A stretch of DNA of 64,000 nucleotides from Desulfovibrio sp. MES5 (GTDB taxonomy: Bacteria > Desulfobacterota > Desulfovibrionia > Desulfovibrionales > Desulfovibrionaceae). Positions within the stretch are counted from its first letter, which is position 1, and each line of letters starts with the position of its first letter. The notes under the pieces are model-generated. The model was not told where the DNA came from. It made no database searches and saw nothing but the letters and a program-made list of their open reading frames with translations. The stretch covers positions 1-64,000 of the forward strand of contig NZ_MJUZ01000005.1 of NCBI RefSeq assembly GCF_002237645.1, written 5' to 3'. Shown here piece after piece: positions 1-64,000 of the stretch. The position numbers and the translations under genes are program-made.

Positions 1-807
1 GTTTTCGCGGCTGGTGTGAAATCAAAATGGCGCAATAAAGAAATAGGTCTTGCTGCAACTTCACTTACAGCGTCAGAGGTAAACTCTGAAGAAGTGACTT
101 TTTTGCGTCTTATGCAAGACTATTGCATTTATACTCCAAACACTGACACCTTACGCGGACTATCACCAGACTCAATCCGAGGTGCCATTGGCATTCATGG
201 CGGCGGACTTGCAGAATCACTTGAAAAACTATTGAACAGCAAAAGTGAATCAGTATACCGTGATGAAGCATTTAAAGCAATTGACTGGATTGACGATGTA
301 ACAATACAGAAGTCTGCCAGCATGTTGTTATCACCATCGGTGACTCGACAACAAAAAGTCATTGTCTTTCAAGATAAATTCATGAATGCCTCGCGTAATA
401 AACTGACAGCCTATGATGCTAGCGAAGGGGCCCTATATATTTTACTTGCATTTATTCTTGCGCGTTCACCAGATACATTACCACTCTTTGCAGTGGATAA
501 CTTTGATCAAGCACTTAATCCTAAACTAACAGAGCGTATGATGAGGCTTTTTTGTCGGTGGATGCTATGTGAGGCAACAAAGCCGCGCCAAGCACTGCTG
601 ACTGTGCATAATCCTGCCGCACTTGATGGTTTGCCCATAAATGATGACAGAATACGACTTTTTGCTGTAGACAGAGATAGTACAGGAGTTACACGCGTTA
701 GCAGACAAAGAATAACTACTGAGCTGCAGCAATTGGCGAATCAGCATGGCTGGCCATTATCGCGCCTTTGGGTCATGGGACACCTGGGGGGTATCCCCAA
801 TGACTGA
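1..807 (+). CDS. AAA15/OLD-like ATPase, 3' part (cut by window edge)
   Basis: The frame is open to the first base, so the true start and the Walker A motif lie upstream. The visible part carries the C-terminal half of an ABC-type/OLD-family nucleotide-binding domain: an S-E-G signature-like stretch (SEGALYILLAF), a Walker-B-like segment (LPLFAVDNFDQALNP) with Asn where a catalytic Glu is usual, and an H-switch-like TVHNP. ATPases of this kind act in defence or DNA repair with a nuclease partner. The stop overlaps the start of the TOPRIM-type gene by 8 bases, so the two are probably translationally coupled. Base composition is AT-rich compared with the core. The defence role is inferred from the pairing; the ATPase call rests on motifs. 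Confidence 0.7.
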   Translation, partial: VFAAGVKSKWRNKEIGLAATSLTASEVNSEEVTFLRLMQDYCIYTPNTDTLRGLSPDSIRGAIGIHGGGLAESLEKLLNSKSESVYRDEAFKAIDWIDDVTIQKSASMLLSPSVTRQQKVIVFQDKFMNASRNKLTAYDASEGALYILLAFILARSPDTLPLFAVDNFDQALNPKLTERMMRLFCRWMLCEATKPRQALLTVHNPAALDGLPINDDRIRLFAVDRDSTGVTRVSRQRITTELQQLANQHGWPLSRLWVMGHLGGIPND

Positions 808-1489
808 AGCTGTGCGCATTGGTGTTGTGGCCGAAGGGCCAACAGACCTTATTGCTTTACAAGCCGTGATCAAGGCAATACTCAAAGACCAACCTTTCAT
901 AATTACTCCTCTGCGACCTCAAAGAGTAGAAACAGTTCTGGGCGGCACGACTGATGCTTCACAACCGATATACGCGCAAAAAGGCTGGTCAGGTGTTCAT
1001 AACTGGTGTCAGGAAGTATCTACAGTTCCTCAAGGGGAGAACCTCATCATGCACCAGGTAGTGGTAATACATCTGGATGTTGATGTTGCAGGCTTTACCT
1101 ATGCCAGTGCCAACATAACACAATTACCTACATACTCAGATCTCCCTTGCGAGAAGCCTTGCCCGCCAGCTAGTGATTCAGCTGATGCCTTAATTGATGT
1201 TGCCAAAAGCTGGCTTCTCCCTGTTGTTCCGCAGCCCAATTGGCTTTGGTGTTGCCCTGGGTATAACATGGAAACATGGGCATACACTGCATATAAACCC
1301 CAAAAGGCCTGTATAAAAAGCAAACTTGAATGTTCACGAGACATTGCTGGACGAGTAACAAAAACTGAAAAAGCTTATAAAGAAAAGTACGCCAACATGC
1401 TGGAATCACGTTGGACAGAAGTACAAAGACTCTGCTCTCTCGCACAACAATTTACTGATGATTTATGCACATGCCTTGCTGCGATATGA
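800..1489 (+). CDS. TOPRIM/DUF4276-like protein, partner of the upstream ATPase
   Basis: The ATG at 800 follows a G-rich stretch and overlaps the ATPase stop; an earlier in-frame start at 746 would overlap too deeply. The 229-residue product begins with VRIGVVAEGPTD, the EGPTD form of TOPRIM motif 1 (catalytic Glu), followed around residue 95 by HLDVDVAG, the DxD motif. This combination is typical of DUF4276 and other OLD-type TOPRIM nucleases. ATPase plus TOPRIM pairs occur in anti-phage systems such as PARIS (AriA/AriB), AbiL and OLD-like systems. The family assignment is by motif; which system this is cannot be settled because the ATPase N-terminus is missing. Confidence 0.65.
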   Translation: MTEAVRIGVVAEGPTDLIALQAVIKAILKDQPFIITPLRPQRVETVLGGTTDASQPIYAQKGWSGVHNWCQEVSTVPQGENLIMHQVVVIHLDVDVAGFTYASANITQLPTYSDLPCEKPCPPASDSADALIDVAKSWLLPVVPQPNWLWCCPGYNMETWAYTAYKPQKACIKSKLECSRDIAGRVTKTEKAYKEKYANMLESRWTEVQRLCSLAQQFTDDLCTCLAAI

Positions 1490-1882
1490 CCTATTCAAAC
1501 AGCTTGAAGCAATATCAAAGATCTCTGCTGCCGGTAGATGCTAACATTCTGAAATACTTTAAACGAAAAAAATGCGCCTTAACATACTTATTTGAATCGT
1601 ATGGGCACAAGGCATATTCCGAGTGTTCCCATGCCTAACCGCGCATTGCTTTACAAAAAAACGTGCAAAAATGTGCGACACAAAGCTTGAGTACGCATCG
1701 TTTGGCAGAAATTGAGAACGCCTATTTTACCCGCTGACGTTGCGGATGTTATTCATGCAGTTTTAAAAATATATTATATCATTAAGAGGATCGAAACTAC
1801 GTTTCAAATCACTCCTGAAAGCCCTGTCCAGCACTAAGCTGGGTGGGGCTTTGTCATTTTGCTATAGAAGGAGGTGGCTTGC
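1490..1882. other. AT-rich intergenic region between defence-like pair and phage-like cassette
   Basis: About 390 bases without a convincing gene. The only ORF of note, at 1631, is 19 codons long without a ribosome binding site. The right half is very AT-rich (about 1755-1785) and could hold a promoter, but I see no clean -35/-10 pair. A terminator-like hairpin at 1818-1852 closes the region. Confidence 0.5.
1818..1852 (+). terminator. Hairpin in the leader of the ERF gene
   Basis: Stem AAAGCCC / GGGCTTT extended by CCAGC / GCTGG around an ACTA loop, followed by GTCATTTT. It ends only 30 nt before the ERF start codon, so it lies inside the mRNA leader unless a promoter is squeezed in between. 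It may act as a terminator, an attenuator or an antitermination target. Confidence 0.5.
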
Positions 1883-2584
1883 ATGAACCAATATCAATCA
1901 GAAAACATTACCGATTTGGCAAAGGCCCTTCTCAACGTGCAGCGAACCGTGCAGCCTGCTACAAAAGACGCTGAGAATCCCTTCACCAAGAGCTGGTACG
2001 CCAGTCTCAACAGCGTCATGGATGCCTGCCGTGATGCTCTCATTAAAAATGGTATCTGGCTCTGCCAGTACCCGGTGCCTGTGGAGCAGCCTAGTTCATT
2101 AGGGCTGGTTACCAAGCTGACCCACGCAGAGTCTGGCCAGTGGCAAAGCTCCCTTGCGGTAGTTCCTTTGCCCAAGGCCGATCCGCAGGGCATGGGATCG
2201 GCAATGACTTACGCTCGCCGCTACGCTTTAACCGCCATGTTGGGCATGGTAACTGAAGATGACGATGGTGAAGGGGCTAAAAATGGCAAAAAATCATCCA
2301 CACGTTCCAAACTGCCCGTAAACGCCCCCGAATCGCAAAAATCGCGTCAACGCGAATCATCCACCACAAACATCATTTCAGCCCCCTCAAATCGACCGCC
2401 AGCAAGCCTTGAAAATCTCCCTCCGCTGGAAGGCGTCACCTACCAGCAAGTTACAGCCCAGGACGGACGTCCTTGCATCATTGCCACCGGCAACACGCAG
2501 GCCAAAAAAGAATTACTTACCGGTTCGGGCTTCCGTTGGAACCCGCAGAGAAAATTGTGGTGGAAGTATGTTGATGCCGCATAA
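1883..2584 (+). CDS. ERF-family single-strand annealing protein
   Basis: 233 residues from the ATG at 1883, which has a near-perfect AGAAGGAGGTGG ribosome binding site 6-7 nt upstream. Residues 99-129 (KADPQGMGSAMTYARRYAL, then LGMVTEDDDG) carry the ERF superfamily signature. ERF proteins anneal complementary single strands during phage recombination, usually with a partner exonuclease. A low-complexity Ser/Lys/Pro linker (about 130-180) leads to a small C-terminal module (about 186-233, GFRWNPQRKLWWKY) that recurs at the ends of phage DNA-handling proteins. The next gene encodes a RecB/Cas4-like nuclease, which fits an annealase-nuclease recombination pair. The ERF call is firm; the role in a phage-like element is inferred from context. 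Confidence 0.85.
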   Translation: MNQYQSENITDLAKALLNVQRTVQPATKDAENPFTKSWYASLNSVMDACRDALIKNGIWLCQYPVPVEQPSSLGLVTKLTHAESGQWQSSLAVVPLPKADPQGMGSAMTYARRYALTAMLGMVTEDDDGEGAKNGKKSSTRSKLPVNAPESQKSRQRESSTTNIISAPSNRPPASLENLPPLEGVTYQQVTAQDGRPCIIATGNTQAKKELLTGSGFRWNPQRKLWWKYVDAA

Positions 2585-2602
2585 CAAAAATCAAAATACC
2601 GA

Positions 2603-2638
2603 GTGAAAGGGCTGCCTAATGGCGGCCCTTTCGCTTTT
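2603..2638 (+). terminator. Rho-independent terminator between ERF and nuclease genes
   Basis: Stem GAAAGGGC / GCCCTTTC extended by GCC / GGC around TAAT, followed by GCTTTTAT. It lies 19 bases after the ERF stop and about 15-20 bases before the nuclease start codon, so it sits in the nuclease leader. It is the second of three such hairpins in the cassette. Confidence 0.65.
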
Positions 2639-2652
2639 ATGGAGGCTAGATC

Positions 2653-3816
2653 ATGGAGCAGATGAACCGCACGGAAGGATTACGGGCTCTAATCAGGCAA
2701 GGCCTGCAGGCCGTTGCCCACAACGACACACTTGCACACCTAGGCGACCGCTCCTGCTATGTGGGGATGAGCGACATCGGCCAGCACTGGGAATGCCCAC
2801 GGGCTGCACTGGCTAGAAAAGTGCTGCCCACCACAAACAGCCTGGAGCGCCTGCTTACGCTGCAGCGAGGGCACTGGTTTGAATCTGGGGTTGGGCAGGC
2901 ACTGACATCGTTGGGCCTGCATATTTTGCCCCAGCTTGAGATCAACTGGCAGCATCAGGGCGTGCCCATCAAAGCTCATCTTGATTTTGTGCTGGTCTGG
3001 GGTGCGCCTGTTAATGCCATACGCATTCTGGAAGTGAAGAGTACGGACAAGTTACCAACTTCGCCTCACGATTCCCATCTGCTGCAACTGCACGGGCAAA
3101 TCGGCCTTTTGGTAAAAGCATGGAACAAGCCCGTCTTCAGCCTCCGTGCTGAGGACGGTACGCTGCTGCATGAGAAGATGACCTTCCCTCAACTTTGCCG
3201 TGCCCAGCTTGGTCTTGAGATGCCCTCAACTGCTGCCAAGACAAGCATAGAAGCATGGTTGCTCTGCCTTTCCATGAAAGAGGTTAAAGCGTTCGGCCCC
3301 TATGGCTTCAATCAGGCCATGCTGGATACTGCCCTTGACCATGCGGCACAACTTTGGGGCGAACTTGCAGATTTCCGCGCCGGGCACATAACCCTGGCAC
3401 AGGCGGATTGCGCTCAGGGCTTTTACCCGTTGTGCTCGTACTGCGAACACAACGGTGACTGCCCCAAATTCCCGCAGGGCGTGCAAATGCCCCAATGGGA
3501 ACCAGCACTGGAAAAGCTGGCTGCCCTCAAGGAGCAGCGCACCGCTTTAGATAGCGAAATAAAAGAGATGGAAACTGTGCTCAAGCTTGTTCACCGTCAG
3601 GCTGGCACACGGGATTGGGTAGACACGGGAAATTACCGATTCCGTATGTCAGTGGCAGCAGGCCGGACCACTTTGGACAAGGATGCTCTGCGGGAGGAGT
3701 TGACCGAGATTTTTCATGCGGAGCATCTGGGCGACACCGACGTGGATACCTTGCTGGCCCGCTGTGAGCGTACGGGCTCACCTTTTGAAAAATTGAGCAT
3801 TTCGCCCATAAACTGA
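2653..3816 (+). CDS. PD-(D/E)XK (Cas4/RecB-like) nuclease with predicted Fe-S cluster
   Basis: 387 residues from the ATG at 2653 (GGAGG 8-12 nt upstream). The nuclease core shows E77 (HWFESGV), D111 (HLDFVL) and E127-V-K129 (ILEVKST), in the order expected for the PD-(D/E)XK fold, followed by a Gln-rich LLQLHGQIG helix like the Q-x-x-x-Y motif of RecB/Cas4 nucleases. Four cysteines are placed as in Cas4 and AddB: C48 (WECPR) plus C261, C264 and C270 (CSYC, then DCPKF), so a 4Fe-4S cluster is likely. A C-terminal coiled-coil stretch (about 275-330) and an unrecognised tail follow. Next to an ERF annealase it most likely supplies the exonuclease for strand resection. There is no CRISPR array, so this is not a CRISPR-associated Cas4. 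Confidence 0.8.
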   Translation: MEQMNRTEGLRALIRQGLQAVAHNDTLAHLGDRSCYVGMSDIGQHWECPRAALARKVLPTTNSLERLLTLQRGHWFESGVGQALTSLGLHILPQLEINWQHQGVPIKAHLDFVLVWGAPVNAIRILEVKSTDKLPTSPHDSHLLQLHGQIGLLVKAWNKPVFSLRAEDGTLLHEKMTFPQLCRAQLGLEMPSTAAKTSIEAWLLCLSMKEVKAFGPYGFNQAMLDTALDHAAQLWGELADFRAGHITLAQADCAQGFYPLCSYCEHNGDCPKFPQGVQMPQWEPALEKLAALKEQRTALDSEIKEMETVLKLVHRQAGTRDWVDTGNYRFRMSVAAGRTTLDKDALREELTEIFHAEHLGDTDVDTLLARCERTGSPFEKLSISPIN

Positions 3817-3832
3817 ACTTCGGGAGATCTAC

Positions 3833-4195
3833 ATGGGATATTATTCTAACGTGGCCCTGTGCCTGACAAAAAATGGCATGGATCAGTTAAAAACAGCTCT
3901 TGCAGAGGCAGAAAAGAACAATCCCGGCAACTTTGCAGCAATCAAAATGCTCATCGGTGGCGAGCCTAGCAAAATCGATGAAGGCTCAGGCTCCGTTGTC
4001 TTTCTGTGGGAGGGGGAAAGGTGGTATGATGAATTTGATGAAATCGCCTTTGTTGGCGAGTTCATGGACAATTTGCCCCACGAAGACTTCCTGTTCATCC
4101 GTATTGGCGAAGATTATGACGACATTGAAACTCGCGGTAGTTATCAGTGCAATCCGCAGCGGGTACGAATTACCCGGGAAATTGCAGCGGACTGA
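3833..4195 (+). CDS. Conserved-looking small acidic protein of unknown function
   Basis: 120 residues, starting 17 nt after the nuclease stop with GGGAGA as ribosome binding site. The protein opens with MGYYSNVALCL and is acidic, with aromatic-rich segments (WEGERWYDEFDEIAFVGEF) and a C-terminal IRIGEDYDDIETRG. I do not recognise the family, but small proteins beginning MGYYS occur in phage and plasmid accessory regions. The position suggests an accessory recombination or host-takeover factor; this is inference from context only. Confidence 0.55.
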   Translation: MGYYSNVALCLTKNGMDQLKTALAEAEKNNPGNFAAIKMLIGGEPSKIDEGSGSVVFLWEGERWYDEFDEIAFVGEFMDNLPHEDFLFIRIGEDYDDIETRGSYQCNPQRVRITREIAAD

Positions 4196-4201
4196 TCCTT
4201 A

Positions 4202-4230
4202 TTGACTAATGTCAAATTTGATGTCATAAA
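4202..4230 (+). promoter_or_regulatory. Sigma-70-type promoter of the toxin-antitoxin pair
   Basis: TTGACT (4202-4207), a 17-nt spacer and CATAAA (4225-4230). A CAAATTTG palindrome lies inside the spacer and repeated TGTCA motifs flank it, as expected for an operator bound by the antitoxin. The promoter stands 33 nt upstream of the antitoxin start. Confidence 0.5.
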
Positions 4231-4262
4231 AGATATCTAATTTATCCAACTTGGAGGATTTC

Positions 4263-4508
4263 ATGGATTCCATACACTCCAATATCACCGTTAGCGTCAC
4301 AGAACTCAAACGGAACTTTGCTAATGTCCTGGCAACTGCCAAGGATGCGCCGGTGGCAGTTTTGAACCATAACAAGCCAGAGGCCTACCTGTTGTCCGCA
4401 AAGCACTACGAAGAAATCCTCGGAATTCTCGAAGATCTTGAAGACAAAAAGATTGTTGAAAAGCGCGAAGATGGCCCTTTTGTTAAGGTAACGCTTGATG
4501 AGCTATAG
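4263..4508 (+). CDS. Antitoxin, Phd/YefM (RelB/StbD-like) family
   Basis: 81 residues from the ATG at 4263, preceded by GGAGG at 4253-4257. The N-terminal half (NITVSVTELKRNFANVLATA, then APVAVLNHNKPEAYLLSAKHYEEI) is the Phd/YefM DNA-binding fold with its typical R-x-N, V-x-x-x-N-x-x-P-x-A-Y and S-x-x-x-Y-E pattern. The acidic and basic tail (LEDLEDKKIVEKRED) would wrap the toxin. The stop overlaps the toxin start by 11 nt, giving the usual antitoxin-first coupled order. A promoter with an internal palindrome lies just upstream, consistent with autoregulation. Confidence 0.85.
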   Translation: MDSIHSNITVSVTELKRNFANVLATAKDAPVAVLNHNKPEAYLLSAKHYEEILGILEDLEDKKIVEKREDGPFVKVTLDEL

Positions 4509-4794
4509 TCTGCAGTTTCATGAGCTAGCACTGAAAGAATGGAAAAAGCTTGATGCCAGCATCAGAGAGCAGTTTAAAAATAAACTGGCAGAACGGTTAC
4601 AGCAGCCGAAAGTTCCTTCATCTGCCCTGTCTGGCATGCGTGATTGTTACAAGATCAAATTGCGCTCCATTGGGTATCGCCTTGTGTACAAGGTCAATGA
4701 TGACATTCTCTTTGTAACGGTCATCTCCATTGGCAAGCGTGAACGCCTAGAGGCATATCGACAAGCCCTACGACGTATGCCCTCTGAAGAATAG
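4498..4794 (+). CDS. RelE/StbE-family toxin
   Basis: 98 residues from the ATG at 4498, inside the end of the antitoxin gene. The sequence follows the RelE/StbE plan: LQFHELALKEWKKLD at the N-terminus, then a basic helix, SALSGMRDCYKIKLRSIGYRLVYKV and a C-terminal ILFVTVISIGKRERLEAYRQA. Family members cleave mRNA on the ribosome; the conserved basic residues (K, R in KIKLRSIGYRL and GKRER) are present, so the toxin looks intact. With the upstream antitoxin it forms a type II addiction module, a common stabiliser of mobile elements. Confidence 0.85.
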   Translation: MSYSLQFHELALKEWKKLDASIREQFKNKLAERLQQPKVPSSALSGMRDCYKIKLRSIGYRLVYKVNDDILFVTVISIGKRERLEAYRQALRRMPSEE

Positions 4795-4853
4795 TACCAT
4801 AAGGAGAACACTGCTTCCTGATAGGCAATTGTCAGCAGTGCAACGGAGGCATT

Positions 4854-5054
4854 ATGCCACTTAGCCTTGAAGAGCTGGTTGCAACTGCCATTGAAAATCA
4901 GCATGTTATTCTTGAATTTGAGCTTAAAAAAGGCATTCCGTTGAACTATCTGGATGAAAAAGGGCAATACACCCTGCGTTACCTTGATGGTCATACGGAA
5001 GCCGTCTCGCTGCCTGAGGCCGTAGAAGTTCTCCAGTCAGACAATTCCGTATAA
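4854..5054 (+). CDS. Small protein of unknown function
   Basis: 66 residues, with GGAGG 4-8 nt before the ATG. The protein is acidic (LSLEELVATAIENQHVILEF at the start) with a short beta-rich middle (GQYTLRYLDGHTEAVSL). No known motif is recognised. It lies alone between the toxin gene and a strong terminator-like hairpin. Its ribosome binding site and cassette-like codon use support a real gene. Confidence 0.5.
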   Translation: MPLSLEELVATAIENQHVILEFELKKGIPLNYLDEKGQYTLRYLDGHTEAVSLPEAVEVLQSDNSV

Positions 5055-5098
5055 TTCACAAAAAACTATCCTAGCTAGACTGATACCATATTTCGAAG

Positions 5099-5131
5099 AG
5101 CCCGGTTCCCTTAAAAGGAGCCGGGCTTTTT
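5099..5131 (+). terminator. Strong terminator hairpin in the leader of the AAA+ gene
   Basis: Stem AGCCCGG / CCGGGCT with an inner TTCC / GGA pairing, followed by TTTTTCTG. It ends 23 nt before the AAA+ start codon, leaving no room for a promoter in between. Transcription of the AAA+ gene must therefore read through it. Confidence 0.75.
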
Positions 5132-5153
5132 CTGCATCTAAGGAGTAGCAATT

Positions 5154-6488
5154 ATGAACACAAATGTGATCGAAGAACTTAGTTACCTGAAACCCGCCGA
5201 CCTTGATGCCGGGCAGGTTTTCAGCGGCAAACCATCCGGCACCACGGTAAAAGGATACGCCGTTCCTTCGGCCTACACCCCGGCCATTGACCACGACTAT
5301 ATTTTCCATGAGTCCAGCCGTGATGTTGTGGTCTGGTTTCTCAACCTACAGGAACCACTGTACGTCTTCGGCCCCACAGGATGCGGTAAAACGACATGCA
5401 TCAAACAGCTGGCTGCCAGACTTAACTATCCAGTCTTTGAGGTCACCGGACATGGGCGGCTGGAGTTTGCCGACCTGGTTGGTCACCTGAGCGTCAAGGA
5501 CGGCAACATGGCCTTTGAATACGGCCCGCTTGCGCTTGCCATGCGCTACGGGGCGATAATTTTGCTGAACGAAATCGACTTAACCTCGCCAGAAATAGCA
5601 GCAGGCCTGAATAGCGTACTTGACGGCTCCCCCCTGTGCATAGGGGAAAATGGCGGCGAACTGATTGTGCCGCACCCCATGTTCCGTCTGGTTGCCACGG
5701 CCAATACCAATGGCGGTGGCGATGACACCGGCCTCTACCAGGGAACCCAGCGGCAGAACCTTGCATGGCTGGACCGCTTCACCATCTGCGAAGTGTGCTA
5801 TCCATCTGCCGATGTGGAAAAAAGCCTGCTTGCCCGGCGCTTCCCTTCGCTGCCCCAATCGCTGTGCGCCACCATGGTGGACTATGCCAATGAGGTCCGC
5901 AAGCTGTTCATGGGCGAGGCTTCCACCAGCAATCTGACCAACGCCATTGAAGTTACATTCTCCACTCGCAGTTTGTTGCGATGGGGTGATCTGACCGTTC
6001 GCTTTCAGCCTCTGGCCCATCAAGGCGTGCAACCTATAACCTACGCCCTTGACCGGGCTCTGGCCTACCGTGCAAGCCGTGAAACCCGCGCCATGCTGCA
6101 CGAGCTGGCTCAGCGTATGTTCCCGCAGCAGATGGAAGGTGAGTCCCCCCAAACCGTAACGGCAGAAATTGAAATCCTGCAAGGCGAGCAAGCCCTACGC
6201 TTCATGCGCGGCCATCTGCACCACACACCCACGGTGGCCAAGCCCCTCGTCCATCTTCAGGTAGTCCACAACCTTTCTGGCAAAAAGCAGGACGGCAAGT
6301 TCTGGATCGGCGAGGCTAGCCCTGTGGGCCTCACGCTAAAGTGGGGCAAGCCGGACACCGTTGGCCAGCAGCACTTTATTCCCGCCGAAAACTGTGAGGG
6401 CAACAATTCCGTGATGGAGCTTGAAGCACGCGCAGAAAAGAAAATCAAAGAAGGCTACTCCCTCAATACAACAAGAAGCTCATTCTAG
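5154..6488 (+). CDS. MoxR/CbbQ-like AAA+ ATPase with C-terminal WGR-like domain
   Basis: 444 residues, with AAGGAG 9-14 nt before the ATG. The AAA+ core has Walker A GPTGCGKT at 73-80, a Walker-B-like IILLNEID at 135-142 where Asn replaces the usual Asp, sensor-1 ATANT at 181-185 and an arginine-finger candidate R208 (LDRF). This is the MoxR/CbbQ/CobS type, which remodels or inserts cofactors into a partner carrying a VWA domain. Residues about 365-436 resemble a WGR domain (LKWGKPDTVGQQ, then EKKIKEGY), a module otherwise known for binding nucleic acid ends in PARP-type proteins. The DUF3150 and VWA genes follow directly (9-nt and 4-nt gaps). The ATPase-VWA partnership is established for the family; the WGR call is from pattern only. 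Confidence 0.8.
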   Translation: MNTNVIEELSYLKPADLDAGQVFSGKPSGTTVKGYAVPSAYTPAIDHDYIFHESSRDVVVWFLNLQEPLYVFGPTGCGKTTCIKQLAARLNYPVFEVTGHGRLEFADLVGHLSVKDGNMAFEYGPLALAMRYGAIILLNEIDLTSPEIAAGLNSVLDGSPLCIGENGGELIVPHPMFRLVATANTNGGGDDTGLYQGTQRQNLAWLDRFTICEVCYPSADVEKSLLARRFPSLPQSLCATMVDYANEVRKLFMGEASTSNLTNAIEVTFSTRSLLRWGDLTVRFQPLAHQGVQPITYALDRALAYRASRETRAMLHELAQRMFPQQMEGESPQTVTAEIEILQGEQALRFMRGHLHHTPTVAKPLVHLQVVHNLSGKKQDGKFWIGEASPVGLTLKWGKPDTVGQQHFIPAENCEGNNSVMELEARAEKKIKEGYSLNTTRSSF

Positions 6489-6497
6489 GAGGCTACT

Positions 6498-7535
6498 ATG
6501 GCACAACTTGTTTCTGACATCCGTATTCTTGATAACTTGCTGGCCCTCAATCTCAACGTCAGCTTGTGGTCAGCCCGACGCAAAATGAGTCAGGAAGACC
6601 TGGGCGGCGCAGAACTGCCCCCTGAAGATCTGGCTTCTTTGGGCTCAAAGCGCATTGCCGACCCGGAAAACCTCAAGGTGTTCGGCACACTCAAAGCCCG
6701 CGCCTTCAACTACCTTGACCGGCAAGGTGTACGGTTTATGTCCGGCTGGGCCATCCCCGAAGAAAAGGCCGGCGAAATCGTGCAGGAGCTGCTTAACATC
6801 CGCACTGAATTCCAGAAAGAAAAGGAAGCATTTCTGGCTGACTATGACCAAAATGTGCAGGCATGGATTGAGAAGCACCATCAGTGGGGCGAAATCATTC
6901 GTAACTCCCTTGTGGGGCCTGAATATGTCCGCGCCCGCATGGATTTCCGCTGGCAGTTGTACAAGGTGGCTCCGCTTGAGCAGCACACAGACAACACCGC
7001 TGTGCTGGAAGCCGGGCTGGCGGAAGAGGTGCAGGGCCTCGGCGGCACACTGTTTGATGAGGTGGCCAAGTCGGCTGACGATATCTGGCGCAGGGTTTAT
7101 CACGGCAAGACGGAGGTAACCCACAAGGCGCTCTCACCGCTGCGCACCCTGCATGCCAAGCTCACTGGCTTGTCTTTCGTAGAGCCGCATGTGGCCCCGG
7201 TGGCTGACATCGTGCAGGCAGCCCTGCTGCGCATGCCCAAGAAGGGCAACATCACGGGTACAGACCTGCTGCTTTTGCAAGGGCTGGTCTGCCTGCTCAA
7301 GGACAGTACGACTCTTGTGGGCCACGCTCAGAAAGTAATTGAGGGCTACGGCCCGGCATTTGTGCTGGATGCCCTGTTGGCTGGTCCGGGTGTTATCCAC
7401 GAACCGGACGGCCCTGCTGGACAGATGGATGGCACCGTGGACGGGAATATGGATGATGAGCCCATTCTGCCTGATATTCCTGTGGCTGACAGCGCGTTAC
7501 CGCATCCTGCCATACCCAGCCTTGGTCTGTGGTGA
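6498..7535 (+). CDS. DUF3150-type protein
   Basis: 345 residues, with GGAGG 7-11 nt before the ATG. The pattern LDNLLALNLNVSLWSARRKM near the start, followed by FNYLDRQGVRFMSGWAIPEE and a long helical middle, matches what I know of DUF3150, a family found between MoxR-like ATPase and VWA genes in phages and integrative elements. Its biochemical role is unknown. The protein is largely alpha-helical with an acidic C-terminal tail. Its fixed position in the ATPase-DUF3150-VWA trio suggests a structural adaptor or substrate of the chaperone pair; that is inference. Confidence 0.65.
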   Translation: MAQLVSDIRILDNLLALNLNVSLWSARRKMSQEDLGGAELPPEDLASLGSKRIADPENLKVFGTLKARAFNYLDRQGVRFMSGWAIPEEKAGEIVQELLNIRTEFQKEKEAFLADYDQNVQAWIEKHHQWGEIIRNSLVGPEYVRARMDFRWQLYKVAPLEQHTDNTAVLEAGLAEEVQGLGGTLFDEVAKSADDIWRRVYHGKTEVTHKALSPLRTLHAKLTGLSFVEPHVAPVADIVQAALLRMPKKGNITGTDLLLLQGLVCLLKDSTTLVGHAQKVIEGYGPAFVLDALLAGPGVIHEPDGPAGQMDGTVDGNMDDEPILPDIPVADSALPHPAIPSLGLW

Positions 7536-7539
7536 CGCC

Positions 7540-9165
7540 ATGATACGCACAAAAGACGTTCTCAACTGTCTGCCCCTGCTGGCTTCTATCCTTGGCGACC
7601 GCTATGGAGTGCAGGTTCGTATCGGCGGCAAGGAGGCCTGCACCAACGGTAAGGTTATTCACTTGCCCGCGTTGCCTATGGATTGTGAGCCTGAATTACT
7701 GGCACTGGCTAAGGGTTTCACAGACCATGAGGCTGCCCATATTCGGCACACTGATTTTGGGGTGTTGAAAGCTGCAAACCTTGATTCTGTGACCTTCAAC
7801 CTGTTCAACTGCCTTGAGGACTGGCGCGTTGAAAAGAAGCTGTCGGGTATTTTCCCCGGCTGCCGGAGAAACCTGAACTGGCTCATACGACGATTCTTTA
7901 CAGAGCAAGCACAGCCAAGGGCCGGGGACGATTCCCCGGCCCTTGCTGTTTTGGACTATGTGCTGTTGACGGTACGGGCGTGGGATGTGGATGAAGTTAC
8001 CCCGGCACGCCAAAACGCGGCAAGCATCATGGCGCAGCATTTTCCCGGATTGAAAGATGCCCTGGATGCCATCTTGGTCAAGGTTTACATCCATTGTCCG
8101 GATACTGCGGCAGCAGTCGAATATGCTCGACAAATTGCCATATGCGTCAGGCAGTGGGAACCGCCTAGACAGGCTCCAACCAGCAAGAGCGCTAACGATC
8201 ACGGTTCTATGACTAAGGCGAAACTGGAGGTCAACGATTCTGCTAAACAAATTGGCCAGCGATCTGAGCCGGGTCAACCGCAAAGTGCGTTGAGCTCGTT
8301 ACCGCTCAAGGCTCTTTTGCATGCGGAGGCGCAGGATCTGCCTCAGAACATCGGCGAAATTCTGGCGATTGAGCTTACCAGTTGCAGCTCAGAATCAACC
8401 GGAGACGCGCTGACCGTTGGGGTAGAAGGCACCCGACAAGCCGCCCCCTTGCCAGCAGAGCAGAAGCTGCAAGCGTTACAGGCCAGCATTGCGCTACGTA
8501 CACGCCTTCAGGGTTTCCTGCAGGCGCAAACGCAAAGGCGATGCAGCATTGGGCGCAAGGGCACACTGCACGCCAATTCGCTACATCGGCTGCAGGTTGG
8601 CAATTCTCGTGTTTTCCAAAAAGAGTCTGTGCAACTGGGCCTCAATACGGCTGTTCATATCCTGCTGGACGTAAGCGGCAGCATGGCTGGCGCACCGATT
8701 AATCTTGCCAATCGAGCCTGCTTTGCCGTGGCAACTGCGCTGAGCCATATTCGTGGCGTGAATCCAGCGGTTACGGCTTTCCCCGCTACGACGGTCACAA
8801 ACTCTGTATTCCCCATCATGCGGCATGGGCACACGGTGCCAGATCTGTTCGACATTCGGGCTTCTGGAGGGACGCCCTTGGCTGGAGCTTTGTGGTGGGT
8901 TTTGCAAACCATGCTGCCTCTTAAAGAGCAACGCAAGATGATCCTGATTATTACTGACGGCATGCCGGACAACCCGTTGGCCGCAAACAATGCCATAGGG
9001 GTGGCCCAACAACTCGGCTTTGAAGTTTATGGCCTTGGCATCAGAGATGAGCACATCACGCACCTGCTGCCGCACTCCAGCCGGGTGGTCAACGACTTGC
9101 CCGACCTGGTGCCTGCCATGTTTGCCATGCTGCAGGCGGCATTGTTTAAAGGCGGTGCTGCATGA
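7540..9165 (+). CDS. CobT-like VWA-domain protein with HExxH motif
   Basis: 541 residues from the ATG at 7540, four bases after the DUF3150 stop; a longer in-frame extension would overlap that gene and is not used. Near the N-terminus is H63-E-A-A-H67 followed by LFNCLEDWRVEKK, a zinc-metalloprotease-like pattern also seen in CobT-type phage proteins. The C-terminal VWA domain has a complete MIDAS: DVSGS at 377-381, T445 (SGGTPL) and D473 (ITDG). A variable linker (about 205-300) joins the two. With the MoxR-like ATPase it forms the familiar chaperone pair that remodels a target in a metal-dependent way. No cobalt-chelatase context exists here, so cobalamin synthesis is unlikely. The real target is unknown. 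Confidence 0.75.
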   Translation: MIRTKDVLNCLPLLASILGDRYGVQVRIGGKEACTNGKVIHLPALPMDCEPELLALAKGFTDHEAAHIRHTDFGVLKAANLDSVTFNLFNCLEDWRVEKKLSGIFPGCRRNLNWLIRRFFTEQAQPRAGDDSPALAVLDYVLLTVRAWDVDEVTPARQNAASIMAQHFPGLKDALDAILVKVYIHCPDTAAAVEYARQIAICVRQWEPPRQAPTSKSANDHGSMTKAKLEVNDSAKQIGQRSEPGQPQSALSSLPLKALLHAEAQDLPQNIGEILAIELTSCSSESTGDALTVGVEGTRQAAPLPAEQKLQALQASIALRTRLQGFLQAQTQRRCSIGRKGTLHANSLHRLQVGNSRVFQKESVQLGLNTAVHILLDVSGSMAGAPINLANRACFAVATALSHIRGVNPAVTAFPATTVTNSVFPIMRHGHTVPDLFDIRASGGTPLAGALWWVLQTMLPLKEQRKMILIITDGMPDNPLAANNAIGVAQQLGFEVYGLGIRDEHITHLLPHSSRVVNDLPDLVPAMFAMLQAALFKGGAA

Positions 9166-9254
9166 TGGTGCCGCTTGATTTCAGACAATTGCGCCGAACG
9201 GCAATATTTCGTTTCTTCTTACTTAACAAAAAGCGGCGCATCCAGCGCTGCTAA
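9162..9254 (+). CDS. Possible 30-residue peptide coupled to the VWA gene
   Basis: An ATGA overlap with the VWA stop opens a 30-codon frame encoding a basic, partly hydrophobic peptide (MMVPLDFRQLRRTAIF, then RFFLLNKKRRIQRC). The overlap would allow translational coupling, but there is no other support and the frame could be chance. Confidence 0.25.
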   Translation: MMVPLDFRQLRRTAIFRFFLLNKKRRIQRC

Positions 9255-9269
9255 ATGAAGGGAGGGTAA

Positions 9270-9341
9270 ATGAATTACCTGAACTGGATACCTGTTGTTA
9301 TAGCTGTGCTTCAAGCAATTAAAGACAATTGGGATGACTAG
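9270..9341 (+). CDS. Possible 23-residue hydrophobic peptide
   Basis: A 23-codon frame (MNYLNWIPVVIAVLQAIKDN, then WDD) begins 6 nt after an AGGGAGGG ribosome binding site, one of the strongest in the area. The peptide has one short membrane-like helix. Such peptides occur among phage holin-like and type I toxin peptides, but nothing identifies it specifically. Confidence 0.4.
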   Translation: MNYLNWIPVVIAVLQAIKDNWDD

Positions 9342-9384
9342 CCTGTACTCGGGTAGCAAATAGGAGCAAGAAAATGAGCAGGAA

Positions 9385-9534
9385 ATGGGCATTTTAGGCG
9401 GCATACTGACAGGGATCGCAGGAGTATTCACAGCGGCTGCGGTTTCGGTGAAATTGGAAAATCAAAAAGACGGCAGATGCAATGCAGAAGAAAAACCGAA
9501 AAGGCTGACCTTGCCTGAAAGCGAAGGCAGGTAA
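9385..9534 (+). CDS. Possible 49-residue single-pass membrane peptide
   Basis: 49 codons from the ATG at 9385, with GCAGG 4-8 nt upstream. The first 20 residues (GILGGILTGIAGVFTAAAVS) form a glycine-rich membrane helix and the rest is charged and polar (KLENQKDGRCNAEEKPKR). The layout resembles small phage membrane proteins. The family is not recognised. Confidence 0.4.
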   Translation: MGILGGILTGIAGVFTAAAVSVKLENQKDGRCNAEEKPKRLTLPESEGR

Positions 9535-9628
9535 AAACCACAGTTAATTCTTGGGCAGGGAAACGGGGGCTTCCCGCTTCCTTGCCCTTGCTCTACTTTC
9601 ATTTTTCATTTTTCGATTGAAGTATAGG

Positions 9629-9829
9629 TCAAGTCGTAACATATGTGTTCCACAAACGAATTGCAGCAGACTCGCTGACAGACCATTGAAGTGGGCAGTT
9701 GCCACATTCACAGGAATATCGGTAAATATCGCGGGTTCTTCCATCCGGTCTTGATGTTTCAGGTTGAGGCATTTTGCCGCATTTGATACACGGCTTGAGT
9801 GGAGGAAGGTATTCCTTGTTTGTGTTCAT
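9629..9829 (-). CDS. Lar-like zinc-ribbon small protein
   Basis: 66 residues from the ATG at 9829; a TTG at 9886 would add 19 residues and has a weak GGAAAA upstream, so the start is uncertain. The sequence LKPCIKCGKMP, then YSCECGNCPLQWSVSESAAI and a final RLWNTY follows the Lar / restriction-alleviation zinc-ribbon pattern: two CxxC pairs, then a helix ending in a W-N motif. Lar-type proteins of prophages modulate host restriction. It is the last gene before the tRNA-Arg and reads opposite to the cassette, as edge genes of integrated elements often do. Confidence 0.6.
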   Translation of the reverse strand: MNTNKEYLPPLKPCIKCGKMPQPETSRPDGRTRDIYRYSCECGNCPLQWSVSESAAIRLWNTYVTT

Positions 9830-9990
9830 AATTGGAAGATAGTCATTGTCTGTCGTGAACTCAACGGTCTGGAATAGCTTGTGCAACTATGCGATTTTCC
9901 GCAGTAGATGTGCTAAAGAGTTGCATGGTGTAATATCCATTTTTTGCAAAAAGGTTGGAAATAGGGTTGGAAAAAAATCGAGCAAAGCAA

Positions 9991-10021
9991 AAGCCCTTAC
10001 GATTTTTCATCGTAAGGGCTT
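9991..10021. terminator. Bidirectional terminator beside tRNA-Arg
   Basis: Perfect 13-bp arms AAGCCCTTACGAT / ATCGTAAGGGCTT around TTTTC. T-rich DNA follows on the plus strand (AATTTTT) and, read the other way, TTTGCTTTGC follows. It ends tRNA-Arg transcription, whose 3' end is 9 bases away. Confidence 0.8.
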
Positions 10022-10029
10022 AATTTTTA

Positions 10030-10106
10030 TGGTGCGCCCGGCGAGATTCGAACTCACGGCCTTTGGCTCCGGAGGCCAACGCTCTATCCGGCTGAGCTAC
10101 GGGCGC
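10030..10106 (-). tRNA. tRNA-Arg (anticodon CCG)
   Basis: 77 nt with encoded 3' CCA. The acceptor stem GCGCCCG pairs with CGGGCGC. The D arm begins TAGCTCAGCC, the seven-base anticodon loop is CTCCGGA (anticodon CCG, reading CGG), and the T arm contains GTTCGAATC. The 3' end points towards the accessory island on its left, so this gene is a candidate integration site for it. Confidence 0.95.
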
Positions 10107-10118
10107 ACAAGATTTGTT

Positions 10119-10147
10119 TTGATATGCCGACTAGCTCCCGCTGTCAA
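10119..10147 (-). promoter_or_regulatory. Promoter of tRNA-Arg
   Basis: On the minus strand TTGACA, a 17-nt spacer and TATCAA; the -10 ends 12 nt before the mature tRNA 5' end. This is a near-consensus housekeeping promoter. Confidence 0.7.
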
Positions 10148-10594
10148 GGCCGCCCACGTACAAGGAGACTGTGGTCCAGTGGAAGACTCCGCGCGTTCAG
10201 GGCAGAAGCTTGCTGGGGGGTAGGGGACGGCAGAAGCAGGAAGGCCCGCCCGCCAGCGGCAGAACCACGCCTCTGCCAAGACTGGCCGCGAGATATTGGA
10301 GGCCCAGTGCGCCAGTGGGCAAAAGAGGACTGCGGGAGGCATGTAGTGGAAGGCATGTAGCGGGAGGCGTGTAAATGAGTTGGTCAGAGGGGCTCCGCGC
10401 ATCTTGCGCTGAAGCGCTCAGGCTCGTGTCAGGGCCAGTTCTCATACGAGCCCCGCGCGTCCAGGGCAGGAAACCCCACGAGGCAAAATTGGGCAGCGCA
10501 CCGCTGTTTGCATGGCGTTTCTTTGTCGGGTATGGATGACCAAGGAACTGGCGGGCCTCACCGGCTGCGCTGGCAGTTATTACGGAGACTCACC
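10148..10594. other. Intergenic region with no recognised gene
   Basis: About 450 GC-rich bases between the tRNA-Arg promoter and ubiX. Several frames are open on both strands, but none has a ribosome binding site or a recognisable product. I see no repeat or tRNA here. The ubiX promoter presumably lies in the right half. Confidence 0.4.
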
Positions 10595-11251
10595 ATGTCA
10601 GATACCCTTTCGCCGCCATGCGCATCAATGGAGGCAAATCAGCCCGCCCGCATGGAGGCACAGACGCCCGATTCCTCTGTGCGCGACATTCTGGTGGGCG
10701 TCAGTGGCGCAAGCGGCATGCCGCTTGCGGCATGCCTTCTGCGTTGTCTGGCGGCCATGCCCGCCGTGCGCGTGCACTGCGTGGTCTCTCACGGCGCGCA
10801 CGCCGTGTTGCGCGCCGAGTGCGGGAGCGGTCCGGAACTGCTGACCGCGCACGCCAGCCACTGTTATGATGCCGACAACCTTGGGGCCGGGCCGTCAAGC
10901 GGTTCGTGGTGGCGCAGGGGCGCAACGCCGGCAGCCATGATTCTGGTTCCCTGCTCCATGGGTACATTGGGCGCCATTGCGTCAGGAGCCACCCGCAACC
11001 TTGTGCATCGGTCGGCAGACGTGGCGCTCAAAGAGCGCCTGCCCCTGGTGCTGGTCACGCGTGAAAGCCCTCTTTCAGCCATCCATCTGCGCAACATGCT
11101 CACATTGAGCGAGGCCGGGGCCGTCATCATGCCGCTTTCTCCCGGTTTTTACCTGAACCCGCAAACCCTGGACGACATGTTGCTGTATATGTGCGGACGC
11201 ATATTTGATCAGGTAGGCCTGCCGCATACCCTGGGCCGCTGGCTCGGCTGA
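10595..11251 (+). CDS. ubiX: UbiX-like flavin prenyltransferase
   Basis: 218 residues from the ATG at 10595 (GGAG about 8 nt upstream); an in-frame start at 10508 would add a tail without similarity. The Rossmann-like flavin fold opens with [14 protein letters not shown], the UbiX/Pad1 signature, and continues with [34 protein letters not shown] and the C-terminal INPQ-like [10 protein letters not shown]. UbiX prenylates FMN to make the cofactor of UbiD decarboxylases, in ubiquinone/menaquinone or aromatic acid metabolism. No ubiD lies nearby. An inserted stretch around residues 95-107 ([16 protein letters not shown]) is somewhat longer than usual. Confidence 0.85.
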
Positions 11252-11286
11252 CGGATCCCTCGGATCATAGCTATGAGGAGATACTT

Positions 11287-11973
11287 ATGAGTGATATCAG
11301 ATGGTTGGGACATTCGGCGTTCAAGATCAGCTGCAATGACGCGCATGTGGTCATTGACCCGTTTCTGGCGCCGCATCTGGGTCTCACGGTTGCCGATGTG
11401 GGGCATGTGGACCTTGTGCTCGTGACCCACGACCACGGTGATCACGTGGGTGAAGCCGTGAACATTTGCCGGTCCACAGGGGCCATGCTGGGCGCTGTGG
11501 TGGGCACGGCCCACAAGGCTGGGGCCGGGCTGCCCGACAGCCAGATACTCAACGGCATCGGCTTCAATATCGGCGGCACGCTGGCGCACAAGGGCATCAG
11601 CGTGACCATGACCCAGGCCTTCCATACCAGTGATTCGGGATGCCCCACAGGCTACATAGTGCGTATGCCCGATGGCCTCACGGTCTATCACTCTGGCGAC
11701 ACTTGTGTTTTTGGCGATATGGCCCTGTGGGGACAGCTGTACCACATCGACGTGGCCCTGCTGCCTATCGGCGGCGTTTTCACTATGGACGCCCCCCAGG
11801 CTGCCATGGCTTGCAAGCTGCTTGGATGCAAAAGCGTTGTGCCCATGCATTGGGGCACCTTTCCCGTGCTGGCGCAGAACACAAAGGCCTTTGAAGCGGA
11901 GCTGGCAAAGCTTGATCTGTCCTGCGCCTGCGTGGCAATGGAGCCCGGCCAGACGCTTTCTTTCCCCGTCTAG
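11287..11973 (+). CDS. UPF0173 metallo-beta-lactamase-fold hydrolase
   Basis: 228 residues, with GAGGAG 8-13 nt before the ATG. Typical UPF0173 features are present: WLGHSAFKI at the start, VIDPFL, the metal-binding [10 protein letters not shown] (HxHxDH type), a His in TQAFHTS, the GDTCVFGDM Asp motif, and a late MHWGTFP His. Such proteins bind two metal ions, and the physiological substrate is generally unknown. The gene ends before a perfect bidirectional terminator shared with the convergent flagellin gene. Confidence 0.85.
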
Positions 11974-12105
11974 AGCATGTTATTTTCGACACGGGCAAGC
12001 CGGATAAACCTGGCAAGCCGGCTGCACGCCTGAAAGGCGGGCGCTGCACCCGCGATGGCTTCGCAATGCCTTGCCGTTTGCGCCATGGCAAGGGAGCCAA
12101 AAAAG

Positions 12106-12137
12106 GACGGCCGGTCTGCATATGCAGACCGGCCGTC
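12106..12137. terminator. Perfect 32-bp palindromic bidirectional terminator
   Basis: A perfect inverted repeat of two 16-base arms (GACGGCCGGTCTGCAT and its complement). ATTATTTTTCTT follows on the plus strand and CTTTTTTGG in the other direction. It separates the hydrolase gene from the convergent flagellin gene. Confidence 0.9.
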
Positions 12138-12217
12138 ATTATTTTTCTTGCCGAGCGACACTCCCCTGTCGCAAGGCCATCATGGGCAAACGCCCTCCGC
12201 CACCTGGTTGTCCAGCC

Positions 12218-13114
12218 CTACCGTGTGATGAGCGAAAGCGCCATCTGAGGCATGCTGTTGGCCTGCGAAAGCATGGCCACAGCAGACTGGGTGAGGATCT
12301 GGTTGCGCACGAATGCCGTCATTTCCGTGGCCACGTCCACGTCGGAAATGCGGGATTCGGCAGCCTGCAGGTTCTGGGACTGGGTGGTAAGGTTGGAAAT
12401 GGTGTTTTCCAGCCTGTTTTGCAATGCGCCAAGGTGAGCACGGATCTTGTCCTTGGAGATTACAGCATTGTTAAGCCCCACAAGGGCCTTCTGCGCGGCT
12501 TCCTGGGTGGAAACCGTACGGGCGTCGGCCGTGGTGGTGTGGGAGGTTGCCTGGTTGCCCACGCCCAAGGCCGAGGCGGTGCTCGTACCGATCTTGATGT
12601 AGTAGTAGTCTTCCGCCGAGTCGTTCATGCTGCCGAAGTGGATCTTCATCTTGCCGGTAGAATCCATGGCGGAACCACTGTGCGTGTCGCCAGACAGACT
12701 GCCGTCAAGCAGCTTGATGCCGTTGAAGTCCGTGGCGTTGGCAATTCGGGTAATTTCCGAAGCCATGGCCTGGTACTCCGAATCGATCATCAGACGCTGG
12801 GTGGAGTCATAGGTGCCGGTTGCGGCCTGTTCGGCCAGTTCCTTCATGCGGATGAGCTTTTCGTCGATGACGCTCAGAGCGCCGTCAGCGGTCTGGATGA
12901 GGGAAATGGCGTCATTGGCGTTGCGCACGCCCTGCTGCAGGGCGGCGATGTCGGTGCGCATCAGTTCGCGGATGGCAAGGCCAGCGGCGTCGTCAGCCGC
13001 AGAGTTGATGCGCAGCCCTGTGGACAGGCGCTGCACCGAGGTGCGCAGGTTGCTATAGTTGCTTGTCAGCGTATTGGATACCTGCGTAGCCATCTGGTTG
13101 TGATTGATATACAT
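12218..13114 (-). CDS. fliC: Flagellin (copy 1)
   Basis: 298 residues from MYINHNQMATQV; GGAGGA stands 6 nt before the ATG. Both conserved flagellin ends are present: the N-terminal D0/D1 part (LSTGLRINSAADDAAGLAIR, RNANDAISLIQTADGAL) and the C-terminal part (RAHLGALQNRLENTISNL, SRISDVDVATEM, ending SQANSMPQMALSLI). The central variable domain is short, as in other Desulfovibrio flagellins. It is nearly identical to the copy at 14349-15242, which lies in the opposite orientation. The promoter upstream matches the sigma-28 consensus. Confidence 0.95.
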   Translation of the reverse strand: MYINHNQMATQVSNTLTSNYSNLRTSVQRLSTGLRINSAADDAAGLAIRELMRTDIAALQQGVRNANDAISLIQTADGALSVIDEKLIRMKELAEQAATGTYDSTQRLMIDSEYQAMASEITRIANATDFNGIKLLDGSLSGDTHSGSAMDSTGKMKIHFGSMNDSAEDYYYIKIGTSTASALGVGNQATSHTTTADARTVSTQEAAQKALVGLNNAVISKDKIRAHLGALQNRLENTISNLTTQSQNLQAAESRISDVDVATEMTAFVRNQILTQSAVAMLSQANSMPQMALSLITR

Positions 13115-13193
13115 ACATTCCTCCATGAATGCTGTACGTCCCAGGCGGCGCGAAATGCCAACGCGTCCTTGCGTATTACCGCCTCTGCCAGTC

Positions 13194-13220
13194 ATATCGG
13201 CTATAATGCAAAGGGCATTA
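13194..13220 (-). promoter_or_regulatory. Sigma-28 (FliA) promoter of flagellin copy 1
   Basis: On the minus strand TAAT, exactly 15 nt, then GCCGATAT, against the flagellar sigma-28 consensus TAAA-N15-GCCGATAA. The -10 element ends about 80 nt before the start codon. Confidence 0.75.
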
Positions 13221-13282
13221 GGGGGGTGATAAAAATCGCCTCCAGCCCCGGAGTTTTCGCGTGGCGGCAAATATTGCCGTAT

Positions 13283-13316
13283 AAAAAAGGGCCCCCGCCA
13301 CAATGGGGGGGCCCTT
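13283..13316 (-). terminator. Terminator of hsp20
   Basis: GC-rich stem (AAGGGCCCCC paired with GGGGGCCCTT) followed, on the minus strand, by a run of six T. It stands about 115 nt after the hsp20 stop. Confidence 0.8.
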
Positions 13317-13430
13317 GCGGGTCGGAGCGTCAGACCCGCGCGGAGGAGGAGGGGCGCCGCGCGTACGCGGTTTCGCTCACGGGCACAAGGCCCGGCTGTT
13401 TTCAGCCCGGGTTCCGGCGTCTATGCCGGA

Positions 13431-13949
13431 TCAGGCTTTGGCAATCTCAATCTTTTTCACTTCCGGCAGGGCTTCAGCCTTGCGGGGAATGGTTATGCGC
13501 AGCACGCCGTTTTTATGGCTGGCGCTTATGCCGTTGATGTCCACATCTTCCGGCAGGCTCAAAATCCTGCGGAAAGAGCCGAACACCCGTTCCGACACGC
13601 AGCAGTTTTCATTTTCTTCAGTCGTTTCCCGCTTTTTCTCTCCGCTTATGACAAGCTCACGATCTTTCAGGGAAACATCCACGTTTTCCGGCTCCACACC
13701 CGGCAGTTCCACATTGAGGACATAGGCCTTTTCATCACCGGCCATGTCCATGCTGGGCGTGAGGGCTTCATTCTCTTTCGTCTGGGGCCAGTCGCCCCGC
13801 ACGCCGTCCCAAGGGGTCAGCATGCCCTGAAACAGGCCCTGGAAGAATCTGTCGATGTCATCGAACTTATGGCCTGTTCCTTCACGTTGACGCAGTGCTT
13901 CGCGCGGCACAAACCACCTGTTGGGGATAAGACGCAGGTTGTTACGCAT
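13431..13949 (-). CDS. Hsp20 / alpha-crystallin small heat-shock protein
   Basis: 172 residues, with AGGAGG about 10 nt before the ATG. The alpha-crystallin domain spans about residues 65-160: MDMAGDEKAYVLNVELPGVE, DVSLKDRELVISGEKKRE, FGSFRRILSLPEDVD and the conserved KNGVLRITIPR. An N-terminal arm of about 60 residues (with FFQGLFQGML) and an I-x-I-type tail end (KKIEIAKA) complete the family layout. It is an ATP-independent holdase for unfolded proteins. It lies alone between two inverted flagellin genes, a position with no obvious functional link. Confidence 0.93.
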   Translation of the reverse strand: MRNNLRLIPNRWFVPREALRQREGTGHKFDDIDRFFQGLFQGMLTPWDGVRGDWPQTKENEALTPSMDMAGDEKAYVLNVELPGVEPENVDVSLKDRELVISGEKKRETTEENENCCVSERVFGSFRRILSLPEDVDINGISASHKNGVLRITIPRKAEALPEVKKIEIAKA

Positions 13950-13984
13950 GATGCAAAACCTCCTGTGGAAAATTTTATATCTCT

Positions 13985-14012
13985 AAGATAAGTATCACTT
14001 TATGGTTGTCAA
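13985..14012 (-). promoter_or_regulatory. Promoter of hsp20
   Basis: On the minus strand TTGACA, a 16-nt spacer and TATCTT. The -10 ends about 35 nt before the start codon. The shape is sigma-70-like, and no clear sigma-32 or CIRCE element is seen. Confidence 0.55.
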
Positions 14013-14100
14013 GTCCGTGTTGAAAACTTTTTAAAAAATTGTACGTCAGACCCGGCATCGTCGGTATGACAATAATTTGACTTTACCGCCTGTCTGTAAC

Positions 14101-14116
14101 TGGCATGATTCCTGCT
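14101..14116 (+). promoter_or_regulatory. Sigma-54 promoter upstream of flagellin copy 2
   Basis: TGGCATG-N4-CTGCT with the invariant GG and GC separated by 10 nt, against the consensus TGGCACG-N4-TTGCW. It lies about 230 nt upstream of the flagellin start, giving a long leader. No sigma-28 site was found for this copy. Confidence 0.6.
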
Positions 14117-14348
14117 TTATCCCATGCGCAGGTTAGGGGGGCAGTTTTTACCTCGCGGCAGCCACGGACACCGCAGGAAATAAAAGGCCCATATGATTGG
14201 GAGGCCCGCCCCGGCATTGAGACGTGGCGAAGCCAATTGGTAAAAACCATCATCCGTTCGTTATTCGAACATTGTGCGGCGGCAGTCCGCAAGGAAGCGG
14301 GCGCGCGCAAGCGCCGCCGGGCATGCAGAACATTCAAGGAGGAATGTC

Positions 14349-15242
14349 ATGTATATCAATCACAATCAGATGGCCACGCAAGTGGCCAATACGCTGACAT
14401 CGAACTATGGCAAGCTGTCAACTTCGGTGCAGCGTCTGTCCACGGGTCTGCGCGTCAACTCTGCGGCTGATGATGCCGCCGGCCTCGCCATTCGCGAGCT
14501 GATGCGTACCGACATCGCCGCTCTGCAGCAGGGTGTGCGTAACGCCAACGACGCCATTTCCCTCATCCAGACCGCTGACGGCGCACTGAGCGTCATCGAC
14601 GAAAAGCTCATCCGCATGAAGGAACTGGCCGAACAGGCCGCCACGGGCACCTATGACTCCACCCAGCGTCTGATGATTGATTCGGAGTACCAGGCCATGG
14701 CTTCGGAAATTACCCGAATTGCCAACGCCACGGACTTCAACGGTCTCAAGCTGCTGGACGGCAGTCTGTCTGGCGACACGCACAGCGGGTCTGCTATGGA
14801 AGCGACCGGCAAGATGAAGATCCACTTCGGCACCATGAACGACTCGGCGGAAGACTACTACTACATCCAGATCGGTACGAGCACCGCCTCGGCCCTGGGT
14901 GTGGGCAACCAGGCTACCGCTCACAGTGCCACGGCCGACGCCCGTACGGTTTCCACGCAGGAAGCCGCGCAGAAGGCCTTGGTGGGTCTTAATGCCGCAG
15001 TGGTCTCCAAGGACAAGATCCGTGCTCACCTTGGCGCATTGCAGAACAGGCTGGAAAACACCATCTCCAACCTCACCACCCAGTCCCAGAACCTGCAGGC
15101 TGCCGAATCCCGCATTTCCGACGTGGACGTGGCCACGGAAATGACGTCATTCGTGCGCAACCAGATCCTCACCCAGTCCGCTGTGGCCATGCTTTCGCAG
15201 GCCAACAGCATGCCTCAGATGGCCATGAAGCTTATTGGCTAG
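14349..15242 (+). CDS. fliC: Flagellin (copy 2)
   Basis: 297 residues from MYINHNQMATQV, with AAGGAGGA upstream of the ATG. It differs from the copy at 12218-13114 at only a few positions (for example KLSTSVQ for NLRTSVQ, LRVNSAA for LRINSAA, and MKLIG instead of LSLITR at the end). It carries both conserved flagellin ends and the same short central domain, so both genes should give functional filament subunits. The upstream sigma-54-type promoter differs from the sigma-28 type of the other copy, suggesting different timing. The two genes form a long inverted repeat around hsp20. Confidence 0.95.
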   Translation: MYINHNQMATQVANTLTSNYGKLSTSVQRLSTGLRVNSAADDAAGLAIRELMRTDIAALQQGVRNANDAISLIQTADGALSVIDEKLIRMKELAEQAATGTYDSTQRLMIDSEYQAMASEITRIANATDFNGLKLLDGSLSGDTHSGSAMEATGKMKIHFGTMNDSAEDYYYIQIGTSTASALGVGNQATAHSATADARTVSTQEAAQKALVGLNAAVVSKDKIRAHLGALQNRLENTISNLTTQSQNLQAAESRISDVDVATEMTSFVRNQILTQSAVAMLSQANSMPQMAMKLIG

Positions 15243-15686
15243 CATGGACCGGCTTAGGCCGGGCCTGGTTGAGGGCGTGCCCTGGCACGCACACAAATGT
15301 CCCCGGGGGGCAACCTCCGGGGATACTTGCGTATGAAAGATTCCACAGGCCTGGGGCCGCGATGGGCCCGCGCAAAAGAATGTTTTTTGCCCAAGAAGAC
15401 AGGGCAAGCGCACGTTGAGACTATGCAGGCGGCGCATGAGCGGGGCGCTCGCCGTGAAGGCGCAAGCGTCGCCTGTATGCGCCGCCAAGCTCCGAAACGG
15501 GCATCTGCAGACAGTGGGAATGTACAGTTGCACCATTGGTCAGCCCCAGGGGCCAAAGGGGCAGCGCACCCCCTGCCGTCGCGGGCTGAAACCCTGCGCG
15601 CAAAGCAGCCGCCCACCGCAAAAGCGGCAGTTCCGGCGGCTACTCCGGCGGGCTGTTACGGCAGACGGACGAAAAATCTTGCGCGA
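15243..15686. other. Convergent intergenic region between flagellin copy 2 and rimO
   Basis: About 440 GC-rich bases without a credible gene. Two short hairpins follow the flagellin stop (GCGTGCC / GGCACGC near 15275-15290 and CCCCGG / CCGGGG at 15302-15323); neither has a T-run. A stretch near 15427-15470 (GCGCTCGCCGTGAAG) resembles 48420-48460 and may be another dispersed element. Confidence 0.4.
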
Positions 15687-17015
15687 CTATGCCAGGGCCG
15701 TCAGATCATATTCCGTATTTTCAACAATGTCGCATTCAACCAGGGCGCCGGGTGCAACGCCGGGGCCGCTTACATAGGTGATGCCGTCCACCTCCGGCGC
15801 CTGAAGCCACACGCGCCCGCTGTGCAGACCCGGCCATTCGGGATGCGGCGCGTCCACAAGCACCTGCATGCGACTGCCCACATGGGCCGCCAGCAGGCGT
15901 TCGCTGATGTCTGCCTGTATGTCCATAAGGGTGTCGCGCCGCCACTGTTTTACCTCGTCAGGCACCTGGTCGGGCAAGGCGGCCGCCAGGGTGCCCTCCT
16001 CGGCGTAGTAGGCAAAAACGCCCACATGCTGGAAGGAGCTTTCTTCCACAAAGCGGCACAGACTTTCAAAGTGTTCTTCCGTCTCGCCGGGGTAGCCCAC
16101 AATAAAGGTGGTGCGCAGCGCCGCCTGCGGCAAATTTTGCCGCACTGTGTCGAGCACCCGCCTGGGATTGCCCGCAAAGGGCCGCCCCATGCGGGAAAGC
16201 ACGTCGGGATGGGCGTGCTGCAGGGGAATATCCAGGTAGGGCAGGAGCGGCGCTCCGGTGTCTCTGATAAGCCGCAGCAGGTCCGGGGTCACCCCCGTGG
16301 GATAGAGGTACAGGAGGCGCAGCCATGCCAGGCCCTCAAGCCCAACCAGTTTTTCCAGCAGCAAGGGGAGGCCGTTTTTATAGCCAAGATCAGCGCCCCA
16401 GGACGTGAGATCCTGGGCCACCAGCGCCAGTTCGCGCACGCCCTGTCCAAGCAGGGCTCTGGCCTCGTCAACTATATGCTCGGCTGTGAGGGACTTGAGC
16501 CCGCCCCTGATGGAAGGAATGGTGCAAAAAGCGCAGTTATGCCTGCATCCTTCGCCCACCTTGAGCCATGCGTAGGACGGCCCCGTGGAAAGCAGGCGGC
16601 CGCCGCCCGGCACGGATTCCGGCGGACGCGGCAGACCAAGGGCATCCGCCACCATGGCCGGCCAGCGCGGCAGAGCCGCTGTGGGCAGCCACAGATCCAC
16701 CTCTGGCAGATCCTCGGCCAGGCCTTCCGCGCCATAGCGCCCGACCATACAGCCGCCCACAACCAGCAGGGGCTTTTTTTTGCAGGAACCAAGGCGCTGT
16801 CCGGCATCCAGAACGGCGCGTACGGATTCACGAACAGCAGGGTCGATAAATCCGCAGGTATTGATAAAGACAAGGTCGGCGCGGCCCATGTGCTCCACAT
16901 GGTTCACGGGCACGCCCAACGAACCCAGCAGGCGCTCGCTGTCCACCCTGTTTTTGGGACACCCCAGGCTCAGTGACCAGACCTTAAGTTTTTTCAGGCT
17001 TGTTTTGTATGTCAT
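15687..17015 (-). CDS. rimO: Ribosomal protein S12 methylthiotransferase RimO
   Basis: 442 residues. RimO adds a methylthio group to an aspartate of ribosomal protein S12. The N-terminal MTTase domain carries C19, C54 and C89 (SLGCPKN, INTCGF, VGGCM) for one 4Fe-4S cluster. The radical-SAM domain has C157-x3-C161-x2-C164 (GCRHNCAFCTIPSIRG). Later family motifs are PYLDIPLQHA and TTFIVGYPGETEEHF, and a C-terminal TRAM domain starts near residue 370. The length is normal. The PYLDIPLQH form favours RimO over MiaB. The ribosome binding site is weak. Confidence 0.95.
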   Translation of the reverse strand: MTYKTSLKKLKVWSLSLGCPKNRVDSERLLGSLGVPVNHVEHMGRADLVFINTCGFIDPAVRESVRAVLDAGQRLGSCKKKPLLVVGGCMVGRYGAEGLAEDLPEVDLWLPTAALPRWPAMVADALGLPRPPESVPGGGRLLSTGPSYAWLKVGEGCRHNCAFCTIPSIRGGLKSLTAEHIVDEARALLGQGVRELALVAQDLTSWGADLGYKNGLPLLLEKLVGLEGLAWLRLLYLYPTGVTPDLLRLIRDTGAPLLPYLDIPLQHAHPDVLSRMGRPFAGNPRRVLDTVRQNLPQAALRTTFIVGYPGETEEHFESLCRFVEESSFQHVGVFAYYAEEGTLAAALPDQVPDEVKQWRRDTLMDIQADISERLLAAHVGSRMQVLVDAPHPEWPGLHSGRVWLQAPEVDGITYVSGPGVAPGALVECDIVENTEYDLTALA

Positions 17016-17142
17016 GAGGGGATTCTACAGATGAGGCGGCGCCTTGTCACCAGTACTGGTTATTTGCATAATACGAACCTAAGTGTTAGGCTATAAGTTA
17101 GGAAGTTCTCGCAAGAACGCATACCTGGGCAGACATGTAACT

Positions 17143-19395
17143 ATGAAAATTAACTTTCTTCAAAGCCAATCTGAACTACCTGCCAACAACGCGGGCATGC
17201 AGTGCCTTTCCTCCGGTGCAGTGGAAGAGCATTGTTACTCTAGTGTATTGCGTAATGTTTACGATGAAATATATCTGCTTGATTTTGAAAGAAATGAATC
17301 GCGCGTGCTGTACAGGGGCAGCGACGTCTTCATGCCGCCAACTGAAGAGTCTTCGCTGTCAAGCCTGTTTGCCGAAGCAGCGGAAGGCCTTGTTCATCCC
17401 GACGACACCGAAGCCATGATGCGCTTCTGGGACCCTCTGGCCCGGCATGAGCTTGAGGCCCAGGGGCAACCCTTTGCCACTCTCGATATACGCAGAAAAT
17501 CCCGCAATCAGGGCTACCGCTGGGTGCGGGTTACGGCCTTTCCGATCCATCAGCCCGGCATGGACCACGGGGTATACCTTGTGTGCGTGCAGGATGTGGA
17601 CGACCTCAAGCGTGCCTCAAGCATCATCCTTGAAAACGACCTGCTGCAACGCCAGAAGCTCGACAACCTGCGCTACAAGGCGGTGGTCGACCACACGCGC
17701 ACCCTGGTGTTCGAATGGCGCGACAACGAACTCAGCTACATCAGCCCGCGCATTGCCGAACTTTTGGCTGGCGACTACGACGGGCGCATCCCTTTTGACG
17801 TCTGGCGCGAGGATAATGTGCTGTACTCCGGCGACAGCACGGCTTTTGACACCTGCCTTTCCCGCCTTGCGCTGGGCATACGCTCCGGCGAAATGACCGT
17901 CCGCCTGCGCCGTCGCGACGGGCAATTCATCTGGTGCAAGGTCACCTATACCTATCTGTCCGACGACACCCCAGGCGACCGCTACATCGGCACCCTCAAC
18001 GATGTGGATGCCGTGACCCGCACCGAGCAGGCCCTGCGCCTGCGCGCCGAACTCGACCCCCTGACCGGCGCGTACAATACCCAGACGTTTTTTGAAAAGG
18101 TTGAAGCCGTACTGCGTGACAACCCGACAGAACCCTACGCGGTTTTGCGGTTTGACGTGGCGGGCTTCAAGGCCATCAACGAGGCCTTCGGCCTGGAGGA
18201 AGGCAACCGCCTGCTGCGGGCCATCGCCCGCCTGATCCGTCAGCGCCTCAACCTTGAACATGAGGCTTTTGCCCGCCTGACCGCCGATGTGTTCGCCGTG
18301 TGCATCGCTGGCGGCGAAGACAGGATACAGCACTTCATCCACTCGCTTTCAACACGGCTTGAGCACTACTCCGACACGTTCAGGGTCAAGCTTTTTTTTG
18401 GCGTCTGCCCTGTGGAAAACCGCCGCACGCCAGCCCATGTGCTGTGCGACTGGGCGTATCTGGCGCAAAAGACCATCAAGGGCAGCGACCTTACGAACTA
18501 CGCCTTTTATGACGACGCCCTGCGCGAACGCCTGCACGGTGAGAGCTATATTACCGACCAGATGTACAGCGCGCTGGAGCAAAAGCAGTTCAGGCTCTAT
18601 CTGCAGCCCAAGGTGGAGATGTCCAGCGGGCGCATCGTCGGGGCCGAATCGCTTGTGCGCTGGCAGCACCCCCAGGACGGACTCATCCTTCCCGGGCGTT
18701 TTGTGCCGCTTTTTGAGCGCAACGGCTTCATCGTGCGCATGGATGAATACATATGGGACCTCACCTGCCAGAACCTGCGCATGTGGCTGGATAAGGGCTA
18801 CAAGGCCATGCCTGTGTCGGTCAACGTGTCCCGCCTGCATTTCAACGACGGAACGCTGATCGACAAGCTGGTGCAGTTGACGGACAAATACCGCCTGCCC
18901 CGGCACCTGCTGGAACTGGAACTGACCGAAAGCGCCTTTTTTGATAACGAAAAAGCGCTCATCCAGTGCATGTACGAGCTCCAGAGCCGGGGCTTCATCT
19001 TTTCTATGGATGACTTTGGCACGGGCTACTCCTCGCTGAGTTCACTGCGCGATCTGCCCTTTAACATCGTCAAACTGGACCGCACGTTCATCAGTGACGG
19101 CACCGATAATGAACGCGGACAGATCGTGGCCCGCAACACCATTGCCTTGGCCAAAGACCTGAAAATGAGAATCGTGGCCGAGGGCGTCGAAACCCTTGAC
19201 CATGCTCGCTTTCTCATGTCCTGCGGGTGCAACTGCGCCCAGGGCTTCTACTATTCCCAACCACTGGATGAAGCCACGTTTGAGGTTTTGTCCTTTATTC
19301 AGGAAAAGGCCTTCTGGGTTGACTCGCTGCTGGATAAAGACGCCCGAGAAAAAGGGCTGCCCCTCAGTGACGAAAACACCTTCTGCGATTTTTAA
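17143..19395 (+). CDS. PAS / degenerate GGDEF / EAL cyclic-di-GMP phosphodiesterase
   Basis: 750 residues from the ATG at 17143; a GTG at 17083 would add 20 residues. Two PAS-like regions occupy about residues 35-305 (YRWVRVTAFPIHQPG; QFIWCKVTYTYLSDD). The following GGDEF-like domain has lost its motif: the active-site position reads RLTADVFAV, so cyclase activity is unlikely. The C-terminal EAL domain looks complete, with ESLVRW, SVNVSRLHF, LELTES, the DDFGTGYSS loop, VKLDR, AEGVET and QGFYYSQP. It should therefore hydrolyse c-di-GMP in the cytoplasm under PAS control. I see no membrane segment. It stands alone, near flagellar and chemotaxis genes in a broad sense. Confidence 0.9.
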   Translation: MKINFLQSQSELPANNAGMQCLSSGAVEEHCYSSVLRNVYDEIYLLDFERNESRVLYRGSDVFMPPTEESSLSSLFAEAAEGLVHPDDTEAMMRFWDPLARHELEAQGQPFATLDIRRKSRNQGYRWVRVTAFPIHQPGMDHGVYLVCVQDVDDLKRASSIILENDLLQRQKLDNLRYKAVVDHTRTLVFEWRDNELSYISPRIAELLAGDYDGRIPFDVWREDNVLYSGDSTAFDTCLSRLALGIRSGEMTVRLRRRDGQFIWCKVTYTYLSDDTPGDRYIGTLNDVDAVTRTEQALRLRAELDPLTGAYNTQTFFEKVEAVLRDNPTEPYAVLRFDVAGFKAINEAFGLEEGNRLLRAIARLIRQRLNLEHEAFARLTADVFAVCIAGGEDRIQHFIHSLSTRLEHYSDTFRVKLFFGVCPVENRRTPAHVLCDWAYLAQKTIKGSDLTNYAFYDDALRERLHGESYITDQMYSALEQKQFRLYLQPKVEMSSGRIVGAESLVRWQHPQDGLILPGRFVPLFERNGFIVRMDEYIWDLTCQNLRMWLDKGYKAMPVSVNVSRLHFNDGTLIDKLVQLTDKYRLPRHLLELELTESAFFDNEKALIQCMYELQSRGFIFSMDDFGTGYSSLSSLRDLPFNIVKLDRTFISDGTDNERGQIVARNTIALAKDLKMRIVAEGVETLDHARFLMSCGCNCAQGFYYSQPLDEATFEVLSFIQEKAFWVDSLLDKDAREKGLPLSDENTFCDF

Positions 19396-19501
19396 CGCCC
19401 CCGCCTCGTAAACGCCCCGCGCGCCTTCTGGCTGAGCGCCAGATCCCTCCTGCACTCGCACTGGCAGCCGCCGCCAGAGCTTTTTGGCGTTGCAATTTTT
19501 T

Positions 19502-19555
19502 GTGGGGGAGGGCCCCTTTTGCAAAAGGGCCCTCCCCCACGCCCCCACCCCCTAA
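19502..19555. repeat. Dispersed palindromic repeat, family A, copy 1
   Basis: Palindrome from GTGGGGGAGGG to CCCTCCCCCAC with central CTTTTGCAAAAG, followed by the family tail GCCCCCACCCCCTAAAACTC. It lies about 105 nt after the EAL gene stop and probably acts as its terminator. Confidence 0.85.
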
Positions 19556-19578
19556 AACTCTTATCAGATGTTAACGGT

Positions 19579-19681
19579 TAACGCCGCACGCGAGTGCAGC
19601 GCGCCGCACCGTGGCGTGGACTCTGCCGAAAATCGTATTTTTGGGGCAGAAGTACAAATTGAAATGGGAAGCATTTCAAAG
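19579..19681 (+). repeat. Dispersed three-hairpin repeat, family B, copy 1
   Basis: About 103 bp shared with 37383-37482 and 55631-55734. In order it holds a GCAC..GTGC hairpin, a CGCC..GGCG hairpin, the CTGCCGAAAATCGTATTTTT segment with its partner GGCAGA, and a final GAAATGGGAAGCATTTC hairpin. It follows family A copy 1 directly. Confidence 0.8.
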
Positions 19682-19935
19682 GGAATTTGATCGAGCAGAG
19701 TGCAACGGCTTTCTGAATCTGAAGAAGGGCCAGAGGCGGCATCTTTCAGACAGCGCACCATCTCAGCGGCAGCGTGTTCAAGGGGCGATCTTTGCGCCCG
19801 GCGCATGACGCGCCGCTAGGTGCGAGTCGTAGGCGTTGCGAATGTACTTTCTGCGTTCGTTCTGGGGGAAGCAAGGGGCGTCGCGACCCGGCGGGGCAGC
19901 GGCGTCAGGCAGGTGGGGAGGGTAAACCAATGAAA

Positions 19936-19963
19936 AAGAGGAGTCAGTAAACTGACTCCTCTT
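19936..19963 (-). terminator. Terminator of the tRNA-Val/tRNA-Asp unit
   Basis: Perfect stem AAGAGGAGTCAG / CTGACTCCTCTT with a short loop; on the minus strand it is followed by TTTCATTGG. It starts 9 nt after the tRNA-Asp 3' end. Confidence 0.85.
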
Positions 19964-19971
19964 CAACTTTC

Positions 19972-20048
<77 letters not shown>

Positions 20049-20058
20049 GGATTTGTGG

Positions 20059-20134
20059 TGGTGGGCAGTACAGGACTTGAACCTGTGGCCCCCGCCGTGT
20101 GAAGGCGGTGCTCTACCAGCTGAGCTAACTGCCC
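20059..20134 (-). tRNA. tRNA-Val (anticodon CAC)
   Basis: 76 nt with encoded CCA. Acceptor stem GGGCAGT / ACTGCCC, anticodon stem CCGCC / GGCGG with loop TTCACAC (anticodon CAC, reading GTG), T arm GGTTCAAGTCC. It is first in the two-tRNA unit. Confidence 0.95.
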
Positions 20135-20147
20135 TCCCGGAGACACG

Positions 20148-20176
20148 TTTCTATGCAAAAGCCCCCCAAGAGTCAA
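20148..20176 (-). promoter_or_regulatory. Promoter of the tRNA-Val/tRNA-Asp unit
   Basis: On the minus strand TTGACT, a 17-nt spacer and TAGAAA, ending 13 nt before the tRNA-Val 5' end. AT-rich DNA further upstream (20180-20260) could act as an UP element. Confidence 0.65.
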
Positions 20177-20409
20177 GAGAAAATTATGTGGTAAAAAAAT
20201 TTTTACAAAGAAAAAAAATTATATATCTGAAATTATTAAAGAAACGTAATATTCAGGGTTCTCAGCGTGTTCATTGCCTTGCGCCAGAGCGGGCTGAGTG
20301 CTAGACCCTCCCTTAGCACTTCTTGTAATTGGCATCTGCTGGCGGGCAAAAAACGCTGATGGAAAGGCCAGTATGAAGGAGTGACAGCAGTTTTTTTCGA
20401 GGCAATGTA

Positions 20410-21522
20410 ATGAACCCCCTATGGATTCGCCGTCTGGCGGTATTTTTTTTCGGGCTGGCCCTGTTTGCGGCTCCTGCCGCTGAGGCCCGCGTGGTGGATG
20501 GCGGCGTCATCATGGATCAGCACATGCGTGAAAACCTGTGTGCGCTGACCTTTGACGATGGCCCTTCCACCAACACCCCACAGTTGCTGGACATGCTCAG
20601 TGAATACGGCATACCGGCCACCTTTTTTCTTCTGGGCAAGCAGGCGGAGCGCTACCCTGACCTAGTGCGGCGCATTCTGGCCGAAGGGCATGAAGTGGGC
20701 AACCACTCCTACTCGCACCCCAACCTGCGCCTGCTTTCACCTGCCAACAAGGCACACGAAATTGCCCGAACGGACGCCATCCTGCGTTCGCTTGGGGCCA
20801 ATCCTACCTTTCTGCGGCCTCCGTATGGGTCGTATGACAACTATACCGTGACTGCGGCCGAAGAGCTGGGCCTGAGCATAATGCTCTGGTCGCTGGACAG
20901 CCGCGACTGGAAAAGTCTGCCCGCCAACTATGCCGTTTTGCGCAGCACGCGGGGCACCGTGTATGCGCCCGGCACTCTGCGCGGCATTTTTTTGTTTCAT
21001 GATACGCACAAGCGCACGGTTGAAGACCTGCCCCGCATCATCAGCGATCTGCGCGCAGGCGGCTGTCAGCGCTTTGTGACCGTGAGCGACTATCTGGACG
21101 GCCTGCTGGACCCCGAGCCTGGCATGCTGATGACCCGCCGTGTGCAGCCTGCCGGTCAGCCTGGCAATATGGGGCCGGACGGCCTCACGCCCGAGGCGAC
21201 GGCCCGCAAATCCGACAAGCCCGTCGAAGTCAGGGAGAGTTTTCAGGAACTGCCGCCAGAAAGTTATCCGGCTGGCACTGCCGCCCTTCCACTGGCCCGC
21301 ACCAGCCGCCCCTGGCAGCCTGAAGACAATGCGGAGGCAGGGGAGACACAGCGGAATGCGGGAGACAATCAGGCCAGCAATGGCGATGGCGGGCAAATCC
21401 GGCTGCCAGCGCGGCAGCCTGCCGAAAGCCCGCTCCGTGCAGCGCCCCTTGCCCCTGGCCCCAATTCCAGCCTGCCTGCAGGCGGCACTGTTTCCAATTC
21501 CGACGGCAGCGCAAAATCCTAA
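20410..21522 (+). CDS. Secreted polysaccharide deacetylase (NodB domain)
   Basis: 370 residues. A signal peptide covers about residues 1-27 (hydrophobic LAVFFFGLALFAAPAAEA). The NodB catalytic domain (about 45-240) has motif 1 TFDDGPS (catalytic and metal Asp), motif 2 HSYSHPNL (metal His pair), motif 3 LRPPYGSYD, and LWSLDSRDW and FLFHD. The C-terminal 110 residues are Pro/Ala-rich and look disordered. Family members remove N- or O-acetyl groups from peptidoglycan, chitin-like polymers or exopolysaccharide in the periplasm. The substrate cannot be told from sequence. It is a single-gene unit ended by a hairpin at 21714. Confidence 0.88.
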   Translation: MNPLWIRRLAVFFFGLALFAAPAAEARVVDGGVIMDQHMRENLCALTFDDGPSTNTPQLLDMLSEYGIPATFFLLGKQAERYPDLVRRILAEGHEVGNHSYSHPNLRLLSPANKAHEIARTDAILRSLGANPTFLRPPYGSYDNYTVTAAEELGLSIMLWSLDSRDWKSLPANYAVLRSTRGTVYAPGTLRGIFLFHDTHKRTVEDLPRIISDLRAGGCQRFVTVSDYLDGLLDPEPGMLMTRRVQPAGQPGNMGPDGLTPEATARKSDKPVEVRESFQELPPESYPAGTAALPLARTSRPWQPEDNAEAGETQRNAGDNQASNGDGGQIRLPARQPAESPLRAAPLAPGPNSSLPAGGTVSNSDGSAKS

Positions 21523-21713
21523 ACAGTATAGTCACGAGCGCCTTTCCAGTTATTTCTGCGTCGAACTTCGCCTTTTATTCCGGTCGAGTACCATCAGAGT
21601 ACACTCCCTGCATAAAAGGCTCGTTGTCCTTGATATGACTGGAAATTCATCTTGTGACGACACTGTCCAGATTTTACCTTTGAAAAAGCCAAAAGCGCTA
21701 ACGAAAATGAATG

Positions 21714-21766
21714 ACCGCCCGTTGCCGGTTTGCCCCCTGTGAGACAGACCGCGACGGGCGGTTTTA
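21714..21766 (+). terminator. Terminator after the deacetylase region
   Basis: Stem ACCGCCCGT / ACGGGCGGT with a long loop, followed by TTTATATTTT. It lies about 190 nt after the deacetylase stop; I see no gene between. Confidence 0.7.
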
Positions 21767-21876
21767 TATTTTCAGGGCTTTTTTGTGTCGCCGTGCCTGT
21801 GCGGCTGCCGTGCTGGTACTCTCTCTGCTCCGCGCTTCGTATTTGGCTTCCCCCTGTAACCCACTGAAACTCACAT

Positions 21877-21938
21877 AAGAGTTTTAGGGGGAGGGGGGTG
21901 TGGGGGAGGGCCCTTTTGCAAAAGGGTCCCTCCCCCAC
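21877..21938. repeat. Dispersed palindromic repeat, family A, copy 2
   Basis: The tail AAGAGTTTTAGGGGG lies on the left (inverse orientation to copy 1), then the palindrome from GTGGGGGAGGG to CCCTCCCCCAC around CTTTTGCAAAAG. It stands about 30 nt beyond the 3' end of the DyP peroxidase gene. Confidence 0.85.
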
Positions 21939-21970
21939 AAAGCTTTTCCCCACAAAGTCTTCCACTCCCC

Positions 21971-22903
21971 CTAGTCCTCACCCAATTCTTCAAGCAGTTC
22001 CGCTGAGGGAATGAAAAACAGCGTGCCTGTGGCCGCCGTGCTGAAGTCCAGCAGCCGGTCGGTGTTGCCAACGGGCTCGCCGATGAACATGTTTTCAAGC
22101 ATTTTGCGCGTTGTGGAGAATTTGCCAGCATAGCCGATAAAATAGGTTCCGAACTCGCCCTTGGCGGGGTTGGCGAAGGGCATGTTGGCCCGAACTATTT
22201 TCAGTTCGTTGCCGTGTTCGTCTTCGATATTGGTAACGGCGTTGTGCGCGTTTTCGGGCTTTTCTTCATCACTGAGTTCAACGTCATTGAATTTCCGCCT
22301 GCCGATGGCTTTTTCCTGCTCTTCGGTTGCAAGGGCATTCCAGGCGTCCATGTCGTGCAGGTATTTTTGCACAAAGGCGTAGCTGCCGCCCGCGAAGTCC
22401 GCGTCTTCAGCGCCGATGGCGGCAGCCGCCAGCCGCGCTTCGTCTTCGGGGTTTTCAGTGCCGTCAACAAAGCCGATGATGGCGCGGCCGTCGTAATAGC
22501 GAAAGCCCTGCACCTCATCTATGGGGTATACCGCCCCTTGCAGCTTTGTGCTGATGATGGAGGCCGCTTCAAGGCAGACATCAAGCCGCGCGGCGCGGAT
22601 ATGAAAGAAAATGTCGCCAGGAGTGGAAACGGCGGTGTGCCTGTCGCCCTTGATTTCTTTGAACACTTCCAGCTCGTGGGGTTTGCCGCGCTGGGAAAAA
22701 AGTCTGCCCCAGGCATCTGCGCCAAAGCCCATGATGCAACTGATGGCCGCTGCTGGCAGGCGGGTGCGCATGCTTCTGGCGACGGCTGAAAAATCCGCGC
22801 ACAGGTCTTTGATTTTTGCGGGCGCGTCCTTGGTGTCGCGCAGGCCAAAAATCATGAAAATGGCGTGTTCGCCGGGTGTATTGGTAACGTCTTGGGGTTT
22901 CAT
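21971..22903 (-). CDS. DyP-type heme peroxidase
   Basis: 310 residues from the ATG at 22903 (AAAGG at about 7 nt upstream); the long in-frame extension further upstream has no support. The DyP signature GFVDGTENP (G-x-x-D-G, distal Asp) is present. The following heme-ligand region includes the candidate proximal His in VQKYLHDMDAW, and the C-terminal part has IGYAGKFSTTRKMLENMF. DyP peroxidases use hydrogen peroxide to oxidise dyes, phenols or other substrates, and some travel in encapsulins. No Tat signal or encapsulin gene is seen here. In an anaerobe the likely role is peroxide defence. Confidence 0.9.
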   Translation of the reverse strand: MKPQDVTNTPGEHAIFMIFGLRDTKDAPAKIKDLCADFSAVARSMRTRLPAAAISCIMGFGADAWGRLFSQRGKPHELEVFKEIKGDRHTAVSTPGDIFFHIRAARLDVCLEAASIISTKLQGAVYPIDEVQGFRYYDGRAIIGFVDGTENPEDEARLAAAAIGAEDADFAGGSYAFVQKYLHDMDAWNALATEEQEKAIGRRKFNDVELSDEEKPENAHNAVTNIEDEHGNELKIVRANMPFANPAKGEFGTYFIGYAGKFSTTRKMLENMFIGEPVGNTDRLLDFSTAATGTLFFIPSAELLEELGED

Positions 22904-23163
22904 AGGCAGCCTTTGCGCGTAGTTGTAAAATGGTTGTTGTGGGTGTGTTTCGGGGCTGTTCGCACAGCCGCCTGCGCATTGCAAAGAAAAAGGCTCAAGA
23001 GGACGTGGGCTTGGGGCCGCGAAGGGCGGCCTTGAAAGAACGTGGTGGCTCTCTGGATGGAGAGCATGTAACACATGAAATATTCGCCTCAGGGAGGCAA
23101 AAGCTTGCCCGGCCGCCTTTCGTGGCAAGGATTTTTCGGGAAAATTCTTGCAGAGCCGTCAAT

Positions 23164-26100
23164 TCATTCCATTCGCAAACTGCTCTGGGGGGGACGCAGG
23201 TCCACAGGAACGCGCACGCGCGCCCCGGCCTTGTTGGTGAACAGCAGGTGGCCGTGTTCCAGCCCATAGAGGTAAAGGCGGCGGGTCAGGTCAACGTCCA
23301 TGCGGCAGTAGGCGGCTATTTCGTCCATCTTCCCTTCCTTCCACCAGCGCAGGGCTTGCAGGCCGTCGGCGCTTTTGGGCGCTTCGAGGGTGGCCTGGCC
23401 CAGGTTGTCCAGCGATATGAGGTAGTTCAGCCTGTCCTTGATGCGCTGCAAGATGTCGAGGCTCGGCAGGCCGCGCAGATCAAAGGGCGCAAAGGGAGCG
23501 AGCACGGCATAGTCAAAACGCAGGCTGTTGAAACCCACCACCAGTCCGGATGCCCGCATGCGCTCAAACAGTGCAGGCAACTCGTCCTGCGTGTAGCTGA
23601 AAAAATCATCTGCGCGGCTGTCATAGGCCACGGCCACGCTGACGCCCATGTCGCCAGCCTTGTGCCAGCCCCCAACCTCGGCTGCGGAGCGGCGCGTTTC
23701 CACGTCAAAAACCACAAAATGCTCTGGCGGCGGCAGGGATATGTAGCCCATAAGATCTGTCATGGGGGAGCCTCCTTGAGTGCTGGCCGGTGCGGGGCGC
23801 GCGCCGAGGCCTGCGGCAGGGGGTACAGTGCTGTTTGCCCTGACCGACGGGGTTTCTGCCGGGCCGCCCGCCAGGTTGTCCGCCGAGTTGTCCGCCGGGG
23901 CGAACGCAGCGCTGCTTGCGGGAGCGGGGCTGCCTGTGGGAACGGACAGGCTTGCGTGAGCGGCGGGCGCAGGCGCGTTGTGCGGGCTTGCGACGGTATC
24001 AGGCCGGGATTGGGCCGCCGTCGTGACCCCGGCTGCCACAAACTCGAGTTCGGGGCGCGGGGGCGGCGGGCTTATGACCAGTTTTTCATGCAGCGTGTCG
24101 CCTTCTGTGCCGGGCGTCAGCAACTGGCGCAGCAGTTCCAGGGCCGCCCGCTTGTCTATGGGGCGGTTGCCGGAACCGCATTTGGGCGAATGCACGCAGG
24201 AGGGGCAGCCGTCCTCGCAGGGGCAGGCTGCCACGGTTTTATAGGTGGCTTCCAGCAGGGCGCGGGCATCGCCGAAGGCCTGGCGCGTGAGGCCTGCGCC
24301 GCCGGGCAGGCCGTCGTAAATAAACACGGCGGGCAGCCCCAGTTGCGCGTGCATGGGGGTGGATATGCCGCCAAAGTCGTTGCGGTCGGCCATGATGAGC
24401 AGGGGCAGCATGCCGATGGCGGCGTGTTCCAGCGCGTGGATGCCGCCCATAAAGTGCATGAAGTTGTCTTCCATCTCGGCGCGGATGTTGTCGGGAATGA
24501 CAAACCACAGGCCCTCGGTTTCAAAAACCTGCGGCGGGGCTTCCAGCGGCGTGATGGTCAGCAGGCGGTTGCCCGAGGTGGAGCGCTTTTCATAGCCCGT
24601 AACCGTATCGATAATGCGCAGGCGGCCCCGGCACACCAGCACGCGGCCCAGGGACATGCGCGCGGTTTCCTCAAGAATGTCCGTGGCTTTTTGGCCGCGT
24701 GTGCGGGTAAACCAGCCCACCTTGGCCTCCTTGGCCATGATGCGGGCGCGGGCCGGGTCCATGTCGTCAATGATATAGCTGCGGCCCCTGTGCAGGTAGA
24801 CAGCGCCGGGGTGCGTCTCGCGCCATGCGCGAAAGCCGTCCACAGAGCCGATGATGTGGCCCTGCTCGTCTTCAATGCTGAAGGTCTGCCCTGTGCCGCG
24901 CAGGTCCACATGACGCTGGGGGCGCTTGCGCGAGGCCATGAGCTGGCTGCCGTCCGCCGATTGCAGCAGCAGTCCCTGGGCATTGAGCTGGCGGGCGGCG
25001 GTCAGGGCGGCCGCGCTTGCGAGCATGGGTTCGCCGGGGCGCAGGGGCATTTCGGCGGCGGCGCATTCCAGATGCCGGGCCAGAATGACCTCGTTGTCCG
25101 GGTTGACCACAGCCTTTTCCGGCGGGCGGCTGAAAAAGTCTTCGGGATTGCGGGCAAAATACTGGTCCAGCGCGTCCTCGCCCGCCACAATGATTACGGC
25201 GGATTCCTGCTGCGCCCGGCCCACGCGGCCGCCACGCTGCAAGGTGGCCATGACCGTGCCGGGATAGCCCACCAGAATGCAGACATCCAGCCCGCCAATG
25301 TCGATGCCCAGTTCAAGGGCGCTGGTGCTGACCACGGCCAGCAGGTCGCCGCTGGCCATGCGCGATTCGATGCTGCGGCGCTCCTCGGGCAGAAATCCCG
25401 CACGGTAGGCGGAAATGCGGCTGGCAAAGGAGCCGGACTGCCCGGCCCAAAGGCTGATGAGCTCGGTCATGCGGCGCGAACGGCAGTAAACAATGGTGCG
25501 CAGATTGCGCGCCAGGGCCGCTTTGAGCAGGTCAATGGCCGCCGTGGCAGGGCTTTGCTCCGGGTTGAGAAAGACAAAATGCCGTGGCCCTTGCGGAGCG
25601 CCGGACTTGTCGATGACAACGGGCGGCGGCGTGGCCGGGTTCACGGTCTGGAACACCGGGGCAGTTGCTGTGCCGCTGACAATGTTGCCAGTTGCGCTAA
25701 AGGCTGAGCCGCTGCCTGTGCCGCCTGACGCAATGTTTTCTTCTGCAACGGGGTATGCCGTGCCGGTAAGCGCGGCCCCAAGTTCGCCGGGGTTGCCCAC
25801 GGTGGCGGTGCACAGCACATAGACGGGCTTTGCGCCGTAGCGTCCGGCCAGCCGGTTGAGCCGCCGGAAGACTTGCGCCATGTGCGCGCCGAACACGCCG
25901 CGATAGGTATGGGCTTCGTCCACAACCACATGGGTGAGGCCCGCCAGAAAGGCGGCCCACTGCTCGTGGTGGGGCAAGATGCCCAGGTGCAGCATTTCGG
26001 GATTGCTGATGAGCACTGCGGGCGGGTCACGCCGGATTTTGCGCCGGAAGTGGTCCGTGGTGTCGCCGTCATACAGGGCGGCGGCGGGGCGGGCGTCCTT

Positions 26101-26484
26101 GGGCCATGTGGCTGTCAGGGCGTTGAAGGCGGCAAGCTGGTCCTGAGCCAGAGCCTTGAGCGGAAAAAGATAGAGAGCGCGCGCGTCGGGGTCGCGTAAA
26201 TGACGCTCCAGCACGGGCAGGTTGTAGATGAGGCTTTTGCCGCTGGCCGTGGGCGTGGCCGCCACAATGGAGTGCCCCGCGCGGATATGGTCCGTGGCCA
26301 GCGCCTGATGGCTGTATAGCCCGGGGATGCCGCGCTGCTCAAGGGTGCGGCTGATGGCCGTGGGCCAGGGCAGGCGCGTCTGGGCGTACTGCGGCTCGGC
26401 GGCGGGCAGCAGACGATGGCAGGTAACCTGCCCGCCAAGCTTTTCAGAAGCCAACAGGGCGGCAATATAGGAACCAACAGACAT
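23164..26484 (-). CDS. MrfA-like helicase fused to MrfB-like exonuclease domain
   Basis: 1106 residues. The N-terminal 800 or so form a superfamily 2 helicase of the YprA/MrfA/Hrq1 type: Walker A TPTASGKS at 77-84, DEAH at 189-192, motif VI QRGGRVGRAQQE, then the DUF1998-type region with a four-Cys cluster (CPCEDGCPSCVHSPKCGSGN). An Ala/Pro-rich linker of about 80 residues leads to a DEDD/RNase-H-like exonuclease module (908-1106) with FDVET (D927, E929), RFD (D991) and CRMDVD (D1063), as in YprB/MrfB. In Bacillus subtilis MrfA and MrfB are separate and repair mitomycin C damage together. Here both are in one frame, with a strong internal ribosome binding site before residue 908. Both active sites look intact. 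Confidence 0.88.
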   Translation of the reverse strand: MSVGSYIAALLASEKLGGQVTCHRLLPAAEPQYAQTRLPWPTAISRTLEQRGIPGLYSHQALATDHIRAGHSIVAATPTASGKSLIYNLPVLERHLRDPDARALYLFPLKALAQDQLAAFNALTATWPKDARPAAALYDGDTTDHFRRKIRRDPPAVLISNPEMLHLGILPHHEQWAAFLAGLTHVVVDEAHTYRGVFGAHMAQVFRRLNRLAGRYGAKPVYVLCTATVGNPGELGAALTGTAYPVAEENIASGGTGSGSAFSATGNIVSGTATAPVFQTVNPATPPPVVIDKSGAPQGPRHFVFLNPEQSPATAAIDLLKAALARNLRTIVYCRSRRMTELISLWAGQSGSFASRISAYRAGFLPEERRSIESRMASGDLLAVVSTSALELGIDIGGLDVCILVGYPGTVMATLQRGGRVGRAQQESAVIIVAGEDALDQYFARNPEDFFSRPPEKAVVNPDNEVILARHLECAAAEMPLRPGEPMLASAAALTAARQLNAQGLLLQSADGSQLMASRKRPQRHVDLRGTGQTFSIEDEQGHIIGSVDGFRAWRETHPGAVYLHRGRSYIIDDMDPARARIMAKEAKVGWFTRTRGQKATDILEETARMSLGRVLVCRGRLRIIDTVTGYEKRSTSGNRLLTITPLEAPPQVFETEGLWFVIPDNIRAEMEDNFMHFMGGIHALEHAAIGMLPLLIMADRNDFGGISTPMHAQLGLPAVFIYDGLPGGAGLTRQAFGDARALLEATYKTVAACPCEDGCPSCVHSPKCGSGNRPIDKRAALELLRQLLTPGTEGDTLHEKLVISPPPPRPELEFVAAGVTTAAQSRPDTVASPHNAPAPAAHASLSVPTGSPAPASSAAFAPADNSADNLAGGPAETPSVRANSTVPPAAGLGARPAPASTQGGSPMTDLMGYISLPPPEHFVVFDVETRRSAAEVGGWHKAGDMGVSVAVAYDSRADDFFSYTQDELPALFERMRASGLVVGFNSLRFDYAVLAPFAPFDLRGLPSLDILQRIKDRLNYLISLDNLGQATLEAPKSADGLQALRWWKEGKMDEIAAYCRMDVDLTRRLYLYGLEHGHLLFTNKAGARVRVPVDLRPPQSSLRME
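23764..23777 (-). promoter_or_regulatory. Internal ribosome binding site before the exonuclease module
   Basis: On the minus strand AAGGAGG followed by 7 nt and the ATG of residue 908 (MTDLMGYIS). Strength and spacing equal the best start sites in the window, so a free exonuclease of 199 residues could be made beside the fusion. Confidence 0.6.
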
Positions 26485-26522
26485 TTACGCTTCCATGCAG
26501 GGGACTTCCACTGGGGAAAAGG

Positions 26523-27269
26523 TCATTGACCAAAGCCCCCCTGCGGAGCCTCGGACTGGGTGGCAGACGTCGCGTGGTCGGCAGCATGCGCTGCGGCCCT
26601 GCGGTCTTCGTTGGGAACAAGAGAGCGCACTATACGCGCTGGCGAACCGACGGCAAGGCTGTGCGGCGGCACGTCCTTTGTGACCACGCTGCCCGCGCCG
26701 ATGATGGCTCCCTCGCCAATGGAGACGCCCTTGAGAATGATGCAGTTAAGGCCGATCCAGGCGTAATCGCCGATGGTTACGGGCCTGTCGCCTTCCATGC
26801 CCGGTTCGGTGGCGCGGGCTTCGGGCGGCCAGTGGGCGTGAAAGTCTGAATCCACAATGATGCAGTTGGGCGCTATCAGCACTTGCCGCCCGATGGTGAT
26901 GGCCGTGGAGCGGGCCGCAATGGACGTGCCGCTGAGCTGCGCGCCGTGGCCAATGTCTATGCGCGCGTCGGGGCCGAAGGTGCGCAGGCGCACTGGCGTG
27001 GACAGAGCCGCGGCCGTTGCCCGCCGCCAGGAAGATATGAGGCTGGTTCCGGCCCCGATGGTGATGTGGCTGCCCGGCCAGCGCATGAGGCCCACCGGGC
27101 CGTGCGCCGTGACGCCTTGGCCCACGGGCACGCCAAGAAGGGCGGCCTTGCAGCGCAGACGCAGGGTGCCAAAAAAGCGGCCCCAGCGCGTCATGACCTG
27201 AAGGCAGGCGTAGCTTATGATATTGGCAGGGGTGAGGCCCCGGCTGAGAGCTTTTTGCAGCATGTTCAT
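26523..27269 (-). CDS. Hexapeptide-repeat (left-handed beta-helix) acyltransferase
   Basis: 248 residues, with AGAGGAAC upstream of the ATG. Hexapeptide repeats run through the middle and end (ITIGRQVLIAPNCIIV, VTIGDYAWIGLNCIILKG, VSIGEGAIIGAGSVV), closing with TKDVPPHSLAVGSPARIV as in WbbJ/Maa-type O-acetyltransferases. The catalytic His candidate is in DSDFHAHW. These enzymes acetylate sugars of lipopolysaccharide or capsule using acetyl-CoA. The N-terminal 80 residues are less typical. It lies 38 nt downstream of the helicase start, on the same strand. The substrate is unknown. Confidence 0.82.
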   Translation of the reverse strand: MNMLQKALSRGLTPANIISYACLQVMTRWGRFFGTLRLRCKAALLGVPVGQGVTAHGPVGLMRWPGSHITIGAGTSLISSWRRATAAALSTPVRLRTFGPDARIDIGHGAQLSGTSIAARSTAITIGRQVLIAPNCIIVDSDFHAHWPPEARATEPGMEGDRPVTIGDYAWIGLNCIILKGVSIGEGAIIGAGSVVTKDVPPHSLAVGSPARIVRSLVPNEDRRAAAHAADHATSATQSEAPQGGFGQ

Positions 27270-27315
27270 GATGATGTTCCTCTGGCGGCGTTATGGTGGG
27301 TGCCAGATTTTTCTG

Positions 27316-27474
27316 TTAAGGAAACTCTGATTTATTCCGTTTGGCGTCGTTGCTTCACTTTTTTTGAAACAGTCGAGGACGGAAGAGCCCACTCCTGCTT
27401 CAAAAAAAGATCGCGCCTTGCCAAACAAAATAACTGCGCGTTTCCAGGAGGCTCTTTAATCAGTGCTTCCTTAA
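27316..27474. mobile_element. MITE-like element, copy 1
   Basis: About 159 bp bounded by imperfect terminal inverted repeats (TTAAGGAAACTCTGATTTA against TTAAGGAAGCACTGATTAA). Inside is a long hairpin ending in CTTTTTTTGAA / TTCAAAAAAAG. A near-identical copy in inverse orientation lies at 45060-45217. It has no coding capacity. It sits between the acyltransferase start and feoA. Confidence 0.75.
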
Positions 27475-27630
27475 GGCTGTGGCGATCGGGAGTATGCCCT
27501 TTGCGCGAAACAGCGCGGGTGTCCCTCGACCACCTGCGCAAGAATGCCAGACTTGCCCCCGGTGGTCGAGAGGTCGGCGCAGGGGCGCAGCGGCAAGCCA
27601 GGATGAATTGTTGTTACCTGGTGAAATAAT

Positions 27631-27642
27631 TTATTTAAATAA
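27631..27642. promoter_or_regulatory. AT palindrome upstream of feoA (possible operator)
   Basis: Perfect 12-bp palindrome TTATTTAAATAA inside an AT-rich stretch about 210 nt before feoA. It could be part of a Fur-type operator or just an AT-rich promoter region; the match to a Fur box is poor. Confidence 0.2.
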
Positions 27643-27849
27643 TTGCGGCCAGCCTTGACGGCGGGTGCTGCTTGGAATAAGTTGAAAATGAATTTTGTTT
27701 TTACTTATGCGCCCGTTGAAAAACCCTGGTCCGCGCATGCTGTGTGCGCTCGGCTCAGGCACAAAAATATGTGCGGTGCGGTTGTGGGTGCTGCCCGTTG
27801 CTGCTGCCGAATGGAATATATGGGCGTGTTCTTTTTTGTTGGGGGTAGT

Positions 27850-28137
27850 ATGGACAGGTCAGAAAATATTTTTCCGCTCACAGCCCTCAAGGTCGGGGAA
27901 CCTGCGTTCATTGTAAGCATCAATGCCAGGGGTGAACTGGCCCGCAGAATACGCGACATGGGGCTTGGTTCGGGCATGCCTGTTTCAGTGGTGGGCTACG
28001 CTCCTCTGCGGGACCCTCTGGCCCTGCGCTGCGCTGAAGTCACCATTGCCCTGCGCCGCCGTGAGGCCAAGGCCATCATGGTGCGGCAGAACATCGAGGC
28101 GCAAGTCCCCGCCGCCGCCAGAGCGCAAAAACGTTAA
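27850..28137 (+). CDS. feoA: FeoA-type ferrous iron transport accessory protein
   Basis: 95 residues from the ATG at 27850, preceded by GGGGGT; longer in-frame starts add an unrelated tail. The FeoA SH3-like domain is clear: FPLTALKVGEPAFIVSI, LARRIRDMGLGSGMPVSVVG, PLALRCAEVTIALRRREA. FeoA assists the FeoB iron GTPase. No feoB lies within the window, so this is either a lone regulator-like FeoA or the partner of a distant feoB; Desulfovibrio genomes often carry several feoA genes. A perfect terminator palindrome follows at 28268. Confidence 0.85.
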   Translation: MDRSENIFPLTALKVGEPAFIVSINARGELARRIRDMGLGSGMPVSVVGYAPLRDPLALRCAEVTIALRRREAKAIMVRQNIEAQVPAAARAQKR

Positions 28138-28267
28138 GAAATCAGACCCCAAGGTTTCAACGATAGATTGCGTGCATGAGATTTCCGGTGCTGGTCGCGC
28201 CGCAGGCCGTGCACACGCAGCAAAGCCGCCTCCACCCTGTCAGCCATGCATTGCCGCAAAGGCAGAC

Positions 28268-28303
28268 TGAAAACCCGCTCCGGCATGCCGGAGCGGGTTT
28301 TCA
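28268..28303. terminator. Perfect 36-bp palindromic terminator after feoA
   Basis: Two 18-base arms (TGAAAACCCGCTCCGGCA and its complement) without a mismatch. T-rich ends in both directions allow bidirectional use between feoA and the convergent reductase gene. Confidence 0.85.
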
Positions 28304-28323
28304 GTTCACTGTGAAAAAGACAA

Positions 28324-28387
28324 TAAGAGTTTTAGGGGGTGGGGGCGTGGGGGAGGAGACCTTTTTGCAAAAGGTCTCCTCCCCCAC
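28324..28387. repeat. Dispersed palindromic repeat, family A, copy 3
   Basis: Tail AAGAGTTTTAGGGGGTGGGG, then the palindrome GTGGGGGAGGAGACC / GGTCTCCTCCCCCAC around TTTTTGCAAAA. The right flank GAAGCATTTCAAAG also ends the family B elements, linking the two families. It lies in the convergent gap between feoA and the reductase. Confidence 0.85.
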
Positions 28388-28443
28388 GAAGCATTTCAAA
28401 GCGCCATTGCGCGCGCATTGCACCGCGAACGTGCTTCAAAAAC

Positions 28444-28989
28444 TTACTTCTTGAGCTGGCGCGTCCACTGGGCAAGGGCCTGCATGACTTCGGCGGTCTG
28501 CTTGGTGAGGGCCTCGTCCACCACATTGCCCTTGTCGTCGAAGCAGGGGCTGAAGGCATTGGAAAACAGTTCGGGTTTGTTCAGCACATGCAGGTTCAGG
28601 TACACGCAGACCTGACGCAGATGGTACTGGCTGCGGCTGGTGCCCATGCCGCCCCCAGCGCCCACGATGCAGACGGCCTTGCCCGAAAGCGGCGCGAGGT
28701 TGGGTTCGCGTGAGACCCAGTCCAGAGCGTTTTTCAGGGCCGGAGCCAGGGAATAGTTGTATTCCGGGCAGGCCAGCACCAGGGCGTCCGCAGCGGTGAC
28801 CTGTGCAATGAGGTCTTTGGCGGCCTGGGGTTTTTCAATGTCTTCATTATAGAAGGGCAGGGCGGAGATGTTGGCGATCTCCATATGGACGCCCTCGGGA
28901 AGATGGGCGGCGCAGCAGCGCAGCAGGCCCGAATTGCGGGAGGCGCGGCGCAGGCTGCCTGAAATGCCCACGAAGGTCAGAGTGCTCAT
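28444..28989 (-). CDS. NADPH-dependent FMN reductase family protein
   Basis: 181 residues, with AAGGAGA 6-12 nt upstream. The flavodoxin-like fold begins FVGISGSLRRASRNSGLLR (phosphate-binding loop for FMN) and has the family marker CPEYNYSLAPALKNALDW, then GKAVCIVGAGGGMGTSRSQ. Members reduce FMN, azo dyes, quinones or chromate with NAD(P)H in the cytoplasm. The closest types are ChrR/YieF-like reductases. The physiological substrate cannot be told. The gene faces feoA across a terminator and a repeat. Confidence 0.9.
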   Translation of the reverse strand: MSTLTFVGISGSLRRASRNSGLLRCCAAHLPEGVHMEIANISALPFYNEDIEKPQAAKDLIAQVTAADALVLACPEYNYSLAPALKNALDWVSREPNLAPLSGKAVCIVGAGGGMGTSRSQYHLRQVCVYLNLHVLNKPELFSNAFSPCFDDKGNVVDEALTKQTAEVMQALAQWTRQLKK

Positions 28990-29087
28990 AGGTATTCTCC
29001 TTGTGTCCGGCTGTGCGGACAGCCTCAGCCTAACAAGTTTTGTAGCGAAAGCCTATGGAATGGTTTGACTGCCGGATGCGGACGGCG

Positions 29088-29498
29088 TCAGCAGTCGCAG
29101 CCCTTGCGGTCGCGGGTGCGGCTTTCAAATTTTTCCTTGTTTACCACAACGCGCTCGTGGAGGCCCTCGCCGATAAGCCCGGCTTCGTCATGCGCGCTGA
29201 CCTTGAAGGTCAGTCCTTTGCCGTTGGCGGACATGGCCGTCAGTTCGGCGGTGAAGGTCACCTTCATGCCGCAGGGGGTCGCCGCCACATGGGCCACGTC
29301 CACCCTGGTGCCCACGGTGGTCATGCCTTCGGGCAGGGCGTCCTGCACCAGAGCCACGGCGGTGGCTTCCATCCAGGCTATCATCATGGCTGTGGAAAAA
29401 ACTTCCACAAGGCCGCTGCCAACGCGGCAGGCCAGCATGTCTTCACTGACCGTGGTTTCAGATGTGCCGGTAATGCCCGGCTCCAGAATCTTTTTCAT
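29088..29498 (-). CDS. FlK-like hotdog thioesterase
   Basis: 136 residues, with GAGGCAAG just before the ATG. The hotdog fold is suggested by the long helix FSTAMMIAWMEATAVALVQD, followed by TVGTRVDVAHVAATPCGMKV and strands ending in EGLHERVVVNKEKF. This layout matches the fluoroacetyl-CoA thioesterase (FlK)-like family of acyl-CoA thioesterases, with T, E and H candidates for catalysis (SEDM, WMEAT, VAHVAATP). The natural substrate is unknown. The C-terminus is Cys-rich (RKGCDC), which is unusual. Confidence 0.75.
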   Translation of the reverse strand: MKKILEPGITGTSETTVSEDMLACRVGSGLVEVFSTAMMIAWMEATAVALVQDALPEGMTTVGTRVDVAHVAATPCGMKVTFTAELTAMSANGKGLTFKVSAHDEAGLIGEGLHERVVVNKEKFESRTRDRKGCDC

Positions 29499-29639
29499 TC
29501 TTGCCTCGTTTGCCTTGCCCGGTCTGGATCAGGCCGGGCCGTGGCCTTGCATTGGAGGGTTGCCAGGGGCCCGTTTTGGGGACGCCAAGACAGCATAGTA
29601 GAAAAGATACGATGCGCTATCAAGCCCGGTCACAAACGG

Positions 29640-29676
29640 GTCCGCCCGCGAATGCCAGTGGCGTTCGCGGGCGGAC
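29640..29676 (-). terminator. Hairpin after nrfA
   Basis: Perfect 13-bp arms GTCCGCCCGCGAA / TTCGCGGGCGGAC with an 11-nt loop, about 40 nt after the nrfA stop. There is no long T-run, so rho-independent activity is uncertain. Confidence 0.5.
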
Positions 29677-29716
29677 TTGTGCAGACAGAGCCTGTGGAGG
29701 TTATGGCTGCGTGGAA

Positions 29717-31317
29717 CTACTTGGGCTGGTCGCTCTGACCAGCCTGGCCGCCTTGCGAGGTCAGGCGGTCCTGGCCTTCCCACACCTGTTCAGCCTTGGG
29801 CAGCACGGGCAGCAGCTTGGTCCAGGGATTCTTCTGCAAGAATTCCTGGTCCTGCTGGAGCTTGCGGCTCATGGTCAGGATGGGCGGCACAATATCCTTG
29901 ATGTCGCCGGCCAGGGCCGGGGCGATGCCGAATTCCGTGGCCTGGGTGGCCAGGTCAACGGCCTTCTGGCTGCATTCCATACTGGTCATGAGGGTGTCGA
30001 GGGATTTTGCCGGGTTATGGAAGCCCACGCTGTTTTCAGCAGAGACGTAGTCCCAGAACAACTGGCCCTTGCGCACCATTTCGCGCGCTTCAGTCATGAG
30101 GACTTCGTAGTTGGGGGCGCGGTGGCCGTCATAGGCATTGGCAAGGCGCACGGCCTCATGGGCCTTGACGGATATTTCCTGTGCCTTGAGCAACTGTTCG
30201 TAGGTCTTCTTCTGGGTGTACAGCACACGCCCACGCAGGTACTCGGCGGTCTTGTCGGCGTGGCACTGGCGGCAGGCGCGCATTTCGGGATCCTTCATGG
30301 GCGAGGTCATCCAGTGGCTCGATATCTTCTTGCCGTCTTCACGCACGTACTGCATGTGGCAGTCGGCGCAGGCAACGCCGGCAGCGCCGTGGGGACCGTC
30401 CTGGAAGGTTTCGTAATCGGGGTGCTGCATCTTGATCATGGGCACCTTGGAAGCAGCGTGCACCCAGTCAGCAAAGGGGCCGGGCTTGCCGTCCGCGCCC
30501 TTGGCGCCGTGGCCCTTGTAGTACTGATACATGTCTTCGGGGTTCATGCCGTTATCCCAGGGGAAGACGGGCTTGGCGGCCGGGCCGTTGTCCTTGTGGG
30601 TAAAGTAGTACTCCACATGGCACTGGGCGCAGACGAGCATGCGCTTTTCGTTGCGGCTTATCTTCTGCCAATCCCTGCCGCTGCGCTTGAGCCAATCCTT
30701 GAGGGGCTCGGAATACAGGCGCAGTTCCATAGTGCCGGGATCGTGGCAGGTGCGCAGCTTATGCTTTCTTCATGGGCGTTGATCTTGTCCTTGCCGCGGA
30801 AGTCGTTGACGTCCATAGACCAGAACTTGTCGCCATACTGGCCGACCCACTCCATCATCTTGGGAGTTTTGCAGTTCCAGCAGGTGGCGGGCAGGTTGCC
30901 CTTGCCGTCAGCGCCGAAACGGTTGATGCGGTCAATGTTCACAAAGTCGTCAATGGCGTGGGTATGGCCGCGCGTTTCATTGTATTCATACATGAACGGG
31001 TAGCCAAGCCAGAGGTTTTTCAGGTAGGGCTGGGCATGTTTGAATCCCTTGGGCAGGGGGTTCACATTGTCATTCTTGTGATAGGGAACCGACCCTTTAT
31101 AATCGGTCATGACCGTGTCTTCGTTATTTTTCATATACGAAGCGTACTGCTGCGGAAACTGGCCCTTGAAGGCCGACATTTTGAGTTCGGTTTCAGGGAT
31201 GCCCGTTTTATATTTGGGGGCCTTCAGCTCGGTGGAAACATCCTGACAGCCGCTGAGCAAAGCAACGCCCAGCAGCGTGGCCAGAGCCAGGGCCGTGGTC
31301 ACAATTCGCTTATTCAT
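29717..31317 (-). pseudogene. nrfA: Cytochrome c nitrite reductase NrfA, broken by a one-base deletion
   Basis: NrfA reduces nitrite to ammonium in the periplasm with five c-type hemes. The first part (31317 down to about 30750) has a lipoprotein-like signal (LLSGC) and the catalytic heme site CWNCK. The frame then shifts at about 30748-30755, where the second heme site should read C-A-x-C-H; adding one base restores CAxCH-DPGTMELRLYSEP. The second part, read from 30730, holds CAQCH, CADCH and CRQCH and the full C-terminus. As written, the first frame ends at 30658 with one heme, and the second lacks a signal peptide, so no working enzyme results. The start overlaps the end of nrfH by 8 nt. 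A real mutation or a sequencing error are both possible. Confidence 0.9.
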
Positions 31318-31777
31318 AGGCTACCGTCCTTGTGCTGATAGGCCGCATGCGCATGTGGGTGACGCCCCGGTGACAATCCACGCAGTAAGGCTTGGCGTCC
31401 ATGCTGGCCACGTTGATGTTGGTTTGGGCATGGCACGCCTTGCAGTTGGCGTTGACCACATCACGAGTATGCAGACTTGGGGGATGCGGAACATCGTGCC
31501 CCGTGATGTTGCCCACTACGTCGCGCAGCCCTTCTTTTGCCTTGAACGGCAGTTTGACCAAAAGATTGTGCGGGGCATGGCAGTCATTGCATGAGAGCTT
31601 GGCGTGCGCACCCATTTTCTGGGTAACGGCAGCTTCCTGCATGATATGACAGCTGGCGCAGAACGGCCGCTGGTCCGTGGTCGTCATGGCGTACGCCAGA
31701 ACTCCCAGTAGCACCATGCCCGCCGCAACGCCGCCCAACAGCCATTTGAGCCAGGGTCCATTGCGGGGTGTACCCAT
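31310..31777 (-). CDS. nrfH: NrfH, membrane tetraheme quinol dehydrogenase of nitrite reductase
   Basis: 155 residues from the ATG at 31777 (AAGGAGG upstream). One N-terminal membrane anchor (WLLGGVAAGMVLLGVLAYAM, about 12-31) is followed by a periplasmic domain with four heme c sites: CASCH, CNDCH, CKACH and CVDCH. NrfH of the NapC/NirT family takes electrons from menaquinol and passes them to NrfA. The gene is intact and overlaps the start of nrfA by 8 nt, giving the nrfHA operon order known in Desulfovibrio. Confidence 0.95.
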   Translation of the reverse strand: MGTPRNGPWLKWLLGGVAAGMVLLGVLAYAMTTTDQRPFCASCHIMQEAAVTQKMGAHAKLSCNDCHAPHNLLVKLPFKAKEGLRDVVGNITGHDVPHPPSLHTRDVVNANCKACHAQTNINVASMDAKPYCVDCHRGVTHMRMRPISTRTVAYE

Positions 31778-31907
31778 AGAGCCTCCTTCACTCGCTCCTA
31801 GTGCAGATGCGCCCTGAAAACTCAGATTTCCAGGGCGGGGGTATCGCCCACTGGCAGGCTTGGCAGCCTGCGTAGTCATGAGCGCTGACAACCGCTGAAG
31901 CAGAGTA

Positions 31908-31933
31908 CTTTTGAGAACAGGCATTCTCAAAGG
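31908..31933. promoter_or_regulatory. Palindrome upstream of nrfH
   Basis: TTTGAGAA-N6-TTCTCAAA, a perfect dyad with 8-base arms about 130 nt before the nrfH start. Size and position suit a regulator operator, but the regulator is unknown. A related dyad occurs at 37193-37216. Confidence 0.45.
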
Positions 31934-32016
31934 TTAAACCACAACCGTTACGGTCTGCCCCAAGGTAAACAGGGGACATGCGCCGTAACGGCGGGCGTCT
32001 GCCCATTCAGTCGCCC

Positions 32017-32041
32017 GAGCATTTCACAATGAAAATGCTCT
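32017..32041. repeat. AGAGCATTT-type dyad in the nrf intergenic region
   Basis: GAGCATTTCA and TGAAAATGCTC facing each other around CAA. The same dyad type occurs at 48389-48415 and, with a longer arm, at 55599-55632, so it is probably a dispersed element and not an nrf-specific operator. Confidence 0.45.
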
Positions 32042-32082
32042 GAAAGGTCGCCGGACGGTCGGTTGATCCAGGCAGACCGTCC

Positions 32083-32109
32083 ATTGTGCCGCCACCATGA
32101 CAGCACAAT
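32083..32109. promoter_or_regulatory. Dyad ATTGTGC-N13-GCACAAT in the nrf intergenic region
   Basis: Perfect 7-base arms separated by 13 nt. With the dyad at 32203-32229 (same arm length and spacing) it forms a pair between the divergent nrfHA operon and the kinase-regulator genes, as expected for binding sites of a sigma-54 activator. The link to the neighbouring regulator is inference. Confidence 0.4.
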
Positions 32110-32202
32110 CCTGATCTACATACCATCAAAAAACGTACCATTTGTACATATATTTGAGGCATGAAAAAAAGCTTAATAAACTTGGGTGTTATGTGATTTT
32201 TT

Positions 32203-32229
32203 TGGCAATGGTCGTTGGCGGTATTGCCA
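32203..32229. promoter_or_regulatory. Dyad TGGCAAT-N13-ATTGCCA in the nrf intergenic region
   Basis: Perfect 7-base arms with a 13-nt spacer, 80 nt before the kinase gene and about 425 nt before nrfH. It has the same geometry as the dyad at 32083-32109 but different arms. I found no convincing GG-N10-GC promoter on the minus strand in this gap. Confidence 0.4.
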
Positions 32230-32309
32230 TGTTCAGATAAAAATGACAAAATTCATTAAATTATGACAACAGATTGAGCTTCTGCTCCTCCTCAACATGC
32301 GAGGCATTC

Positions 32310-35269
32310 ATGGCGCACGTTGTCTCAAAAAAAAATGGTCCGGCCATCTGGCTGCCCCTACTTGCCTGTTTTTTCTGGCTTGTTTTCACCCTCGCGCTCT
32401 ACCGTCAGGCCGCGCGCGTTGATGAAGCCCACAGGCTTGAACTGGAGCATACCAGATTATCCACGGTTGCGCGACAGCTTATGGACGCGCGTAACTGGAA
32501 TGCGGCCCACGGCGGCGTCTATGTGCTGAAAAGCGCATACGGGCAGGCCAATCCCTGGTTGCCCGAAGCCGAACGGACTGTGGACACTGCGGACGGGCGC
32601 ACTCTCGTGCTCATGAATCCCGCCTATATGAGCCGCCAACTGGCTGAACGCAATTCAGAACCGGGCATTGGCATCAGCATCATCAGCAATGTGCCCCTGC
32701 GGCCGGAAAACAAGGCCGATGCCTGGGAGTCCGATGCCCTTGGGCAGTGTACCGAAGGGGCGCAGGAAATCTTCAGCGCTCCGGAAACGGACGGGCAGGG
32801 TAAACTGCGCCTGCTCAGCGTGCTTGTGGCGCAGGAAAGCTGCCTGCGCTGCCACCTGGGCCGCACGGTGGGCGAGGTGCTCGGCGGCATCAGCGTCAGC
32901 CAGAACGCCGAGGCCTATATGCACAATGCGGGTCTGCAGCAGCGCAACATGCGCCTGCTCTATTCGCTGCTGGGCCTGACGGGCGTGCTTGCCATCGGCG
33001 GGCTTACGCTCAATCTCACGCGGCGGCGCTGGCTGGCCGAAGAAACCAGCCGCATGAAGAGCGCCTTTATGGCGCGTCTGAGCCACGACATGCGCACCCC
33101 GCTGACGGCCATACTGGGCATGAGCGAACTTTTGCAGCAAAAGGCCATGCCGGAAAAGGAACGCAGAAGCGCCCTGCGGTATCTGACGCAGGCAGGCAGC
33201 GCCCTGCTGGAAATGGTGCGCGACGTCACCGACCACGCAAGCCTTGAACAGGGCGCGCTGCAACTGCGCGCTGATCCCTTTTCATTGCGCGCGGCCCTTG
33301 AAGGCTGCACCGTCCTGTTCCGGCCAGTGGCCGAGGCCAAGGGGCTGGATATTGATCTGGACGTGGACCCGCAACTGCCGGACGCCGTGGTGGGCGACAG
33401 TTTTCGCTTGCGTCAGGCCCTGGGCAACCTTGTGAGCAATGCGGTGAAATTTACCGAGCTTGGCCGGGTGCGCATCTGCGTGGGGCCCACCGGGCGAAAG
33501 TCGGGGGGCGCACCGTTTGGCCCGGCTGATTCCCTGTGCCTCAGAATTCTGGTGCAGGATACAGGGCCGGGCCTGCCCGTCGAAGACGCCGAGCGCATCT
33601 TTGAAAGCTTCCAGCGGGGTAGCGACGCGTCGTCGGCTCCCGGCACGGGGCTTGGGCTGTATATCGCGCGCACCATTGCCCGCCGTATGGGCGGGGATGT
33701 GACGGTGACCTCAGCGCCGGGCAGGGGATCCTGCTTTGCTCTTGAGGTATGCCTGCAACTGCCCGGCTGCACTGACGAAAAAAAGAGCGGCAAAAGGCAT
33801 GACAGTCAGGCCGCCGCAGCGTCGCCGTACGGAGCTGGCGCTGCGCCGGAAGCCGGGCAATGCACGGTAGCCGGAGCCGTCGGAGCGGCCATGCCGCCGT
33901 GTTTGCCTGGGCTTTGCACAGAGCCGGAATCGTCCGCCGGGTCTGAGTCGCCCGCAGCGGCTGCGCTTTCCACAAAATTTGAGTCGCCAGCCTTGACTGC
34001 GCCGCGTTCCGCTCCGTGTTCCGGCTCTGCGCCATGCTCCGCGTCGCTCCCCACGCCGTCCCCAATCCGGCCCTGCGCCGCAGAATGCGTGCTGCCCGAC
34101 GCTGGCGCAGGCGCTGCCACGGATCCGCTGCGGATGCGGGCAGCGGGGCCGATCTCCCTTCAGAAAACGGCTGTTTTGCGGGCCGCCGCATTCTTGTGGC
34201 CGAAGACAATGAGGCCAACAGGTATATTATGGAACACATGCTGCGGGCTGAGGGCGCGTGCGTGCGTATGGCGCGCGACGGCAAGGCCGCTCTGGCCGCC
34301 CTTGGTCAGGGGCCGTGGGATCTGGCTATTCTTGACGCGCGTATGCCCGACATGAGCGGGCTTGATGTGTTGCAGGCCGTGCGCCTCGGCCATGCCGACG
34401 TTCCGGCGCGGCAAAAAACCGTCATTTACACCGCCGCCCTTGACGAGGAAGACAGGCGGCGCTGCAAGGAGCTGGGGGCTGATCTCGTTTTGCTCAAACC
34501 CCTGACCTTTGCCGTGCTGCGCAAGGAACTGGCCTCCCTGCTGACGGCTGAAGATTCAAGGCGCGCCCCTGCTGGCGCTGCTCCGCCGTCTGGCGGGCTG
34601 GCTGCGGGCAAGGTCTGCGTTGGCGAGAAATTCGCTGTTGCGGCGTCCACTGTTCATGCCTGCGCGTCTGCCCCGGAGGAAAGCCCCACCGTGCCAGCCC
34701 CGCGCTGCATGCCCGAATCTTCTGGCCAGTCTGAATTTTTTGGCCAGGCCGAATCTACAGCCCGCCCCGCTTCACAGGGCCTCGAAGCAGGGTTTGGGGG
34801 CGACCCCGGCACGCACGGGGAGGAGGCGCTGGCGCTCTGGAACAGGCCAGCAGCCATGGACGCGCTGGATCACGACCTCCAGTTGCTGACGCAGCTGGCT
34901 GGGGTATTGCGGGGGGATTTGCGCACCCGTGACGCGGAACTGGAAGCGGCTTTGGCCGCAGGCGATGATGTCTGCCTGCGGCGTCTGGGGCATGCCGTCA
35001 AGAACTCCGCCGGAACCATGCGTTTTGACGCGCTGCGCGAGCGGGCCTGCCATGTGGAGAAAGCGCAAAAGGCCGATCTTGGGCAGGCCGTGACCCGGAT
35101 GCGCGCCGCTCTGCGGGAGGCTCTGGATATGCTGGATAAAGAGCTGGACAAGGAACTGGGCAAAGATATGGACAGCGTGGACGCCATGCCGGGCAAAACA
35201 TTTCTGCCGGACCCGGCGGCGGGCATCGTGGCAGGCACGGCCCAGGCGGGCTGCAAGGGAGGCTGCTGA
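32310..35269 (+). pseudogene. Hybrid sensor kinase with c-heme sensor domain, apparently frameshifted
   Basis: The start at 32310 gives an N-terminal membrane helix and a periplasmic Tll0287-like (DUF3365) domain with a heme c site (SCLRCH). A second helix and a histidine kinase core follow: H-box RLSHDMRTPLTAILG, N-box VSNAVKF, G boxes DTGPGLP and GTGLGLYIA. The frame then runs through an Ala/Pro-rich linker and ends at 34355 in nonsense. A receiver domain (RRILVAEDNEANRY, LDARMPDMSGLDV, LLKPL) and an HPt domain (GHAVKNSAGTM) are in another frame, up to 35269. One deleted base between about 33770 and 34180 explains this. The following response regulator overlaps the stop by one base. It probably senses nitrite or its products for the nrf operon (inference). 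Confidence 0.8.
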
Positions 35270-36744
35270 TGGCCCGTGTTCTCGTGGTGGATGACGAGGC
35301 GCTCATGCGCACCATGGTCGAGGTGGTGTGCACGCGCATGGGGCACGAAGTGCTGCTGGCGGAGAACCTCAGTCAGGGGCTGGAGATGGGCCGTCAGGGC
35401 GTGGACGTCGTGCTTCTTGACGTCTGGCTGCCCGACGGCAGCGGCCTTGAGTGGCAGGGCGACTTTGCCCACCTGCCCGGCGTGCCCGATGTCGTCATCA
35501 TTACTGGGCACGGCGACGGCGACGCTGCCGAGGTTGCCCTGCGCTCTGGCGCCTGGGAGTTTCTGACCAAACCCTTGAAGGTGCGCGATATTGAGCAGTG
35601 TTTGCGCCATGTGCTGACCTGCCGCACAAACAGAGTTCCGGGGCCGGAATCCCTGCTGGTGGACAGCGGCCATATTCTGGGGGCGGGCGCGGGCATGAGC
35701 CGCGCCCTGAAACTTCTGGCCCAGGCCGCGCAGAGCGAGGTCAATGTTCTTTTGCTGGGCGAAACCGGGGTAGGCAAGGAAGTTTTTGCCAAGGCCCTGT
35801 ACCGCAACAGCGCGAGGGCCGCGCGCCCTTTTGTGACGGTGGACTGCGCCTCGCTGCCTGAAACCCTGGTGGAGAGCCATCTTTTCGGACACAGCCGTGG
35901 CGCGTTCACCGGGGCGGACAGGGCGCGGGAAGGGCTTTTGCTGGCGGCCAACAAGGGCACGCTTTTTCTTGATGAGGTGGGCGACCTGCCACAGGCCATG
36001 CAGGGCGCTTTTTTGCGCGCCCTTGAACTCAAGCGGTTCAGGCCCGTGGGTGAAGTACGCGAGGTCAGCAGCGACTTTCGCCTTGTGGCCGCCACCAATA
36101 AAAACATCGAAATCATGGCCAGGGATGGGACCTTTCGCTCTGACCTGCTGTTCCGCCTTCAGGGGCTCACCATCGTCATTCCGCCCCTGCGCGAGAGAAG
36201 GGACGAGATTCCCGCGCTGGCCCAGCAGACCGTCAGCCGCTTCTGCCTGCACAATGAGTTGCCCGGCAAGGCTATTTCCGGGCAAATGCTTGACATACTT
36301 ATGGAATATTCCTGGCCCGGCAATGTGCGCGAGTTGATCCACTGCATAGAGCGCGCCTGTCTGGCCGCCGGGCAGGGCGACCTGCTCCTGCCTGTGCATA
36401 TGCCCACCCGTATGCGCGTGGACGAGGCGCGCCGCCGCATGGGCCGGGGGCAGGAAGGCGGCTTTGCCGAAGCTGCCGCCAGCATTGCCGCACAACCCGC
36501 TGCCAGCGGATTTCACGCTTCCAGCGTTCCTTCAGGCGGCGCTGCGTGCGCATCTGCCGGTCTGCCGCCGCTTTCCGGCCCGGAAGAGGGCCTGCCAGCG
36601 CTGCGCCAGTGGAAGGCTCAGGCCGAAGAAGCCTATGTGCGCCGCGTATGGGCCGTCACCGGCGGCGACGTGCGCAAGGCTGCGTCGCTGGCTGGCATAT
36701 CGCGCGGGCACTGGTATGAGCTTATGAAGAAGTGCGGCCTGTAA
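35269..36744 (+). CDS. Sigma-54-dependent response regulator, NrfR-like
   Basis: 491 residues starting at an ATG that overlaps the kinase stop (TGATG). The receiver domain (1-120) has VDDE, the phospho-acceptor Asp in VVLLDVWLPDGSG, and the conserved T and K (ITGHGDG, LTKPL). The AAA+ domain has Walker A GETGVGKE, the sigma-54 contact motif GAFTGA, Walker B GTLFLDEV and NVRELIHC. A Fis-type helix-turn-helix ends the protein (GGDVRKAASLAGISRGHWYE). In D. vulgaris a regulator in the corresponding position next to nrfHA (NrfR) activates nitrite reductase under nitrite stress; the same role is likely here. The gene is intact, unlike its kinase and target. Confidence 0.88.
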   Translation: MARVLVVDDEALMRTMVEVVCTRMGHEVLLAENLSQGLEMGRQGVDVVLLDVWLPDGSGLEWQGDFAHLPGVPDVVIITGHGDGDAAEVALRSGAWEFLTKPLKVRDIEQCLRHVLTCRTNRVPGPESLLVDSGHILGAGAGMSRALKLLAQAAQSEVNVLLLGETGVGKEVFAKALYRNSARAARPFVTVDCASLPETLVESHLFGHSRGAFTGADRAREGLLLAANKGTLFLDEVGDLPQAMQGAFLRALELKRFRPVGEVREVSSDFRLVAATNKNIEIMARDGTFRSDLLFRLQGLTIVIPPLRERRDEIPALAQQTVSRFCLHNELPGKAISGQMLDILMEYSWPGNVRELIHCIERACLAAGQGDLLLPVHMPTRMRVDEARRRMGRGQEGGFAEAAASIAAQPAASGFHASSVPSGGAACASAGLPPLSGPEEGLPALRQWKAQAEEAYVRRVWAVTGGDVRKAASLAGISRGHWYELMKKCGL

Positions 36745-36906
36745 TGGGCCCGCCAGGCCGATTTTGTTTCGCTTGCTCTCTTGTGCCCTTTATTACGGCT
36801 GGTCGTGCAAAAAAAGGTCAGTTTCCGTGGCCAAGAAACCTTGCATCGCCGCATGAAAGGCGCTATAGCGAAAAAAATCGGCTTATTAAAGGCAATAAGA
36901 CAGCAT

Positions 36907-37164
36907 ATGAACAAGAGTCCCCTTACTATCAAAGGATATGTTACGGCAGTGCCGCGCTCTGTGGATGCGCGGCAGGCCAGGGTGGCCGTGATCCAGGACG
37001 ACGTGGAATACCGTATTGTACCTCGTGGAGCTGGTGTTGACCTTGACGATGAAGTCAGCCTTCCTGTGGAAGTTACCGGCCAGCATGAAGAGGTCGATGG
37101 CGTGAATTATCTCGTGGTGCGCGGTTACACTGTGTTGGAAGACGACTCCTGGCTTGAAGAATAG
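36907..37164 (+). CDS. Small acidic protein of unknown function
   Basis: 85 residues from the ATG at 36907; longer in-frame starts add a basic tail, and the ribosome binding site is weak. The product has beta-rich stretches (SPLTIKGYVTAVPRSVDARQ, RVAVIQDDVEYRIVPRGAG, VNYLVVRGYTVLEDD) and could be a small OB- or SH3-like fold. I recognise no family. It lies alone between the response regulator and a repeat region. Confidence 0.55.
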   Translation: MNKSPLTIKGYVTAVPRSVDARQARVAVIQDDVEYRIVPRGAGVDLDDEVSLPVEVTGQHEEVDGVNYLVVRGYTVLEDDSWLEE

Positions 37165-37192
37165 ACACATCCCCCTTCTCAGAGTAGAGTAA

Positions 37193-37216
37193 CTTTGAGA
37201 ATCTTCATTTTCAAAG
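37193..37216. repeat. 24-bp dyad after the small acidic gene
   Basis: CTTTGAGAAT and ATTTTCAAAG facing each other around CTTC, one mismatch. It resembles the dyad at 31908-31933 (TTTGAGAA). It has no T-run, so a terminator role is doubtful. Confidence 0.4.
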
Positions 37217-37382
37217 CTTACAACACGCTCGTACGGTGCATGCATGCATAAATAAATGCCAATACTGCTTTTGTGCAGTCATTGGGATGTTGGCGCTTTG
37301 CCCGTTGCGGCCCGGTGGACAAGGGGCAAAGCCTGCCATGCGGGTTAGCGCAATGTAATTTTGACGGAGTTATATGTTCTGG

Positions 37383-37482
37383 TGCTGCGCGAGAGCGCAG
37401 CACGCCGCAACGAGGCGCAGATTCTGCCAACGATCGTATTTTTCGGCAGAATGACAACGTGAAATGTGAAGCATTTCAAAGG
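37383..37482 (+). repeat. Dispersed three-hairpin repeat, family B, copy 2
   Basis: Same order as the copies at 19579 and 55631: GCTGCGCGAGAGCGCAGC hairpin, CGCCGCAACGAGGCG, the pair TTCTGCC / GGCAGAA around ATCGTATTTTT, and the final GAAATGTGAAGCATTTC hairpin. It lies in a convergent gap before a terminator. Confidence 0.8.
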
Positions 37483-37502
37483 TAGTCTAGTCTATTGTTG
37501 TG

Positions 37503-37542
37503 TGAAAGTCCCTCCGGCCCGTATGGGCCGGAGGGACTTTCA
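37503..37542. terminator. Bidirectional terminator after chemoreceptor 1
   Basis: Perfect 18-bp arms (TGAAAGTCCCTCCGGCCC and its complement) around GTAT. It lies 60 nt beyond the chemoreceptor stop and serves both converging units. Confidence 0.85.
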
Positions 37543-37601
37543 TTGTCAGCGCTGGGCCGAGTCTTTCACGGCCGACGCAGCCCGAGGCGGGCTTGGGGCA
37601 C

Positions 37602-39401
37602 TTATTTTTTCATGTCCGCGATGAGGTCGGTCAGGCTGTGCGCCTGACGCGCCAGATCGCCGACGGCCCGTGCCGCCTCGTCCATGGCCTGGGCGGTCTG
37701 CTGCACCACCTCGTTGACCGAGGTGATGGAGCGGTTGATTTCCTCGCTGGCGGCGGACTGCTGTTCGCTGGCGGCGGCAATGGCGTTGACCTGGTCTGCC
37801 GTGGCTTCTACCGTGGTGACGATTTCGCTGAGGGCCTGGCCGGACTGGTTGGCGAACTGCGTGGCCTGATCCACCTGCTCCGAAGCGCTTTCCATAGCTG
37901 TGAGGCTCTTGGTCGTGCTTTCCTGAATGGCCTTGATGGCATTGCCCACATCATGGGTGGACGCCATGGTTTTTTCGGCCAGCTTGCGCACCTCGTCGGC
38001 CACAACGGCAAAGCCGCGCCCGGCGTCACCGGCGCGGGCCGCCTCGATGGCCGCGTTGAGGGCCAGCAGGTTTGTCTGGTCGGCAATGTCGGAAATGACG
38101 TTCATGATCTTGCTGATGGCCTGGGCCTGGTCGTTGAGCTGCCCCATATTTTCCGTGAGGCGGCGCGAGACCTCGTGCACCTGCCCTATGCTGTATACGG
38201 CCTGCTCCACAATGCGCGCCCCGGCAACGGCCCTTTCACGCGTGTCGTGCGAAGCGGCGGAAGCCTCGGACGCATTGCGCGCCACGCTTTGCACAGTGGC
38301 GTTCATCTCGTTCATGGCGGTGGCGGCATCAGTCAGGCGGCGGGCAGAATCCAGCGCGCCTCTGTCTGACTGCTCGATCTGGGCCGAAAGCTGCGTTGAG
38401 GCCGTGCTGACCACGTGAGCCACCTGTTCCAGCTTGTCTGCGGCCACAAGCATGGCGGCTGTCCTGGCCTGCGCGTTCTTGCCCGCCTGCTCGGCCTCGC
38501 TCTGGGCAGCTCTGGCTTCGGCGGCGGCCGCGTCGGCCTGACGGCTCTTTTCCGCCGCCTGGCTGATAAGCCGCTTGAGGTTGCCGACCATGTCGCGCAG
38601 GGCCTGCTCCAGCACGGCCACTTCGTCCCTGCCCGTGGGCTCGATATGCACCTCAAGGTCGCCTGCGGCCACAGTCCGGGCCTGGCCGGTGATTTTGCCC
38701 AAAGGCCGGGTGATGGACGTCACCAGGTGGTAGGAAAGGGGGATCACAAGGAGCAGCAGGATGGTCAGAAAGCTCCCGCCATAGGTGGTAAGCGTGTTTA
38801 CGAGCAGCTCGCGCATGGTGTTGTGCAGTTTGATCTCGTCCCTGTCCACATTATCAATATAAACGCCGGTTCCTATCCAGTACGGCGTGCCCTGCACGTT
38901 TTCGGCATAGCCGAGCTTGAACACGTCGCCCGCGCCGGGCTTGGGAAAGATAAAATCCACAAAATCCCCGCCCTTGGCCGAGGCTTTCTGCAGCTCCGTC
39001 ACGTAGTGTACGCCCTGTTTGTCAGCCGTGCCGGACAGGTCTTTGCCGATGATCTGTTTTTGCGTGGGGTGGGCCACGCAGACCGTGCCCTCATAGACAT
39101 AGAAGTAGCCCGAAGCGTCGTCTTCAAAACGGGATTTTTCCACATAGTCCGTAATGATGCGCAGCTGTTCCTGCTGCGGCAGCCCCTTGGTCATGGCCTC
39201 CAGGCCCAGAGCGGAGGAGTGGGTCACATCCTTGATGCGGGCGCGTTGCGAGGCAAGCAGCTGATTTCTGGCCACGAGGGTTCCTTGGTCAATGACGCTG
39301 TTGGTCATGAAGAAGGACAAAACAGCCATGGCTATGGTCATGGCTATCATAAGAACTACAAAAAACGTGATGCGCTGCGAAATGCTGATGGCTCTGAGCA
39401 T
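37602..39401 (-). CDS. Methyl-accepting chemotaxis protein with single Cache domain
   Basis: 599 residues, GGAGA upstream of the ATG. One membrane helix (about 12-33) precedes a periplasmic sCache_2-like sensor (about 40-200; [32 protein letters not shown]). A second helix (about 210-230), a HAMP domain ([20 protein letters not shown]) and a coiled-coil signalling domain follow, with the conserved hairpin tip [20 protein letters not shown] and [18 protein letters not shown]. It transmits ligand binding to CheA/CheW at the cell pole. Ligands of sCache_2 receptors are often small organic acids; the actual ligand is unknown. The signalling domain is nearly the same as in the next receptor, which suggests duplication. 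Confidence 0.93.
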
Positions 39402-39846
39402 GACGATTCTCCAGGTCGGTCCGTGTGGACTTTCCGCCTGATGGCCGTGTGAAAACAGCGGGCTTGATGTTGTTGGATGACGCGCAAGAAAACCCTGGTC
39501 GCGCCGGGCATGAAGCGTTATGCCTCAGTTTTGAGGCAGGCAGGCGTCAGTTTTGCGGTGGGACCGTGTCGGGAGGCGGGCTGGGAAAAGGGGGTGACGG
39601 CGCATGCCTGACAACGGGCGGTTGAGGCCGTAGACAAGCAGCGTGCAGCATGGCAGGGCAGGATCGCCACAGCCACGTGAGCGTGGGATTGAAATGCTGG
39701 TTCATGGCTCAAGAGAAAGTGGACAGGCCATGCCTGCACAACTGCAGCACTTCGCCAGCCTGCCCGTAAGGGCAGACCAGCGGCGCATGGCAGTCTTCCG
39801 TCGTCGCGTGACTCGGCTTCAGAAGACAGTTAACCAGAAAGATTTA
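39402..39846. other. Intergenic region between the two chemoreceptor genes
   Basis: About 445 bases without a credible gene. A short hairpin (CTGCCC / GGGCAG, near 39761-39776) is the only structure I see. The promoter of chemoreceptor 1 should lie at the left end, but no consensus is apparent. Confidence 0.4.
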
Positions 39847-41613
39847 CTATTTATACTCTTCGTCTCGCATTTCCGCAATAAGAGATGTCAGAGTGCCAGT
39901 TTGCCGCATCAGATCGCCGACGGCTCGTGAGGCGTCGCTCATGGCCCGGGCCGTCTGCTGCACGGCCTCGTTGACCGTAGAAATGGTGCGGTTGATTTCG
40001 TCGCTGGCCACAGACTGCTGTCCGCTGGCTGCAGCAATGGCATTGACCTGATCCGCCGCGCCTTCAACGGTGGTGACTATCTCGCCCAGAGCCTGACCGG
40101 ATTGGCTGGCGAATTCCGTAGCCTTGTTCACCTGGGCGGCCGCAGTGCCCATGGCGGCCATGCTTGTGGCCGTGCTCTCCTGGATGGCCCTGATGGCATT
40201 GCCCACATCGTGCGTTGAAACCATGGTTTTTTCGGCCAGCTTGCGCACCTCGTCAGCCACAACAGCAAAGCCGCGCCCGGCCTCACCGGCACGCGCCGCC
40301 TCAATGGCGGCATTGAGGGCCAGCAGGTTGGTCTGGTCCGCGATGTCGGAAATAACGTTCATGATATTGCTGATGGCCTGGGCCTGATCATTGAGTTGCC
40401 CCATATTTTCCGTGAGCCGCAGCGAAACCTCATGCACCTGGCCTATGCTGTGGACGGCCTGTTCCACTATACTGGCTCCGGCCACCGCCTTTTCGCGCGT
40501 TTCATGCGATGCCGCCGATGCCTCGGCGGCGTTGCGGGCCACGTTGTGCACGGTGGCGTTCATCTGGTCCATGGCGCTGGCGGCTTCGGCCAGCCGCCGG
40601 GCCGAGGCGACCGCCCCCTTGTCGGACTGTTCAATGCGGACAGAAAGCTGGGTGGAAGCAGCGCTCACGGCCTCGGCAACCAGCTCAAGCTTTTGGGCTG
40701 CAGCAAGCATTGCCGCTGTTTTCTTTTTGGCGTTTTCTTCCGAGGCTTCGGCTTTGCCCAATGCTTCCGCCGCCATGCGCGACTGCTCCACGGCCTTTTC
40801 CGACTCCTGGCGTGCCCGCTCTATGTGCTTTTGCAGGGCCTCCACCATGGCCACGATGTCGGCGTAGACGCCGCGCCGCGCCGTGTCGTTGTCCATGCTG
40901 TAATCGCCCCCGGCTACACGCCGGGCGATAAGGGCCAGCTGGCCGGGGTCCTTGCCAAGCTGCCTGCTGAGGGAGCGCGTGAGATACAGGCAGATGCCCA
41001 CCGCGCAGATGATGGCGATCCCGGCCAGAATCAGGGAGGTGGCGCGCGCCTGCCCGCCAATGGCCGAAGCGTCGCCCGCGGCCTGCTGGCTGCCGGTGAC
41101 GTTGCGCTTGACCAGTTCGGCGCAGGCCTCGGCCATTTTGTCGAAAAGGGGGCTGTATTTGCTGTCAAAGGTAGACACCGCCAGGCCGCGCCGACCGTTG
41201 AGCATGCTTTTGATCATCCCTTCGCGCACTTCGGCGGCCTCGACGGACAGCGCGTCAATGCGCTCTATGAGTTCCTTGTCCGTGCCAATAAGGCCTGCGG
41301 GCAGGGATTGCATGAGCGTGAGAAATACCTCGCGGTTTTCCTGCATGATTTGCAGGGACTGCTGGATTCGTGCCTCATACTTGCGGATTTCGTCCGCGTA
41401 GTTTTGCGACATGATGGCGGCGAGGTCCGCCCGAACGGCATTAATCTGAATGTTCATGGCCTGAACGGCAATGACCGCCGGCAGCCACGTGCTGTCGATT
41501 TCACGCACTCGTGAGTTCATTGCGTCGAGATTTTTGATGCCAACGCCCGAAAGAACAAGAAGAATGGCGATGACAGACAGGAATGACAGCATAAGTTTGA
41601 CGCCCAGCTTCAT
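39847..41613 (-). CDS. Methyl-accepting chemotaxis protein with four-helix-bundle sensor
   Basis: 588 residues from the ATG at 41613 (GGAGGAAAG upstream); a long in-frame extension further upstream crosses a terminator and is not used. The protein starts [20 protein letters not shown] (membrane helix) and has a 4HB_MCP-type periplasmic domain ([20 protein letters not shown], then a region rich in helices to about residue 185). A second helix, HAMP-like segment and the signalling domain follow, with [20 protein letters not shown] at the tip. The C-terminal 250 residues match chemoreceptor 1 closely while the sensor differs, so it should detect another ligand. Its leader contains a terminator-like hairpin. 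Confidence 0.93.
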
Positions 41614-41669
41614 TGGCTTTCCTCCACGGTGGCCGGTGTACGGTGCGGGGCTCGCGCCCTGCATCTGAC

Positions 41670-41700
41670 AAAAAAAGCCCGACAGACCATACTGCGGGCT
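41670..41700 (-). terminator. Terminator-like hairpin in the leader of chemoreceptor 2
   Basis: On the minus strand AGCCCG pairs with CGGGCT across a 13-nt loop and is followed by seven T. It points towards the chemoreceptor start 57 nt away, so it may attenuate that gene. A second stem (ATTCCG / CGGAAT, near 41708-41728) lies just upstream. Confidence 0.55.
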
Positions 41701-41925
41701 ACATGGCCATTCCGTCTTTACTCGGAATGTGGGGGGTGCCGTCCGCTGGAGCCCTGAGCTGACTGATGAAGGCAGACGGGCGCGGATAGAGAGCAGGCGC
41801 AGTGGCCCGTCCCTGTAAACATAACTGTGGTCTATGTTTTTCTGTAGCAGCCTCTGTGTTTTTCCGCAACTGGCGGGAGACGACAAAACGCCCTGCAAGC
41901 ATTAAGGAGCGCGGGAGAAAAAAAG

Positions 41926-41951
41926 AAGCCCCATACGGCCTTGGGGCTTTA
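41926..41951 (-). terminator. Terminator of tRNA-Ser
   Basis: On the minus strand AAGCCCC / GGGGCTT followed by CTTTTTTTC. It begins about 25 nt after the tRNA-Ser 3' end. Confidence 0.85.
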
Positions 41952-41974
41952 TGGGGCTGCATACAATGCTTTTA

Positions 41975-42064
41975 TGGCGGAGGGGGAGGGATTTGAACCC
42001 CCGGAAGGCTCACACCTTCAACGGTTTTCAAGACCGCCGCGATCAACCGCTCTGCCACCCCTCC
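41975..42064 (-). tRNA. tRNA-Ser (anticodon TGA)
   Basis: 90 nt with encoded CCA and a long variable arm, as expected of class II tRNAs. Acceptor stem GGAGGGG / CCCCTCC, anticodon loop CTTGAAA (anticodon TGA, reading TCA), T arm GGTTCAAATCC. Confidence 0.95.
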
Positions 42065-42093
42065 GCAGGGTGCGCGCGTTGGCGTAATCCAAG

Positions 42094-42122
42094 CTAGTAA
42101 TGTATTCCGGGTTGAAATTCAA
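42094..42122 (-). promoter_or_regulatory. Probable promoter of tRNA-Ser
   Basis: On the minus strand TTGAAT, a 17-nt spacer and TACTAG, ending 29 nt before the tRNA 5' end. The -10 match is only moderate. Confidence 0.4.
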
Positions 42123-42308
42123 TAGAGCATTTACAGGGATCAGCCCTGGCGGCTCGGTGCCCGCAGCTGGCGCGATGCCCCGCGCATGATTCGCGTCATA
42201 ATTCGCGTAGGCGCGGCGGGTCTGTTCGCGCAAGCGCGCCGCAGTCTGTCCGCGCTGTTTTGGGCTGGCAGGGGGCTGGGCTTGAAGGTGGCCGACCATA
42301 AACAAGAA

Positions 42309-42336
42309 GCGCGCTCTCCCGAAAAGGAGAGCGCGC
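42309..42336 (-). terminator. Terminator of hup
   Basis: Stem GCGCGCTCTCC / GGAGAGCGCGC followed on the minus strand by TTCTTGTTT. It lies about 25 nt after the hup stop. Confidence 0.8.
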
Positions 42337-42360
42337 CGCAAAAACTTACTTAAGCCAAAG

Positions 42361-42636
42361 TTATTTGATGGCGTCTTTCAGACCCTTGCCGGGCGTGAAT
42401 TTGGCAACCTTGCTGGCCGGAATGGTGATTTCCTTGCCAGTGCGGGGGTTACGACCCTTACGGGCGGCGCGTTCCACAACCTTGAAGCTGCCAAATCCGG
42501 TAAAGGTCACGGATTCGCCAGAGGCCAGGGCTTCACGCAGGGAAGCCACTACGGCGTCAAGGGCTTCTTCAGCTTTAGCCTTGGTGGGAAGGCCGGCTTT
42601 GGCATGGATTTTTTCAACAAGCTCAGCTTTAGTCAT
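42361..42636 (-). CDS. hup: HU-family histone-like DNA-binding protein
   Basis: 91 residues from the ATG at 42636 (GGAGAAG upstream). The HU/IHF fold is complete: MTKAELVEKIHAKAGL, ALASGESVTFTGFGSFKVVE, the signature RAARKGRNPRTGKEITIPAS including the DNA-intercalating Pro, and VAKFTPGKGLKDAIK. The protein forms dimers that bend DNA in the nucleoid. The regular HU length and the NPRTG arm tip fit HU better than IHF. A promoter with a perfect -35 lies about 200 nt upstream. Confidence 0.95.
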   Translation of the reverse strand: MTKAELVEKIHAKAGLPTKAKAEEALDAVVASLREALASGESVTFTGFGSFKVVERAARKGRNPRTGKEITIPASKVAKFTPGKGLKDAIK

Positions 42637-42829
42637 GATGCTTCTCCATAAAGGATTTCGGTTTGTTCCCTGATTGATGCCATATCGGACCACACGCAAA
42701 GGTATGGCCATAGGGGGGTGGCCCGACGGGCCGATCTCGCATGGGATAGTCACGGATATGCCAACCCGGCATTGCCGCGCCATGGGGGATTTTGAACATT
42801 GACGTTTTTTGCGCCGTCAGACTGTTGTC

Positions 42830-42858
42830 TCATTACGTTAGCGCTGTTTTTCTGTCAA
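42830..42858 (-). promoter_or_regulatory. Probable promoter of hup
   Basis: On the minus strand a perfect TTGACA, a 17-nt spacer and TAATGA. The weak -10 lowers confidence. The leader to the hup start would be about 190 nt. I see nothing else in the 354-base gap between hup and murI. Confidence 0.4.
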
Positions 42859-42990
42859 CGAAAAAGCGAGAAATGCGCGCCGTTCAAGCTTTTTGGCTCG
42901 CGCGGCAAAAAAATATTCGCTTCAGCGGGGCTGTGCGCCCGGGTATGGTTACTGTTAGTAGGATGAAATATTTGAAAATAAAATTACAGC

Positions 42991-43869
42991 CTACAGGTCC
43001 ACCAGTGTGACTTCGTCTTCTGTCATGTCGCGGCCCAAAAACAGGCTGCCCGTGCGGATAAAACGGGTTACGTGGTCTGTGGTCAGAAAGCGGCTTTCAC
43101 CCTGACGCTTTCCTGCGGCGTCGCTGGCAGCGGCTGCCCTGTCCGGGTGCAGCAGGTGCAGAGTGTTCAGCTCTTGCGCCACAAATTCCGCTGTGGTGGC
43201 GGCGGAGTCCACAATATGCACGTCCGGCCCCACGACCTGACGCAGTGCGTCCTGAAGCAGGGGGTAGTGCGTGCAGCCGAGCACCAGAGTGTCGGGCAGA
43301 AGCGCGGCGTCATCGGCGGCCTTATTATCCGGCGCATCAAAAAGCCCTTCAAGGTAGCGGCGGATGATGCCTTCAACCAGGGGGCCGTTCATCCAGCCCT
43401 CTTCAGCCAGCGAGACAAAAAGATTGCATGCGCGCGTCAGCACCACGGCATCGGGCCGGATGCGCGCAATGGCCTGCTGGTAAGCGCCGCCGTTGATGGT
43501 GGCCTCCGTGGCCAGCACCACGATGCGTCCATTGCGGCTGGCCTCTGCCGCTGCCTGAGATCCTGGTTCCACCACGCCCAGAACGGGCAGGGGGGCAAAA
43601 TGCTCACGCAAAGCGGGCAGGGCAGCCGCTGTGGCCGTGTTGCAGGCGACCACCAGCATCTTGACGCCCATGTCCACCAGCTTTTGCGCGGCGCTGAGCG
43701 TATAACGGATGATGGTGTCACGACCCTTTGTGCCGTAGGGCAGCCGGGCTGTATCGCCGAGGTAGAGCAGATCTTCGCCGGGCAGGCGCTTGGCCAGAGC
43801 CTTGAAAACAGTAAGACCGCCCATGCCGGAGTCAAAAAGTCCAATGGGCAGCCGGGAATTCGAATTCAT
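42991..43869 (-). CDS. murI: Glutamate racemase
   Basis: 292 residues, with AAGGAT upstream of the ATG. MurI makes D-glutamate for peptidoglycan in the cytoplasm. The start IGLFDSGMGGLTV and DTARLPYG bind substrate; the two catalytic cysteines lie in ACNTATAAAL and LGCTHYPLL. The enzyme is slightly longer than usual because of a C-terminal insertion (PDRAAAASDAAGKRQGESR). It starts 45 nt after the end of the TauE/SafE exporter gene on the same strand, so the two may be cotranscribed, without a functional link. Confidence 0.95.
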   Translation of the reverse strand: MNSNSRLPIGLFDSGMGGLTVFKALAKRLPGEDLLYLGDTARLPYGTKGRDTIIRYTLSAAQKLVDMGVKMLVVACNTATAAALPALREHFAPLPVLGVVEPGSQAAAEASRNGRIVVLATEATINGGAYQQAIARIRPDAVVLTRACNLFVSLAEEGWMNGPLVEGIIRRYLEGLFDAPDNKAADDAALLPDTLVLGCTHYPLLQDALRQVVGPDVHIVDSAATTAEFVAQELNTLHLLHPDRAAAASDAAGKRQGESRFLTTDHVTRFIRTGSLFLGRDMTEDEVTLVDL

Positions 43870-43914
43870 GCCGTATCCTTTGAATGGGCCGCCCCAGACA
43901 AAGGCAGGCGACCG

Positions 43915-44838
43915 TTAGAAACTTTGGCCCAAATACCGTATGGCTGTAAAGAGCAAAATGGCCGCCAGAAGGCATTTCAGCAAAGTGGCGGGCACGTATT
44001 TCTGGCAGCGTGCGCCAAGATACATGCCGCACATGCCGCCCAGCCCCACCAGCAGGCCCATGCGCCAGTCGGGCGCGACGGCCATGTCCGGATAAAAGGG
44101 GGCCAGCAGAAAGTAAAAGCTCACCCCTGCCACTGATGTGAGGAAAGTGGCAAAAAGTGTTGCTCCGGCCACGGCATAAACCGGAAGCGCAAAAAAGGAA
44201 ACCAGAAAAGGCGCCATGATCGCGCCGCCGCCAATGCCGTATATGCCGCCCACAAGGCCGACGACAAGGCTGAGCAGGGCCAGTTTGCGGGTGGAAACGG
44301 TATGGTTTTTTCCCTGAAAAACAAAAACAAGAGAGCGGCTGTTCCACTCCAGCACGGCGCAGCGGTCTGTGACAGGCTGCCGACCTGCGGCATTTATTGC
44401 TGCCGAGCCGCCCGCCCGCATATTTTCCGTCTTGTTGCGCCGGGCCTTCCAGGTGGTAACGGCCATGCGCCCGCCGACGTACAGCAGCACCAGCCCGGCG
44501 AATATCTTGAATTTTGCCGGGTCTGGCAACCAGTTGATGCGTATGAGCGCCCCGAGAAAAACCCCCGGCAAGGTTCCGGCGGCCACGGTGAGGGTCAATG
44601 GCCAGACAAGCCTGCCTTCACGCCAGTAACGCCAGACGCCGGGCGGACAGGCCAGCACGTTGAAAAACTGGTTGGTGGCGCTGACGCTGGGGTTCACATA
44701 CCCAAGCACGCTCATATGAAAAGGGAGTAAAAGAAACGCGCCCGAGATGCCGCCCATGGACGTAAAAAAGGATATGCCCAGGGCCACGCCAAAGGGCAGC
44801 AGCGGGTGGCATTCAATGCCGGCAGTGGGAAAATACAT
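43915..44838 (-). CDS. TauE/SafE-family membrane exporter
   Basis: 307 residues with about eight membrane helices in two halves. Family markers are FGVALGISFFTSMGGISGAF in the first half and LSLVVGLVGGIYGIGGGAIM in the second, the repeated G-rich motif of TauE/SafE (DUF81) carriers. A charged cytoplasmic loop (about 138-180) separates the halves. Members export sulfite, sulfoacetate or other organosulfur anions, which suits a sulfate reducer, but the substrate is not shown. The start has only a G-rich stretch upstream. Confidence 0.85.
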   Translation of the reverse strand: MYFPTAGIECHPLLPFGVALGISFFTSMGGISGAFLLLPFHMSVLGYVNPSVSATNQFFNVLACPPGVWRYWREGRLVWPLTLTVAAGTLPGVFLGALIRINWLPDPAKFKIFAGLVLLYVGGRMAVTTWKARRNKTENMRAGGSAAINAAGRQPVTDRCAVLEWNSRSLVFVFQGKNHTVSTRKLALLSLVVGLVGGIYGIGGGAIMAPFLVSFFALPVYAVAGATLFATFLTSVAGVSFYFLLAPFYPDMAVAPDWRMGLLVGLGGMCGMYLGARCQKYVPATLLKCLLAAILLFTAIRYLGQSF

Positions 44839-45059
44839 GGCGGCCCCCGGGTTTTGTCAAAATCAAATTATAAAAACTTTTTAAAAACAGTATAATAGCT
44901 ATAGTCTTCTTCACGGTTTTTATAATAAGCGTGATTTTAATTCTTGTCACTAGGGCGTGTGCATGTTGAGGCGGCGTGTTGTTTGAAAGGCTGTTTTTGC
45001 TGCCCGCAGCTCCAGGTCAGAACGCCGTAAACTTGTTGGATTATCCCTGGATAAAAATT

Positions 45060-45217
45060 TTAGGGAAGCACTAATTAAAGAGCCTCATGGAAACGTGCAG
45101 TTATTTCGTTTGGCAAGGCGCAATTTTTTTTGAAGCAGGAGTGGGGCTCTTCCGTCCTTGACTGCTTCAAAAAAAGTGAAGCAACGCCGCCAACCGGAAT
45201 AAATCAGCGTTTCCTTA
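45060..45217. mobile_element. MITE-like element, copy 2
   Basis: About 158 bp, inverse orientation to the copy at 27316-27474 and near-identical by eye along the whole length. Ends TTAGGGAAGCACTAATTAA and TTCCTTA with AATAAATCAG just inside form the terminal inverted repeats. The internal hairpin ends TTTTTTTGAAGCAG / CTGCTTCAAAAAAA. Family A repeat copy 4 abuts its right end. The 220 bases to its left (44839-45059) hold no gene that I can see. Confidence 0.75.
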
Positions 45218-45269
45218 GGGGATGGGGACGTGGAGTAGGCGACCCTTTTTTAAAAGGGTCTTTCCCCAC
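45218..45269. repeat. Dispersed palindromic repeat, family A, copy 4 (degenerate)
   Basis: GGGGATGGGGAC tail and a decayed palindrome (GTGGAGTAGGCGACCCTTTT / AAAAGGGTCTTTCCCCAC). It abuts the MITE-like element and lies upstream of hisH, unlike the other copies, which follow genes. Confidence 0.65.
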
Positions 45270-45413
45270 AAAGTATTGCAACGCGATCCCTCGCCTTCAG
45301 GGTCGGCGGCGGCGCGTTGCCTGTCGCCCTGCAAAAATGTATGCTTTCGCCTTCTCCGCGCACAAGGCAGTCAGGGCTTTGGCCCGGGCTGCGCAACACA
45401 GTAAGGAAGCACC

Positions 45414-46064
45414 ATGCTGGCCATTCTGGATTACAAGGCGGGCAATCAGACGAGCGTGCGCCGCGCTCTGGAACACCTGGGCATACCCTGCGCCATAACG
45501 GCAGACCCCGCAACGCTCGAAAGTGCCGGGGGAGTCATTTTTCCTGGCGTGGGAGCCGCAGGGCAGGCCATGGGCGCGCTGGCGGAATCGGGCATGGACG
45601 AAGCCCTGCGGCAGGTGGTGCGCAGGGGGCAGCCCCTGCTCGGCATATGCCTTGGCTGTCAGATATTGCTGCAACGCAGTGAAGAGAATGACACCACGAC
45701 CCTTGGCATCGTACCCGGCATCAGCCGCCTTTTTGAAGACGGCATGCTTCAGGAGGACGGCGCCCCTGCGCCAGTGCCCCACATGGGTTGGAACAGTCTT
45801 GAGGCCGTAGCGCCCTGCGTTCTGCTTGAAGGCATAGAGCCCATGGCGGAGTATTACTTTGTGCACAGCTATTATGTGGAGCCCGATCCTTCGCTGGTGC
45901 TGGCCACCACCACCTACGGGCGCACCTTCTGCTCGCTTTACGGGCGCGAGGGCCTCTGGGCCGCCCAGTTTCATCCGGAAAAAAGCGGACGGCCCGGCCT
46001 GAACCTGCTGCGCAATTATTACAAATACTGCCAGAATTCGCGGGAGGCGCGCCATGCTCAGTAA
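45414..46064 (+). CDS. hisH: Imidazole glycerol phosphate synthase, glutaminase subunit
   Basis: 216 residues, AAGGAAG upstream of the ATG. HisH releases ammonia from glutamine and channels it to HisF in histidine synthesis. The class I amidotransferase triad is visible: the nucleophile Cys in GICLGCQIL, and His and Glu in AAQFHPEKS. The substrate pocket motif PHMGWNSLE is also present. The stop overlaps the hisF start by 11 nt, so both subunits are made together. No other his genes are in the window. Confidence 0.94.
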
Positions 46065-46833
46065 ACGGGTAATACCCTGCCTGGACGTGCGTAATGGGCG
46101 TCTGACCAAGGGCGTCAAATTTGTGGGCAACGAGGATATCGGCGACCCGGTGGAAAGCGCGCGCCGGTACTATGAAGAAGGCGCGGACGAAATCGTTTTT
46201 TACGACATTACGGCTTCGGCCGAGGCGCGGGGCATTTTTCTGGATGTGGTGGAGCGCGTCGCGGAACAGATTTTCATTCCCTTTGCCGTGGGCGGCGGCA
46301 TTTCCAGCGTGACCGACATGCGCGCCGTGCTGCTGGCCGGGGCGGAGAAGGTCTCCATAAATTCGGCGGCGGTCAAGGATCCCCACCTCATCAGTCAGGG
46401 GGCTGACGCCTTTGGCTCGCAGGCCATAACAGTGGGCATGGACGTGCTGGCCGTGCCCGTGAGCCCAGAGATTCCATCCGGGTATGAAATTGTCATCCAC
46501 GGCGGTCGCAAGCGTATGGGGCTGGACGCCATTGCCTGGGCGCGCCGCTGTCAGGAACTGGGCGCAGGCGAACTGTGCGTCAACTCCATCGACGCGGACG
46601 GCACCAAGGACGGCTACGAACTCAAACTGACCCGCGCCATTGTGGATGCCGTGTCTCTGCCCGTCATCGCGTCGGGCGGGGCGGGCGAACCGCGTCACAT
46701 GCTGGAAGCCGTGACCACGGGCGGGGCTTCGGCGGCCCTCATTGCCTCCATCGTGCACTACGGGCAGTACAGCATCCGTGAGTGCAAGGAATACATGGCC
46801 GCGCACGGGGCCAAGATGCGCCTGACCTGGTAG
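46054..46833 (+). CDS. hisF: Imidazole glycerol phosphate synthase, cyclase subunit
   Basis: 259 residues, a TIM-barrel cyclase. Catalytic Asp residues lie in [15 protein letters not shown] and in [11 protein letters not shown]; phosphate-binding loops are [18 protein letters not shown] and [10 protein letters not shown]. It forms IGP and AICAR from PRFAR using ammonia from HisH. Around residues 130-150 ([20 protein letters not shown]) the sequence departs slightly from the usual form. It overlaps hisH and is followed after 136 nt by larE on the same strand. Confidence 0.94.
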
Positions 46834-46969
46834 GCCGGGCAGCGGAAAGGGTTTTGGATGGGGGCCAAGAGGCCCCCACCCCGCTTTTATGGCGCTGTTG
46901 CGCCGCGTGCACCCCGCCCGCCCTCCATTCAAGAGCGCCAGGGGCACGTCAGAGGAGCGTCAGCACCAC

Positions 46970-48016
46970 ATGATCCACAAGCACCACGTCATAAACGCCC
47001 ACAGCGGGCCAGCCGCCAATGCGGCGGAAAACGCCCCAGCAGCCGGACTCACGGACGCGGCGCAGGCCAAAGGCCTGCCCCAGGCTCAAGCTCTGCCCCA
47101 GGCGCTGGCGCGGCTGCTGCGGGCCATGCCGCCGCTGGTGGTGGCCTTTTCCGGCGGCATAGACAGCCGCTTTCTCAGCCATGCGGCCTTGCTGAGCGGT
47201 TGCGACGTGCTGGCAGTGCACGCGCGCGGCCCGCACATCCCGGCTGGAGAAAGCGCCCACGCGCTCGCCTGGGCCAAAGGGCGCGGCCTGCCCCTGCTTG
47301 TGGTGGATTTTGACCCGCTGTCCCTGCCGGAGGTGTCGACCAACAGCCGCCAGCGCTGCTATGCCTGCAAAACGGGCCTGCTGGCGGCCATCGGGTCGGC
47401 GCTGGCGCAGGCCGGACAGCAGGGGCGCGTTCTTTGCGACGGCAGCAATGCTGACGACCTTGTGGCGTTCCGGCCCGGCCTGCGCGCTTTGCAGGAAGCG
47501 GGTGTGGTTTCGCCCCTTGCGGAATCGGGCATGGACAAGGCCGCCATCCGCGCGGCGGCGCGGGCCACGGGGCTGGATGATCCCGATCAGCGCGCGCGGC
47601 CCTGTCTGCTTACCCGGCTGGCCTACGGTCTTGAGCCGGATGCGGACGTGCTGGCGCGTCTGGCCGCTGCCGAAGAAGCGCTGGCAGGGCTGGAAGCCTC
47701 GCATGTTTCTGAAAACTCCTCCGCCGCAACGGCGACAGGCGTGGTTGAGAAGCCCGGCGCGGCATGCGCGGCCTGCGGGGCACACGGGGAAAACGTCGTG
47801 GGCCAGGGGGCTGACGCTGAAAAAACTGTTCCGCCTCTGGGCGACCTGCGCCTGCGGCTTACGCCAGCCCCGGTGCTTCAGGTGGAGACGCTGCCCCCAG
47901 AGCTTGCGGAAAGGGTGAAAGAGATTCTTGTCCAGCACGGGTTTACTGGTTGTGAACTGCGCGTGGGGCAAGGCATCAGCGGTTTTTATGACAGGCAGGC
48001 CCCCACTCAGGACTGA
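46970..48016 (+). CDS. larE: LarE-type ATP-dependent sulfur transferase
   Basis: 348 residues from the ATG at 46970; GGAG lies about 15 nt upstream, so the exact start is not certain. The PP-loop SGGIDSRFL, QRCYACKTGL with the Cys that donates sulfur in LarE, LCDGSNADD, SPLAESGMDKAAIR and RPCLLTRL are diagnostic. LarE converts two carboxylates of the lactate racemase cofactor (nickel-pincer nucleotide) to thiocarboxylates. The partners larB and larC are not in the window. A variable insert (about 240-290, with a C-x-x-C) precedes the C-terminal domain. Confidence 0.85.
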   Translation: MIHKHHVINAHSGPAANAAENAPAAGLTDAAQAKGLPQAQALPQALARLLRAMPPLVVAFSGGIDSRFLSHAALLSGCDVLAVHARGPHIPAGESAHALAWAKGRGLPLLVVDFDPLSLPEVSTNSRQRCYACKTGLLAAIGSALAQAGQQGRVLCDGSNADDLVAFRPGLRALQEAGVVSPLAESGMDKAAIRAAARATGLDDPDQRARPCLLTRLAYGLEPDADVLARLAAAEEALAGLEASHVSENSSAATATGVVEKPGAACAACGAHGENVVGQGADAEKTVPPLGDLRLRLTPAPVLQVETLPPELAERVKEILVQHGFTGCELRVGQGISGFYDRQAPTQD

Positions 48017-48243
48017 GCGTAAGCTGCCGACGCTTAAGCCGCGTTACGCTTGGCGCGGGGCATAACGCGGCGCGGAACCTGTTTTTTCTTGCCCTGGCGC
48101 GTCGCCAAAAATGGAAGACATAGGCCGTCGCCATGTGCAAAAGCGCGCCTGCCGCGCATTCCAGCCATATTGGGCTGGACTTTGTAAAAGAAAGAGCCTA
48201 TGAATACCGACTTATATCAATGGGGCTCACCCCGGAGGAAAAC

Positions 48244-48348
48244 ATGGCTCACAAAAAGATCGAACGTAAGAAAGAACTGGCCCGTCGCCGTCATCGTCGC
48301 GCTCAGCGCCTGAAGCAGCGCGTGCGTGAAGCCAAGGCTGCTGCCTAG
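48244..48348 (+). CDS. 34-residue highly basic microprotein
   Basis: The frame MAHKKIERKKELARRRHRRA, then QRLKQRVREAKAAA has a strong GGAGGAAA ribosome binding site 4-5 nt before the ATG. More than 40 percent of residues are Lys, Arg or His, and one amphipathic helix is likely. Such composition points to binding of RNA, the ribosome or DNA. Longer in-frame starts upstream lack a ribosome binding site. It stands alone with spacers on both sides, which suggests its own promoter. The function is unknown. Confidence 0.65.
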   Translation: MAHKKIERKKELARRRHRRAQRLKQRVREAKAAA

Positions 48349-48388
48349 GCTCAGGTTTTTGATGAGGCCCGCAGGGCCGTGTCGCTTT

Positions 48389-48415
48389 AGAGCATTTTCA
48401 CGTTGAAACTGCTCT
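48389..48415. repeat. AGAGCATTT-type dyad
   Basis: AGAGCATTTTCA and TGAAACTGCTCT around CGT, one mismatch. It lies 40 nt after the microprotein stop. Related dyads occur at 32017 and 55599, and the left half alone recurs at 11971, 56514 and 58275. Confidence 0.5.
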
Positions 48416-48747
48416 GGCGGCTGCGTGAGCAGGCGCTCGCCGTGAAGACGCGGGCGCGGTTCATCCGCGCTGGCAAGCGTCATAACTGGCGTGTCGTATC
48501 CTTTGGGAATGTATGTTCTCAAGGGTGCTCTGCCCAAGAGGGGGCTGCATCGGCAGCAGCCCTCTTGTGTCATGTGCAAGTTTAAGCAGGTTGTGGCGTT
48601 TGAGTTTTTTGCGCGCATTTCCTGTCGCCGGATGGGGCTTTACGCCCCGCGCGGCGGAGCTTGAGCATTTGACGGGCGGCGTACAGACCCAAGTCTGTGG
48701 CGGCGCGGTCGTAACAACACAGTGTTTAGCCGTCTTTTAGCGTAATC
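48416..48747. other. Intergenic region before fmdB
   Basis: About 330 bases without a credible gene. It holds a stable hairpin at 48535-48567 (CAAGAGGG / CCCTCTTG with inner GCTGC / GCAGC) without a T-run. The first bases resemble 15427-15470. Confidence 0.4.
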
Positions 48748-49167
48748 ATGCCTATTTACGAATATCAGTGTCCCCAGTGTCAGCACCGCTTTGAGGAATG
48801 GGTAAAAAGCCCCTCCGACCAGGGCGAGGAGCCTTGCCCCAAATGTGGCACGGCCTCGCCGCGCATCATGTCGCAGACCTCGTTTGTCCTCAAGGGCGGC
48901 GGCTGGTATGTTGACGATTATGGCTACCGCAAAGGCATAAAGGACGAAGGCGCGTCTTCGGCGTCTTCCACCTCTGAAGCGTCTTCGCCGTCCGGCGCGG
49001 GAGAGGCTTCACCTGCGCCAGCAAGCGGCGGCGAGAAGGCTGGCGGCAGCGCCGCGCCTTCTCCTGCGGCAAAAGCGCCTGCTGCCGCTCCGGCCCCCAC
49101 GTCAGCCCCCAAGCCAGCCCCTACAACCGCGGCCCCCAAGGCCAGCGCCGCCAAACCGGCTTCATGA
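48748..49167 (+). CDS. FmdB-family zinc-ribbon protein
   Basis: 139 residues. The N-terminal 45 form the FmdB putative regulatory domain: MPIYEYQCPQCQHRFEEWV and CPKCGTASPRIMSQTSFVLK, with two CxxC pairs binding zinc. The rest is an Ala/Pro/Ser-rich low-complexity tail (about 70-139), longer than in most members. The family was named from a methanol dehydrogenase and amidase context, but its role is unclear. purB starts 7 nt after the stop, so it leads an operon with purB and pyrE. Confidence 0.85.
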   Translation: MPIYEYQCPQCQHRFEEWVKSPSDQGEEPCPKCGTASPRIMSQTSFVLKGGGWYVDDYGYRKGIKDEGASSASSTSEASSPSGAGEASPAPASGGEKAGGSAAPSPAAKAPAAAPAPTSAPKPAPTTAAPKASAAKPAS

Positions 49168-49174
49168 GGCAGTC

Positions 49175-50485
49175 ATGATCGAACGCTACTCCCGGCCCGA
49201 AATGGGCACTATCTGGACGTTGAAAAACCGTTATCAGGCATGGCTTGACGTTGAAGTGGCCGTGTGCCGGGCCTGGAGCGAAATGGGCCGCATCCCGGCC
49301 GAGGCCGTGGAAAACATCAGCGCCAAGGCCTCCATCGACGTTGACCGCATTCTTGAAATTGAAGAAGTGACCCGGCACGACGTCATTGCCTTTCTGACCT
49401 CGCTTGAAGAAAAAGTGGGGCCGGACGCCCGGTATATCCATCTCGGCTGCACGTCGTCCGATATTGTGGATACGGCCAACGCCCTCTTGCTGGTGCAGGC
49501 GGGCGAGCTTATCCTTCAGGATATACGCGCGCTTTTACAAAGCATTGAAACCCTGGCCCGCCGTCACAAGGGGCAGCTGTGCATGGGCCGCACCCACGGC
49601 ATCCATGCCGAGCCCACCAGCTTCGGCCTCAAGATGGCCGGGTTTTACGCCGAATTTTCGCGCCATCTGGAGCGTGTGCAGGCCGGACTCGAAAGCGTGC
49701 GGGTCGGCAAGATTTCCGGCGCGGTGGGCACCTACGCCTTTCTGTCGCCCGAACTGGAGCAGCGCGCCCTGGCCCACCTCGGCCTTGGGGTTGACCCGCA
49801 CTCCACCCAGATCATCCAGCGCGACCGCTACGCGCACTTCTTTACCTCGCTGGCCATTCTTGGCGGCGGCATAGAGCGCCTTTGCGTTGAACTGCGCCAC
49901 CTGCAGCGCACCGAAGTGCTGGAAGTGGAAGAGGGCTTTGCCAAGGGGCAAAAAGGGTCTTCGGCCATGCCGCACAAAAAGAATCCCATTTCCGCCGAGA
50001 ACATGACCGGGCTTTCAAGGCTTTTGCGCACCAACGCCCTGGCCTCCCTCGAAAACCAGGCCCTCTGGCATGAGCGGGACATCAGCCACTCTTCGGTGGA
50101 GCGCGTGATCATGCCCGACTCCACCATCCTGGCGGACTATATTCTCACCCGCCTTACCCGCCTTCTGGACGGGCTGGTGGTCAAGCCCGAGCGCATGCGC
50201 GAAAATATGGACCGTTCTTTTGGCCTGTATTTTTCACAGCGCGTGCTCACGGCCCTTATCGCCACCGGCATGCCGCGCCAGCAGGCCTATGAGGCCGTGC
50301 AGCGTCTGGCCATGCAAAGCTGGGAAACCCGCGTGGCCTTTCCCGAGCTTGTGCGGGCCGACGCAGACATGCGCACCCGCCTTGGCGAGGCCGCGCTCGA
50401 TGAGCTTTTTGATCCATCCTACTATCTGCAGCACGAGGACGAGATTTTCGCCCGCGTGTTCGACAGCAAACCCGTATTGAGCTAG
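49175..50485 (+). CDS. purB: Adenylosuccinate lyase
   Basis: 436 residues. PurB acts twice in purine synthesis, splitting SAICAR and adenylosuccinate to release fumarate. Visible are MIERYSRPEMGTIW at the start, GCTSSDIVDTANALL, GRTHGIHAEPTSFG with the catalytic His, and the fumarase-superfamily signature GSSAMPHKKNPISAEN. Length and order match the bacterial short form. It sits between fmdB (7-nt gap) and pyrE (8-nt gap), joining purine and pyrimidine synthesis in one run. Confidence 0.96.
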   Translation: MIERYSRPEMGTIWTLKNRYQAWLDVEVAVCRAWSEMGRIPAEAVENISAKASIDVDRILEIEEVTRHDVIAFLTSLEEKVGPDARYIHLGCTSSDIVDTANALLLVQAGELILQDIRALLQSIETLARRHKGQLCMGRTHGIHAEPTSFGLKMAGFYAEFSRHLERVQAGLESVRVGKISGAVGTYAFLSPELEQRALAHLGLGVDPHSTQIIQRDRYAHFFTSLAILGGGIERLCVELRHLQRTEVLEVEEGFAKGQKGSSAMPHKKNPISAENMTGLSRLLRTNALASLENQALWHERDISHSSVERVIMPDSTILADYILTRLTRLLDGLVVKPERMRENMDRSFGLYFSQRVLTALIATGMPRQQAYEAVQRLAMQSWETRVAFPELVRADADMRTRLGEAALDELFDPSYYLQHEDEIFARVFDSKPVLS

Positions 50486-50493
50486 CCGAGGTC

Positions 50494-51075
50494 ATGATGC
50501 GCGCCGGTCAAGAACAGATGATGGAACTCAAGCGCCGTCTGGCGCGGCTGCTGGTGGAAAAATCTTATCGCGAAGGCGATTTTGTGCTGGCTTCGGGTCG
50601 CCGAAGCGACTATTATTTTGACTGTCGTGTCACGGCATTGCATTCCGAGGGCTCCTGGCTCATCGGCAACCTGTTCGATGATATGCTCAAAGACCTTGAT
50701 ATCAAGGGCGTGGGCGGCATGACCCTTGGGGCGGACCCGCTGGTTTCGGCCACAACGGTCATTTCGCACGAACAGGGACGGCCACTGCATGGCCTGCTGG
50801 TGCGCAAAGAGGCCAAAGGCCACGGCACCGGACAGTATGTTGAGGGACTTGGCAATTTTAACGCTGGCGACCGTGTCGCCATGCTTGAAGATGTGGTCAC
50901 CACGGGCGGTTCGCTGCTCAATGCCTGCCACAGGGTAACAGACGCGGGGCTGAATATCGTCGCCGTGTGCACAATCCTGGACAGGGAAGAAGGTGGCCGC
51001 GAAAAGCTCCGTGAGGCGGGATATGAACTGCTTGCCCTCTTCACCCGCGCGGAACTGGTGGCCCTTGCGCGCTGA
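50494..51075 (+). CDS. pyrE: Orotate phosphoribosyltransferase
   Basis: 193 residues. PyrE joins orotate and PRPP to give OMP. The PRPP-binding motif is VAMLEDVVTTGGSLLNA, and LLVRKEAKGHGTGQYVEG is the catalytic flexible loop with its Lys-Glu-x-Lys and His. Two ATG codons in tandem (50494, 50497) follow GAGG closely; the second is perhaps better spaced. An Asp-to-Gly change (KGHGTG instead of KDHGTG) in the loop is notable but probably tolerated. It follows purB after 8 nt. Confidence 0.93.
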   Translation: MMRAGQEQMMELKRRLARLLVEKSYREGDFVLASGRRSDYYFDCRVTALHSEGSWLIGNLFDDMLKDLDIKGVGGMTLGADPLVSATTVISHEQGRPLHGLLVRKEAKGHGTGQYVEGLGNFNAGDRVAMLEDVVTTGGSLLNACHRVTDAGLNIVAVCTILDREEGGREKLREAGYELLALFTRAELVALAR

Positions 51076-51151
51076 GCCTGCCAGCCCTGTGGGCAGGGGC
51101 GCGGCCAGACGGGCCGCGTTCCGGCATTTGCGCATAGCCTCTCTTTTTGCC

Positions 51152-53623
51152 ATGCGCGGGCTTCTGGGCTTTATGATGGCGCTTTTATGCGTCCTGGCCC
51201 CCTTGTCCGCGTATTCTGCGGAATGGCAGCCCACGTTGTACAACGAGGGCTTGCCGTCGCATCTGGTGGCTGTGGACAAGAACCGCCAGACCTTCATGTT
51301 TTTCGAAAAAAAAAGCCCCTTCAAGCTCCGCTACACCTACCCCTGCACCACTGGACAGCTGCCCGGCGACAAGCAGTCGCTCAATGACCTGCGCACCCCG
51401 GAAGGCATCTATTTTGTGGAATACAAGATTGCCAGCGGGCTGGATTTCAAGGAATACGGCGGCATAGCCTATACGCTTAACTACCCCAACCCCGTTGACA
51501 AGCTGCGCGGCAAAACCGGGCACGGCATCTGGATTCACAGCAAGGGGCTGGGCATTGAACCCCTTTCCACGCGCGGCTGCGTCGCCATAGGCCTCAAGGA
51601 AATTGACGAGGTGGGGCCCAGCCTTGTGCCGGGCACGGCAGTGGTGCTGGCTGAAAAGCTGGACGAAACCACCATGCTTCAGTCCGACAGCGGCACTGCC
51701 CGTGAATTGCGCCGCCTCATGCAGGCCTGGAGCAACGCCTGGGCTGCGCGTTCGGATAAAATGTTCGAGTTTTATGATGCCGAGTCCTATACCAAGGCCA
51801 TGTCTGAAAGCTTTGCCGCTTTCAGGCTCAACAAGGAACGGCTGTTCAAAATCCTCAGTTTCGTCAAGATTTATAACCGTAAGATACATGTGCTCGAAGG
51901 GCCGGGGTACTGGGTTACCTGGTCCGAGCAGCTCTATGCGGCGTCCAACCTTTCCTCAGAGGGCATCCGTCGCCTGTACTGGCAGCGCGGCAAGGACAAG
52001 AAGTTCCGTATCGTCGGCATGGAATGGACCCCGCGCGATCTCGGCATGCGCGCCGCGTACCAGCGCGGACAGCTCGTGGCCGAGGCTCCCTTGCAGGTGG
52101 TCTCGGACGCCGACTCCGAAGCGCCCCAGCCGCCGCGTCTTGATATGCCCGAGGCCGCTGGCGACATGACGGCCGAAGCCGCAGTGACGCAGGCTGCCGC
52201 CGGTAACGGCAAAGTGCCGGACAAGGCCGCTTCCGACAAGGCCGCAGCTGAATCCGCCCCCGGCAAATCCGTGGCTTTGAGCGACCCGCTTGTGCCGCGC
52301 CGTTCGGCCACGCCGCCTCCTGCCGAAGTAAACTGGGGCGCACGCCCCGCCATGGAAGATTCCGCCAGACTGGCCGCAGAACAGCGTGCCGCCGAAGAAC
52401 TTGCGCAGCGCCAGCAGGCCGAAGAAGAGCGCCTCGCGCAGCAGGCCGCCGAGGCCCGCGCCGCCGCTGAACGGGCGCTTGCGGAAAAAGCCGCTGCAGA
52501 AAAGGCCGCTGCAGAAAAGGCCGCCCAGGAAGCGCAAGCCCTGCTGCTTGCGCAACAGCAGGCAGCGGAAAAGCTCGCTGCTGAAAAACTTGCGGCGGAA
52601 AAACTTGCTGCCGAGAAACTCGCCGCAGAAAAGCTTGCTGCCGAGAAACTTGCGGCAGAAAAACTTGCAGCTGACAAGCTCGCAGCCGAAAAGTTGGCGG
52701 CCGAAAAATTGGTCGCAGAACAACAGGCCGCCGAACAGCTGGCTGCTGAAAAGCTTGCAGCGGACCAGCGCGCCGCCAGGGAACAGGCAACCCAGGTCCC
52801 TGCAACGCAGGATGCGGGCCTCACGCCGCAGGTGCTGGCGCAGTTGCATCAGGCCGTCAGCGGATGGGGCGCGGCCCTGGCCTCCCGTTCGCCCGCGCTC
52901 GCCGATTTTTATGACCATGCCCGCTACAACCGCGAACCCGGCGCACCCCGGGGTCAGTCGTACAATAGCGCCTGGCGCGAGCTTGAGAAGCACTTAGGCG
53001 CGCCGTGGTTGCGCTATATCAGCCGCAAGCCCGTTTTTGAGGTGCACGGCAACCTTGCCACCAGCCGGTGCGAAGAGCTTATAGCCAGCCCCGGCGGCTT
53101 CAGCGAGGGCATCCGTACGCTCTGGTGGCGCAAAGGCGATGACGGCGACCTGCGCATCGTGGCCGCGCAGTTCAAACCGCAGGAGCTGGGCCTGGCTGCC
53201 GACTATCTTGATCAGATCAGCGGCGCTGTGAGCGAAACCCTTGAGGGCTGGCGCAAAGCCTGGGAAGCGGGCAAGCTGGACGATTATATGGCTTATTACA
53301 CCAGCAATGCCGTGCAGCAGGGCCGCTGGGGGGCCAAAAACATCCGCAACCAGAAAGAAGGCCTGTGGGGCCGGGTCAAGCCCACCCTCGTGCAGCTTTC
53401 GGGCCTGCGGCTTGTGGTGGACAAGCAGGGCATCCGCGCCGACATGAGCCAGACCTACGCCGACAGTTCCGGGCACAGCGACCGGGGAACCAAGACGCTG
53501 CTGCTCCAGTATGACGGCAAGCAATGGCTCATCGCCCGTGAGGACTGGGCACCCATGCCCGCCAGCACCGGCAACCCGACTGACGTGGCGCAGGCCAGGG
53601 GAGCAGAGGAAAGCAGACCTTGA
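51152..53623 (+). CDS. L,D-transpeptidase with coiled-coil repeat region and NTF2-like domains
   Basis: 823 residues if started at the ATG 51152; a GTG at 51089 is possible. A signal peptide (LLGFMMALLCVLAPLSAYSA) precedes a YkuD-type L,D-transpeptidase domain (about 30-185) with the catalytic set HGIWIHSKG and STRGCVAIG (H129, S139, C143). This suits a YafK/DpaA-like enzyme that makes or cuts peptidoglycan links. An NTF2-like domain (about 190-300) follows, then a Pro/Ala linker, a highly repetitive AAEKL coiled-coil stretch (about 445-540), and two more NTF2-like domains (about 555-690 and 695-805). The downstream membrane coiled-coil gene overlaps its stop, so both may work together at the envelope. 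Confidence 0.85.
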   Translation: MRGLLGFMMALLCVLAPLSAYSAEWQPTLYNEGLPSHLVAVDKNRQTFMFFEKKSPFKLRYTYPCTTGQLPGDKQSLNDLRTPEGIYFVEYKIASGLDFKEYGGIAYTLNYPNPVDKLRGKTGHGIWIHSKGLGIEPLSTRGCVAIGLKEIDEVGPSLVPGTAVVLAEKLDETTMLQSDSGTARELRRLMQAWSNAWAARSDKMFEFYDAESYTKAMSESFAAFRLNKERLFKILSFVKIYNRKIHVLEGPGYWVTWSEQLYAASNLSSEGIRRLYWQRGKDKKFRIVGMEWTPRDLGMRAAYQRGQLVAEAPLQVVSDADSEAPQPPRLDMPEAAGDMTAEAAVTQAAAGNGKVPDKAASDKAAAESAPGKSVALSDPLVPRRSATPPPAEVNWGARPAMEDSARLAAEQRAAEELAQRQQAEEERLAQQAAEARAAAERALAEKAAAEKAAAEKAAQEAQALLLAQQQAAEKLAAEKLAAEKLAAEKLAAEKLAAEKLAAEKLAADKLAAEKLAAEKLVAEQQAAEQLAAEKLAADQRAAREQATQVPATQDAGLTPQVLAQLHQAVSGWGAALASRSPALADFYDHARYNREPGAPRGQSYNSAWRELEKHLGAPWLRYISRKPVFEVHGNLATSRCEELIASPGGFSEGIRTLWWRKGDDGDLRIVAAQFKPQELGLAADYLDQISGAVSETLEGWRKAWEAGKLDDYMAYYTSNAVQQGRWGAKNIRNQKEGLWGRVKPTLVQLSGLRLVVDKQGIRADMSQTYADSSGHSDRGTKTLLLQYDGKQWLIAREDWAPMPASTGNPTDVAQARGAEESRP
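52495..52770 (+). repeat. AAEKL-coding tandem repeat inside the L,D-transpeptidase gene
   Basis: More than ten near-exact 15-bp units encode A-A-E-K-L or close variants (AADKL, VAEQQ). Synonymous changes between units show that the repeat is old enough to have diverged, while the pentapeptide is kept. The product should form a long, rigid charged helix. Confidence 0.85.
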
Positions 53624-54372
53624 AATACAAGGAAAGTCTCTCCATCATTTTTATGAGGGATAACGGCCCCCGGCGCAGTTTTCGCGTCCGGCGGGGCCTT
53701 TTTTACGCTGTTTTGTGTTTTTTCGCCTGCCTGCCTCTGCTGAGCGCCGGCCTTGGCTGGCAATGCTGGAAGCTCTGGCAGGACAACGCCGTCCTGCGCG
53801 CGAACATGCTGCGCTTTGAAAGCGATTACCAGGAGGCGCAAGCCACCGCAGAGCGGCTTGAACACCTTGAGGAACTGCTGCGCGAGGAAGACGTGCAGGG
53901 GCGCACCCTTGTGCTGCGGCGGCTTGGCGGTGAAGACGTCGTCAAACCGGGCGAGGCTTCCCCGGCAGACAAGGAAGAGGCCGTTAAGGCTGAAGCGCCG
54001 CGCGGCCTTGAAGGGCCGGGGCATGAAGATTTTCCCGCCATTGACCTTGACTATGTGAAGGTGGACAACGTGCAGATGCGGGCCTTGCGCGGCGGCAAAC
54101 TGCGCATGGCCCTTGATTTGCGCAACACCGACAGTCAGCGGCTGGCCTCCGGCTCGGTTGCCGGAACCCTGCTTACCGCTGACGGCTCCAAACATCCCTT
54201 GAGCTTTGACCCGGAAAACGTGGGCGATTTTCGCATCAGCCGCTTTAAACGTACTGTCATTGTGGTGCGCCTGCCAGGACGTCTCAACCTCGTGAACTCC
54301 CAGGTCATTCTTGAGGTGCGCAACCAGGACGACAGCGTGGTGTTCCGCAATATCTTTCCCGTGGAACACTAG
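53620..54372 (+). CDS. Single-pass membrane protein with coiled coil
   Basis: 250 residues from a TTG at 53620 that overlaps the transpeptidase stop by four bases, with AGAGGAAAG upstream; an ATG at 53653 would shorten it by 11 residues. A basic N-terminus (MRDNGPRRSFRVRRG) precedes one membrane helix (LFYAVLCFFACLPLLSAGLG), then a coiled coil (about 58-95) and a beta-rich periplasmic domain (about 140-250; GGKLRMALDLRNTDSQRLAS, TVIVVRLPGRLNLVNSQVIL). I do not recognise the domain. The tight coupling suggests a partner of the transpeptidase in the envelope. It is the last gene of the fmdB-purB-pyrE run. Confidence 0.7.
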   Translation: MKYKESLSIIFMRDNGPRRSFRVRRGLFYAVLCFFACLPLLSAGLGWQCWKLWQDNAVLRANMLRFESDYQEAQATAERLEHLEELLREEDVQGRTLVLRRLGGEDVVKPGEASPADKEEAVKAEAPRGLEGPGHEDFPAIDLDYVKVDNVQMRALRGGKLRMALDLRNTDSQRLASGSVAGTLLTADGSKHPLSFDPENVGDFRISRFKRTVIVVRLPGRLNLVNSQVILEVRNQDDSVVFRNIFPVEH

Positions 54373-54422
54373 ATCCGGACATCATTGAAATGCTTTGTGC
54401 GGGAGGGGCGGCATGTTTGTTG

Positions 54423-54487
54423 CCTTGTGGGGGAGGAGACCCTTTTGCAAAAGGGTCTCCTCCCCCACGCCCCCACCCCCTAAAACT
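54423..54487. repeat. Dispersed palindromic repeat, family A, copy 5
   Basis: The cleanest copy: perfect arms GTGGGGGAGGAGACCCTTTT and complement around GC, followed by the tail GCCCCCACCCCCTAAAACTC. It lies in a convergent gap. Confidence 0.88.
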
Positions 54488-54618
54488 CTTGTTGTATCTT
54501 AGCGCAATTCGACGAGTTTTCTGATCAGAAGCGCGGACGTCAAAGCCTGCGCCTTCCCCGGCATCACTCCATTTCAAAACTCGCTGTAAAAGCCTGCACG
54601 CAACGTTGGCCTGACGCA

Positions 54619-55524
54619 TCACTCCGATTTCATCGGGATGAATATCTCTGTCAGCAGATCTTCAGGGGCGGTTGTTTGCGGCGAATTGTAGTACGCCTCA
54701 AAACCTGGGTCGTTGACAGGTTCACGCCCGCTCTGCGGAAACCACTGGCCGAAAAGCGAGCGGTAGGCCGGGTGCAGCAGCGCATAGTCCCCACGCACCT
54801 TCACGGCCACATAGTCGCAATCACTGCCAATATGCCGTAAAAACAGCTCCTTGTTGCGCAGCAGATCCCGAATGGCCGGGGTTTCTTCGGTGACGCCTTC
54901 AGGCAGGTTCACGCAGACATCCATGCGGCATTTTTCTTTGGAAGTGACGTCTGGATTATCGTGACTGACCCCATATGCCACCATGCCCTCGCGCAAAAGG
55001 CCAGCTGGCCCCAGCAGAGAAAACAGATGCAGCCAGACCGGTCCGCAGTCGTCATACGGGCCGGTGTGGCGCATGGCGGCCACAAGCAGGGGCGGAAATT
55101 TTGTGACCCGTATTTCCAGCGGAGGCACGCCGACAATCTGGTGATGAAAAAGCGGAGCGGATGGATTCTGTCTGCGCGCCCGCGCCAGGTGTCCGTCGGT
55201 ACGGCGGTATTCGGACGGCAGAGCGTCAAAGTGCGCGCGAAAGGCCCTGGTGAACGCGTCCACGCTTTCATAGCCAGCATCAAGAGCTATCTGGGTGATG
55301 GGCTCGCGTGTATGGGCCACCTGCTGGGCCGACCTTTCAAGAAGCAGGCGGCGTACATAGGCGGCGACGCTTTCCCCCATCATGGACGAGAAAATCCTGT
55401 GAAAATGGTAGGGAGAAAAGCAGGCGATTTCCGCAAGTTCCGCAAGTTCGGGCCGGGAGTCGAGATTGTCTTCTATATGCCGCAACACACGGTGCAGGCG
55501 TTCCTCATATGACAATGTTTTCAT
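54619..55524 (-). CDS. AraC-family regulator with GyrI-like effector domain
   Basis: 301 residues. Two helix-turn-helix motifs at the N-terminus (RPELAELAEIACFSPYHFHR; ITQIALDAGYESVDAFTRAF) form the AraC DNA-binding domain, followed by SEYRR. A GyrI-like small-molecule-binding domain fills residues about 125-301 (RVTKFPPLLVAAMRHTGPYD, then DVCVNLPEGV, ending LLTEIFIPMK). This Rob/SoxS-related architecture senses hydrophobic compounds and controls efflux or detoxification genes. A GyrI-like gene lies divergently 380 nt away and is a likely target (inference). Confidence 0.88.
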   Translation of the reverse strand: MKTLSYEERLHRVLRHIEDNLDSRPELAELAEIACFSPYHFHRIFSSMMGESVAAYVRRLLLERSAQQVAHTREPITQIALDAGYESVDAFTRAFRAHFDALPSEYRRTDGHLARARRQNPSAPLFHHQIVGVPPLEIRVTKFPPLLVAAMRHTGPYDDCGPVWLHLFSLLGPAGLLREGMVAYGVSHDNPDVTSKEKCRMDVCVNLPEGVTEETPAIRDLLRNKELFLRHIGSDCDYVAVKVRGDYALLHPAYRSLFGQWFPQSGREPVNDPGFEAYYNSPQTTAPEDLLTEIFIPMKSE

Positions 55525-55598
55525 GCTGCTCCGTGGGGTTGGTCTGTTCGAGTGGGGCTGTTCGGGGCCGGTCGGTTCGAGCTGGTGGGCTCCTGTTG

Positions 55599-55632
55599 GG
55601 GCATTTTACCTTTGAAAAGGTATAAATGCTCT
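55599..55632. repeat. AGAGCATTT-type dyad with long arms
   Basis: GCATTTTACCTTT and AAAGGTATAAATGC around GAA, continuing into TCTA. It abuts the family B element directly to its right. Confidence 0.5.
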
Positions 55633-55734
55633 AACGCTGCACGAGAGTGCAGCGCGCCACAATGTGGCGTGGGTTCAGCCGTAAATCGCATTTTTCGGAT
55701 GTGCGAAAACTTTGAAATGTGAAGCATTTCAAAG
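55631..55734 (+). repeat. Dispersed three-hairpin repeat, family B, copy 3
   Basis: CGCTGCACGAGAGTGCAGCG hairpin, CGCCACAATGTGGCG hairpin, the central ATCGCATTTTTCGG segment and the final GAAATGTGAAGCATTTC hairpin. Same orientation as the other two copies, but here between two divergent genes. Confidence 0.8.
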
Positions 55735-55906
55735 TTAATCTTTGCTAGGGTGAACGGAACCGCAAAAAAAGTCGAGCGCCTTTACGCGGGCTAGTGCAGG
55801 ATGTGCATGACGCGCCGTTCCCTGCCGTTTGCGGTCCGGCGATGTGGCGAGCGCGCGTTGCGCGGCCTGCGAACAAACGGCATTACCAACTATGAGGAGA
55901 ATCTTC

Positions 55907-56356
55907 GTGAGTGAATTTAACGTAACGATTGTGGAATATCCGGCCAAACGCCTCACCGGCATTAAGGCGCGTTCCAACATGGCAAAAGCGCAGGAGGATT
56001 GCCCTGCCCTGTGGCAACGCTTCTACCCCAACTACGAAAAGGTCATGCCCACAGCAGCTTACGGCGTGACCGTCATGATCAATGCGGAAGACTTCGACTA
56101 CTGGGCCGCCGTGGAAGACAAGGACGGGCGTCTGCCCGCCGACCTTGAGCATGTGGACATTCCTGCGGGAAAATACGCGGTTTGCAACGTGCCCAGCCTC
56201 GCGAAAATCGGGGAGGCGTATATGTTCGTTTTTCAGAATTGGCTCGCCAGCCAGCAGGCGTATGCCTATAATGAACAGTCTCCGTGTTTTGAACTGTATC
56301 CCCCGCACTGGAGCCCGGAAAAGCCTTTTGAAATCTATGTAGCCATAAAGGGATAA
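55907..56356 (+). CDS. GyrI-like small-molecule-binding protein
   Basis: 149 residues from a GTG at 55907, with GAGGAGA 8 nt upstream; an ATG at 55892 would overlap this site. The GyrI/Rob effector fold is shown by VTIVEYPAKRLTGIKARSNM, then PTAAYGVTVMINAEDFDYWA, LEHVDIPAGKYAVCNVPSLA and a C-terminal FELYPPHWSPEKPFEIYVAI. Stand-alone members (SbmC/GyrI-like) bind or hydrolyse small toxic molecules. It faces an AraC regulator with the same type of domain, and both may answer the same ligand. The intergenic space is filled largely by dispersed repeats. Confidence 0.82.
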   Translation: MSEFNVTIVEYPAKRLTGIKARSNMAKAQEDCPALWQRFYPNYEKVMPTAAYGVTVMINAEDFDYWAAVEDKDGRLPADLEHVDIPAGKYAVCNVPSLAKIGEAYMFVFQNWLASQQAYAYNEQSPCFELYPPHWSPEKPFEIYVAIKG

Positions 56357-56608
56357 GGGCGTCGGTCGCTCCACGCGGGGCGGCCCCGTCGCCGCAAGTC
56401 CGGTGCCGCCCATTGGCGCGCATGGATCGCCGTACGCGGAGCGATTGCTTCCGGCGACAACTCGGGCTTGTTGCGGCACGGTCCCGTGCCGGCGTTGCGT
56501 CCCTGTGTTTGGCTAGAGCATCGCGCTGTTAAGTTTTTTCAATGCTGGAATGCCTCCAAGCCGGCCCCCCCCTTGGCGAACCAGCGGGAGCGTCCTGAAG
56601 GTCAGAAA

Positions 56609-56654
56609 CAAAACCCCTGCGACGGCGTGTTGTTACTCCGTCACAGGGGTTTTG
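56609..56654. terminator. Terminator in the gap after the GyrI-like gene
   Basis: Arms CAAAACCCCTG / CAGGGGTTTTG with inner GACGG / CCGTC; T-rich on both ends. It lies 250 nt after the GyrI-like stop. I see no gene in 56357-56608 or 56655-56827. Confidence 0.7.
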
Positions 56655-56827
56655 CCCAATAGTGTCTTGCCGCGTTTGCGCTCACGGCATATGCGTCTGC
56701 ACCGCAGTGATCCGGGCAATGGGCCTGGTGCGGATACCCGTTGCGATGCTGTGATGTCTCGGAAGGCTCTGCCTCTGAAACCCAGCTTGTGGTCAGAAAC
56801 CACGTTGTACTCTGCTAAAAAACAACA

Positions 56828-56888
56828 GGAGTTTTAGGGGGAGGAGGTGTGGGGGAGGGACCCTTTTGCAAAAGGGTCCCTCCCCCAC
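56828..56888. repeat. Dispersed palindromic repeat, family A, copy 6
   Basis: Left tail GGAGTTTTAGGGGGAGGAGG, then perfect arms GTGGGGGAGGGACCCTTTTG / CAAAAGGGTCCCTCCCCCAC. It ends 24 nt beyond the stop of the sugar transferase gene. Confidence 0.87.
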
Positions 56889-56911
56889 AAAGCATTCCGC
56901 GCGCAATAACC

Positions 56912-58261
56912 CTAGCGCGCACCCTTGGGAAAGAGCACCACGCCGACGGTCTTGAAGATGATGTTGATGTCCAGCAGTATGGACATGTTCTTGATGTAGT
57001 AGAGGTCGTATTCCAGCTTGCGGCGGGCGTCTTCTTCGGACGCGCCGTAGGGGTAGCACACCTGGGCCCAGCCCGTGAGGCCGGGCTTAACCGTGTGGCG
57101 CAGGCTGTAGTAGGGTATGGTTTCCTTGAGTTTCATTACAAAGGCCATACGTTCGGGGCGCGGGCCGATAAAGCTCATGTCGCCCTTGAGGATGTTCCAT
57201 ATCTGGGGCAGTTCGTCGATGCGCACCTTGCGGATGAAGCGTCCGAAGCGGGTCACGCGGGCATCCCCGGCGCTGGCCCACACGGCGCCGTCCTTTTCGG
57301 CGTCAGCCCGCATGGAGCGGAATTTGTAAACTGTAAATTCTTTTTCAAACAGCCCCACGCGGTCCTGCTTGTAAATGACCGGGCCGGGAGATTCCAGGCG
57401 CACGATGAGGGCGGTCAGCAGCATGACGGGCGTGGCGGGTATGAGCAGCACCAGTGAAATGAGCACGTCCAGGGCGCGCTTGAGCCGCCGCAGCGAACCG
57501 CGCGTGTTCAGCGAAAAGCCCTCTGTCTGCAGCAGCCATTCGTCCGTGATCTGCGATAGGGGCAGGCGCTGCACCACGTGTTCGTAAAAACTGCGAATGT
57601 CCACAACCATGCTGCCGTGAAGCTTGGCTTCAAGCAGGTCATGCGCGATTTCGTCGTCAATGGGGGCGTCGGGCAGCAGCAGGATCATAGTGGCCTTTTT
57701 TTCGTGGGCTATGTCCAGCGCCAGAAATGGCGGGCCAAGGCAGGGGCCTGCGTCCGGGCCCTGATCGCGCTCGCCCACATAGCCGATGATCTGGGCCTGG
57801 GGCAGTCCTTCGGCCAGCAGCTGGCGTACCTTTCCGGCACGGTCAACGCCTACGAGAAGAATGCGCAGGGGGTGGGTGAGTTTGTGCGCGTTGAGGTGAT
57901 ACAGCCAGCGCCAGAACAGGCTGAAGCAGAAAGAAAGCGCAAAAAGCAGCGCAACGGTTTCGCGGTCAAAGCGCCAGTGCTGGAAGGCGTAGGAAGCCGT
58001 TGCCGATGAGATGATGCCGAGCAGGCAGGCCACGAGCACGCGGCCCATAGTCTCCTTGAAGTCTTCCTGACCCACGCTGTATGCGTCAAGGATATAGAAA
58101 AACAGCATATAAAAGAAAATGGTAAAGAGCGTTGCGCCGGTGTAGTCGTCAAAAACGCTCAGATCCGGCGCAATAGTGGTCAGCCCGGAAATTGTCAGGG
58201 CCAGCAGGATGCAGAGCAGGTCCAGCGCCTGTAAAAGTCCCATACGATAACTGCTTATCAT
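56912..58261 (-). CDS. Polyisoprenyl-phosphate sugar-1-phosphate transferase (WcaJ/WbaP type)
   Basis: 449 residues from the ATG at 58261 (AGAGGA upstream). Four N-terminal membrane helices (about 8-115) and a CoA-binding-like domain (RILLVGVDRAGKVRQLL) lead to the catalytic part from about 265: a fifth hydrophobic segment KRALDVLISLVLLIPATPVM, then YKQDRVGLFEKEFTVYKFRS, DELPQIWNILKGDMSFIGPR and KPGLTGWAQV. It should start a repeat unit by moving a sugar phosphate onto undecaprenyl phosphate at the inner membrane. A glycosyltransferase gene lies upstream on the same strand and an epimerase gene beyond it, forming a surface-polysaccharide group. Confidence 0.92.
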   Translation of the reverse strand: MISSYRMGLLQALDLLCILLALTISGLTTIAPDLSVFDDYTGATLFTIFFYMLFFYILDAYSVGQEDFKETMGRVLVACLLGIISSATASYAFQHWRFDRETVALLFALSFCFSLFWRWLYHLNAHKLTHPLRILLVGVDRAGKVRQLLAEGLPQAQIIGYVGERDQGPDAGPCLGPPFLALDIAHEKKATMILLLPDAPIDDEIAHDLLEAKLHGSMVVDIRSFYEHVVQRLPLSQITDEWLLQTEGFSLNTRGSLRRLKRALDVLISLVLLIPATPVMLLTALIVRLESPGPVIYKQDRVGLFEKEFTVYKFRSMRADAEKDGAVWASAGDARVTRFGRFIRKVRIDELPQIWNILKGDMSFIGPRPERMAFVMKLKETIPYYSLRHTVKPGLTGWAQVCYPYGASEEDARRKLEYDLYYIKNMSILLDINIIFKTVGVVLFPKGAR

Positions 58262-58274
58262 TGCAAAGTATCCT

Positions 58275-58314
58275 CTAGAGCATTTACCTTTGCGATGTTG
58301 GGTTCGCAAAGTTT
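58275..58314. repeat. TAGAGCATTTACCTTTG element in the sugar transferase leader
   Basis: The AGAGCATTTACCTTTG half seen at 55599 recurs here, with CTTTGCGA / TCGCAAAG forming a hairpin. It overlaps the leader just upstream of the ribosome binding site. Confidence 0.4.
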
Positions 58315-58393
58315 TTTACGGCGCTCGCTTTGGCCCTGGCAGCGCAATTAAACGGCGCGTGCGTCACGATGGCGGACGTCAGGCGCGCAGCAG

Positions 58394-58424
58394 CCGGGGC
58401 AATTTCAACGTGGAATTGCCCCGG
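58394..58424. terminator. Hairpin after the GT4 gene
   Basis: Perfect 11-bp arms CCGGGGCAATT / AATTGCCCCGG with a 9-nt loop, 24 nt after the glycosyltransferase stop. There is no T-run, so it may protect the mRNA end or reduce read-through into the sugar transferase gene. Confidence 0.45.
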
Positions 58425-58447
58425 GGAAGTGTCCGGCGGGCAGGGCG

Positions 58448-59617
58448 TTAGCGCCCGGTGCTGTCCGACTCCGGCAATGCCGGAACGCGCATGTCTTCAA
58501 GAATGCGGGCGGCCACCTTTTCGGCGTCAAAGTCGTTCAGGGCCATCTGACGCCCGGCGGCGCCCATGCGTGCCATGAGTTCAGGCCGGAGAATGAAGGC
58601 TTCCATGGCGGACGCAAGGGCCTTGGGATCGCGCAGGGGTACAAGGTAGCCGTTATGACCGTTACGCACAACCTCGCGGCAACCGGGCGCGTCAGTGACA
58701 ACGGCGGCGCGACCCATGCTCATGCCTTCCATGATGGAGGTGGGCGTGCCTTCGCGCCACGAGGGCAGCACCATGACGTGGGCCGCGCTTATGTAGGGGC
58801 GTACGTCCCGCGTTTCACCAAGATATTCGATGCCGCCCTGGTCCTGCCATTGGCGCACCTGTTCAAGGCTGACGCTGCCGAGCCCCTGTTCTTCCGGCCC
58901 AAGCAGCAGAAACCGCGCCAGGGGATGCCTGGCCTTCAGTTCATGCGCGGCCTCGGCGTACTCTTTCAGCCCCTTGGCTTCAAGCAGACGGGCCACCAGC
59001 AGAAAAACCGGAGGCTCTGTCAGCGTGCCGTCATCCGTAAGGCCGGGCAAGGGCGTGGGGGCAAAGCGGGCTGTATCCACCCCGGTGCCGCGCGCCCGCA
59101 GGATGCGAGCCTTTGGGCCCAGAATCCCGGCTTTCTGAAAGGCGGCAATGTCGTCTTCATTCTGAAAAAAGACGCCTTCCGTAGCGGAAAGCGCCGTGCG
59201 GTACAGCAGGGCGCTCAAACGGTTGACGCATTTTTTGAAAAAACTGTCAGCCTCAAAGGCGTATCCGAGTCCGGTGATGGTGGCGTAAATTTGCGGTATG
59301 CCTGCCACACGGGCCGCAATGCAGCCGTATATGACGGGCTTGATGGTGGAGGCAAAGAGCAGGTCGGGCTTTTCTTTTTTGAAAATACGCAAAAGCGCCC
59401 CGGTGGTGCGCAAGTCGTTCAGCGGGTTAAGCCCTTTTCGGTCCAGCGGATAATGCAGCAGCCGTGCCCCCTGGGCTGCCAGAACCGCCTCCGCCCCCGG
59501 ATCGCCGGGCGGCGCGCAGCAGATCACTTCGTGTCCGGCCCGAAACATATGGCGAACCAGTACGCTCCAGAAATTGCTCATGGACCTGGCCTGATTGCCC
59601 AGAACTATGATCTTCAT
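58448..59617 (-). CDS. Glycosyltransferase family 4
   Basis: 389 residues, with GGGAG upstream. GT-B fold: the N-terminal part MKIIVLGNQARSMSNFWSVL with a HEVICCAPPGD acceptor-side segment, and the donor-binding C-terminal part PPVFLLVARLLEAKGLKEYA, VMVLPSWREGTPTSIMEGMS (E-x7-E motif) and NGYLVPLRDPKALA. This is a retaining glycosyltransferase like those adding N-acetylated or galactosyl residues in capsule or O-antigen units. It would extend the lipid-linked sugar made by the neighbouring transferase. The specific sugar is unknown. Confidence 0.9.
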   Translation of the reverse strand: MKIIVLGNQARSMSNFWSVLVRHMFRAGHEVICCAPPGDPGAEAVLAAQGARLLHYPLDRKGLNPLNDLRTTGALLRIFKKEKPDLLFASTIKPVIYGCIAARVAGIPQIYATITGLGYAFEADSFFKKCVNRLSALLYRTALSATEGVFFQNEDDIAAFQKAGILGPKARILRARGTGVDTARFAPTPLPGLTDDGTLTEPPVFLLVARLLEAKGLKEYAEAAHELKARHPLARFLLLGPEEQGLGSVSLEQVRQWQDQGGIEYLGETRDVRPYISAAHVMVLPSWREGTPTSIMEGMSMGRAAVVTDAPGCREVVRNGHNGYLVPLRDPKALASAMEAFILRPELMARMGAAGRQMALNDFDAEKVAARILEDMRVPALPESDSTGR

Positions 59618-59891
59618 TCTCTCGCGGCTCCCTTTGGCGCTGACACCGGTCTGTCACAAAGGCAGACCGCGCTCGCATGTAAAAGGCTATAGCATCTGCA
59701 AGGATAACTGAAAAGGGGCTGCCGCTGCTCAAATTCAATTTTGCAACATTACAACGCCATTTTCGCACGGCTGGCGCAAACCGCACCCGACTTTACAGCC
59801 CGGCCAGAGCAGCGTAGAATTAAAAGAGTCCGGTCTGGAGGATATACGCCTGCCTGCCCGGATACAAATCAATGCAAAACAGGACGCAAAC

Positions 59892-60914
59892 ATGAGCGCG
59901 TATTCCCAATTGTGTGCCTCCATGCAGGCAGCCCCTTCCCGCTGGCTGATTACAGGCGTTGCGGGTTTTATCGGTTCCAACCTGCTTGAGCATCTTTTGA
60001 AGCTGGGCCAGACCGTCGTCGGGCTGGACAACTTTTTGACCGGCTACCAGAAAAATCTTGATATGGTGCGTGATATCGTCGGGCCTGAAGCCTGGAGCCG
60101 GTTTACCTTCATTGAAGGTGATATTCGCGATATCGACACCTGCCATAAAGCCTGCGAAGGCGTACAGCACGTGTTGCACGAGGCGGCGCTGGGTTCCGTG
60201 CCGCGTTCCATTGATGATCCTTTGCTGTCCAACAGCTGCAATATCACGGGTTTTCTGCACATGCTTGTGGCCGCCCGCGACGCCGGGGCCAAAAGCTTTG
60301 TGTATGCCGCCTCTTCGTCAACCTACGGTGATTCGCCGGAACTGCCCAAGGTGGAAGACAAGATCGGCCGCCCCCTGTCGCCGTACGCCGTCACCAAGTA
60401 TGTGGACGAGCTTTACGCCGACGTGTTCAACCGCTGCTATGGCTTTTCCACCGTCGGGCTGCGCTATTTCAACGTGTTCGGCCAACGTCAGGATCCCTAC
60501 GGCGCATATGCCGCCGTTGTGCCGCAGTGGTTCGCCAGCCTCATCAAGGGCGAAACCGTCTATGTGAACGGCGACGGCGAAACCAGCCGTGACTTCTGCT
60601 ACATTGACAACGTTGTGGAGGCCAACCTGCTGGCCAGCTTTGCCCAGGGCGAAGCCGCCAACACTATCTACAATGTGGCCTTTGGTCAGCGCACCACCCT
60701 CAATGAGCTTTTTGACCTTATCCGCGAAGAGGTGGCCCGCCATAAGCCCGAAGCCCTCAGCGCCAAGGCCGAACACCGCGATTTTCGCGCGGGAGACGTG
60801 CGCCACAGCCTGGCCGACATCAGCCGCGCCGCTACCCGGCTGGGGTATGCCCCCCGCTTTGATGTGCGTCAGGGCCTGCGTCTGGCCGGCGACTGGTACG
60901 CCGCCAACCTGTAG
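59892..60914 (+). CDS. NAD-dependent UDP-N-acetylhexosamine 4-epimerase (WbpP/TviC type)
   Basis: 340 residues. Extended SDR fold: NAD-binding [29 protein letters not shown], the catalytic [13 protein letters not shown] with S-P-YAVTK (Y-x3-K), and [29 protein letters not shown] and the [10 protein letters not shown] block are typical of WbpP, TviC and WbgU epimerases acting on UDP-GlcNAc/GalNAc or their uronic acids. It reads opposite to the GT4 and sugar transferase genes across a 274-base gap. It probably supplies the activated sugar for this polysaccharide group. Confidence 0.9.
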
Positions 60915-60985
60915 CCCCGCTACGCCAGCACGGCCGCAGCCCAGCTTTACCAGCGCCGCCGCTGCCGCGCACGGCGAAAATATCT

Positions 60986-61022
60986 AAAAAGCCGTCAGCC
61001 CATTTGGGCTGACGGCTTTTTT
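60986..61022. terminator. Terminator of the epimerase gene
   Basis: Perfect stem AAAAAGCCGTCAGCCC / GGGCTGACGGCTTTTT with loop ATTT and T/A-rich ends on both sides, 70 nt after the stop. Confidence 0.9.
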
Positions 61023-61071
61023 GCGCGCCATGCGCTGTCAATATGGAATGCTTTGTGGAGGAGGTTGCTCT

Positions 61072-61110
61072 GTGGGGGGGGACCCTTTTGCAAAAGGGCC
61101 CCTCCCACAC
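61072..61110. repeat. Dispersed palindromic repeat, family A, copy 7
   Basis: Palindrome GTGGGGGGGGACCCTTTTGC paired with GCAAAAGGGCCCCTCCCACA. The left flank AATGCTTTGTGG is the inverse of the right flank of other copies (CCACAAAGCATT). It ends 38 nt from the hydratase stop. Confidence 0.82.
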
Positions 61111-61147
61111 AAAAACTTCAAGCCAATTCGTCTAAAGGGCTGCGCGC

Positions 61148-63454
61148 CTATTGTTTGCGCGTAGAATTGTAAAAGTTGATCAGGCAGCCATCGAGGATGA
61201 TCTGACGCTCGTCATCGGTCAGGTCCTTGAGGGTAAGCGCTATCTGCTCGGCGTTGCCGTTTTCGCGCACGACGTAGGCCAGTATGGTGGGCTCGGCGTT
61301 TTGCACGGCCTTGCGCACGTCGGGCACGGCCAGCCAGTCGCCCACCTTGAGGGTCGCGGCAAGATCGGCGTCAGTAATGAAGGGCAGCATGCCCCAGTTG
61401 ATAAGGTTGGAGCGGTAACGCTTGGTGGCGTATTCCACGGCCAGGTTGGCCCATCCGCCGAGCACCTTCTGGCAGGACGCAGCCTGCTCGCGGGCCGAAC
61501 CGTCGCCGGGTTTCACGGCAAAGATGGTGGACCCGAGGCCCACGTTCCTGAGGTCGGAGGCTCCCTGCATGATGTCCAGCCCGCAGAGGGCGAAAAGGGC
61601 GCGGGCGCGGGCCACGAGTTCAGGATTAGCCGGATTGGCAAGCCGCGCCTTTTCCATGGCGTCGACAGCCTTGGCGCGCTCGACATAGCCGGGGTCTTTG
61701 CGCGACAGGGTGTATTCCGCCAGTTTGAGGGGGTTGGAGCGCAACGACGAGGTTTCGCCCGAGGGGATAAGCTCGTCCGTGGTGGTGACAGGGTCGGTAA
61801 TGACGCTGGCCACCTGGAGCAGCAGGTGTTCCGGCAGGGCGCTCATGGCGGGCCAGTCCGCGATATTGGGGCCAAAGATCAGGGGCACTTCGGGCTTGGG
61901 GTTGCCAAAGCCGTTGTATACGCGGCGATGGTAGATGAGCGGCTCAAAGCGGTAGTCGAGGTTCACGTCGGCAAGGCCGGGCGCGGACCAGTCAAGGTCA
62001 GTGGCCGGGGTCAGGCGGCCTCCGTGGGCCGCCGTGGCGGCAATGGAGCGCGCGTCCATAAGGGCCACGGCTGAAAGCTGGCCGTTGGACGGCTTGGAGC
62101 CCTCGCGGTTGGGGAAGTTGCGCGTGGTGTGCCGGATAGACAGCGCGCCGTGCGCCGGGGTGTCGCCCGCGCCGAAACAGGGGCCGCAGAAGGCGTTTTT
62201 GAGCACAGCGCCAGCGGCCATGAGCTTGGCCGTGGAACCGTTGTTGACCAGGGCAAGGCCCTGCGGTTCGCTGGCAGGGTAGACGGACAGGCTGAAGGCC
62301 AGGTTGCCCGTGCTCTTGCCGTCAAGGATGGCGCCGGCCAGCGTGATGTTTTCAAAACTGCCGCCAGCGCAGCCGGCAATGATGCCCTGGTCCACCCACA
62401 CGCCGCCGTCGCGGATCTTGCCGCAGAGGTTCAGCCCCTTGGCGGCGTCGCCAAACTGCTTGCGGGCTTCGTCTTCAACCTGGGCCAGCAGTTCGGGAGC
62501 GTGCCGCACCACTTCGGCCACGGGGTAGGCATTGCTGGGGTGGAAGGGCAGAGCGATCATGGGCACGATCTTGCCAAGGTCAATGCGGATGAGGCCGTCA
62601 TAACAGGCCGGGCCTTCGAGGCGCAGTTCCGCGTAATCCTGGGCGCGGCCGTGCTTTTCAAGGTACTGGCGCACTTTGTCGTCCGTGGTCCAGATGGACG
62701 AAAGGCAGGTGGTTTCCGTGGTCATGACGTCGATGCCGCAGCGGTATTCCACCGAAAGGCCTGCAACGCCGGGGCCCATAAATTCCAGCACCTTGTTTTT
62801 CACAAAGCCGTTCTTGAACACGGCGGCGATAAGGGCGAGGGCCACGTCCTGCGGGCCGACGCCAGGGCGCGGCGCGCCTTCAAGCCATACGGCGATTTTT
62901 TGCGGATTGGCCACGTCATAGGTTTTGCCAAGAAGCTGCTTGACGAGTTCCGGGCCGCCTTCGCCAATGGCCATGACGCCGAGAGCGCCGTAGCGGGTGT
63001 GGCTGTCGGAACCAAGAATCATGCCGCCGCATTTGGTCATCATTTCACGTACATACTGATGGATGACAGCAAGGTGCGGGGGTACGAAGATGCCGCCGTA
63101 TTTCTGCGCGGCCGCGAGACCGAAAAGGTGGTCGTCCTCATTGATGGTGCCGCCCACGGCGCAGAGGCTGTTGTGGCAGTTGGTGAGGGCGTACGGCACG
63201 GGAAATTCCGTAAGACCGCTGGCGCGGGCCGTCTGGACGATGCCCACGTAGGTAATGTCGTGGGAGGCGAGAGCGTCGAAACGGATGCGCAACACGTCCT
63301 CGTTCTGGTCAACGGTATTATGCGCGGCAAGAATGCGGGCAGCCAGGCTGTTTTTGCGCGCGGCTTCCACATCCACACCCTTTGCGCGGGCCTCTTCGGC
63401 ACTGACGATGGAGTTTCCGTCAATGACAATGGCATTGCTTATGAGTTCAATCAT
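61148..63454 (-). CDS. Aconitase-superfamily hydratase (YbhJ-like)
   Basis: 768 residues. The three cluster cysteines are in IAGCAGGSFENI and CGPCFGAGD, and further aconitase-type motifs include ILGSDSHTRYGALG and YRSNLINWGMLPF, the C-terminal substrate-binding Ser/Arg region. Length and order match the YbhJ-type hydratases (about 750 residues) and differ from AcnA (about 890) and AcnB. The substrate of this family is not firmly known. The gene appears to stand alone; the LysE gene starts upstream on the same strand. It may replace a classical aconitase or act on another hydroxy-acid. Confidence 0.85.
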   Translation of the reverse strand: MIELISNAIVIDGNSIVSAEEARAKGVDVEAARKNSLAARILAAHNTVDQNEDVLRIRFDALASHDITYVGIVQTARASGLTEFPVPYALTNCHNSLCAVGGTINEDDHLFGLAAAQKYGGIFVPPHLAVIHQYVREMMTKCGGMILGSDSHTRYGALGVMAIGEGGPELVKQLLGKTYDVANPQKIAVWLEGAPRPGVGPQDVALALIAAVFKNGFVKNKVLEFMGPGVAGLSVEYRCGIDVMTTETTCLSSIWTTDDKVRQYLEKHGRAQDYAELRLEGPACYDGLIRIDLGKIVPMIALPFHPSNAYPVAEVVRHAPELLAQVEDEARKQFGDAAKGLNLCGKIRDGGVWVDQGIIAGCAGGSFENITLAGAILDGKSTGNLAFSLSVYPASEPQGLALVNNGSTAKLMAAGAVLKNAFCGPCFGAGDTPAHGALSIRHTTRNFPNREGSKPSNGQLSAVALMDARSIAATAAHGGRLTPATDLDWSAPGLADVNLDYRFEPLIYHRRVYNGFGNPKPEVPLIFGPNIADWPAMSALPEHLLLQVASVITDPVTTTDELIPSGETSSLRSNPLKLAEYTLSRKDPGYVERAKAVDAMEKARLANPANPELVARARALFALCGLDIMQGASDLRNVGLGSTIFAVKPGDGSAREQAASCQKVLGGWANLAVEYATKRYRSNLINWGMLPFITDADLAATLKVGDWLAVPDVRKAVQNAEPTILAYVVRENGNAEQIALTLKDLTDDERQIILDGCLINFYNSTRKQ

Positions 63455-63502
63455 GGTGGCAGACCTTCCTGCTGGGTTTTGGGGTCGCTGGCGCGACGCT
63501 GG

Positions 63503-64000
63503 TTAGCGGGACTGCGCCGCGGCCAGTTTGAGGCCGAAGGCTATGAAGACGAAACCTGTAAAGCGTTGCAGCCAGAGCTGAAAGCGGCTGTTTTCAAAAA
63601 CGTGGCGCACCCGGCCCAGCATGTAGGCTAGGGGGACGTACCAGAAAAGGCACAGGGCCGACATGATGCCGCCAAGCTCCAGAAACTGGGGCGCCAGCGG
63701 AGCATGGGGGTTGGTGAACTGCGGCAGAAACGTCAAAAAAATGATGACGGCCTTGGGGTTGAGGGCATTGGTCAAAAAGCCCTGCCAGAAAAACCTCCAC
63801 CATCGGCGGGGCGAAAGGCGCTGCGTTGCAGCAGAATCTGCAGCAGTGCCATGATGAGCCTCTCCGCGAGCATCTGCCCTGGCATCTGCACGGGCACTTT
63901 CGCCGTCACGCGGCGCAGTTTTCACCACAGCGGCGCTGACGGCTCCGTTGTGGCGCAGGGCCTGGACGCCAAGCCAGATAAGGTAGGCCGCGCCTATATA
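63503..64000 (-). CDS. LysE/RhtB-family exporter, 3' part (cut by window edge)
   Basis: The frame stays open to the last base (YIGAAYLIWLGVQALR), so the start lies beyond the window. YLIWLGVQALR and the later FFWQGFLTNALNPKAVIIFL and FLPQF are family hallmarks, followed by two C-terminal membrane helices (LGGIMSALCLFWYVPLAYML; LQRFTGFVFIAFGLKLAAA). A hydrophilic insert of about 35 residues with Ala, Asp and Arg (ESARADARADARGEAHHGTA) sits between the halves and is unusual. LysE proteins export amino acids or their derivatives across the inner membrane. Confidence 0.85.
   Translation of the reverse strand, partial: YIGAAYLIWLGVQALRHNGAVSAAVVKTAPRDGESARADARADARGEAHHGTAADSAATQRLSPRRWWRFFWQGFLTNALNPKAVIIFLTFLPQFTNPHAPLAPQFLELGGIMSALCLFWYVPLAYMLGRVRHVFENSRFQLWLQRFTGFVFIAFGLKLAAAQSR

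Follow-up and report, generated by a model that had tools for sequence, protein, structure and literature searches.

Two nearly identical flagellin genes of a Desulfovibrio genome (G000; 3.47 Mb in 52 contigs) form what we regard, with good confidence, as a stably inverted pair that supplies nearly one filament protein under two sigma factors, with the proteins presumably kept alike by gene conversion and with a presumed CsrA/FliW checkpoint in their leaders. The pair lies in a stretch of 64,000 nucleotides, referred to here as the window. As read from the genomes compared, the promoter classes follow gene position, the inverted orientation belongs to a single clade, the gene interiors are homogenized, the gene ends are position-specific, and both genes share a leader whose base pairs covary. 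What we infer in addition is that CsrA binds the leaders, that FliW relieves the block, and that the genes differ in timing.

Layout of the locus and its two promoters

The sequence-only reading of this region had described two near-identical flagellins inverted around an hsp20 gene, and the arrangement proved to be just that, with the region's limits at 12,218 and 15,242 coinciding with the ends of the flagellin genes. Copy 1 (12,218–13,114, minus strand) and copy 2 (14,349–15,242, plus strand) encode proteins of 298 and 297 amino acids, both with Flagellin_N and Flagellin_C domains, that differ at 19 substituted positions and by a single additional residue at the C-terminus. The arms of the inverted repeat (12,240–13,114 and 14,349–15,223) are 875 nt long and 92% complementary, with 1234 nt between them, and a second inverted pair of 37 nt and 81% (13,115–13,151 and 14,311–14,347) covers part of the leaders. 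The gene at the center (13,431–13,949, minus) is identified as HSP20 by a domain match. Copy 2 has as its fixed neighbor a rimO-like gene (15,687–17,015, minus) with Radical_SAM, UPF0004, and TRAM_2 domains, and we therefore refer to copy 2 and its homologues as P, the rimO-side copies, and to copy 1 and its homologues as D, the distal copies; the names rimO, ubiX, gapA, fba, and surE are our own readings of the sequences.

A terminator-like hairpin 3' of hsp20 (13,292–13,309, minus) would insulate copy 1, and another, of 14 pairs and terminator-like on both strands, lies behind copy 1 (12,106–12,137); six terminator-like sites were found in the region, with 4.0 expected in shuffles. We also note a sigma-70-like promoter, TTGACA-16-TATCTT, before hsp20 (13,985–14,012, minus), the only one in the region; chance alone would give 1.4.

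The two copies carry different promoter motifs, scored against what we take to be the sigma-28 and sigma-54 consensus letters. Upstream of copy 1 is a sigma-28-like site (13,194–13,220, minus; TAATGCCC-N11-GCCGATAT) that matches 11/16 consensus letters and lies 106 nt before the ATG; upstream of copy 2 is a sigma-54-like site (14,101–14,116, plus; TGGCATGATTCCTGCT, of the form TGGCATG-N4-CTGCT) that matches 10/12 and lies 248 nt before the ATG. A lone match of either kind is weak evidence, because the two strands of the window, 128 kb in all, hold six matches of each class, or about 0.02 per 500-base upstream region; what makes both sites credible is their conservation in matching positions among relatives. 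All 17 of 17 P copies have a sigma-54 site scoring 10/12 or better, and no site scoring 9/12 or better occurs in the 16 D copies. Likewise, a sigma-28 site of at least 11/16 is found in 15/16 D copies, at the homologous position in 14 of them; the best match in the D copy of G007 sits elsewhere, and the D copy of G024 lacks such a site. The mediocre score of the window's own copy 1 site counts against the promoter split, and sigma-28-like matches also occur in 5/17 P copies, none of them in the inverted clade. Among additional loci, G025 and G026 follow the positional pattern, neither flagellin copy of G051 has a sigma-28 site, and the three copies of G036 have, respectively, a sigma-54 site, a weak sigma-28-like site, and neither. 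Genes for FliA-type and RpoN sigma factors are present in the window's genome. The earlier assignment of a sigma-28 site to copy 1 and a sigma-54 site to copy 2 thus holds at the level of conserved motifs, and on these motifs the promoter split is old and tied to gene position, whether the pair is tandem or inverted.

A structured leader common to both copies

Each flagellin message is predicted to begin with a structured leader, which runs through the ATG and occupies 13,112–13,186 (minus) at copy 1 and 14,275–14,351 (plus) at copy 2. In both, an outer stem surrounds an inner hairpin with the loop CA-N-GGA-N-G and is followed by a Shine-Dalgarno hairpin that presents CA-N-GGA-G-G at the ribosome site. 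The motif CANGGANG lies in the loops of both hairpins in 70 of 73 leaders, the two sites being 40–49 nt apart, against a background in the window of 0.5 per kb of strand; it has been lost, in part or whole, in both loci of G140 and in one copy of G051. A covariance model built from 31 leaders has two matches in the whole of its own genome, both at these flagellins, and has matches in 39/149 genomes and 12/44 genera of the family; all 32 further leader loci that were read precede a flagellin start. We note that the third, middle tandem flagellin copy of G036 (L127:7828-8724) is without the conserved leader.

In an alignment of 73 leaders, 60 of them distinct, 98.6% of cells pair. Nine of the 17 pairs are changed on both sides, a level reached in 0/500 shuffles, and sliding the pairing partners destroys the covariation. 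The fitting of the alignment to the model favors this result, and related sequences can exceed shuffles of this kind. Folded by itself, the copy 1 leader does not exceed its shuffles in stability (z -0.12), and the copy 2 leader is unusually stable (z -2.94). A search of Rfam across 11,800–15,800 returned five matches up to E 1, all weak and unrelated and none at the leaders.

The GGA-bearing loops, one of them over the ribosome site, suggest a target of CsrA, and both csrA and fliW are present in the genome, where the two directly follow a more distant flagellin match on contig C11 that we take, from its context, to be flgL. The conserved leader shared by the two flagellin messages probably works as a translational brake. 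A leader with two GGA hexaloops is bound by CsrA in Campylobacter jejuni flaA, and FliW relieves the block, according to the portion of that report available (PMC4894983). By this likeness and by its conserved motifs, the Desulfovibrio leader is probably a CsrA/FliW element. A structured element that serves mRNA stability, or one bound by an RNA-binding protein other than CsrA, would also account for an outer stem that is stable and lies at the predicted 5' end, where it could itself protect the message; we consider this unlikely, as it leaves unaccounted for the recurrence of CANGGANG in both hairpin loops, that of the ribosome site included, as well as the position of csrA and fliW beside the flgL-like gene and the proven action of a similar layout in C. 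jejuni flaA.

A third flagellin gene of the genome, on another contig (G000:C8:21754-22644; L035), is about 80% alike, and 54 nt ahead of its ATG stands a sigma-54 site close to consensus. Its homologues have such a site 52–63 nt before the ATG in 16/16 genomes read, without the CANGGANG leader, and this flagellin takes no part in the homogenization described below.

Orientation among relatives and homogenization of the copies

We compared the window with 20 further loci; 20 of these 21 hold at least two flagellins. The pair is inverted in six of the 20 (G000, G057, G058, G046, G008, and G010) and tandem in 14. The six inverted loci form one clade in the flagellin tree, with support of 0.999, and of 100/98 in a second tree in which G046 is represented by its P copy alone. 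The gene order of the tandem form, as in G001, G003, and G019, is surE-fba-gapA-D-(hsp20)-P-rimO. The D copy of the window faces a metallo-beta-lactamase-fold gene in place of gapA, fba, and surE, and these three genes are found on contig C35 (L160:9745-12834), away from the flagellin pair. Wherever hsp20 is present, whole or as a remnant, it lies on the strand opposite to P (10/10 loci). It is decayed in G010 (L121:4494-4880) and was not found in G046 (L119:560-1257), and it is therefore not an essential part of the flagellin arrangement. The rimO-side flagellin of G058 (L118:9184-10088) is frameshifted near codon 228, either through an assembly error or because the gene is broken.

Within the inverted clade the arrangement is constant. 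The rimO-side copy keeps its sigma-54 site in 6/6 genomes, hsp20 has the same orientation in the 5/5 that retain it or a remnant, and in the five in which both copies are covered it is always the sigma-28 gene that ends in the D-type codons; by promoter side, no flipped center was found in these six species representatives. From this conserved arrangement it follows, for the genomes seen, that the D copy was reversed once in the clade and that the center has not flipped since. An origin of the inverted state by a single inversion, through crossing-over between the copies, was considered and does not fit: the block rimO-P-hsp20 is unchanged in order and direction, D is reversed, and the old neighbors gapA, fba, and surE lie on C35. 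The inversion appears to be a chance event that a single clade has inherited.

The sequence-only reading had proposed that recombination between the arms would flip the center, exchange promoters and N-terminal halves, and so act as a possible switch. The promoters, leaders, and first codons all lie in the segment between the arms, and for this very reason a flip trades only the C-terminal parts; it follows from the geometry that at most part of the 19 substitutions and one end residue would be altered and that neither gene would be silenced. RecA-dependent flipping of the 1.2-kb center in part of a population, recoupling each promoter and N-terminus with the other C-terminal part, would not lack for a substrate. 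Arms of such length and identity are adequate for homologous recombination, and here they contain 13 runs of exact identity of at least 25 nt, the longest of 72, 65, and 56 nt. We nonetheless judge it very unlikely that such a switch operates, given that only one orientation was seen among the species representatives, whether by promoter side or by hsp20, that leaders and last codons remain linked as before across relatives, that a flip turns nothing off, and that no recombinase site was identified and no recombinase was among the eight proteins scanned. The invertible flagellar switch of Salmonella, hin, resembles the window in having a promoter-bearing segment between inverted repeats near flagellin genes; it differs in that the arms in the window are whole genes and neither promoter is parted from the start of its gene, and in that the window has no flipped relative among those found and no identified recombinase gene or short recombination site.

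A stable pair raises the matter of how its proteins stay alike. In the interior of the gene (nt 91–867), the D and P sequences of one species cluster together in G008, G010, G016, G007, and G024, and the AU test rejects a single clade of D copies (p-AU 0.0001). A copy's closest relative is its own partner in 5/15 species for the interior, in 2/15 for the first 90 nt, and in 0/15 for the last 24 nt. The nearest leader is of the same class, D or P, in 31/31 cases, and D and P leaders of one species are at most 74.4% identical. Non-reciprocal conversion yields just such a pattern, with similar interiors between ends that do not move, and gene conversion rather than crossing-over would thus be what keeps the two proteins alike. 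The D copies of G007 and G019 carry P-like last codons, which counts against this account, and the clade of G001, G003, G005, G022, G023, and G042 has old, separate D and P copies.

The suggestion that gene conversion explains the similarity therefore stands for the pair within the genus, where interiors are homogenized, with a qualification for the window's own species. There the D and P interiors are 93.1% alike, and the P copy is 96.0% alike to that of G057, so that the homogenization predates the split of the window's species from G057 and G058. The D and P copies of this species are not each other's closest relatives, which counts against the account we favor, and no clear recent conversion tract was found in it, the shared sites being scattered. 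That the copies are alike merely because the duplication is recent, as their high identity and shared leader architecture might suggest, is rejected for whole genes, given that independent recent duplications would have carried the leaders along and that the leader classes (31/31) are instead older than the sampled species, with ends conserved by position and interiors that follow species.

Proposed working of the pair and comparison with known systems

In the account that we favor, copy 2, transcribed with sigma-54, would be a middle flagellar gene, and copy 1, transcribed with sigma-28, a late gene that comes on after FliA release, with non-reciprocal gene conversion keeping both proteins alike. 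CsrA would bind the leader at its two CANGGANG loops, one of which holds the ribosome site, FliW would lift the block, and both genes would pass one translational checkpoint. We lean toward the further proposal that the leader represents a family of structured RNA not described before. As a CsrA/FliW element with two sites, it would place two flagellins, one early (sigma-54) and one late (sigma-28), under one checkpoint, while conversion between fixed ends would keep the proteins interchangeable. If this is correct, the outcome is one protein, two timings, and one brake, with promoter timing, kept by position, separable from protein identity, kept by conversion. The leader would then be a more useful discovery than the inverted orientation, and its conservation yields a sequence-level prediction that CsrA controls flagellin in the Desulfovibrionaceae.

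The hag message of Bacillus subtilis carries a CsrA-type leader over its ribosome site. The amount of flagellin in B. subtilis is controlled through FliW and CsrA, as stated in the part of the report available (PMC6529632), and the proposed control in the window is alike in this respect and unlike it in that a single flagellin is regulated there. Our literature search found no publication combining CsrA, FliW, Desulfovibrio, and flagellin; the available portions of a study of Oleidesulfovibrio non-coding RNAs (PMC11124144) do not mention flagellin, and those of a Geobacter FliW paper (PMC13407953) do not mention Desulfovibrio. In the D. vulgaris sigma-54 regulome (PMC4641369), the largest sigma-54 group is that of motility and cell exterior, which includes flagella, and the words fliA and flaB are absent from the portion of that text available. 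Paralogous flagellins of the Alteromonadales fla genes are likewise kept alike over long times, by concerted evolution, according to the accessible part of the account (PMC6053082); conversion at the window's locus differs in its limits, which are set by promoters, leaders, and 3' ends specific to each position.

By analogy, the closest known system is the flaA/flaB pair of C. jejuni. These genes, in the sections available of PMC5126078, are adjacent and 95% alike, with most of the differences toward the ends and with recombination between the copies; flaA is under sigma-28 and flaB under sigma-54. The window likewise has two closely similar linked flagellin genes with one sigma-28 and one sigma-54 promoter, present as motifs conserved by position. 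Campylobacter belongs to a different phylum, and the window pair is known from sequence alone. The genes are in tandem in C. jejuni, unlike those of the window, which are inverted around hsp20 and have separate flanks, and the likeness we claim is one of working alone. Both window copies, moreover, carry the two-site leader, with sites 40–49 nt apart, whereas the GGA motifs of the flaA leader are 21 nt apart in the text available. The comparison suggests that a Campylobacter-like design of sigma-54/sigma-28 twin flagellins exists in sulfate reducers and has survived a change of orientation.

Follow-up and report, generated by a model that had tools for sequence, protein, structure and literature searches.

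A probable recent null mutation of nrfA in Desulfovibrio sp. MES5 within a proposed repeated inactivation of the nitrite module in one clade

The gene nrfA of Desulfovibrio sp. MES5, coding for a pentaheme cytochrome c nitrite reductase, is divided between two reading frames, and comparison with related genomes leads us to regard this break as probably a real and recent null mutation, forming part of a pattern in which the nitrite module has been inactivated repeatedly in one clade. Recent gene inactivation is an ordinary event of a known kind, and the interest lies in its having recurred in the same module within a single clade. NrfHA shields sulfate reducers from nitrite, which serves as a means of controlling sulfide production and also occurs in the inflamed gut. 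Should sister species lose both the reductase and the sensor time and again but keep nitrate reductase, nitrite would be released rather than ammonium, and it would be wrong to call such strains nitrite reducers by gene content alone. Additionally, with repeated recent breaks it can be tested directly whether the nitrite module is selected against in cultivation.

The window analysed here is a stretch of 64,000 nucleotides (contig NZ_MJUZ01000005.1, positions 1 to 64,000), in which all positions are given unless stated otherwise. The nrf locus lies on this contig (C5) of a draft assembly of 3.47 Mb in 52 contigs, estimated to be 100% complete.

The nrfA gene and its lesion

On the minus strand, two overlapping open reading frames (ORFs) in different frames, 30658-31317 (219 aa) and 29717-30730 (337 aa), jointly span NrfA. 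The Pfam profile PF02335 identifies the family along the whole protein, over two frames rather than a continuous one, as profile positions 4-129 are found in the 219-aa ORF and positions 137-401 in the 337-aa ORF. The original prediction, that nrfA is whole but lies in two overlapping frames, is thus borne out. A profile search of the complete 3.47 Mb genome recovered no second gene with PF02335, which rules out an intact copy elsewhere in it. The features of the gene are the following.

29717..31317, minus strand: nrfA, pentaheme cytochrome c nitrite reductase, in two frames (a pseudogene as read); PF02335 across both frames, single genomic copy
30868..30882, minus strand: CxxCK of the active-site heme (heme 1), intact, within the upstream fragment (from the sequence)
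30743..30756, minus strand: second heme motif, 14 nt instead of 15, with the frame break at ~30752 (from the alignment with relatives)
30617..30631, minus strand: third heme motif (CxxCH), intact (from the sequence)
30356..30370, minus strand: fourth heme motif (CxxCH), intact (from the sequence)
30260..30274, minus strand: fifth heme motif (CxxCH), intact (from the sequence)

Instead of one CxxCK and four CxxCH motifs, nrfA of MES5 therefore has four of the five intact, the second having been lost to the frame break. When the gene was aligned with related genomes by blastn, a single gap was observed at ~30752, within the second heme motif, where every listed relative has one base more (L013 was left out at this position). 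The gap is unique to MES5 in this comparison, and a break common to the relatives was consequently rejected. It had been predicted that one base was missing at about 30748-30755, exactly inside a heme motif, with loss of the second CxxCH, a shifted frame and four other heme sites left intact; the alignment and the remaining motifs agree with each of these points, and the comparison with the nrfA of relatives that had been proposed as a check gave the result described above.

The predicted product would keep ~190 native residues and, of the hemes, only heme 1. In NrfA, electrons are relayed to the active site by hemes 2 and 3 (PMC12285233), and no working enzyme would therefore be expected from the pieces; the truncated protein should be unable to reduce nitrite. 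That the break falls inside a heme motif adds little functionally, as the enzyme would be destroyed by a loss of frame at nearly any point of nrfA.

Neighbouring genes

The genes surrounding nrfA are presented in the following list.

31310..31780, minus strand: nrfH, open, encoding the tetraheme membrane protein that donates electrons to NrfA (PF03264, and TIGR03153 under the cut-off of that model)
32313..34355, plus strand: nrfS, 5′ part with Tll0287-like sensor, HisKA and HATPase domains (Pfam), out of frame past the linker (tblastn frame change relative to relatives)
34110..34140, plus strand: nrfS frame break, in the kinase-receiver linker, with a net change that is not a multiple of three (from linker residues matching those of relatives)
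34130..35269, plus strand: nrfS, 3′ part with receiver and Hpt domains (PF00072, PF01627), in the other frame
35269..36744, plus strand: nrfR, sigma-54-dependent response regulator, open (PF00072, PF00158)

As had been predicted, nrfH is unbroken, and it is also open in every relative that possesses it; in MES5, NrfH would be left without its partner. A second lesion, absent from the original prediction, was found in the sensor kinase gene that is divergent from nrfH, which is also frame-broken at ~34.12 kb (near 34124). In Desulfovibrio, NrfS-NrfR is a nitrite-responsive regulator encoded divergently from nrfHA (PMC5701242). The divergent kinase and the sigma-54 regulator of MES5 match this arrangement and have been named by their position and domains. 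The kinase gene has the expected position, divergent from nrfHA and followed by the sigma-54 response regulator, but its sensor, HisKA, HATPase, receiver and Hpt domains are not in one frame as they are in relatives. Residues of the sister genomes are matched by the first frame until ~34120 and by the second from ~34130; as the length of this linker differs among species, the one certain point about the lesion is that its net change is not a multiple of three.

Nitrite sensing through NrfS would be lost or crippled in MES5. This loss is less certain than in G057, one of its sister genomes, because the MES5 break affects a linker and the receiver and Hpt domains might be translated on their own. 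By comparison, nrfR is open in MES5 and also in G057, G058, G010 and G008.

Breaks in related genomes

MES5, G057 and G058 are each other's closest relatives in this region, with 90-93% nucleotide identity among them, against 82-83% to G010 and G008. In G057, both nrfA and nrfS are broken, at positions unlike those in MES5, while in G058, which is a single closed contig, nrfS is broken and nrfA is open. Thus, nrfS is broken at three different places in these genomes. It is open in ~17 other genomes of the genus, counting those where the gene is whole, and fragmentary, on two contig ends, in G046. The gene nrfA is present in most of the 79 genomes of the genus and is split between frames in MES5, G057 and G001, at positions that differ from genome to genome. 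As the positions differ, the breaks must be considered independent. No split nrfA was seen among ~80 nrfA genes sampled from other genera of the family, nor were frame splits seen in the control gene aprA in ~70 genomes. In the open-access literature, we found no report of a Desulfovibrio nrfA or nrfS with a broken frame.

Two further genomes of the genus can be mentioned here. In the more distant G001 (L113), nrfA carries a separate break of one base towards its end, near locus position 10235, and nrfS is open. In G014, which has a genome of 1.6 Mb, matches to nrfA occur in pieces on two contigs (L115, L116), one of them with an in-frame stop, due to either decay or a fragmented assembly.

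For the syntenic region, taking the genes that could be set against two or more relatives, MES5, G057 and G058 have five clear breaks between them, and every one of these is in nrfA or nrfS; the two genes account for 7% of the compared bases. The chance of such a concentration is ~3e-5 when the break that drew notice is left out, or ~1e-4 when one more short break of G057 is counted. If background breaks arise at one per 100 kb, at least four would be expected with a Poisson probability of ~1e-5.

Age of the breaks

Among MES5, G057 and G058, the dN/dS of nrfA is 0.06-0.08, versus 0.14 for pooled background genes. The sensor and kinase domains of nrfS have values of 0.05-0.14, similar to those between intact relatives. 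Values are higher for nrfH (0.27-0.28) in both pairs involving MES5, where they derive from few changes. As dN/dS in the broken genes is low up to the tips, the breaks would be very recent on each tip, after long selection, and a long-standing nrfA pseudogene was rejected for this reason.

Assembly error and other explanations

The original prediction had left two options, a recent loss or an assembly error. The former is favoured by the adjacent nrfS break, the breaks of the sister genomes, the low dN/dS described above and the absence of other clear breaks unique to MES5 in the coding DNA compared; the latter, in which a base was dropped and nrfA (perhaps also nrfS) is intact in the living strain, is less likely, and we consider it rather improbable. 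Some observations do speak for an error: the assembly is a draft, the lesion consists of a single base, and the absence of relaxation in dN/dS is what would be expected of a gene that still works. If the assembly were at fault, however, similar breaks should be scattered in unrelated genes. Conserved proteins of relatives were compared with ~227 kb of orthologous MES5 coding sequence on five contigs, a screen that is insensitive in divergent linkers, and no clear break unique to MES5 was found besides those in nrfA and nrfS. An assembly slip is therefore unlikely, and a generally error-prone assembly was rejected. Most of the other flagged breaks were dismissed, being differences in start codon, ORFs on the antisense strand or short ORFs of low reliability; a case on contig C2 was common to G057. 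Moreover, an error would have to account for two breaks in adjacent, functionally linked genes, and for sister genomes, one of them closed, that are broken in the same genes at other places. Finally, there is no homopolymer in the sequence around ~30752, and a homopolymer slip was consequently discarded as the cause of the nrfA break.

The immediate sequence context deserves separate consideration. Four of the five nrfA and nrfS breaks of MES5, G057 and G058 lie within 10 nt of the hexamer TGCCAC, which in three of them corresponds to the Cys-His codons of a heme motif. In a permutation that allowed for the choice of word, this proximity had a P of 0.001-0.02 for words of six bases, varying with window size, and of up to 0.09 for other word lengths, the association being post hoc in all cases. 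Such proximity could hint at a local error or at a mutation hotspot, and it has to be counted among the points in favour of an assembly error. However, most of the TGCCAC sites elsewhere in the contig were not seen broken, and TGCCAC was rejected as a general error motif.

In a second explanation, the nrfA break would be a single neutral accident of MES5 and the breaks of its sister genomes coincidental. Pseudogenes are common in bacterial genomes, and isolated one-base breaks form a background in the relatives (two in G010, one in G057 and one in G001), but an accident of this kind would leave the clustering of breaks in this gene pair over three sister genomes to a chance of ~1e-4 to 3e-5, and we give it little credit. 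As for the background itself, the two frame breaks of G010 are found on its contig C4, at ~246904 and 273198 (L195, L196), in conserved genes compared with MES5 and G057 that encode proteins of 1039 aa and 181 aa in relatives.

It is also conceivable, but very hard to credit, that nrf genes carry a mutational hotspot at the CxxCH codons (TGCCAC), with loss of frame at a high rate and perhaps its reversal, as in a contingency locus. The permutation result for 6-base words would agree with it, but there is no repeat tract able to slip at the break sites, the other ~40 TGCCAC sites of the contig were not seen broken, and neither the G001 nrfA break nor the G057 nrfS break fits. The related idea that such a hotspot acts on nrfA and nrfS as a fast on/off switch, with strains alternating between nitrite-reducing and nitrite-releasing states, is only marginally less doubtful.

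A proposed course of the inactivation

Returning to a real and recent loss, we propose that, in a clade of three sister species, nrfS would have been frame-broken independently in each species and nrfA in two, while nrfH and nrfR stayed open and an open napA was kept. Selection would have maintained nrfA and nrfS until very recently, and their inactivation would then have followed on separate tips. Culture, or a habitat or host, without nitrite would be the likely, and the simplest, driver, as inactive mutants would be tolerated or even win under such conditions.

An open napA of 776 codons is present in MES5, G057 and G058; the gene has been named from its open frame and from partial matches along the NCBIfam napA model, which fall below the cut-off in all genomes of the genus. 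On sequence grounds, the best reading is that these strains would make nitrite and yet be unable to reduce it with NrfA. MES5 is predicted to be sensitive to nitrite and, if Nap works, to release it from nitrate.

Other features of the genome

Outside the nrf locus, the first part of the window (1-9200), followed by a tRNA-Arg at 10030, has a lower GC content (0.44-0.57). By eye, it contains recombination-like and nuclease-like ORFs, in addition to an ORF for an AAA ATPase (5154-6488) and a VWA/CobT-like one. Another MES5 contig (L144) has related ORFs, and part of this contig recurs many times in G008 and G010. The stretch resembles an integrated multi-copy element whose end lies near the tRNA. 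A search of a plasmid collection gave no match.

In L140, on MES5 contig C4, at positions ~5870-5945 and 6230-6380 of L140, there are two short sequences of ~70 and 150 bp that have dozens of copies in G057 and G010 and fewer in G008. These appear to be interspersed repeats of the REP or MITE type, the shorter of which matches on both strands. In addition, a run of very long ORFs (1602, 1424, 1149 and 787 aa) occupies positions 2853-17850 of L138, on MES5 contig C3, and, judged by eye from the N-termini, resembles a nonribosomal peptide or polyketide cluster.

Comparison with known systems

The closest known system is the NrfHA of Desulfovibrio, as described in D. vulgaris and in D. desulfuricans 27774 (Ddes_0081-0082), where the same nrfH-nrfA pair as in MES5 is found. 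The likeness extends to the pentaheme enzyme, with one CxxCK and four CxxCH motifs in relatives, and to the divergent NrfS-NrfR genes; the difference is that nrfA and nrfS are out of frame in MES5.

D. alaskensis G20 is without nrfHA and extremely sensitive to nitrite (PMC5701242), and it resembles MES5 in lacking a functional NrfA, an enzyme that the group normally possesses. By contrast, the genes are wholly absent from G20, whereas MES5 has them almost complete, broken by single recent lesions, and also has napA.

Lastly, recent pseudogenes and parallel losses are known from cultured or host-associated bacteria, and the case described here shares with them independent single lesions in one pathway and a low dN/dS up to the tip. 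It differs from them in that the comparison covers sister species rather than a series of strains, and in that the driver is a proposal.
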